Of a DNA stretch of 27,046 bases, positions 1-27,046 are shown in pieces. A program made the translations under genes and the position numbers. Each line of letters starts with the position of its first letter. Position 1 is the stretch's first letter. A model generated the notes under the pieces. The model worked only from the letters and a program-made list of their open reading frames with translations, was not told the DNA's origin and did not search any database. The stretch covers positions 1 through 27,046 of the IMG/VR virus record IMGVR_UViG_3300042446_001847. One strand, written 5' to 3'. Origin of the DNA: a virus.

Positions 1-408
1 TATACGACCGCAAACACGGGAAAGCTCTCTGATACTTCAGGGAGCTGGAGCTGGTTTCTTCGTAAGGGTTCGGCGCGTAAAGGCAAACTCTCGCCGGTTG
101 ATGAGAGTGAGTCGCCATTACTCGGCCCTGGTGAGTATTTGATGCTGATGCCGACCTCTGTGCCGTATGCAACGGTCGTCGAGAAGGTTCTCTGGAAGTC
201 GTCCAAGGTGACGATGAAGATCAGCACCAAGAAAGGGAAGGTCACAGCCCGGATGGGGTATATGGAAGTCGCGGCCAGAAAGATTGCCAGGCTCGGTCTA
301 TATAAAGATTTCAACGTCAAGAACGGCGTATCTAAAAGATACAAAGTTGGCACAAATGTATCGCCGGGGATCGTTTATTTGATCGTCTGGCCTAAAAGGA
401 GACGCTGA
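1..408 (+). CDS. Partial structural protein upstream of tape measure (5' end outside window)
   Basis: Reading frame 1 is open from the first base and stops at TGA 406-408, so this is the last 135 codons of a longer gene. An internal TTG/ATG around 139-148 could be mistaken for a start, but there is no good ribosome binding site there and the frame continues upstream. The visible part is basic, with many Lys and Arg residues, no membrane segment, and a Pro-Lys-Arg-Arg-Arg tail. I do not recognise the family. Its place just before the tape measure gene, two bases from its start, suggests a head-tail connector or minor tail protein. It does not look like a lambda gpG/gpGT chaperone pair, and I see no slippery frameshift site here. 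The function is inferred from position only. Confidence 0.6.
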   Translation, partial: YTTANTGKLSDTSGSWSWFLRKGSARKGKLSPVDESESPLLGPGEYLMLMPTSVPYATVVEKVLWKSSKVTMKISTKKGKVTARMGYMEVAARKIARLGLYKDFNVKNGVSKRYKVGTNVSPGIVYLIVWPKRRR

Positions 409-410
409 TC

Positions 411-2525
411 ATGGCGACCAATATAAACGAAAGAGTCTACAAGATATCGGTCGATGGTGCGTCGGCGATCAAACAGTTAGAAAAGATTGCAGGATCGGCG
501 ACAAGCATTGATCAGAGGTTTGCAAAACTAGGCACAGCCCTCAAGGGCGCATTCGCAGTCGGAACTGTCGTTGTTGGCATCAAGTCATTTACGGACGCAA
601 TCGGTAAAGCCATCGACGAGATGGACGAGATGAGCAAGGCGGCGCAAAAGATTGGCGTAAGTGTCGAGTCGCTCTCTGGTCTAAAGTTTGCCGCTGAACA
701 ATCTGGCGTAGCGTTTGAATCTCTTCAGACTGGCTTGAAAAAACTTAACCAGAATTTATTTGATTTTGACACCGCAACAGATGCAGGAGCGCAATCACTA
801 AAGAAATTCGGTGTCCTAGTTGGCGACGATACAACGACGGCATTAGGCAAAATCGCTGACGGATTTGAAAGTATTCCAGATGGAGTACAAAAGACGGCCA
901 CAGCGATGGCCATATTCGGGAAAGCTGGAGCTGACCTAATCCCGCTTTTAAATGGCGGCTCAAAATCGATTGAGGAACTGACAGCCCGAGCCAAAGAACT
1001 TGGTATCGTTTTTGATGGCGTGGCGGCAAAGCAAGCTGAACTCTTCAACGATAAGATGTCGGAGCTCAGGACGGCGCTGAATGGAGTATTCATTCAGATC
1101 AGCACTGGATTGCTTCCTGTTCTTTCTGCGCTCACCGATGAACTTACCAGTTCCGTAAAAGTCGGCGATACATGGAAAACAGTTGGCGAAGGTATTGGCG
1201 AAGCAATGCTCGACATTGCAGAGTCGACGATTGTTGCAATAGATGCCTTGGCTTCATTTGGTCGCGGTATTGCCTTTTTGGCGGGAACAGCCAAAGATTT
1301 GGCGAGTATCAGGCTTGATCCAACCGGTGACGGTCCGGCAAATCTTGTTAAACGCTTCCAAGACGCTTTTGCATCTGAGCCGGTCGAGACAGCGGGCAAC
1401 AAACTGCTAGAAACAATTAAAAGAGTTCGAGAGCGAGTTAAAGAGCCGCTTGATGAACTGAATAAGCCCCTAAGAGGAGGAGCAGGCGGTGGAGCAGGCG
1501 GTGGCGGAAAGGGCGAGAAGTCTGATCTTGAGAAGTGGCTTGATGGTCTTAAAAAATCAGCCGACGAATTAGACTCAATTCCAGAAAAGATGAGAATTCT
1601 TTCCGAGGCTCTCACCCAATTAAAGGATAGCGGCGAGGAAGGTTCTAGCGCATTCAAGGTGATGTCAGACGCCTATAAGAAATTGAACGAGGAAACGGCT
1701 AAAGGTAATGTCGGCGCTGAGATTGAATTACAGGTTCAAAAGATAAAAGAAGAAGCAACGCTGACCGCAGAGAAAATGGAATATCTCGGCACAGCAATTG
1801 CTTTCGCATTTGAGCAAGGAGATACAGAAGGCGCACAGATTCTCATTGACATGATGGACAAGCTCAAAGGTAAGACAGACGAGACTGCCGATCAATTTAA
1901 AAAGCTCGGAGACGGTATAGAGCAAGCAATTGCCAACAACGCAAACAATGCGGTGAACTCTTTCATCGACAACATTGGACAGGCTGAATTGTCATTTACA
2001 GACTTTGCGACTTCAGTCATAAAAGATATTGCAAAAATCGTCGTCCAGCTGCTCATTATGAAACCCATCATCGACAGCATCAAAGGATTCATTGGTGGAT
2101 TCAGCAGCGGTGGTGAGGTGGGCTGGGAGGGTGGGTTTTCTACCAGGGCGTTTGCGGCCGGTGGCTCTTTTTCTGGTGGCACAGGGCTGGCGCAAGGCGT
2201 CTACTCTCAGCCGACTTTATTCAAGTTCGCTAAAGGTGGCACGTTTGGCGGCAACATTGGTGTTTTGGGTGAAGGGTCTGGACCCGAGGCAATCGTCCCA
2301 CTCAAACGCACAGCATCAGGTGACCTGGGCGTTCAGGCCTCGCCCGTCAACGTCAACGTCTACAACAACGCTGGAGTTGAGGTCAAAACAGAATCATCAA
2401 CAAGCAGCGACGGCACAAAGCAGATCGACGTATACATCGAGCGCAAGGTCAAGGACGGCATTGCGAACGGCTCATACGACAGGGCCTTCAAGGGCGCTTA
2501 CGGTTTATCTAGGATGGGGGCTTAA
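411..2525 (+). CDS. Tail tape measure protein
   Basis: This 704-aa protein probably sets tail length and passes through the tail tube during DNA entry. Residues about 41-60 are hydrophobic. Long helical, charged stretches follow, broken by a Gly-rich linker near residues 355-370. A second hydrophobic stretch lies near 535-565. The C-terminus has the Gly/Phe-rich region and the GEGSGPEAIVPLKR segment (about 622-635) typical of lambda gpH-like tape measures. The start ATG follows an AAAGGAGA ribosome site at 396-402, and the upstream gene ends two bases earlier. The protein is somewhat shorter than lambda gpH (853 aa), which would fit a slightly shorter tail. Its stop overlaps the stop of a small convergent gene on the other strand. 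The family call is firm; the tail length is inference. Confidence 0.93.
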   Translation: MATNINERVYKISVDGASAIKQLEKIAGSATSIDQRFAKLGTALKGAFAVGTVVVGIKSFTDAIGKAIDEMDEMSKAAQKIGVSVESLSGLKFAAEQSGVAFESLQTGLKKLNQNLFDFDTATDAGAQSLKKFGVLVGDDTTTALGKIADGFESIPDGVQKTATAMAIFGKAGADLIPLLNGGSKSIEELTARAKELGIVFDGVAAKQAELFNDKMSELRTALNGVFIQISTGLLPVLSALTDELTSSVKVGDTWKTVGEGIGEAMLDIAESTIVAIDALASFGRGIAFLAGTAKDLASIRLDPTGDGPANLVKRFQDAFASEPVETAGNKLLETIKRVRERVKEPLDELNKPLRGGAGGGAGGGGKGEKSDLEKWLDGLKKSADELDSIPEKMRILSEALTQLKDSGEEGSSAFKVMSDAYKKLNEETAKGNVGAEIELQVQKIKEEATLTAEKMEYLGTAIAFAFEQGDTEGAQILIDMMDKLKGKTDETADQFKKLGDGIEQAIANNANNAVNSFIDNIGQAELSFTDFATSVIKDIAKIVVQLLIMKPIIDSIKGFIGGFSSGGEVGWEGGFSTRAFAAGGSFSGGTGLAQGVYSQPTLFKFAKGGTFGGNIGVLGEGSGPEAIVPLKRTASGDLGVQASPVNVNVYNNAGVEVKTESSTSSDGTKQIDVYIERKVKDGIANGSYDRAFKGAYGLSRMGA

Positions 2526-2686
2526 TGCTTGCGCGAAAGTTCCTTTTCGATAATCAGTCTTATCCACTGAGCAAGGGTTCGCCTGTCGGACTTGGCAGCC
2601 TTTTCAGCCATGTCTTTAAGCCTTTGGCTAATTCTGAAATTGATAGTGGCGTCCATTTCAATGTCGCCTTGCGGTTTACCGGCCAT
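2522..2686 (-). CDS. Small ribbon-helix-helix (Arc/CopG-like) protein, 54 aa
   Basis: A short minus-strand frame begins at ATG 2686-2684 and ends at TAA 2524-2522. It encodes 54 aa. After a short N-terminal arm, residues 11-19 (MDATINFRI) look like the beta strand that Arc-type repressors place in the DNA major groove. Two helices follow, containing RLKDMAEKA and TLAQWIRLIIEKEL. The start has a GGGAG ribosome site about 8 bases upstream on the minus strand. The gene is convergent with the tape measure gene (stops overlap) and divergent from the GIY-YIG gene at 2780. In the roughly 90 bp between them is an inverted repeat at 2736-2751 on a TATAAT box. The likely role is a local repressor. No toxin partner is visible, so an orphan antitoxin is less likely. 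It is too short for many gene finders. Confidence 0.8.
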   Translation of the reverse strand: MAGKPQGDIEMDATINFRISQRLKDMAEKAAKSDRRTLAQWIRLIIEKELSRKH

Positions 2687-2735
2687 TTAAATACTCCCTT
2701 AAATTCTCTAAATAATACAACAAATATAAAATGTG

Positions 2736-2751
2736 TGTATAATGTAATACA
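2736..2751. promoter_or_regulatory. Candidate operator overlapping the promoter of the GIY-YIG gene
   Basis: TGTAT-N6-ATACA is a perfect 5-bp inverted repeat. It covers a consensus -10 box TATAAT at 2738-2743 that points toward the GIY-YIG gene starting at 2780; no good -35 is visible. On the minus strand, TTGTAT and TATATT spaced by 18 bp in the same gap could serve the RHH gene. A small dyad over a -10 box, beside an RHH gene, is the usual arrangement of an Arc-like operator. No binding data exist here. Confidence 0.45.
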
Positions 2752-2779
2752 AGATAACACATTTTGTTTGGAGAGAAAA

Positions 2780-3607
2780 ATGGTTGCCGGTATTTACCGA
2801 ATAACTAACAGTGTGAATGGCAAGGTTTACATCGGGATGAGTACAAACATCGATCAACGCCGATATGATCACTTCAAAGACACTGCTCCCAAATACAAAT
2901 CAAAGCTACAAGCGGCTTTTAAAAAATACGGAAAAGATTCTTTTATCTTTGAACCTGTATATGTTTGCATTTCACAAGATTATTCGGATCTGCACTTGTT
3001 AGAGGCAGAATTTATTAAGTCTTATGACTCAGTAAATTCTGGATACAACATTTTGCCGGCATCACAAGGCCTGGGATCCTATGGCAAAGAGTGGGCAGAG
3101 AAATGTAAAGAAAGGGCAAAGGATCCTGAATTACGAAAAAAGTTTGCTAGTCATGGAGAAAAAAATCCAATGTTCGGCCGCTCACGAAAAGGTGAGCGAG
3201 TAGGTGGTGCAGTCACTCCAATGTATGGAGAAAAAAACGGTTGCTGGAAAAAAAATCCACTTGAGGGTAAGTCCGCTGAATTCATTGATGAGTTTAAGAA
3301 AAAAAGTGCTCGTCCAGGAACACTGAATGGATGTTATGGATCCACATTTGTTTGGATTAACAAAGACGGAATTCATAAAAGGCATGATGAAAACAATCCT
3401 ATTCCTGATGGTTGGAATTTAGGGTTTTGCAAAACTGCGGAAATGCAAAATGCACGAAAGCGCAAAGTCAAATGTGTCGACACTGAGATTGAATACGAAT
3501 CCGCCACGGAAGCCGGAAGGCAGACGGGATGTTTACCTTCAAAGATCACTTTATGTTGCCAAGGTAAGCGAATGCAAACAAACAAACTTCGATGGGAGTA
3601 TGTCTAA
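2780..3607 (+). CDS. GIY-YIG homing-type endonuclease with NUMOD-like DNA-binding tail
   Basis: The protein has 275 aa from ATG 2780, which follows a GGAGAG ribosome site at 2770-2775. The GIY-YIG nuclease domain is at the N-terminus: GIY at residues 4-6, VYIG at 16-19, a conserved Arg near 27-28 and Glu at 75/77. After it come NUMOD3-like motifs (GEKNPMFG near 126-133, GEKNGCW near 150-156) and a C-terminal NUMOD1-like module (about 229-275) that would bind DNA. This is the layout of free-standing phage homing endonucleases. The frame is open upstream to 2525, but those 85 codons cover the antisense RHH gene and the promoter region, so I reject that longer start. Its stop abuts the next tail gene, whose ribosome site lies inside this frame. 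The gene is visibly richer in A and T than its neighbours, as expected of a mobile insertion. Confidence 0.9.
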   Translation: MVAGIYRITNSVNGKVYIGMSTNIDQRRYDHFKDTAPKYKSKLQAAFKKYGKDSFIFEPVYVCISQDYSDLHLLEAEFIKSYDSVNSGYNILPASQGLGSYGKEWAEKCKERAKDPELRKKFASHGEKNPMFGRSRKGERVGGAVTPMYGEKNGCWKKNPLEGKSAEFIDEFKKKSARPGTLNGCYGSTFVWINKDGIHKRHDENNPIPDGWNLGFCKTAEMQNARKRKVKCVDTEIEYESATEAGRQTGCLPSKITLCCQGKRMQTNKLRWEYV

Positions 3608-3982
3608 ATGAGTATTTATGTGGCAGATCGACCGGCGGCACTTGATGGCTGCATGGCCCAATGGACAGAAACGTTTGCGGCCAACACTATCCGCTCCGAC
3701 ATGGAAGCCTCTGGATATATCAAGGTTCGGCGCAGAACAACAGGCAAGATGACGATGATCGATGCGACCGTCACGCTCGATGCCAAGTACTACGACGACC
3801 TTGTCAATTGGTATTTTATCGACTCGCAAGCTGGGGTCGTGCCGACACGCATCAAGCGGCCGGAGGATGGCCAAGAGATTGTTGCTCGTTTTGCTGCGCC
3901 GCCCTCGATCTCCTTCATCGACAAGAACGCATTCACGGCAACGATGAAGTTTGAACAGCTTCCGACCTGGGCAGACTTGTAA
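3608..3982 (+). CDS. Minor tail protein, probable lambda gpM position
   Basis: This 124-aa soluble protein has no membrane segment. Its mixed strand-rich sequence, with an aromatic-rich middle (NWYFIDSQ, about residues 67-74), fits a tail-tip subunit. It lies directly before the DUF1833-like gene and ends with a TAATG overlap at 3980-3984, so the two are translationally coupled. In lambda, the genes after the tape measure are M, L, K, I and J, so this one is at the M position. I did not see a diagnostic motif; the assignment rests on order and size (lambda gpM is 109 aa). The start directly follows the stop of the GIY-YIG gene, which suggests the endonuclease module entered just upstream of this reading frame. 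Confidence 0.7.
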   Translation: MSIYVADRPAALDGCMAQWTETFAANTIRSDMEASGYIKVRRRTTGKMTMIDATVTLDAKYYDDLVNWYFIDSQAGVVPTRIKRPEDGQEIVARFAAPPSISFIDKNAFTATMKFEQLPTWADL

Positions 3983-4452
3983 TGGCATTGCACCCATCAA
4001 ACACCCCGGCAATTAACGCCTCGGCGACTAATACAGCATTCTTTTTTCTGCTGACTATTGAGCCGCCGAGTGGAACGCCGCCGATCTATTTAGTCAACAA
4101 CACACAGCCAGTGACTAGCAATGGCATCACTTATCAGCCTTATCCGTTCAGCACAACGCTACCAATGGACACAGGCGACAAGATACCGAGCATCCAGCTA
4201 AGTATTGACAACGTAGATCAATCGCTAACGAATGCGATCAGGGAACTAGAGGAAGCACCAAACATCAGACTTCAACTGGTTACTTCTGATTTCCCTGACC
4301 TGGTCGAAAAGGATTTGAATTTCTTGCGCTTGCGAAACGTCAATTATGACGCAATGACGATTACAGGTGTTTTGGAGGTTGCCTCAATTTGGGCGAGGAA
4401 GTTTCCGTCCGAGAGAGTTGACCCTGTTGCATTTCCGGCGCTTTTTTACTGA
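3982..4452 (+). CDS. DUF1833-like minor tail protein (lambda gpL position)
   Basis: The protein has 156 aa. The overall pattern fits the DUF1833 family of tail-tip proteins: an N-terminal strand-rich part, a middle segment about residues 73-80 (IQLSIDNV), and an end rich in Pro, Phe and aromatic residues (VDPVAFPALFY). It lies between the gpM-position gene and an NlpC/P60 peptidase gene. This matches the place of lambda L, whose product binds an iron-sulfur cluster, but I see no four-Cys set here, so that cofactor is not expected. Both ends overlap neighbours (TAATG at the start, TGATG at the end), a sign of coupled translation. The family call is from memory of the pattern and should be treated as probable. 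Confidence 0.72.
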   Translation: MALHPSNTPAINASATNTAFFFLLTIEPPSGTPPIYLVNNTQPVTSNGITYQPYPFSTTLPMDTGDKIPSIQLSIDNVDQSLTNAIRELEEAPNIRLQLVTSDFPDLVEKDLNFLRLRNVNYDAMTITGVLEVASIWARKFPSERVDPVAFPALFY

Positions 4453-4853
4453 TGAGACTGACAGCAAACCTCGCCGATTACATCGGCATCCCATACAAAG
4501 ACAGGGCGCGGTCTGAGGACTGCGTCGACTGCTGGGGCTTGCTGTGTCTGTTTTACCGGCGCGAGTTCGGCATTGACTTGCCAGAGTACACAACCAGCAC
4601 ACCAGATGGCGCGAAGTATGTGGCAGAGGTCGTGGCTGGTAGTCGGGTGGAGCCTGTGTGGAAGAGAATCGATTCGCCAGAATATGGTGACGTTCTTCTC
4701 TTTCGCGTTCAGGGTCTACCTATCCATTGCGGACTCAGCCTGGGTGACGGCGAGTTCTTACATTCATTTCCAAAACGAGATTCCTGCATTGAAAGGCTGG
4801 ACTCTCTGTCGTGGGCTAAACGATTCGACGGTGCTTATAGATGGAAAATTTAA
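4452..4853 (+). CDS. NlpC/P60-family tail-tip peptidase (lambda gpK C-terminal type)
   Basis: This 133-aa protein is probably carried in the tail tip and opens peptidoglycan at infection. The catalytic Cys sits in the DCVDCWGL motif near residues 23-30. The His is in the PIHCGLSLGDGEFLHS region near 89-104, which is the usual second block of NlpC/P60 enzymes. Lambda gpK also carries an N-terminal JAB/MPN domain; that domain is absent here, so this is a peptidase-only form, which is common in related phages. The start overlaps the previous stop (TGATG) and the next gene starts 13 bases before this one ends. Two Cys residues occur in the first motif; the one before Trp-Gly is the expected nucleophile. 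Confidence 0.85.
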   Translation: MRLTANLADYIGIPYKDRARSEDCVDCWGLLCLFYRREFGIDLPEYTTSTPDGAKYVAEVVAGSRVEPVWKRIDSPEYGDVLLFRVQGLPIHCGLSLGDGEFLHSFPKRDSCIERLDSLSWAKRFDGAYRWKI

Positions 4854-7800
4854 ACTCAGTCAAGGTTAAGCATCGGATATTTGAGGATGCCGTCCACCTG
4901 ACGATCCCACCAGGTTCAAGCATTCAGCAGATTATCGACCTGGCTGAAATACCCGATCAAGCACTGCCGAACATCGTGGTGCTGAATCATGGCTCGGTGA
5001 TCAGCGATTGGGAGTACGTCACCAAGGACGCAGACAATCTGGCTATCTGTGTTGTCCCCCAGGGCGGCGGCCGAGGTGGAAAGTCTATCCTCGGCGCAAT
5101 TGCGATGATTGCGATTGCGGCATTTGCGTGGTGGGCAGCTCCGGCCATTGTAGGATTCGGGGCAGGATCGGCAGGATGGGCAGCCGCGGCCGCAGCGGGT
5201 TCGTCTGGCTGGGTCATGGCTGCATCGGCGGCCATCACGATGGTTGGCAGCATGGCGATGAACGCCTTGATTCGGCCGCCATCACTCTCAGTAAAATCGA
5301 TCTCAGACAATCGCCCCACAGCTGGGCCGGCTGATGCAGCCGAGGCGAATACGTTCGTCTTTGGTGGCCAGTCAAATCAAGGGCGCAAGTATCAGCCATC
5401 GGCCAGAGTATACGGTCGGCATCGTATGTTCCCGTCAATCGCTGCGAATCCTCTCATTGAGAATGCTGGCACAGACTCAATCATCACGACAGTCTATGAC
5501 TTTGGTCTTGGCAATTTGCGGATTGAGGACTTACGCATTGGTGATGCCGACGCAAGCGAGTACGCACCAGAATTAGCGTTCCATTACGGTTCGCTCATGC
5601 GATCAACGGTGTACTACCCTAAGAGGGTATCTTACGAGTCCCTCACATACGTCACCAAGCAAGACCAGCCTTTCGTCATTCGCACTAAGCCGAACTCAAT
5701 TTCCGGCCAAGTCGATCTGTACTTTCCTCGGGGCCTAGTCTTTTACGACGACACAGGCAAGAGGTTGGAAAACAAAGTCCAGCTGGAGGTCTGGTGGCGC
5801 AAGGTTGGCAATCCTGACTGGATAAAGGTTCGTGACGATCAATTCAAAGGCGCAACGGTTCGCCAGGACACGGCCATCGCCAGCACCTCAGAGCAATACG
5901 AAACAGGAGTGTTGACCGACGCCGAGCGTTACAGTCTATACACTAGACCTGAATCATATTGGCAAGAGACAATCCCTGACGACTACGGGACAGGCAACAA
6001 CGAAGGCGGCGGCGATAACAATTGGGGCGGTGGCGGATGGGATGGTGGAAACTCTGGCGGCGGTCGTGCAGAGGATGAGTACGTGGAGACCACGGTCGTT
6101 TTCGAAGGCGTTTTTGTTTATGGCGGATGGGACGGCGGCGATTCTAGCAACTCCGGCGGTGGTCTAAGTGATGCTGCAAAGCTCGGCGCAAAAATTGCGC
6201 TTGATGGCTACTCCAAAGGTTCTCTAAAAGAGACGCAAGGCAATACCTCATATTACTCGGTTATTAAAGCGCAGCACGAACTGTCGCTTGGCACGATGTG
6301 GCTCGATTTCGTGGAAGTGCGAGGCGATACCACTTATTACGGCACTCGCATATCACACAACAATCAGCTGATCTACAACGGCGATCAATTGCTGTCTGGT
6401 GTTTATAACAACTATCGCAAGGGTACGAGCAAGGGTTCTGTCCAGCCTTCACAGGAGCGCAGGGAAGAGTATTACTCTTTGATTGTCCCAACTTATACAT
6501 CTTTTGCAACTTCCACAATTGTTGGATCAACGGCTCGCCCATTCACTCTGGTCGCAGCTGTGGACTTCTACGAATCTGCAACGCATGAGTTTCAGATCGT
6601 AAGGCGAACACCAGTCAGCGAGGACAATCGCAGTGCAAATGACATCACGATTACGCTGATTAAGTCTTTCCAGTCTGGCGCAGTCTTTAACCTTTCTCGC
6701 GTTCATACGATGCTGGAAATGCGTCTGCTGGCTAACGACAAGATCAGCGGCGTGGTCAATAACATATCGGCTATTTGCACAAGCGTTCTGCGGGTCTGGG
6801 ACGGTGCTGCTTGGGTCTATCAGCCAAGCAGAAATCCGGCATGGATTGTCTACGACGTTTTAACAGGTGAGGCAAACCCAGCGCCTTTGCGAGACGACCA
6901 GATTGATCTGGCAAGTTTCTATCGTTTGGCGCAACTGTGCGACGAGCAAATTTCAACACCTCTCATCGATGGCACCACATCAGTCGGACCTCGCTATGTT
7001 TGCGACTTAGTGGTTGACTATGAGACAACGGTCTATCAGCTGATCGAGTCAATTCTCTCGGTATGCCGCTCGACCTTAATCATGTCCCAGTCGGGCAAAT
7101 ACGGAGTATTGATTGACCAGGCTCAAAGCGTACCTCGCCAGCTTCTGACGCCTGTCAACTCTTGGAATTTCTCAGGCAATCGCACTTACTCAGACCGTCC
7201 AAACGCTCTGCGCGTGAAGTATGTTGAGCCAGAACTCAACTGGCAGATGAACGAGATCCTCGTCTATGACGACGGGTTTAATGTAAACAACGCTCGCACT
7301 TTTGAGGACTTGGCGACCTTCGGTATTACAGACGGCGCAAGAGCCTGGAGGTTCGGCCGGTATATGTTGGCGCAGGGCTTGCAAAGGTCAGAGACGTTCA
7401 GCATCAGCGTGGACGTTGAGAACCTCGCTGTGCAGCGTGGAGACCTGGTGCGTGTCGCACACGATGTCCCCAAGATCGGCGGCCTAGGCGCAAGAGTGGT
7501 GGACGTATACGGCAACCAGGTCAAGGTGAGCGAAGAGGTTACGGTCACGCTGACTGATTACACAATCCGATTGCGAGATGGCTCAATCAGAACCGGAAAG
7601 ATTCTCGACACATCAGATGACGGGCTGCTTACGCTCGACAACACTTCTGGCATCGAGTCTGACGATCTGATTGTGATTGGCAATACTGAGCGCGTCACAC
7701 AAGATTATCTGGTCCAAGAGATTCGGCCAGGAGCAGACCTCTCGGCTGACTTGACGCTCGTCCGGTATGTTGAGGGGGTTTACACAGCAGACGAGGGCGA

Positions 7801-9223
7801 TATCCCTCCTTGGGATTCTGGCCTGACGGACACAATTGTCAACGTCACAGACCTAAAAGTTGTCAACCTTACCGGATCCGCAAAACTCGTCTACGACCTT
7901 CGCATTCCGTACAGCCGTGTCGAGTTAAATTTTGGCATTGAAGGCACTGCCTATTATCAATGCAGAGTCTACCTAGTCAGAGCAGGATTTGACAATGAGT
8001 TGATCGGCGACACTAAAGACTTCACTTATCTGGAGTTAATCAACACCATCGTAGAGTATGCAAAGCTCGGCTATCGTCGGTATTACGTCGTCCCATTCAA
8101 CACAGTGGGTCTTATGGGAACGGGTGCGTATGTAGACGTCCTGGTCGAGCCTGATCGTGAGCGGCCACCTACACCCTACGGCTTTGCTGTAAACGTGCAG
8201 AGCGAGCTTGTGGAGTTGTTCTGGCAACTTTCAGAAGCGCCAGATATCGCACACTACATCATTCGCTATACGCCGGATATTATCAGCCCACGCTGGAACG
8301 CTTCGCAATTCTTGAGCCAAGTCAGCTGGCAGACAAATCACACTTCTGCTGGTGCTAGGACTGGCACTTACATGATCAAGGCCGTTGACACTTCGGGCAA
8401 CGAGTCAATCGAGGCGATGAAGCGCACCACAGTCGCACAGCTGCCGAACATCAACTATATCGAACGTGTCGAAGATCACCTCAGAGATTGGGACGGATTG
8501 AATTATCTGACCGAGTCCAGAGGTTCCGTGATGTACGCATCAGGCGCAGACAACGATGTGCAGCCAGTCTCCTATTACGTCTGTAAGGAAATCGTAGACC
8601 TCGGAGAACCTTACGAGGTTCGTATCAGCTCCAAGATTCGTGCGTTTGGTCAACACTCAGACGACCTCATCTACAAGTGGAAAACGCTTGCAGACGTTCC
8701 CGCAATGGCAAGGGCAACATCGTCCGAGTGGGACGCATGGGTGGAGGTCAGGGTTTCAGACTCGCAGACCTTTATCGCCAGCTGGAACACGATGGCAGAG
8801 ATTGATCCCATCGCTACTGGAAACGAAGCAGACTGGTCTGTTTGGCGTCCTGTTGAGGTCGGCGACTTCACTGGTCAATACCTCCAGTTCCGCATCCAGC
8901 TTCGCAGCTACAACAATTTAGTGAGGCCGGTCGTCACAGACGGCACGATCGAAATCGATATGCCAGACCGTATTGATTACGGTCCTGACGTCGAGGTCGC
9001 AGAGGGCGGGCTGACAGTATTTTTTGCTCCCGCATTTAGGGTGCCACCATCCGTCGCAATCAGCATCGACGGAAATGATCAGCCCGTGAGTGCAGTGGTG
9101 ACGAACAAGGATAGAGACAGTTTTGATGTAAAGCTAGTAAACGTAGTAACGAATTCCCCAGTGGCTGGTCGCATCGACTGGCAAGCAAAGGGCTATGGAC
9201 GGCGAGCCGTCACTTCTATTTAA
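4841..9223 (+). CDS. TipJ/gpJ-like host-specificity tail tip protein, fused to gpI-like N-terminus
   Basis: This 1460-aa protein would form the tail tip and contact the host receptor. Residues about 1-75 resemble the small beta-grasp part of lambda gpI. A Gly-rich, strongly hydrophobic stretch follows at about 80-145, then the long gpJ-like body from about 150. A low-complexity Gly/Trp/Asp segment lies near 385-450. A fibronectin type III-like domain begins near 1105 (after RERPPTPYGF). The last 70 or so residues form a separate strand-rich domain that may be the receptor-binding end. Lambda has I and J as separate genes; here they are one frame, as in many TipJ-type phages. The start has no clear ribosome site and overlaps the peptidase gene by 13 bases, so translation is probably coupled. 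A short AAGGAA site follows for the next gene. Confidence 0.88.
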   Translation: MENLNSVKVKHRIFEDAVHLTIPPGSSIQQIIDLAEIPDQALPNIVVLNHGSVISDWEYVTKDADNLAICVVPQGGGRGGKSILGAIAMIAIAAFAWWAAPAIVGFGAGSAGWAAAAAAGSSGWVMAASAAITMVGSMAMNALIRPPSLSVKSISDNRPTAGPADAAEANTFVFGGQSNQGRKYQPSARVYGRHRMFPSIAANPLIENAGTDSIITTVYDFGLGNLRIEDLRIGDADASEYAPELAFHYGSLMRSTVYYPKRVSYESLTYVTKQDQPFVIRTKPNSISGQVDLYFPRGLVFYDDTGKRLENKVQLEVWWRKVGNPDWIKVRDDQFKGATVRQDTAIASTSEQYETGVLTDAERYSLYTRPESYWQETIPDDYGTGNNEGGGDNNWGGGGWDGGNSGGGRAEDEYVETTVVFEGVFVYGGWDGGDSSNSGGGLSDAAKLGAKIALDGYSKGSLKETQGNTSYYSVIKAQHELSLGTMWLDFVEVRGDTTYYGTRISHNNQLIYNGDQLLSGVYNNYRKGTSKGSVQPSQERREEYYSLIVPTYTSFATSTIVGSTARPFTLVAAVDFYESATHEFQIVRRTPVSEDNRSANDITITLIKSFQSGAVFNLSRVHTMLEMRLLANDKISGVVNNISAICTSVLRVWDGAAWVYQPSRNPAWIVYDVLTGEANPAPLRDDQIDLASFYRLAQLCDEQISTPLIDGTTSVGPRYVCDLVVDYETTVYQLIESILSVCRSTLIMSQSGKYGVLIDQAQSVPRQLLTPVNSWNFSGNRTYSDRPNALRVKYVEPELNWQMNEILVYDDGFNVNNARTFEDLATFGITDGARAWRFGRYMLAQGLQRSETFSISVDVENLAVQRGDLVRVAHDVPKIGGLGARVVDVYGNQVKVSEEVTVTLTDYTIRLRDGSIRTGKILDTSDDGLLTLDNTSGIESDDLIVIGNTERVTQDYLVQEIRPGADLSADLTLVRYVEGVYTADEGDIPPWDSGLTDTIVNVTDLKVVNLTGSAKLVYDLRIPYSRVELNFGIEGTAYYQCRVYLVRAGFDNELIGDTKDFTYLELINTIVEYAKLGYRRYYVVPFNTVGLMGTGAYVDVLVEPDRERPPTPYGFAVNVQSELVELFWQLSEAPDIAHYIIRYTPDIISPRWNASQFLSQVSWQTNHTSAGARTGTYMIKAVDTSGNESIEAMKRTTVAQLPNINYIERVEDHLRDWDGLNYLTESRGSVMYASGADNDVQPVSYYVCKEIVDLGEPYEVRISSKIRAFGQHSDDLIYKWKTLADVPAMARATSSEWDAWVEVRVSDSQTFIASWNTMAEIDPIATGNEADWSVWRPVEVGDFTGQYLQFRIQLRSYNNLVRPVVTDGTIEIDMPDRIDYGPDVEVAEGGLTVFFAPAFRVPPSVAISIDGNDQPVSAVVTNKDRDSFDVKLVNVVTNSPVAGRIDWQAKGYGRRAVTSI

Positions 9224-9235
9224 AGGAATTTAAAA

Positions 9236-10414
9236 ATGGCACAGCAACCGATTACAGACTATCCAATTGATCCGGTCGTCACGTCCGGCACTCAATTGGC
9301 GGATGTTCTCAACAGGACGAATCAAGTCCTTAACAGCGGCAACTCAGGCACCAGTCGTCCACCGATGGTCACGACCGGTGGCTTGTGGGTAAAGACTGGC
9401 GGTACAACGCCAGAGCTGTATATGTTCGATGGCACGACCGACATTTTAATTGCAGCGTCATCGCAGCTCGACGGGTTTGTTGCCAAGTCCGGCGACACGA
9501 TGACTGGTCCGCTGCAAGTAACAAACGGAGGCGTGACCACACAGATTAAATCTGACGCCAACAGGGGATACGTCGGTACTGTCTCAAATCATGGTTTTGC
9601 ACTCATTACAAATAACATTGAGCGCGCGAATATTGACGCCTCAGGAATGAGTGTGTCCGGATGGGTTGGAGCCTCCGGAGGTTTTGTAAACCAAACAAGA
9701 GGAGACGTTACTAACGCAAAAATTTCAATCAGTAACGCCGCAAACGCAAACGACGCAAATGGCGACGTTACAATATCCGGCTACTATCCGATCGTTTTTA
9801 GGACGGAGTTATCTGCGGAGCGCGCAAGATTCACGAGGGCGGGAAATTTTTGCCTCGGAACTGATTCCGACCTTAGTTCAAAACTTAATATTTATTCAGG
9901 CGTTCAGAGCGGAATTACTCAGCTTTTAAATGATGGAGGAGGCACCTTACAGCGATATTTAGTCGGATCGGTTGGTAATGTAGTCGGGTTCATTACTACT
10001 GATGGATTAAGCACTACTTACGCGACAACTTCAGACTATCGACTCAAAGAAAATGTTGCACCTATGACGGGCGCACTCTCATTGGTCGCAGCATTAAAGC
10101 CATGCACTTACACATGGAAGAAAAACGGAGCGCCAAGCCAAGGTTTTATTGCTCACGAATTGCAGGAAATCCTTCCGGCAGCGGTGACTGGCGAGAAGGA
10201 CAAAGTCGAATCTATCGGGAACGTCGTAGATAGCGAGGGCAAAGTCGTACAGGAAGGAGTGATCGAGCCAAACGAATCACTCAGGTCCGAGACTTGGGTC
10301 AAAACCGGGGAGCGCCCTGTCTATCAAGGGATCGACACCTCGTTCCTAGTCGCAACACTTGTAGCGGCAATCCAAGAGCTGTCAGCCAAGGTCGCAGCAC
10401 TAGAGGCTAAGTAG
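9236..10414 (+). CDS. Tail fibre with C-terminal intramolecular chaperone (peptidase S74 type)
   Basis: This 392-aa protein starts at ATG 9236 after AAGGAA. The N-terminal about 90 residues would attach to the tail; the middle is strand-rich with many Asn, Thr and Gly, as in trimeric fibres. Near residues 262-320 is the S74 signature: TTSDYRLKENV, then a stretch ending in SQGFIAHELQEILP. In this family the chaperone domain trims itself off after the fibre folds, using a Ser/Lys pair that corresponds to the Ser and Lys of SDYRLK. The final roughly 30 residues (LVATLVAAIQELSAKVAALEAK) look like a short coiled coil. The gene overlaps the holin gene's GTG start by one base at 10414. Confidence 0.88.
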   Translation: MAQQPITDYPIDPVVTSGTQLADVLNRTNQVLNSGNSGTSRPPMVTTGGLWVKTGGTTPELYMFDGTTDILIAASSQLDGFVAKSGDTMTGPLQVTNGGVTTQIKSDANRGYVGTVSNHGFALITNNIERANIDASGMSVSGWVGASGGFVNQTRGDVTNAKISISNAANANDANGDVTISGYYPIVFRTELSAERARFTRAGNFCLGTDSDLSSKLNIYSGVQSGITQLLNDGGGTLQRYLVGSVGNVVGFITTDGLSTTYATTSDYRLKENVAPMTGALSLVAALKPCTYTWKKNGAPSQGFIAHELQEILPAAVTGEKDKVESIGNVVDSEGKVVQEGVIEPNESLRSETWVKTGERPVYQGIDTSFLVATLVAAIQELSAKVAALEAK

Positions 10415-11031
10415 TGGAGGACAAGCAAACCTCACAAGTTAAGGATGGCGTTATGTCCATCCTGACCTACATCGACAGCCCCTTCAAACTGTTCGTTGTC
10501 CTCTTGCTTGGTCTGGTCGGCTTTGCTGGCTACTTCATCTACACCCACCAAGGCGTGATGATTGGCGCGTATATGCAGTCACGCGAATTGCCCAAGCTCG
10601 ATGACTCCCGTTTCGATGATGCCGCAGCGATGCTATTCAAAGAGACGGGGGCAGAGGTCGTGTCGGTATTTACTGTTGACCCGATTCTGAATAAGCGTGT
10701 GCTGGTGCGGGCGTACACCAAGACCGGAGGGCGACAGAAGTCGCTTGAGGGCGTGGATGTCAAGCTGTTCACGAACATGGCAAGCAACAACGCCGATGTG
10801 GTCAAGCTGATGTCGGGGGAGGTACCTTGCGGCCCTTACACACGGCCACAGTCGGTCGCTGGTCTGTTCTACCTGTCGGCGGGGGTTCAATTCACTTGCA
10901 GGGTGAGCAGTCCCAGTGCCAAGGAGCAATTCGTGGGACAGATCACAGCTGGGTGGGTAGGTGAGCCAGATCTTGAACACGCACGCTCAGTGTTGATGAT
11001 CGTGGCCGATATGTTGATCAAGGGGAAATAA
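10414..11031 (+). CDS. Holin, T4 gpT-like layout (one N-terminal membrane segment, periplasmic domain)
   Basis: The protein has 205 aa from GTG 10414 (overlapping the fibre stop) or 192 aa from ATG 10453, which has a better AAGGA site at 10441-10445. One hydrophobic segment (FKLFVVLLLGLVGFAGYFIY, about residues 24-43) is followed by a soluble domain with two Cys and a final helix ending DMLIKGK. This single-span, large-periplasmic-domain layout and the pattern near the C-terminus resemble T4 holin T, which triggers lysis and senses superinfection. It stands first in the lysis cassette, directly before the spanin gene (stop and start overlap at 11031). The two start sites could give a long and a short form, as for lambda S, but that is inference. 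Confidence 0.65.
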   Translation: MEDKQTSQVKDGVMSILTYIDSPFKLFVVLLLGLVGFAGYFIYTHQGVMIGAYMQSRELPKLDDSRFDDAAAMLFKETGAEVVSVFTVDPILNKRVLVRAYTKTGGRQKSLEGVDVKLFTNMASNNADVVKLMSGEVPCGPYTRPQSVAGLFYLSAGVQFTCRVSSPSAKEQFVGQITAGWVGEPDLEHARSVLMIVADMLIKGK

Positions 11032-11441
11032 TGCTCTACGCAAAAATCGCAGCAATAGTTATCGCCCTGGGCATTGCTTACTGGCAAGGCTATTCGACGA
11101 TGAAAGACAAGCACTTGCTGTTTGTTGCTGAAGTCCAGCGTGTCGGCGAAGCCCAGGAGGCGGCCAATCAACACGCCGTCGAGGTGGCGGAAATTATTTC
11201 GGAGTCAATAAAAAATGAATATGAAATCAAAATTGCTGGCTTGCGTAATCGCTACGCTAATGCTGGCAGGGTGTGCCAGCAGAGTCCCGGTGGCGGTCGT
11301 TTGTCCTCCACCAGCCAAACCACCAGCCGAGCTGATGAACTCGCCTCCGACAGCAGACTTGCTGGACTTTGCGCCGAAACAACGCAGCAATTAATTTCCC
11401 TTCAACAATGGATTTCTAAACAGCAGGAGCATCAAAAATGA
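11031..11441 (+). CDS. Rz: Rz-like inner-membrane spanin
   Basis: This 136-aa protein has an N-terminal signal anchor (residues about 4-20, IAAIVIALGIAYW) followed by a charged helical region that would cross the periplasm. In lambda, Rz pairs with the outer-membrane lipoprotein Rz1 and fuses the two membranes in the last step of lysis. An Rz1 frame lies inside this gene in the +1 frame (11215-11394), which strongly supports the call. The start overlaps the holin stop (TAATG), and the end overlaps the endolysin start by four bases (ATGA, 11438-11441). Sequence identity to named Rz proteins cannot be judged by eye; topology and the nested lipoprotein carry the assignment. Confidence 0.85.
   Translation: MLYAKIAAIVIALGIAYWQGYSTMKDKHLLFVAEVQRVGEAQEAANQHAVEVAEIISESIKNEYEIKIAGLRNRYANAGRVCQQSPGGGRLSSTSQTTSRADELASDSRLAGLCAETTQQLISLQQWISKQQEHQK
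11215..11394 (+). CDS. Rz1: Rz1-like outer-membrane spanin lipoprotein nested in Rz
   Basis: A 59-aa frame is embedded in Rz, shifted +1. It begins MNMKSKLLACVIATLMLAGC: a basic n-region, a hydrophobic core and the lipobox Leu-Ala-Gly-Cys at residues 17-20. Cleavage before Cys20 would leave a mature peptide of 40 aa. The mature part is Pro-rich (PPPAKPPAEL, residues 31-40), as Rz1 proteins are. A GGAG site lies at 11201-11204, 10 bases before ATG 11215; a second ATG at 11221 is also possible. The stop is TAA 11392-11394. Complete nesting of Rz1 in Rz is the lambda arrangement. At 59 aa it falls under common gene-length cut-offs and is easily missed. Confidence 0.9.
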   Translation: MNMKSKLLACVIATLMLAGCASRVPVAVVCPPPAKPPAELMNSPPTADLLDFAPKQRSN

Positions 11442-12040
11442 TTACACGCGAAAACCTTCTGGCCGTCACAACACCAGAGATGGCTGATAAATGGTTGGAT
11501 GCATTAAATGCCACAGCCGAGCAATTTGATATCAATACTCCAGACAGAATCGCCGGGTTCTTGAGCCAGCTGGCGCATGAGTCCGCAGGATTTAAGGCAA
11601 CGTCTGAGAACCTCAACTATTCAGCCGAGGCGCTTTGCCGGGTCTGGCCGAGCCGGTTCAACGCTGAAAATTGCCAAGATTACGCTCGCAATCCTGAAAA
11701 AATTGCAAATAAGGCATATAGCTCAAGAATGGGCAACGGCGACGAATCGTCAGGTGATGGCTGGAAATACCGAGGAAAAGGCCTAATTCAGCTCACGGGC
11801 AAAGACAACTATCAGCGATTCTCAGATGCGACCGGCGTGGACGCTGTCGAGAATCCCGAGCTTTTGGCCGAGCCAGAAATGGCTGCATTGTCGGCTGGAT
11901 GGTTCTGGTCAACGAACGGACTGAACGCCCTGGCCGACTCCAAGGATGTGGTCGCGATGACCAAGAGGATCAATGGAGGGACACACGGCCTAGATGATCG
12001 CCAGGCGAAATATGCCGCTGTTTTGGCATCAATGGCCTGA
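11438..12040 (+). CDS. Endolysin, glycoside hydrolase family 19 (chitinase-like muramidase)
   Basis: This 200-aa enzyme would cut peptidoglycan sugar chains at lysis. The GH19 landmarks are LAHESAGF at residues 45-52, with Glu48 the expected acid, and SENLNYS at 56-62, with Glu57 the expected base. The long central block SSGDGWKYRGKGLIQLTG (104-121) is the strongly conserved substrate-cleft region. There is no signal peptide or membrane segment, so export depends on the holin. The ribosome site AGGAG lies near 11424-11428, and the start overlaps the Rz stop by four bases. The gene is last in the cassette (holin, spanins, endolysin), whereas lambda has holin, endolysin, spanins. Its stop is only about 6 bp from the first attP arm repeat. 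Confidence 0.92.
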   Translation: MITRENLLAVTTPEMADKWLDALNATAEQFDINTPDRIAGFLSQLAHESAGFKATSENLNYSAEALCRVWPSRFNAENCQDYARNPEKIANKAYSSRMGNGDESSGDGWKYRGKGLIQLTGKDNYQRFSDATGVDAVENPELLAEPEMAALSAGWFWSTNGLNALADSKDVVAMTKRINGGTHGLDDRQAKYAAVLASMA

Positions 12041-12045
12041 AATCC

Positions 12046-12088
12046 TGGTGCTATTCTGGTGCTATTTCGGTGCTATTTTTGCGCTATT
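12046..12088 (+). repeat. Phased direct repeats, left attP arm (likely integrase arm sites)
   Basis: TGGTGCTATT occurs at 12046-12055 and 12057-12066, then CGGTGCTATT at 12068-12077 and a weaker TTGCGCTATT at 12079-12088. The units are exactly 11 bp apart, about one helical turn, all in the same direction. The same 10-mer returns on the far side of the core at 12250 and 12261. This is the expected look of arm-type binding sites for the N-terminal domain of a tyrosine integrase. Confidence 0.75.
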
Positions 12089-12116
12089 TTGGACAGTATT
12101 GGACAGTCAGGGAAAG

Positions 12117-12154
12117 AAAAACCCCCGGAGAACGTGGTGTTCTAAGGGGGTTTG
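12117..12154. terminator. Rho-independent terminator between lysis genes and attP core
   Basis: The left arm AAACCCCC (12119-12126) pairs with GGGGGTTT (12146-12153), and inside it AGAAC pairs with GTTCT, giving a long GC-rich hairpin. Read on the minus strand, it is followed by TTTTTCTTT, a good termination tract; on the plus strand only three T follow, so it is weaker for the lysis operon. The flanking 8-mers GACAGTCA (12102-12109) and TGACTGTC (12153-12160) are also perfect inverted repeats, and their function is unknown. Confidence 0.75.
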
Positions 12155-12175
12155 ACTGTCTATCTCTGTCTATAC

Positions 12176-12206
12176 TGGTGGAGCCGGGGGGAATTGAACC
12201 CCCGTC
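12176..12206 (-). other. attP: attP core matching the 3' end of a tmRNA (ssrA) gene
   Basis: On the minus strand this stretch reads GACGGGGGTTCAATTCCCCC followed by CGGCTCCACCA. That is a complete T-arm (GGGGG, loop TTCAATT, CCCCC), acceptor strand and encoded CCA. The GGCTCCACCA end with this T-arm is typical of proteobacterial tmRNA. No anticodon arm, D-arm or 5' acceptor strand is present, so it is not a working RNA gene by itself. It lies between arm-type repeats and next to int, so it is the crossover region of an intact attP. Integration would rebuild the host ssrA 3' end. Identity with ssrA rather than a tRNA gene is my reading of the pattern. Confidence 0.8.
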
Positions 12207-12249
12207 TAATTTCAATAGATATGCGGCTCTCCGGGGTGTTTTGCGTTTC

Positions 12250-12270
12250 TGGTGCTATTCTGGTGCTATT
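12250..12270 (+). repeat. Phased direct repeats, right attP arm
   Basis: TGGTGCTATT at 12250-12259 and 12261-12270, again 11 bp apart and in the same direction as the left-arm copies. The second copy overlaps the integrase stop codon (12266-12268), so coding sequence and arm site share bases. Confidence 0.75.
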
Positions 12271-13489
12271 TGGTACCGGACATTTCGACAACGTGATCGA
12301 AATTAGCACCAGCCTTCGTGAAGTTCGCAGGGATGAACTTTCCGTATGTGCGAAAGATCATTTGGACGTCAACGTGGCCCATCTGACCGACGAGCCAGAA
12401 CGGGTTTGCTCCCGCTGTCAGCAGAGTTGAGGCGAATGTGTGGCGCACCTGGTAAGGGTTGCGATATCGAACGCCAGCACGTTTGCAAAGAGGGTCCCAG
12501 AGTGTCTTTCGGATCTGCGCGTCGGACAACCAAGGGGCGGCAGTTCGTGGGTTAAACCAGACCCGACCACCTTCCAGAAACGAGACGGACTTTTGTGCCG
12601 ACAGCGCATCGAGTGCGGCCGCCGACAAATCAATGTCTCGTTTGCCGGATTCTGTTTTTGGCGTCTTGTCGATCTGACGGATCTTGCCGTCCTGCATTCC
12701 AGTGACTTGGTTGGCCTCGATCCTGACCTTGCCCTTGATCCAGTCGATTGACGACCATGATAAAGCAATCAACTCGCCTGGGCGCAGACCCGTCTGAAGC
12801 CAGAACTGGACCATCGCTCGCTCATCTGACCTGGCCGCTTTGATCAGCGCGACACATTCGTCCTGGTCAAACGGATCGACCTGGTACTCGGATTTTTTGG
12901 TGGTCTGGCGCAGCAACTTGCCAAGTGCGATTCGATCGAGTGGATTGAATTCCAGCAGCTCATCATTGACGGCATCGTCCAGGACGGATCGCAGAGGGGT
13001 CAACGCATTGCGGACGGTCTTGGCCGTCACACCCAGATCAGCCACCCATTCGCGCAACATTGATGGGGCAAGCTCAGACAGCGGCATCGAGCCGAACTTA
13101 GGGATCAGGCGATTTTTAATGGCCTTTGAATATCCCTGGAGCGTGGACGGCGAGAGCGAGCCGTTTGCTGCCTGGCGCTCATAAGTCTGTAATTGTTTGA
13201 TCAGGAGCGATCCAAGTGTCAGCGGAGCGACAACGGGGGCGGATTCCTGGGCGCGGGGTGAGTTGGGGAAATAACTGGCATAGTTGAAAGTGCCATCAGC
13301 CAGCCGGCGTTTGATCTCGGCCCGGAGTCCCGTCGCATACTCTATATAAGATTTTGTCAGTTTGCCTGGTGGTAACAGCTCGCGGCATTGTTTGCCCTCC
13401 CAGACGAAAGAAACTTGAATCCTTACGCCCTCAGAAGTGTCGCGTAGGGTCAGGCCGCGTGGGACTGATATCGCTGTGTCTCGACCCAT
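12266..13489 (-). CDS. int: Tyrosine integrase with DUF3596-like N-terminal arm domain
   Basis: I choose ATG 13489 (GAGGT site at 13500-13496), giving 407 aa; a longer GTG start at 13522 lies deep inside xis and has no better site. Residues about 1-75 match the DUF3596-type arm-binding domain. A SAM-like core-binding domain follows, near 90-190. The catalytic set is Arg236 (TGLRPGE), Arg349 (PYQVRHTFAS), His372 (MGHVD) and the nucleophile Tyr382 (FRTYGKF). The box-II His is replaced by Tyr, as I recall it for this integrase subgroup. The gene is transcribed toward attP, and its start overlaps the end of xis by 40 bases. Its natural target is most likely the host tmRNA gene, judging from the adjacent attP core. 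Confidence 0.93.
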   Translation of the reverse strand: MGRDTAISVPRGLTLRDTSEGVRIQVSFVWEGKQCRELLPPGKLTKSYIEYATGLRAEIKRRLADGTFNYASYFPNSPRAQESAPVVAPLTLGSLLIKQLQTYERQAANGSLSPSTLQGYSKAIKNRLIPKFGSMPLSELAPSMLREWVADLGVTAKTVRNALTPLRSVLDDAVNDELLEFNPLDRIALGKLLRQTTKKSEYQVDPFDQDECVALIKAARSDERAMVQFWLQTGLRPGELIALSWSSIDWIKGKVRIEANQVTGMQDGKIRQIDKTPKTESGKRDIDLSAAALDALSAQKSVSFLEGGRVWFNPRTAAPWLSDAQIRKTLWDPLCKRAGVRYRNPYQVRHTFASTLLTAGANPFWLVGQMGHVDVQMIFRTYGKFIPANFTKAGANFDHVVEMSGTK

Positions 13490-13668
13490 TGTTCTACCTC
13501 GTCCAGATTTATCCACAGGCACCCATCAGGGGCCTTTCGGTAATGTTGATCTATTTTCCATAGTTTGCGTCTGTTTTTAGCATAAACGGCGTCCGGCGTG
13601 TCGCCGGTCAGTTCGCAATACTTGTTTAATTTGACCCATCGGATCCGGTTTGTTACCTGGTCGCTCAT
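13450..13668 (-). CDS. xis: Excisionase-like protein
   Basis: The 72-aa frame from ATG 13668 has a GGAG site 8 bases upstream. A GTG three codons earlier is possible but overlaps that site. The sequence RIRWVKLNKYCELTGDTPDA, then a KNRRKLW element and a WINLDEVEQWVE element, matches the small winged-helix excisionases that sit beside DUF3596-type integrases. These proteins bend attR/attP DNA and favour excision. The gene overlaps int by 40 bases, as lambda xis overlaps int, and starts on the last base of the preceding gene's stop codon (TAATG). Confidence 0.82.
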   Translation of the reverse strand: MSDQVTNRIRWVKLNKYCELTGDTPDAVYAKNRRKLWKIDQHYRKAPDGCLWINLDEVEQWVETQRYQSHAA

Positions 13669-13853
13669 TATGAACACTCCTTAAACAGCTTAAACATCTT
13701 GCTCCAAGCGTCGTCCCATTCGTGCGTATCGTCTGCTGCACCCAGTTCTCGGGCGGCGGCCACCAAGCGTCTATTCAGGTCTGATAATCGCTTGATCTCG
13801 TCATGTAATGGTTGCGCTTCAACCAAGGTAAACAGGTCCGGCTGTGTTTTCAT
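13668..13853 (-). CDS. Hypothetical small protein, 61 aa
   Basis: I do not recognise this protein. The start chosen is ATG 13853, which overlaps the upstream stop as ATGA; an upstream start at 13907 lies fully inside the neighbouring gene. The sequence is helical and charged, with an LHDEIKRLSDLNRRLVAAAR heptad-like stretch near residues 17-36 and an acidic, Trp-containing part (DDTHEWDDAWSKMFKLFKE) toward the end. It could be a small protein-binding helix hairpin. It lies directly before xis and shares one base with its start, so it is probably translated together with it. Confidence 0.6.
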   Translation of the reverse strand: MKTQPDLFTLVEAQPLHDEIKRLSDLNRRLVAAARELGAADDTHEWDDAWSKMFKLFKECS

Positions 13854-14224
13854 TTGACCATCCATGCAGCAGCTACATCTGGGCGCGGCTTGAATGTTGC
13901 CAGCCATCTTTTATGCTCTGCCATCTTGAGTTTCGCATCGTGGAGGCTGGTGTCACGCTCCACGATGTCCGACTTGCGTTCGCGGGTTTTATTAACACCT
14001 CGGCCGAGCTTAATCACACGAACTGGACAACGAGCTGTTTCTGTGTGATTCCAGTCAACAACATGAGCTTTATTCAATTCAAGCAGCCGATCAATGGCGT
14101 TTGTTGTTTGCAGAGGAGTCATATTGCAAGCGGCCGCAATTTGCTTGACAGTCCCTTGATTGATTTGCTCAAGCGTCAAAAACACTTTATGGATAATTGA
14201 ATTTTCTACTTTCGCCACGCCCAT
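13850..14224 (-). CDS. Putative winged-helix DNA-binding protein
   Basis: This 124-aa protein has a helix-turn-helix-like block at about residues 24-52 (GTVKQIAAACNMTPLQTTNA followed by IDRLLELNK). This is the pattern of a small winged helix in which local DNA binding is followed by a strand pair. The C-terminal half is basic and helical, with no recognised domain. The position in the leftward operon suggests a regulator or an accessory of integration control, but the target is unknown. Its stop overlaps the start of the next gene as ATGA at 13850-13853. A weak GGATAGGGG site precedes ATG 14224. Confidence 0.62.
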   Translation of the reverse strand: MGVAKVENSIIHKVFLTLEQINQGTVKQIAAACNMTPLQTTNAIDRLLELNKAHVVDWNHTETARCPVRVIKLGRGVNKTRERKSDIVERDTSLHDAKLKMAEHKRWLATFKPRPDVAAAWMVK

Positions 14225-14233
14225 TCTGCGCCC

Positions 14234-14542
14234 CTATCCGCTGATAAACGTCGCCAGGATCTTGTTGATCTTTGGCTGATATTTCTTCGGCATCTTGTCG
14301 CGCAGCTCAATCAATTGAGCGGCGGCCGGACCGTAGACCAGTCCGATCAGTCGATTGGCAGCAGCCGATCGGGTTGCCTCCATGACCTCTGGCTCATCAA
14401 ATTGAGCGACCACAGCGTCCGCAACATCGAGAGGGACCTCGATCTGCGCGACAAACGTGACGACGGTGGCGTCATCATGTTCGCTGGGCTTAAATGATGC
14501 TGGCTTTAATTGGCCGAGTATTGAGCTAATTGGGTTTGACAC
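14234..14542 (-). CDS. Hypothetical protein, about 102 aa
   Basis: The family is not recognised. The frame extends to a TTG at 14566, but the GTG at 14542 has an AAAGAGA stretch ahead of it and is the more likely start; it gives 102 aa with 17 bases of overlap with the upstream gene. The protein is strand- then helix-rich: a hydrophobic strand TVVTFVAQIEVPLDV, then helices ending MPKKYQPKINKILATFI. There are no Cys or His clusters, membrane segments or catalytic motifs. It lies 9 bases before the winged-helix gene. Codon use looks like that of its neighbours. Confidence 0.58.
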   Translation of the reverse strand: MSNPISSILGQLKPASFKPSEHDDATVVTFVAQIEVPLDVADAVVAQFDEPEVMEATRSAAANRLIGLVYGPAAAQLIELRDKMPKKYQPKINKILATFISG

Positions 14543-14738
14543 GATTGTTCTCTTTTGATGATTCAAAAAAATGCAGATCTAATCTCAGGGCATCGAGGTC
14601 ATAATTGAGTCGACTGATCGTGGCGCGAGCGTTGATCAATTGTTTCTCGCACTCGCTGATCTGCCTGATCAATTCTTGCGTTACTTCCTCGCGGATGACG
14701 GCGCGTAATTCGTTGAGTCTTGTTTCTGCGGTGACCAT
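14526..14738 (-). CDS. Hypothetical coiled-coil protein, 70 aa
   Basis: This small protein begins at ATG 14738 after a strong AAAGGAG site. It is helical almost throughout (ETRLNELRAVIREEVTQELI and following), with Leu/Ile spaced every three to four residues, so a short coiled coil or a helical bundle subunit is likely. I see no known motif. It is in the leftward operon and overlaps the next gene's start region. Confidence 0.62.
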   Translation of the reverse strand: MVTAETRLNELRAVIREEVTQELIRQISECEKQLINARATISRLNYDLDALRLDLHFFESSKENNRVKPN

Positions 14739-14757
14739 GTGTGTTGATACTCCTTTA

Positions 14758-15003
14758 TTAAATTATTCTGTGTTGACGAATGCCGACGATGCCTTTCGGT
14801 AATTCTTGAGCCGGCTCGATAAATTCGCTTTTTTGTCCTCCGGTCACTTTGAGGTAATCAATCTCAACCTTTGCGGTGTCAACCAGAACGCCGGCCACCT
14901 GTGCGATAGCCTTTGCGCGATCCACTTCAAGAGGATTTTCTCGGTCCCGTAAATCGTCCAGCGTACCCATTAGTGCTGCGCGTAACTCTGACATCGTGCT
15001 CAT
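14758..15003 (-). CDS. Conserved phage hypothetical protein, 81 aa
   Basis: ATG 15003 overlaps the upstream HNH stop as ATGA (15000-15003). The sequence is a predicted helix pair: MSTMSELRAALMGTLDDLRD, then a second helix around VDRAKAIAQVAGVLVDTAKV, with a short tail. Small proteins of this form, with the DRAKAIAQVA pattern, are common beside HNH genes in proteobacterial phages, but no function is known to me. The tight coupling suggests it is translated with the HNH protein upstream. Confidence 0.68.
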   Translation of the reverse strand: MSTMSELRAALMGTLDDLRDRENPLEVDRAKAIAQVAGVLVDTAKVEIDYLKVTGGQKSEFIEPAQELPKGIVGIRQHRII

Positions 15004-15650
15004 GCTGCCTCTCTCTGAATGCGATTAACGTGCCTGGTGATCGCGCCTTTGAGTCTGACTAAGTGGCCAAACTCTGCGCCGCGAGAATTAGGATTGTGAC
15101 GCCTTGCGTGTTCTGCTCGGGTGACACATTCAACCTTATCGATCGTGATTTCTTCGAGCTTGTTGGTTCTCATGCCTGGTCGAAACACAACCATCGATCC
15201 TTGAGGTACTTTGCCGTTGATCTCTTCCCAAACAAGCCGATGCACTGGATGCCAACGAACGTGATTGGCGCCTTTTTCGTTGCTGACTTTGCGGTCCAGA
15301 TAGCCTTCGCCATTGATCCGATAGCTGCCGACCGGCTTTGTGTTGTGGGGTGAGGATCCGGCTGCAAAGCGTGTCTCGGCGCTTCGGCCACCAGCTTGGT
15401 AACTCTTACCCTTATTCCAAGACTGTTGGCCTGATACAAAGCGCGTCTGCTTACCTCTGTCACCGGTTGTGCGACCTGACTCAGCACTTGCCAAGAACTC
15501 GGCCGACTTGGACAGGCCAAGCACCTTGGCTTTTGCATAAACACTAGACAGACTGGTGCCGATCAGTTTGGCAACGTGGGCAGATTTGGTGTGAGGGTAA
15601 TGTTGCCGAAGTTGGCTTAAGCTCACATCAGTCCAGATGAATCGCTTCAT
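15000..15650 (-). CDS. HNH endonuclease with N-terminal helix-turn-helix
   Basis: In this 216-aa protein, residues about 1-50 look like a helix-turn-helix domain (LSQLRQHYPHTKSAHVAKLI). A Gly/Ser-rich linker follows. The HNH nuclease fold lies in the second half: HPVHRLVWEEINGKVPQG (about 133-150), then the block ending with Asn and His in TRAEHARRHN. The layout matches phage-encoded HNH proteins of the homing or DNA-processing type. It has ATGA overlaps on both sides: its start at 15647-15650 with the gene ending at 15647, and its stop with the next gene. I cannot tell a selfish gene from one in regular phage use. Confidence 0.8.
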   Translation of the reverse strand: MKRFIWTDVSLSQLRQHYPHTKSAHVAKLIGTSLSSVYAKAKVLGLSKSAEFLASAESGRTTGDRGKQTRFVSGQQSWNKGKSYQAGGRSAETRFAAGSSPHNTKPVGSYRINGEGYLDRKVSNEKGANHVRWHPVHRLVWEEINGKVPQGSMVVFRPGMRTNKLEEITIDKVECVTRAEHARRHNPNSRGAEFGHLVRLKGAITRHVNRIQREAA

Positions 15651-15865
15651 TGACTGACACCTTTTTTCTCGTACTGACGCAGACGGAAATACTCATGCTT
15701 GGCCTTGATCTCTGGCAACTCGCTGGCCGGTTTCCAGCCGTATTTCTCTCGCCAGTGGAGTGTGATGTCCTCGCCTGTCACAGACCAGTCAGGCTGATTT
15801 TGTTTGTAATCTCGCCCAGGCGCTGTCCAGCGCGGCTGATTATCTTCGTGATTGCTCTGTTGCAT
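15647..15865 (-). CDS. Hypothetical Trp-rich protein, 72 aa
   Basis: I choose ATG 15865, with GGGAGA just before it; a longer frame up to 15994 would run back into the exonuclease gene. The protein is hydrophilic with many Trp and Gln residues (NQPRWTAPGRDYKQNQPDW) and a helical C-terminal half (LPEIKAKHEYFRLRQYEKK). No domain is recognised. Its stop overlaps the HNH start as ATGA. It is probably a small DNA- or protein-binding accessory in the recombination operon, but this is inference from location. Confidence 0.6.
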   Translation of the reverse strand: MQQSNHEDNQPRWTAPGRDYKQNQPDWSVTGEDITLHWREKYGWKPASELPEIKAKHEYFRLRQYEKKGVSQ

Positions 15866-15878
15866 AACTTCTCCCTCA

Positions 15879-16580
15879 TTAAGTAAATGAAAGGCGGTGA
15901 TACGCCTCGCGAGTGGCCTTAATGTCGCGCTTACAGTACGCAGCCACTTCCTCAATCTTTCCGTCACGCAAATAGTCATAGACCTTGCTGCCATCGATGC
16001 CGTCTTTGGGGCTGTCGATGCCCAACACTCGGCAGAGTTTGTCTAAGCTGATCCGATTGCCGAATCCTGCGAACATGGTCATCGTGTCAGCAATCGACTC
16101 GGACCATGATTTCGCGTTCAGCGGGAGCATCGAGGGTGGTGCAATCGAATTGACGGCGCATCGCTGAAAGATGAACCTCAAATCGAACCCGCTGATGTTG
16201 TGGCCAACGAATACGGGACGACGATCCTGAGTCGGATCGAAGTTCGATCGTAAGTATTCAAAAGCATCAGCGAGGATCTGCTTCTCAGTGTTGCGCCAGT
16301 CGTCCTGGTAAAAGACGACTGGCTCTGCATCGTCGACAGCAATACCGATCACGGCGATCTGGCCATAAGCACCATCGAGCGCAGTCTTTCGATAACGATT
16401 CTCAAAGTCAGCATCGATCTCGAGTTTCTTGGCTGCGATGTACTCTGCAATTTTGACCTCGTCCTTGTAATTGGACGGGGGTTTAATTGCAGCCTTTTCT
16501 GCAACCGACTCGGCCGCCAGAAGCTCGATGATCTCGATGTTCTGTGCGGGGCAAGTTTCGATATCTATGAACACAAGCAT
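15879..16580 (-). CDS. DEDD-family 3'-5' exonuclease (PolB-like)
   Basis: This 233-aa nuclease has the ordered acidic motifs of the DEDDy class. They are DIETCP at residues 6-11, GHNISGFDLRF near 136-146, and YCKRDIKATR near 216-225, where Tyr and Asp are four positions apart. Such enzymes degrade single strands from the 3' end and serve phage recombination and repair. It lies in the operon with the SSB-like gene, which fits that role. Its start, ATG 16580 after GGGAAAG, is inside the HNH gene upstream by 16 bases. No polymerase domain is attached, so it is a stand-alone proofreading-type nuclease. Confidence 0.85.
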   Translation of the reverse strand: MLVFIDIETCPAQNIEIIELLAAESVAEKAAIKPPSNYKDEVKIAEYIAAKKLEIDADFENRYRKTALDGAYGQIAVIGIAVDDAEPVVFYQDDWRNTEKQILADAFEYLRSNFDPTQDRRPVFVGHNISGFDLRFIFQRCAVNSIAPPSMLPLNAKSWSESIADTMTMFAGFGNRISLDKLCRVLGIDSPKDGIDGSKVYDYLRDGKIEEVAAYCKRDIKATREAYHRLSFT

Positions 16581-17074
16581 TTCAATCTTTCCCTTTTTAA
16601 TTGACTATTTTTTGTTAAACATTGAGGGTGGAAATAAATTCCTGATGTTCCGTTTACATATTTTTTTAGATTATTTAAATCATCATATTGTTTGCAATAT
16701 TTACAAAACCTCTTATTAGGATCTCCGCAAGCATCCATCGCTCTCATTCGTGCATGGATAAGATTGTGGTAAGCGCGATCCGGGCAAATAACAAGGTTTT
16801 CTGGCCTGTTGTCTGATCTGATTTCGTTTACATGGTGAACGACAGCACCAGGCGGAAGTTCTTTTCCCAATGCTTTCTCGGCCACTAAAACGTGTTCAAA
16901 TTTTTTTACTCCGTTGATCTGATATCCGATGTATCCGAGTGAGTTAAACCCCTCACCATTAGCGCGTTTTTTGGTTATCAGAGGATCACCATATTTCATA
17001 AACCTCCGATAGTGAACGTCACACCACTGCCGCTTTTGTTTTGGTTTATTGCAAGATTCAACAGAGCAAATCAT
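16565..17074 (-). CDS. HNH homing-type endonuclease between SSB and exonuclease genes
   Basis: In this 169-aa protein the N-terminus has a Cys-rich unit (CSVESCNKPKQKRQWCDVHY, residues 3-22) that may bind zinc. The HNH core (about 78-110) contains the HHVNEIRSDNRPENLVIC block, followed by a His-containing helix. A C-terminal Cys unit (CKYCKQY with HPQCL) may be a second zinc site. The C-terminal part is visibly more AT-rich than its neighbours. It sits between two genes that belong together in recombination (SSB-like and exonuclease), overlapping the exonuclease start by 16 bases, which suggests insertion. The start ATG 17074 is 11 bases after the SSB-like stop. Confidence 0.85.
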   Translation of the reverse strand: MICSVESCNKPKQKRQWCDVHYRRFMKYGDPLITKKRANGEGFNSLGYIGYQINGVKKFEHVLVAEKALGKELPPGAVVHHVNEIRSDNRPENLVICPDRAYHNLIHARMRAMDACGDPNKRFCKYCKQYDDLNNLKKYVNGTSGIYFHPQCLTKNSQLKRERLKCLCS

Positions 17075-17085
17075 GGCCAGTCACC

Positions 17086-17757
17086 TCAAAAAGGCCGATC
17101 GTCGGCCATATCGACCAATGAGTTGCCAGCATGAACAACGGGGGCAGCAGGAGCGGGAGCAGTCTTGAGTCCACGCCATTTCGCATATTCCGGCGACTGG
17201 CTGATCGTGTTTTGTACCCACTGGGGCAGCGCTTCAAATGCCTCATCTGTCGGGCTGTCGAGATCGAACACTTGAAGCTCATGGACGCCGGCCGGCTTTG
17301 AATTTTTCAACGCACCAGGAATAGGGGAGAGTCCTGCAATGTTTGTGTAAACTTTGTTTTCTTTGCCCTCGCTCTGGGTGCAATTCACCATCGCGTAAGC
17401 ACCAAGCAATTTGGCTACATCAAAACCTTCGGCCTCTACTTCTGCGAAGGGTTTGCCGCGCCATTGCTCAAGGATCTTTCTGAGGCCGGCTTTTTTATGC
17501 AGACTGACATTGATTGTCAGGCCAATTGTCATCGGCATCTGCTTTCCGTCTATGTCCACGACGAGGGGAGAGCCTTCCTCGTCCTCACCAAATAACTCAA
17601 ATCCGATGCGGATTTTGTGGACTTGCTTTTCCCCGAATTGGCCGGTGGACAATTGCGTTCCGAAGTCTAGAAGCTGAAAACATCTGCCGATGTAAACGCC
17701 ATTAGGAACTTTTTTAAAATCACCGGATCCGCCGGTGTCTTTTGCGAGAAAACCCAT
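17086..17757 (-). CDS. Single-stranded DNA-binding protein-like, with SSB-type acidic tail
   Basis: In this 223-aa protein, residues about 1-140 are strand-rich as in an OB-fold. A Pro/Ala-rich flexible part lies near 200-210, and the protein ends in Asp-Met-Ala-Asp-Asp-Arg-Pro-Phe. The last four residues, DRPF, closely match the acidic tip (DDDIPF in E. coli SSB) that recruits partner proteins. Pairing with an exonuclease gene fits a recombination-replication role. No classical SSB signature is strong enough to name the family, so the tip and context carry the call. The start ATG 17757 has an AGGAG site just ahead. Confidence 0.72.
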   Translation of the reverse strand: MGFLAKDTGGSGDFKKVPNGVYIGRCFQLLDFGTQLSTGQFGEKQVHKIRIGFELFGEDEEGSPLVVDIDGKQMPMTIGLTINVSLHKKAGLRKILEQWRGKPFAEVEAEGFDVAKLLGAYAMVNCTQSEGKENKVYTNIAGLSPIPGALKNSKPAGVHELQVFDLDSPTDEAFEALPQWVQNTISQSPEYAKWRGLKTAPAPAAPVVHAGNSLVDMADDRPF

Positions 17758-17802
17758 TTACAACTCCTATAAATTTTCGACTTTTGGGTGTCGATTTACC
17801 CT

Positions 17803-18027
17803 TCATAAAAAGCTATTCAATTGGTTCAAGATCAGTTCTTTAAATCGCTCGTCTTTCGCTAAATACCGAATCATTTCGAGCTGTAATTCAGGGGGCGTGT
17901 CAGCAAACAAATCGCTGTCTCTGAAAAGCACTTCCGCCCAGTCCTGCGGCAATAAGCCGTCGTATTCATATCCGCTGATAATTGCGTGGAGGATGTCTTG
18001 TTCCTCTCTGTAAGGGCGGATCCGCAT
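17803..18027 (-). CDS. Hypothetical protein, 74 aa
   Basis: This small acidic protein is not recognised. It is helical (EEQDILHAIISGYEYDGLL and onward) and ends NQLNSFL. Its ATG 18027 follows directly on the stop of the 33-aa membrane peptide (TAA 18030-18028), so it has no ribosome site of its own and is probably translated by coupling. It could be an early phage protein that acts on a host factor, as many small PL-operon genes do, but nothing in the sequence shows a target. Confidence 0.6.
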   Translation of the reverse strand: MRIRPYREEQDILHAIISGYEYDGLLPQDWAEVLFRDSDLFADTPPELQLEMIRYLAKDERFKELILNQLNSFL

Positions 18028-18129
18028 TTAGGGGACCAGGCTGGCCAATAGAGCAAAGCCTAAGTAAAGGGCGGCCACAAAAGCGGCGGCGCCGAAATAT
18101 GCACTCATTGGAATCTTGTCGTCTTGCAT
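18028..18129 (-). CDS. 33-aa single-span membrane peptide, first gene of the PL operon
   Basis: The minus-strand frame runs from ATG 18129 (GGAG site 7 bases ahead) to TAA 18030-18028. It is 33 aa: a short charged start (MQDDKIP), then a hydrophobic stretch (FGAAAFVAALYLGFALLASLV, about residues 12-32) long enough to cross the membrane once. The next ATG follows directly on its stop. Frames this short are usually dropped by gene finders. A clear ribosome site, a sensible membrane topology and the first position after the PL-like promoter make it credible. The function is unknown. Confidence 0.68.
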   Translation of the reverse strand: MQDDKIPMSAYFGAAAFVAALYLGFALLASLVP

Positions 18130-18147
18130 TGATATCTCCCGTTTTGC

Positions 18148-18216
18148 TCACGATAAGTGATAGGAAATATATGCGAAGTGTGAGCTATGTGCAAGCGAAA
18201 TACTCACGAATTGCGA
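18148..18216. promoter_or_regulatory. Operator-like dyads at PL
   Basis: The 13-mer TCACGATAAGTGA (18148-18160) has perfect TCAC/GTGA arms. TCACGAATTGCGA (18204-18216) differs at one arm base, and the minus-strand reading of 18171-18183, TCACACTTCGCAT, keeps one arm. The same form appears in the cI-cro gap, so a shared repressor site is the best reading. Spacing between centres is 23 and 33 bp. Confidence 0.55.
18166..18194 (-). promoter_or_regulatory. PL-like promoter for the leftward operon
   Basis: On the minus strand, -35 TTGCAC (18194-18189) and -10 TATATT (18171-18166) are 17 bp apart, a near-ideal sigma-70 pair. The start point would fall near 18160, some 30 bases before the first small gene. 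Operator-like TCAC-N5-GTGA dyads lie at 18148-18160 (over the start point) and 18204-18216 (upstream), with a weaker one in the spacer. This is how a CI/Cro-controlled PL looks. Confidence 0.75.
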
Positions 18217-18289
18217 AATATTTTATTTTTATTTGTTGTTTTTTGAGTCTAGTTGGGGAAATTACTTACTTAAACTCACATTTTGAGCG

Positions 18290-18315
18290 CAAAAAAAACA
18301 GCCCGGAGGCTGTCT
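18290..18315 (-). terminator. Terminator downstream of cI
   Basis: On the minus strand, ACAGCC and GGCTGT pair across a TCCG loop and are followed by a run of eight T (plus-strand A run 18291-18298). It starts about 25 bases after the cI stop at 18340 and would keep cI transcription out of the PL region. Confidence 0.75.
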
Positions 18316-18339
18316 TTTGCTGTGGTGCGATCGGCTAAA

Positions 18340-18978
18340 TCAGAACTTTTGGCTCTGAATGCTCTCGATGACAACACCAATGACCGACTCGCTCACGCTC
18401 TCAATACTGGTCATGCGATAAGACCCATTGAGCGGCTTTAAGTACCAGCGGCCGGCATCATTGACCAGGCGCTTGAACGTCGCCTTTTTTGTTTCTGGAT
18501 CCAGGGCAACAACGAAATCTCCCTCTACGGGTGTTCGTTCTGGGTCCACGATAATAGTGCAGCCTTCATCGAAAGATGTGCCTGTTGGTGCGCTCATTGA
18601 GTCACCGGTGACAGTCAGCGCAAATGCTGACAGACTTGGATTGCTTGAATAGGTAACCACTTGCTTCTCCTTGTCCGCGTCTATGTCCCGACCATTGGAA
18701 GATACCCAGTCGGCGGCGCGGTCAAAAGAGATTAGTGGTACTCGGCGCATTGTTGCAATGCTTAAAAGATTATTAACAGAGTCTTGACCGACAAGCGTTT
18801 CGATCGTGCAGTCGAATTCCTTGGCGATTAGCTTCAACACTTCCAGGCTCGGCGCTCGATGACCCTTTTCGTAGTTGGTCATGCGCGAGTTTTGCCAGCC
18901 GAGCCTACGCGCCAGCTCGATCTGGCTCAGGCCTCGCTGTTTTCGGATCATCTTTATCCGCTCGCCGATTGTATTCAT
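18340..18978 (-). CDS. cI: CI-type phage repressor with S24 peptidase domain
   Basis: I choose ATG 18978 (GAGG site), giving 212 aa; a longer frame to 19107 would cover the promoter region. Residues about 3-60 form an XRE-type helix-turn-helix (IGERIKMIRKQRGLSQIELA then SRMTNYEKG). The C-terminal half is the S24/LexA-like fold, with Ser127 in TGDSMSAP and Lys169 in ATFKRL as the expected catalytic pair, 42 residues apart (43 in lambda CI). The segment PLISFDRAAD (81-90) aligns with lambda PVFSHVQAGM, so the cleavage dipeptide Ala-Gly is Ala88-Ala89 here. Gly at that position matters in LexA (G85D is uncleavable), so self-cleavage may be slow or altered. It should keep PL and PR off in the lysogen. 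Confidence 0.92.
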   Translation of the reverse strand: MNTIGERIKMIRKQRGLSQIELARRLGWQNSRMTNYEKGHRAPSLEVLKLIAKEFDCTIETLVGQDSVNNLLSIATMRRVPLISFDRAADWVSSNGRDIDADKEKQVVTYSSNPSLSAFALTVTGDSMSAPTGTSFDEGCTIIVDPERTPVEGDFVVALDPETKKATFKRLVNDAGRWYLKPLNGSYRMTSIESVSESVIGVVIESIQSQKF

Positions 18979-19014
18979 AACTAATGCCTCATACGCTATA
19001 TGGCTTATTTCACC

Positions 19015-19042
19015 CTTATATTTTACCCTCACCAATTGTGAA
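19015..19042 (-). promoter_or_regulatory. Candidate cI maintenance promoter (PRM-like)
   Basis: On the minus strand, TTCACA (19042-19037) and TATAAG (19020-19015) are 16 bp apart, leaving a leader of about 30 bases to the cI ATG. The -35 overlaps the operator-like TCACCAATTGTGA (19029-19041), which would let CI or Cro regulate it. Confidence 0.5.
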
Positions 19043-19116
19043 TATCTAGTTAACTTTAGGTTTAGTTGATTGTTGTCAATTCGATAGAATATATGTACTA
19101 TGCTCACGCTACGTCA
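19029..19116. promoter_or_regulatory. Operator-like dyads in the cI-cro gap
   Basis: TCACCAATTGTGA (19029-19041) has perfect TCAC/GTGA arms around N5, the same form as the PL site TCACGATAAGTGA. TCACGCTACGTCA (19104-19116) lies just after the PR -10, with one arm base off (GTCA). A separate dyad, CTAGTTAACTTTAG (46-59 of the 19000s), lies between. The sites sit where OR1-OR3 would be expected. Confidence 0.6.
19073..19101 (+). promoter_or_regulatory. PR-like promoter for cro
   Basis: TTGTCA (19073-19078) and TACTAT (19096-19101) are exactly 17 bp apart, pointing toward the Cro-like gene, with its AAGGAG site and GTG start at 19134. The start point near 19108 lies inside the operator-like TCACGCTACGTCA. 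No other strong promoter is visible before the replication genes, so this one probably drives the whole rightward operon. Confidence 0.75.
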
Positions 19117-19133
19117 TAAATAAGGAGCGAAGC

Positions 19134-19385
19134 GTGATAGGACAAGAGGCGTTTAGAGAGGCCTGGCAAATTGCTGGGTCTAAAACAGCATTAGCAGGAA
19201 TGATCGGGGTCGCATCAAGCGCACTCTCTATGTGGGAAACCAGAGGCCAAGTCCCACTCAAGCAAGCAATTCTCATCGAGCAAGCCGTCGGCGTTCAGCG
19301 CCACAGACTTAGACCAGACATCTGGCCACTTCCGTTCGTTCGTATCAGAGCATCAGAACAAAAAAATGACCCAGCGCAGCTGTAA
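19134..19385 (+). CDS. cro: Cro/YdaS-like repressor
   Basis: This 83-aa protein starts at GTG 19134 after AAGGAG. The sequence EAFREAWQIAGSKTALAGMI with the following VASSALSMWETRGQVP is a helix-turn-helix of the Cro/YdaS class, and the IEQAVGVQRHRLRPDIWP ending is typical of that group. It is divergent from cI and would be the early repressor that shuts cI off in the lytic cycle. It probably binds the TCAC-N5-GTGA sites. The short region after it (19386-19432) carries only a GGAAA ribosome site for the next gene. Confidence 0.88.
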   Translation: MIGQEAFREAWQIAGSKTALAGMIGVASSALSMWETRGQVPLKQAILIEQAVGVQRHRLRPDIWPLPFVRIRASEQKNDPAQL

Positions 19386-19432
19386 CTGCCTGGATCGTGG
19401 TCATTACTCAATCTATCTCTAGGAAATAAACA

Positions 19433-20380
19433 ATGACAAGTGCAATTTTAATCGATCTCGAATTCAAAAACCTAATTCCAGCACTTCAAGATGACGAGCG
19501 CACCCAGCTTGAAACAAATCTGGTCGGCGACGGGTGCCGCGATCCATTAACGCTATGGAATGGCATTCTTATCGATGGCCACAATCGATATGAGATCTGT
19601 ACTAGAAACGGTATTAATTTCGATACAGTTCAAATGCATTTTGAGACCCGCGAAGATGTGATTGAGTGGATCATCCGCAATCAGTTTGGTCGGCGCAACC
19701 TATCGAATTACGACCGCACAAAATTAGCTTTGCGCCTAGAGGAAAGTATCCAGAAAAGAGCTAAGGCGAATAAGGTTTTGAGTGGAGAACAATTCGGTAA
19801 GGGTTATCAGATATCTGATAAACCTATTGAGCCAGTTCATGTAAATAAAGAAGTAGCAAAAGTCGCTCAGGTATCGCACGACACTGTCGCAAAAGTAAAA
19901 AAGATTGAGGCTATTGCGCCTCCAGAAATTCGCCAGGCACTTTCTGCCGGCACGATGTCAATCAACCAAGCGCATAAAGAAGTTCTTCGTGTTGAACAAA
20001 AGCAGATTCGTTCTGAGCAGGAATGGACTCAAGGCGAAACGGTTAGAAAAAATCGTGTGCTTGCTGGGGTAACGGTTGTTGCATCAAAGCGTCGCAACAG
20101 CGAAGGCAAGGAAGTCGACGCAGCACTAATTTCGTGGGCCGAGAAAAACGGGAAACTTGTACTGGTCGACAGAAATACAGATTGGGGCAATCCATTTGAG
20201 ATGCCAGCAGACGGTGATCGTGACACTGTGTGCGATAACTTTGAAGAGCATTATCTTCCACACAAGCCAAGCCTTTTATCAAACTTGCCTAAGCTGCGCG
20301 GCAAGGTTCTGCTGTGCTGGTGTCATCCAGATCGATGCCATGCTCAAACGCTAGCCAACCTCGTTAATGAAGAGGTTTGA
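19433..20380 (+). CDS. ParB-like N-terminal domain fused to DUF4326
   Basis: In this 315-aa protein, the first 100 residues are a ParB/Srx-type domain, with ILIDGHNRYE at about 45-54 (the usual conserved G-H-R box). A basic helical part follows, with a helix-turn-helix pattern near 135-155 (VNKEVAKVAQVSHDTVAKVK). The last about 75 residues match DUF4326: DWGNPF near 245-250, and CWCHPDRCHA at 295-304, the Cys/His motif of that family. ParB-like domains of this class can bind DNA or hydrolyse nucleotides or DNA; DUF4326 has no known role. The fusion joins both in one chain and is the first gene of a tight cassette, two bases ahead of the next gene. Confidence 0.78.
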   Translation: MTSAILIDLEFKNLIPALQDDERTQLETNLVGDGCRDPLTLWNGILIDGHNRYEICTRNGINFDTVQMHFETREDVIEWIIRNQFGRRNLSNYDRTKLALRLEESIQKRAKANKVLSGEQFGKGYQISDKPIEPVHVNKEVAKVAQVSHDTVAKVKKIEAIAPPEIRQALSAGTMSINQAHKEVLRVEQKQIRSEQEWTQGETVRKNRVLAGVTVVASKRRNSEGKEVDAALISWAEKNGKLVLVDRNTDWGNPFEMPADGDRDTVCDNFEEHYLPHKPSLLSNLPKLRGKVLLCWCHPDRCHAQTLANLVNEEV

Positions 20381-20382
20381 TC

Positions 20383-21072
20383 ATGGTCATTGATGATTTT
20401 GTAATGCTTGGCCGCACAGTCCCAGAACAATCGAAAAAACATGGAATGGTTGCGTGTAGTGCTGGTTACTCGGAGGAAATGAAACGATTTATGCGTGTCT
20501 ATCCTCTCGCGCCTACCGAACGTATTCCTAAGTGGACTCAATGCCGTTTATCGCTTCGCAGAAACCCCTTAGACAGCAGAGACGAATCTTGGCGGCTGGA
20601 TGATGACAAGAGCGATGTCGTTTCGATTATTGGTAAGAAAAGCAAGGACGAGCAATTTGATTTTCTTAAATCAATGGCCAGCGATTCGATTGCCAAGCTC
20701 AACGCAGATAAAAAAAGTCTTGGAATTATTGTCCCTTCGATAACAGGCTGGCATTTCTCTGGGCTATCCGATAACGAAGAGCGCCAGTTCCCATTGTTTG
20801 AAGGTCAAGAGGATATGAAAAAAATGGTTCCTCGCATTCGCTTTGATGACAACTCGGGACATCACAACTTACAGCTTAGAGATTGGGGCTGCTTTGAGCT
20901 TTTGCGTAAGGGCGCAGACCCAGAGAAATTATGGAGCGCATTGAAATTAAACGATCCAACCTATGAGCATATTTTCTTTGTTGGGAATCACAACGCACAT
21001 AGGAGCAGCTGGTTGATCATCAGCGTAATTTCAAAACGTAAATCCATGAACCTCGATTTGTTTGGAGAATAA
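20383..21072 (+). CDS. Unrecognised conserved-looking protein, 229 aa
   Basis: I choose ATG 20383, with GAGG ahead; TTG 20377 overlaps the previous stop. The family is not recognised. Well-spaced blocks suggest a real enzyme or binding protein: LGRTVPEQSKKHG (8-20), a Cys-containing VACSAGYSEEMKRFMRVYPL block (22-41), RRNPLDSRDESW near 58-69, the HHNLQLRDWGCFELLRKG block, and FFVGNHNAHRSSWLIISVIS (about 194-213) near the end. There is no membrane segment or standard catalytic motif. It is coupled on both sides (2 and 3 bp gaps) to the ParB-DUF4326 fusion and an HNH gene, so it is likely part of one functional unit. Confidence 0.72.
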   Translation: MVIDDFVMLGRTVPEQSKKHGMVACSAGYSEEMKRFMRVYPLAPTERIPKWTQCRLSLRRNPLDSRDESWRLDDDKSDVVSIIGKKSKDEQFDFLKSMASDSIAKLNADKKSLGIIVPSITGWHFSGLSDNEERQFPLFEGQEDMKKMVPRIRFDDNSGHHNLQLRDWGCFELLRKGADPEKLWSALKLNDPTYEHIFFVGNHNAHRSSWLIISVISKRKSMNLDLFGE

Positions 21073-21075
21073 ATA

Positions 21076-21690
21076 ATGCTGAACAATAACGCGCCCATCA
21101 AGGCGATCACCAAGAAAGACAGAAAGGCCATTGTCGGCCAACTCATTCGCCGATACCCAACTGGCGTCCTATTTGAAAAGCACGACGTCGAGACCCTGAA
21201 CACGTTACTCGATCGCAGCTTTGATTTCTACGAGAGAAGAGTAAATAAAGATTTTCCGAATGATGACGCGCACCTCTGGGCGTGTAAGGACAGCATCTGG
21301 GACTCGATCAGCTGGAACAAAGCCATATCTCCTCGATCAAGCCTTCAGGTCATTAAAAAAGCGATGAGAATGTCGGTCTACACAGACACGAAAGACATCA
21401 GAGAAATTTTGCTCGAGGTCGCTCCGGTCTGTGCGAATGATTCAGATCAGTGCAATTACGATTTCCCGCTTGAGCTGGACCATAAGGACACATCGTTTGA
21501 TCACATCGCCAGCAGATGGTTGCGCGTAAACGGTGAGCCAGAAATAGTTCAGCGTGAAGAGAATAAAGGTGCTGGATGGTTCTTTAAGGATCAGGCCGTC
21601 GAGGCCGACTGGATCGCATATCACGCCTATCAGGCGAATTATCAGCTGTTGTGTAAATCCTGCAACGCCTCGAAAGGATCAAAATGCTAA
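21076..21690 (+). CDS. HNH-like nuclease, third gene of the cassette
   Basis: This 204-aa protein has an HNH-like block in its second half: the LELDHKDTSFDHIASRWL stretch (about 133-150), then YQLLCKSCNASKGSK at the end (189-203), which gives Cys-X-X-Cys and the typical N-x-x-K-G closing. The first half is helical and unrecognised. It begins three bases after the previous gene and overlaps the primase-helicase start by 7 bases. Possible roles are DNA cleavage guided by the ParB-like partner, or a homing gene; I cannot decide between these from the sequence. Confidence 0.72.
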   Translation: MLNNNAPIKAITKKDRKAIVGQLIRRYPTGVLFEKHDVETLNTLLDRSFDFYERRVNKDFPNDDAHLWACKDSIWDSISWNKAISPRSSLQVIKKAMRMSVYTDTKDIREILLEVAPVCANDSDQCNYDFPLELDHKDTSFDHIASRWLRVNGEPEIVQREENKGAGWFFKDQAVEADWIAYHAYQANYQLLCKSCNASKGSKC

Positions 21691-23906
21691 GACCAGATCT
21701 CGCAGAAGCACGAAGGCTGCTAGATGCTGGGGTGTGGTTAGTTAAGCTCAAACCAAACTCAAAAGCTCCTGAGGGCTTAGAGTGGAACAAGCGACGCGCC
21801 ACCAGCATTGATCCGACGGCCACAGGATATGGCTTTCCTCTTGCGCCTAACCAGGCATGCAGCATCGACCCAGACAACCGGGATCTGGCTGTCGTCGGCA
21901 TGAGAGCGCTCGGGTTTGACCTTGAGCAAATCATGGACCTCGGCGTAAGAACAAGCTCCAGCAGATCGGGGTCAGGTGGCCGATCAGTATTCTCTGAGGA
22001 GCCAGATATTTCCTGGCTCAAATTCTCGAGCAAAAACACAGGCACAGTGATCGAATTCCGGGCCGCGAGTGATAACTTGCAAGACGTTGTCCCAGGGCTT
22101 GTCTATACGACCCGAGACGGCGAGATTTGCACTCAGAAATACGCATCAACCAAAAGGCTCGACGACAAGCCTGGGCTGCCCGATGATCTCTTGACTTGGT
22201 GGCAAAAATGCTCGACCGACATTGAGTTCTATCGCAAGCAACAAGAGATATTTTTCTTTGCTATCGCCGAACATCTTAACAAGCCTGTCGCACCAGCTCT
22301 GGCCATCAGCACCGGGCGCAACGGGACCGTCTTGGCGTTTCCTGCGGCTGGCTATCGCGGCGCATTTAATCGCACCCATTCAGTCGCATCGATCCTGGAG
22401 GTTCATGGCTACGGGTACGACAAGAAAACCGAGAGGTATTTCCCGAGTACGGCGACGGGTGAGCCTGGTGTTCGACCAATCCCCGGCAGGACCGATCTCT
22501 GGCGGTCTGACCACGCCTCGGATCCGCTGCATGGCACGTTTGATGCCTGGGTGGCTCACGTTGTCCTGAATCACTCTGGCCGAGTTGAGGATGCAATCAA
22601 AGAAATGGATGAGCTTGCAGCAGACGAGCGGCCAGAGCCTCCAGATGATGTTTATTTCAATGACAACACACCAATAAGCGGGTCTCAGATTGTTGGCGGT
22701 GCGTCAAACAATGTCGCAGGATCTGGCGCGTTCGATGTCTCGAATCTGAGCGTCGACAAAAACGGCAAGATCACCAACAGCTGGACGAACTTGCATATCG
22801 GCTTGTCCAACTATGACGTCGGCCATGATCGGTTTCTGGACGTTCCTATGATCCAGGAGGCCGGCCAGTGGCGCAGATTTGACGATACCGATTATGTCCG
22901 GTTTGCCCTGGATATGGAGGCGCTCGGATTTAAGACGCCATCGATCAATATGATCAAAGATGTGGTCCGTCACATCATGCACGAGAAGTCGTTTGACTCT
23001 GCGATCAACTGGCTGGATTCACTCACCTGGGATGGCGTAGATCGATGCTCACGCCTCTTTTCTGTTTATTTTGGTGTTGAGCCGTCTCCATACGAGCAAG
23101 CGGTCAGCGAGTACTTTGTGACCGCAATGGCCGGGCGAGTATTGACGCCTGGTGTCCAGGCAGACATGGTCCCGGTTCTGCTTGGCGGCCAGGGTATCGG
23201 CAAGACGTCTGGCGTCAAAGCACTCGCCCCCATAAACGACTCATTTGCTGAAATCGACCTGTCTGGCCGCAAAGACTCGGATCTGGCTCGTCAATTGCGC
23301 GGCAAGCTGATCGGTGAGCTGGGTGAGCTTCGTGGCCTGAAAACCAAGGACAGCGAGTGGATCAAGGCTTGGATCACCAGGACGCATGAGGAATGGACGC
23401 CCAAGTTCGTGGAACATTCCAAGAATATGCCCAGGCGATGCGTGTTCCTCGGGACAACAAACGAGGACGAGTTCCTGATTGATGTGACGGGAAATCGGCG
23501 CTGGTTGCCATTGAGGGTGATTTCGTCATGTAAGCCGGCACAGATCAAAAACGACATCGAGCAGATCTGGGCGCAAGCGGCCGCCATGTATCGAAAGAAT
23601 TCGGTCATGTGGGAAGTGGCCGCCAGGTTGTCCGAATCGTTCCAGGAAGAACACACCCAGCACGACGATTGGGCGATGGACAGCATCGAGGAGGTCTTAA
23701 ACATGAGTCAGTTTGTCGCTGTTGATGGGTTCAAGCTGAAAGACGTCACAGACAAATTGTTTCCAAATATTGAAGTGAGTAGGGCATCCCAGCATCGGAT
23801 TTCGGATGCGCTGAAGCGACTAGGGTACACAAGGGTCACAGTAAAGAAAAACGGAAAGTTTACTAAGGCCTACAAAAAAATTGAGGATGAAAATCCGTTT
23901 CAGTGA
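21684..23906 (+). CDS. Primase-polymerase/SF3 helicase replication protein (VirE-like)
   Basis: In this 740-aa protein, the N-terminal about 180 residues look like an archaeo-eukaryotic prim-pol domain (ACSIDPDNRD near 70-79 has the Asp-x-Asp pattern). A middle region of unclear type follows. The C-terminal half is the VirE/SF3-type helicase, with WDGVDR near 451, Walker A GGQGIGKTSG at about 500-509, Walker B in KLIGELGELRG (about 541-551) and sensor-like FLGTTNEDEFL. One chain would both prime and unwind, as P4 alpha protein does. It is immediately followed by GGGTAC repeats and an AT-rich region (23912-24096), the likely origin, which an alpha-like protein would bind. No separate DnaB loader is seen. 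Confidence 0.88.
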   Translation: MLRPDLAEARRLLDAGVWLVKLKPNSKAPEGLEWNKRRATSIDPTATGYGFPLAPNQACSIDPDNRDLAVVGMRALGFDLEQIMDLGVRTSSSRSGSGGRSVFSEEPDISWLKFSSKNTGTVIEFRAASDNLQDVVPGLVYTTRDGEICTQKYASTKRLDDKPGLPDDLLTWWQKCSTDIEFYRKQQEIFFFAIAEHLNKPVAPALAISTGRNGTVLAFPAAGYRGAFNRTHSVASILEVHGYGYDKKTERYFPSTATGEPGVRPIPGRTDLWRSDHASDPLHGTFDAWVAHVVLNHSGRVEDAIKEMDELAADERPEPPDDVYFNDNTPISGSQIVGGASNNVAGSGAFDVSNLSVDKNGKITNSWTNLHIGLSNYDVGHDRFLDVPMIQEAGQWRRFDDTDYVRFALDMEALGFKTPSINMIKDVVRHIMHEKSFDSAINWLDSLTWDGVDRCSRLFSVYFGVEPSPYEQAVSEYFVTAMAGRVLTPGVQADMVPVLLGGQGIGKTSGVKALAPINDSFAEIDLSGRKDSDLARQLRGKLIGELGELRGLKTKDSEWIKAWITRTHEEWTPKFVEHSKNMPRRCVFLGTTNEDEFLIDVTGNRRWLPLRVISSCKPAQIKNDIEQIWAQAAAMYRKNSVMWEVAARLSESFQEEHTQHDDWAMDSIEEVLNMSQFVAVDGFKLKDVTDKLFPNIEVSRASQHRISDALKRLGYTRVTVKKNGKFTKAYKKIEDENPFQ

Positions 23907-23911
23907 TTGAA

Positions 23912-24096
23912 GCGTACAAAGGGTACATAAGGGTACTCAAAAAAGATCAATGTTTTCAATGCTTTGTACCCTTTGTACCCTTTGTACCCTTATATATCTA
24001 TTAATTAATAAATAGAAATATAGGTAGTAATAGGTAGATATATATCTAAACGTATTAATAGGAAATAAGGGTACTAAAGGGTACAAGGGTACAAAA
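23912..24096. other. Candidate replication origin: GGGTAC iterons around an AT-rich core
   Basis: This region holds nine copies of GGGTAC or its close form. Forward copies are at 23921 and 23931, with a degenerate GCGTAC at 23912. Three inverted copies form a tandem TTTGTACCC array, 9 bp apart, at 23963-23989. Three more forward copies lie at 24069, 24079 and 24087. The arrays enclose a very AT-rich stretch (about 23990-24065) of TATA and TTAAT runs. Outer arrays pair as inverted repeats. Clustered iterons, an AT-rich unwinding region and a primase-helicase gene directly upstream are the usual marks of a phage origin (compare P4 ori). No coding frame is supported here. Confidence 0.7.
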
Positions 24097-24118
24097 CAAC
24101 ATTACTAAGGAAAATATA

Positions 24119-24298
24119 GTGCTAGATCACAACTGCGCCGGACCGATCTACAACTTCCGATCTTGCTTGCGATGCTGCGCGAGATTCGTTATTTCGGCCA
24201 GACCGAGTCGGCAGATCCAGGAAGGGAATCTTTTCTATTTGGAAAGGTATTTCAACAGGGATCGGAAAGAAGTTTTAGCAGAGGTGGCCAAGTGCTGA
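24119..24298 (+). CDS. Cys-rich hypothetical protein, 59 aa
   Basis: The frame starts at GTG 24119 with AAGGAA a few bases ahead and ends at TGA 24296-24298. It has 59 aa and Cys at 6, 16, 19, 20 and 59. The CLRCC group near 16-20 could bind zinc if paired with other residues. The second half is a basic helix (YLERYFNRDRKEVLAEVAKC). Its end overlaps the RusA start (GTG 24292) by 7 bases, which fits coupled translation. At 59 aa it falls below common cut-offs. I do not recognise the family; the ribosome site and overlap support it as real. Confidence 0.5.
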   Translation: MLDHNCAGPIYNFRSCLRCCARFVISARPSRQIQEGNLFYLERYFNRDRKEVLAEVAKC

Positions 24299-24666
24299 TC
24301 ATCGATCTGCCTTTCCCGAACTCGACCAATACCCACTGGAGGGTCGCTCGCGGCCGCCATTACGTCTCGCCAAAAGGTGTGGCATTCAGACAGGCAGTCG
24401 AGGTCAGTGCCAGGCTGCATGGTGAGAAGGCACCTGATGGTCGCCTCGCAGTCGGGGTGATGCTCTACCCACCAGATAAGAGAAAGCGCGACATCGACAA
24501 CTATGGGGCCAAGAGCCTACTCGATGCGCTGACGTTTGCAGGACTAATCGAGGATGACTCACTCATCGACAGGCTGGTCATTGAGCGTGGGCCGATTGTG
24601 AAGGGCGGTAAGTGTAGGGTTTATATATCCGGTTATATAGAGAGAGATAATGAAGAGTTCAATTGA
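24292..24666 (+). CDS. rusA: RusA-family Holliday junction resolvase
   Basis: The start chosen is GTG 24292 (AGAGGTGG upstream), giving 124 aa, normal for RusA. The longer frame to 24163 covers the Cys-rich gene and adds no recognisable sequence. The family signature is clear: PPDKRKRDIDNYGAKSLLDA (about 58-77), then LTFAGLIEDDSLID (78-91). The Asp residues in the RDIDN and EDDSLID blocks are the expected metal ligands. The enzyme resolves four-way junctions made in replication or recombination before packaging. Its end overlaps the next gene by 17 bases. Confidence 0.9.
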   Translation: MLIIDLPFPNSTNTHWRVARGRHYVSPKGVAFRQAVEVSARLHGEKAPDGRLAVGVMLYPPDKRKRDIDNYGAKSLLDALTFAGLIEDDSLIDRLVIERGPIVKGGKCRVYISGYIERDNEEFN

Positions 24667-24988
24667 TCAACTTTATAGTGACGCCAAGACAGTTCTGATG
24701 AGACTACGACCTGGCGAGATATACAGAACAACCCCCAGGGCCACGATGGTTGAGGTGGCCATTGACATCCTGGGTGTGGAGGTTGATGCAGATCCAGAGC
24801 GGATCCTATCTCTACTCTGTCAGCTCTATCCCATCCACCAGGCACAGGGCAGGACTAAGCCCAAGCAATTGGTCGAGACTGGTCGTCCGTTTAAGTATGA
24901 CCGGATGATGAGGATCGCAGCAGATAGGTCCGAGTCACAGCCTACACAGATAGGGCTAGGTAAGTCGATAGCCAAGAGGTTTGATTGA
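24650..24988 (+). CDS. Hypothetical protein between rusA and HNH, 112 aa
   Basis: I do not recognise this family. The ATG at 24650 is within RusA's last codons, with AGAGAG before it. The protein is helical, with a VEVAIDILGVEVDADPERIL block near 34-53 and a Lys/Arg-rich end. Lambdoid phages often carry a late antiterminator (Q) or other late regulator around here, and this gene is well placed for that, but no zinc finger or known Q motif is visible. It ends in TTGATTG, sharing TTGA bases with the start of the next gene. Confidence 0.62.
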   Translation: MKSSIDQLYSDAKTVLMRLRPGEIYRTTPRATMVEVAIDILGVEVDADPERILSLLCQLYPIHQAQGRTKPKQLVETGRPFKYDRMMRIAADRSESQPTQIGLGKSIAKRFD

Positions 24989-25389
24989 AGCAGAAGGTTG
25001 CCCATCCGTTCTATGCGTCAGCTGCATGGAGGTCAGTGCGGCAGCTGGCGCTCAAGCGTGACCGTTGGATGTGCGTACAGTGCAGCGCCAAGGTACACAC
25101 CAAGGGATCGATGATCGTTGACCACATCATTGAACGCAAGGCGCGACCAGACCTTGCCCTCACTCTTACCAATCTGCGAACGCTGTGTCGAAAGTGTGAC
25201 GCGATGCGGCATCGCAACAAATATTTAGGGGGCGGTCAGCCAGGGTGGGGGGGGAATCACGAAAATCCGGCAAATCACCTCACACCTGATCACCGACCAC
25301 CGAAAGAGATATCGAAGCGTGATAAACCTTCTCCTAGGGATTTCTTAGCATCAAACCTATTAGATCAACTTAAAAATCGGAGTGCATAA
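24985..25389 (+). CDS. HNH protein adjacent to terminase (packaging-associated type)
   Basis: This 134-aa protein starts at TTG 24985, overlapping the upstream stop (TTGA), with AGAGG ahead. The HNH core is clear: Cys-Val-Gln-Cys at about 30-33, then MIVDHIIERKARPDLAL (43-59) with the His of the finger, then TNLRTLCRKCD with a second Cys pair. The size and the place directly upstream of the small terminase match the HNH proteins (as HK97 gp74) that work with terminase in cos cleavage. The Pro/Lys-rich C-terminal tail is unstructured. Its stop lies just before the small terminase start. Confidence 0.85.
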   Translation: MKQKVAHPFYASAAWRSVRQLALKRDRWMCVQCSAKVHTKGSMIVDHIIERKARPDLALTLTNLRTLCRKCDAMRHRNKYLGGGQPGWGGNHENPANHLTPDHRPPKEISKRDKPSPRDFLASNLLDQLKNRSA

Positions 25390-25390
25390 A

Positions 25391-25831
25391 ATGCCAGCCA
25401 ATTTGATGAAAACGAGTTCAGGATTATCTGCAATTAAGAGCAAACCGGCCGCAGAATTGGCGAAAGTGCCAAAAATGCCGGATTCTATTGGTTCGGATAT
25501 GGCCAAGGATTACAAGACGCTTGTCGGCAGTTTGATTGCGGCCGGCACATGGCGTGAAAACCTGATGCCGACCGTTGAGATGTACTTGTCGTCGGTCTCG
25601 ATGTTGCGCGAAGCACAGAAGGCTCTGAACGCCGAGGGTCACTATTATGTTGGGCCAGATGGGACACCAAAAGCGCATCCAGCAGCATCGGCCATCAGCA
25701 AAGCTGTTGCGGCCATGAACTCAGCGACCAGACTGCTGGGGATCAACGTGGGCAGCTCAGATGCGATGGCAAAAACAACTGAGATAAACGTGCCAGAGTC
25801 GGCAAAACCTTCATCCAAGTGGTCGGCATGA
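25391..25831 (+). CDS. Terminase small subunit, P27 family
   Basis: I take ATG 25391 (GGAG 25378-25381, good spacing); GTG 25382 is inside that site. The protein has 146 aa. The helical middle (LVGSLIAAGTWRENLMPTVE and on, about 41-75) and the HPAASAISKAVAAMNSATRL block followed by LGINVGSS match P27-type small terminases, which recognise the phage DNA and load the large subunit. Its stop overlaps the large terminase start as ATGA (25828-25831), the usual coupling. Confidence 0.85.
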   Translation: MPANLMKTSSGLSAIKSKPAAELAKVPKMPDSIGSDMAKDYKTLVGSLIAAGTWRENLMPTVEMYLSSVSMLREAQKALNAEGHYYVGPDGTPKAHPAASAISKAVAAMNSATRLLGINVGSSDAMAKTTEINVPESAKPSSKWSA

Positions 25832-27046
25832 GTTACGAGGTCAAGCTCAATACGAACGTAAACCAGGACTGGTTTAATGCGGAGACTGCGGCCGACATCT
25901 TGCCTGACTTCACGCCGACCGAGGATTCGGAGCTGTTTATTAAGCTGGCCGGCAATTTGATGCTCTCGCAGGGTAAGGAGGCGGGTCGCACGTTGTCTGA
26001 AGTGATATTGCCCTGGCAGACGAAATTCCTGCGAGGGTTTTGGAATCACAAAGAATCGTTTTTGATGTTATCCAAAGGGGGCGGGAAATCCGTCCTGGCA
26101 TCGGCCATCGCAATTGCCTATACGAAATATTCGCACATTCGCGGGATCAACCATCGAGCGATGGTGGCGATTATGGCGAGTTCTGTTCCAACAGCTGGGA
26201 TCATCTTTGGCCACATCCTGGAGGCCGTGATCGGGGATCCAGAGATCAAGAGTGAGTTCAAGACGAACTTGCAAAGCCGAACGCTGAAACACATTCCAAG
26301 CGGGATCGAGATTGTTGTGCTGAGTCCCTCACTTGACCAGGCGGTCGGTCGCCGGCCGTGTTTGATCATTTGGGACGAGGGACATGAGTTGGCCAAGATC
26401 CGCGACGCAGACAAGATTTGCTCTCAGCTGCGAATGGGTGCGAGAAACTTCGGACGCGACGCAAGGATCTTGACGATTTCAACAATGTCGATCGATGCAC
26501 CAGTCGGCGAGTTTAAGAGGTTGCTGTCGCTCGGTCGTGCGGTCCGTGATGGAACACTCGTTGACAGTCAGTTCTTTCCTGCGATATTTGAGTTCCCTGT
26601 GGTGGAGCGGCCAGACTTGTCGCCGCTGGATCGAGGGCAGTGGTTCAGGGGTGCGCCATCATTACGCACTGACAAGCAGCCTGGCACGATGGATGCCGAG
26701 GAATTGGATGACGAGATCAAGGCGGCCGCCAACACCGAGGACAGGTTGCAGCTGTCACTGATTCTGAGCCAGAGGCTTGGGATCCAGAGCAATTTGCGCC
26801 AGGATGAGGCGGAGTCGATCCTGCATGGATACTGGGGGCGAGCGCCTAAGTGTGGGCCAGATGTACCCAGGGATGGGATCACGGCCATCGGAGTGGACGT
26901 TGGAGGCGTGGATGATCCGTTCGCCCTGGGCTTTGTCACACGCCGGCCAGATGGGGTCCATGAGATCCGAGTCAAACAGTATTTGACACGCAATGGATAC
27001 GATCGAGCTGGAGGCAAGAATCAACCAGTTTATGACGAGGCGATCG
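25828..27046 (+). CDS. Terminase large subunit (3' end outside window)
   Basis: The frame runs from ATG 25828 to the window edge with no stop (406 codons seen). Landmarks in order: Walker A SKGGGKS at residues 82-88, Walker B LIIWDEGHE with Asp183/Glu184, the coupling motif ILTISTMS at about 216-223, and the nuclease acidic residue Asp357 in IGVDVGGVDDP. The ATPase half packs DNA; the nuclease half cuts concatemers. The remaining nuclease residues lie beyond the window. It is transcribed with the small subunit and HNH gene, so the packaging module starts here and portal and head genes should follow. Confidence 0.93.
   Translation, partial: MSYEVKLNTNVNQDWFNAETAADILPDFTPTEDSELFIKLAGNLMLSQGKEAGRTLSEVILPWQTKFLRGFWNHKESFLMLSKGGGKSVLASAIAIAYTKYSHIRGINHRAMVAIMASSVPTAGIIFGHILEAVIGDPEIKSEFKTNLQSRTLKHIPSGIEIVVLSPSLDQAVGRRPCLIIWDEGHELAKIRDADKICSQLRMGARNFGRDARILTISTMSIDAPVGEFKRLLSLGRAVRDGTLVDSQFFPAIFEFPVVERPDLSPLDRGQWFRGAPSLRTDKQPGTMDAEELDDEIKAAANTEDRLQLSLILSQRLGIQSNLRQDEAESILHGYWGRAPKCGPDVPRDGITAIGVDVGGVDDPFALGFVTRRPDGVHEIRVKQYLTRNGYDRAGGKNQPVYDEAI

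Follow-up and report, generated by a model that had tools for sequence, protein, structure and literature searches.

The best explanation of the region behind cro in this temperate phage is that two adjacent genes, genes 1 and 2, form an optional, horizontally moving unit, which lies as an insert between cro and an HNH gene resident in the locus. The window, that is, the whole stretch of 27,046 nucleotides that was analysed (IMG/VR virus record IMGVR_UViG_3300042446_001847), had been described in an earlier note as carrying a cassette of three genes at this place. Only the first two of those genes make up the insert; the third, the HNH gene, belongs to the resident locus. The most likely function of the inserted pair would be site-addressed DNA modification or end-processing.

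The features of the locus are listed here by position in the window.

19134..19385, + strand: Cro-like regulator (Pfam YdaS_toxin / Phage_CI_repr HTH), left neighbour, outside the unit
19412..19437: left insert junction; identity with the relative L003 stops at about 19411-19415
19433..20380, + strand: gene 1, 315 aa, ParB-like N domain and HTH head (about aa 1-195) fused to DUF4326 (aa 239-308)
19800..19825: dyad of 26 bp with symmetry at 24 of 26 bases, a candidate for the head's own, self-encoded binding site
19804-19821: perfect 18-bp palindrome core TTATCAGATATCTGATAA, in the hypervariable loop of gene 1 just before the HTH
20315..20341, + strand: invariant loop of DUF4326, CWCHPDRCH (aa 295-303), which may be the active site
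20383..21072, + strand: gene 2, 229 aa from ATG, predicted tandem OB-fold protein of the PDC-M19B family
21075..21076: right insert junction, coinciding exactly with the HNH start codon; the L003 alignment restarts at 21075
21076..21690, + strand: gene 3, 204 aa, HNH-like with a weak HamC/DUF3223-type match, resident, outside the two-gene unit
21684..23906, + strand: primase/helicase (Prim-Pol and VapE-like), resident replication gene, retained in L003 and L004

Two-gene insert and resident HNH gene

All coordinates and spacings given in the earlier note were confirmed: genes 1 and 2 are separated by 2 bases and genes 2 and 3 by 3 bases, and gene 3 overlaps the primase gene by 7 bases. Since dN is about 0.03-0.2 of dS in those pairs of relatives whose dS is unsaturated, the genes are real and under purifying selection. 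Scans for sigma-70 promoters and terminators gave counts close to the shuffled expectation, and the DNA of the cassette had no match in the phage collection.

We compared the window with three relatives of its phage in IMG/VR (L003, L004 and L005). The identity of L003 to the window is 97.5% over 3.4 kb on the left and 99.7% over 6 kb on the right, and that of L004 and L005 is about 85-87% and about 90%, respectively. All three relatives lack genes 1 and 2 here, and their HNH gene comes straight after the Cro-like gene. In place of the 1.64-kb stretch that holds the pair in the window they have a conserved mini-ORF of 13 codons (MTETIICKAVIEC or MTGFIICKAVIEC), and at the left junction of the window the ribosome-binding site and the ATGAC start are still similar to those of this mini-ORF. 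DNA and protein searches found no copy of genes 1 and 2 elsewhere in the whole L003-L005 records. The mini-ORF is located at L003:3393-3434 and at the same place in L004 and L005, and its stop overlaps the start codon of the HNH gene.

L003 has an intact HNH gene, and the part encoding the nuclease has been deleted from the gene in L004 and L005. No relative of gene 3 was found in any of the other loci that carry the pair of genes 1 and 2. The tight spacing of the three genes on one strand had favoured a single cassette including the HNH nuclease; the presence of the HNH gene in three relatives that lack the pair, its absence from all other pairs found and the deletion of its nuclease part in two relatives contradict this reading, which we consider highly improbable. 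Independent occurrence in relatives, which the earlier note had named as evidence against its reading, was seen for gene 3, and genes 1 and 2 are linked, so only the first two of its three genes can be kept as one unit. The description of gene 3 as HNH-like holds in a weak sense, because the Pfam match is 15.3 bits against a cut-off of 21.4 and the similarity to Hachiman HamC, of HNH/DUF3223 type, is also weak (E 1.6e-5).

Hachiman itself was considered and rejected, as neither HamA nor HamB was seen among the 10 neighbouring proteins of the window, which is a fragment. At L004:6001-6279 and L005:699-977 the HNH-like gene has lost the whole nuclease part in frame and keeps the first 84 residues, 78% identical to the window. 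This N-terminal piece may have its own job, because it is kept under purifying selection after the loss of the nuclease. At L005:1030-3032 an unrelated helicase-like replication gene stands in place of the primase. Since the flanking genes are retained there, the whole region is a hotspot of module exchange.

Judged from gene order across genomes, genes 1 and 2 form a genuine unit. When gene 1 alone was used as the query, all 29 viral loci found (about 20 of them distinct) had a gene-2 homologue as the next gene downstream, in the same orientation and either abutting or overlapping. Gene 2 was present in 10 of 398 Pseudomonadota genomes, and in all 10 it adjoined a DUF488 gene (9) or a DUF4326 gene (1, Thiospirillum). 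Among plasmids, those of Burkholderia, Rhizobium, Calothrix and Fischerella have DUF488 next to gene 2, that of Haloquadratum has a ParB-HTH-DUF488 fusion there, and Natronococcus is the exception. The pair of DUF4326 and gene 2 is also present in Cyanophage KBS-S-2A. A single-protein query found no gene-2 relative in viral contigs. The linkage is asymmetric: many phage DUF4326 genes occur without gene 2, so the partner is not always needed. The distribution of the pair is optional and patchy.

Predicted enzyme, head and OB-fold partner

The earlier assignment of gene 1 as a fusion of a ParB-like domain, an HTH and DUF4326 was borne out. In the AF2 model, the N-terminal half matches the pNOB8-like ParB-N domain with Z 8.0, and the top structural matches of the head are all ParB, Noc or KorB, in agreement with the fold of a ParB N domain plus HTH; gene 1 also matches the ParB-like phrog_4715 at 5e-6. 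DUF4326 (PF14216) was detected with 70.4 bits against the curated cut-off of 25 (E 2.1e-19). The C-terminal enzyme is constant across relatives (D246, R247, D250-WGNPFE and C295-W-C-x-P-x-x-C-H), and C295, W296, C297, P299, C302 and H303 are invariant across 21 gene-1 relatives. The N-terminal head, in contrast to this constancy, is swapped among relatives, being ParB/HTH, DUF3102 or one of at least two other types. The C-terminal part matches the RapZ C-terminal domain (residues 160-265) weakly, with Z 5.1-5.2 and 85 residues aligned, and the CWC..CH and C.E..CHR loops align, with a weak HHalign result.

The ParB/HTH head is shared with other enzymes. Phage fusions of it to MT-A70 and to N6/N4 methyltransferases have the same head (41-60% identity) and the same palindrome in the loop within the gene. 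The head of Methanoculleus virus L4768, for example, carries an N6/N4 methylase. A methyltransferase-type motif is present with at least 56 of 83 ParB/HTH heads, and 8 of 16 ParB/HTH-head records tested have MT-A70. Because it also carries methylases, the head may be regarded as an address module for DNA-modifying enzymes. By comparison of these fusions, DUF4326 occupies the position usually held by a methylase; the phage pair differs from them in carrying DUF4326 together with a separate OB-fold partner.

Gene 2 had been left unrecognised in the earlier note. It is now predicted to be a tandem OB fold, since its structure was modelled with AF2 (pLDDT 85, 21 sequences) and nearly all of the nearest solved structures are OB folds (best Z 9.3). 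The first barrel matches SSB, PriB, RPA and telomere end-binding proteins, and most of the length matches HIN-200 and baculovirus LEF-3. Gene 2 also matches the PADLOC model PDC-M19B (PDLC04507) at 6.5e-11, and any one of the three M19B models matches up to 8 of the 21 members of the gene-2 family. Pfam gave no usable model for gene 2 (21 members), the NCBIfam scan gave nothing useful, and the sequence search against solved structures gave nothing for gene 2 and nothing useful for gene 1. The models thus far suggest that gene 2 is a single-strand-DNA-binding-like partner of the gene 1 enzyme.

PDC-M19 is a candidate defence pair in PADLOC-DB, and we found no mention of it by name in the literature searched. 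Like the phage pair, it is made up of two neighbouring genes, for an enzyme that bears a head at its N terminus and for an OB-type partner, the latter being the M19B family to which gene 2 belongs. PDC-M19A, however, is a DUF488 protein with an N-terminal extension, whereas the enzyme domain of the phage pair is DUF4326, and the phage pair is phage-borne with a ParB/HTH head. A search of gene 1 against PADLOC, including PDC-M19A, gave no match at E<=1. Because gene 2 is M19B and gene 1 lacks an M19A match, we regard the phage pair as the DUF4326 counterpart of PDC-M19, not as a member of it. The suggestion that the locus is a new system thereby holds only in part, as gene 2 with a DUF488 partner is already catalogued.

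At L060:4780-6493 in a bacterial genome, a full-length PDC-M19A (N-terminal domain plus DUF488) forms a pair with M19B, just upstream of genes that resemble phage tail genes by eye. Since it adjoins such genes, the DUF488 version may also be prophage-borne.

A 2023 paper by the group behind the published predictions on DUF4326 reportedly predicts DNA-end processing for the RapZ-C/DUF488/DUF4326 clade. Gene 1 resembles this clade in its CWC-x-P-x-x-CH loop and in its weak RapZ C-domain-like fold match; it differs in having a ParB/HTH head and a dual-OB partner, not Macro, SLOG or NADAR, and this pairing may already be described.

Palindrome inside gene 1

The 18-bp palindrome of gene 1 is the longest in the window and occurs only once. 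Relatives have different palindromes at the equivalent place of the gene, and when 23 gene-1 and head genes were searched for their best palindrome with a short spacer, it fell at the loop position in 18-19 of them. In a separate search, 83 ParB heads with 42 distinct loop sequences were collected, and 24 of the 42 loops individually exceeded synonymous-codon shuffles (p<0.05). The combined Fisher p over the 42 loops was 5e-24 against these shuffles, a statistic that ignores relatedness. The excess is limited to aa 125-129 of the heads, and the same test on gene 2 of the same loci showed none (combined p 0.999). Paired positions beyond the core also co-vary, being T-A in 19 and G-C in 19 of 47 sequences, and the observed value was reached by 0 of 1000 shuffles. 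One and the same palindrome core is translated in two reading frames, giving QKSD or VRNLT, so the DNA, not the peptide, is under selection. Two further records, from other phages and 37 and 41 kb long, each contain the site once, as their longest repeat of this kind. A ParB-DUF4326 gene, L134, has no strong palindrome (arms 5, p 0.09). Across the genes compared, the palindrome goes with the head and not with the DUF4326 module.

The simplest reading is that the dyad is a candidate dimer-binding site of the gene 1 head, kept in its own gene, and the palindrome is probably the enzyme's own target. An RNA hairpin is less likely, because the symmetry often extends to the exact centre. A by-product of a conserved peptide was rejected, as the peptides differ, two frames are used, compensatory changes occur and the synonymous-codon null is exceeded. 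Also set aside were 13-bp repeats (CATAACCGTTATG) that some heads have at aa 50, since they come from the conserved GHNRY peptide and gave no excess in the control test.

A site within the gene of its own binding protein has precedents, namely parS inside spo0J of B. subtilis and ori inside lambda O. In these cases a dyad or iteron likewise lies inside the binder's gene; the site of gene 1 differs in that its sequence diverges fast between relatives.

Proposed function and competing explanations

The biological role of the pair can be outlined as follows. Early transcription from behind cro would make both proteins. The head, judging from its fold and from the dyad, would bind the dyad and bring to the DNA the DUF4326 domain, a putative RapZ-C-like Cys/His enzyme. 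DUF4326 may then act on DNA at or near the dyad, as the invariant Cys/His loop and the methylase fusions of the head suggest, while the tandem OB protein would hold single-stranded or end DNA for it. The pair would thus modify or process DNA by sugar-phosphate or end chemistry, and the outcome would most likely be the marking or protection of phage DNA early in infection, or alternatively harm to rivals. We give this molecular model as a whole, that is, an optional unit of a DNA-addressed enzyme and an OB partner for DNA processing, about an even chance. DNA processing, one of the functions that the earlier note had offered, is the best-supported class.

Inter-phage exclusion, also offered there, keeps some probability because gene 2 matches a candidate-defence family. 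The DUF4326 enzyme and its OB partner would then attack or tag the DNA of competing phages, as the candidate PDC-M19 may do, and the match of bacterial partners to PDC-M19A, the optional and patchy distribution and the early-region position after cro are consistent with this. PDC-M19 itself, however, has no more than candidate status, neither a toxin-like nor a nuclease domain was detected in the pair, and the bacterial pairs (chromosomal DUF488 pairs) had no obvious setting in defence islands. The methylases on the shared head also fit DNA marking better than killing, and we consider exclusion unlikely. We think it quite unlikely that the pair is a replication accessory in which gene 1 is an initiator or centromere-like protein acting on the site in its own gene and gene 2 an SSB/PriB-like loader for the primase. 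The location behind cro, and in many phages close beside primases or helicases, the nearness of the OB folds to SSB, PriB and RPA, and the single-copy dyad inside gene 1 would suit such a role. A lambda O-type initiator, however, is required for replication, whereas the nearly identical L003 retains the same primase although it lacks genes 1 and 2, so the pair is dispensable; moreover, the invariant Cys/His enzyme loop is conserved and bacterial pairs are in general not beside replication genes.

DUF4326 has been predicted to belong to the rhodanese-phosphatase superfamily and to act on the terminal phosphates of ADP-ribose, on the basis of fusions to Macro, NADAR and SLOG (PMC9503650), and to bridge NAD-linked signalling and DNA modification tied to replication and restriction-modification (PMC7824862). 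The first of these predictions would favour counter-signalling, in which DUF4326 strips terminal phosphates from ADP-ribose derivatives of host NAD-based immunity. Here, however, DUF4326 sits on a DNA-binding head and is linked to an OB-fold protein, and no Macro, NADAR or SLOG domain was found in the gene-1 relatives scanned; counter-signalling is very unlikely for this pair. The literature search found no biochemistry on DUF4326 or PDC-M19B.

Returning to site-addressed modification, we suggest, with less than even confidence, that phages possess a modular, self-addressed DNA-marking system built from the head, a rapidly changing palindrome within the gene and swappable payload enzymes. The payloads in such a system would be methyltransferases, or DUF4326 with a dual-OB partner, and reader and site would travel together. 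If the palindrome is the site of the head, phages would have a general means of changing specificity and swapping enzymes without separating the site from its reader, and this would explain the hypervariability of this stretch of the protein. For DUF4326, an uncharacterised enzyme family, a partner is now defined and a specific DNA site can be put forward as candidate substrate, which opens its chemistry to direct tests, and PDC-M19, a catalogued but unexplained defence candidate, is now linked to phage genes.

Some other observations were made in the window. A GIY-YIG homing-endonuclease-like gene at 2525-3607, between tail genes, appears by eye to be fused in frame to a short unrelated leader, and two more HNH homing-endonuclease-like genes were seen by eye in the leftward early region (16565-17074 and 15000-15650, both on the - strand). 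The intergenic stretch between primase and RusA (23910-24098) contains several inverted copies of 27-140 bases, detected as reverse-strand matches to the same region of L003.
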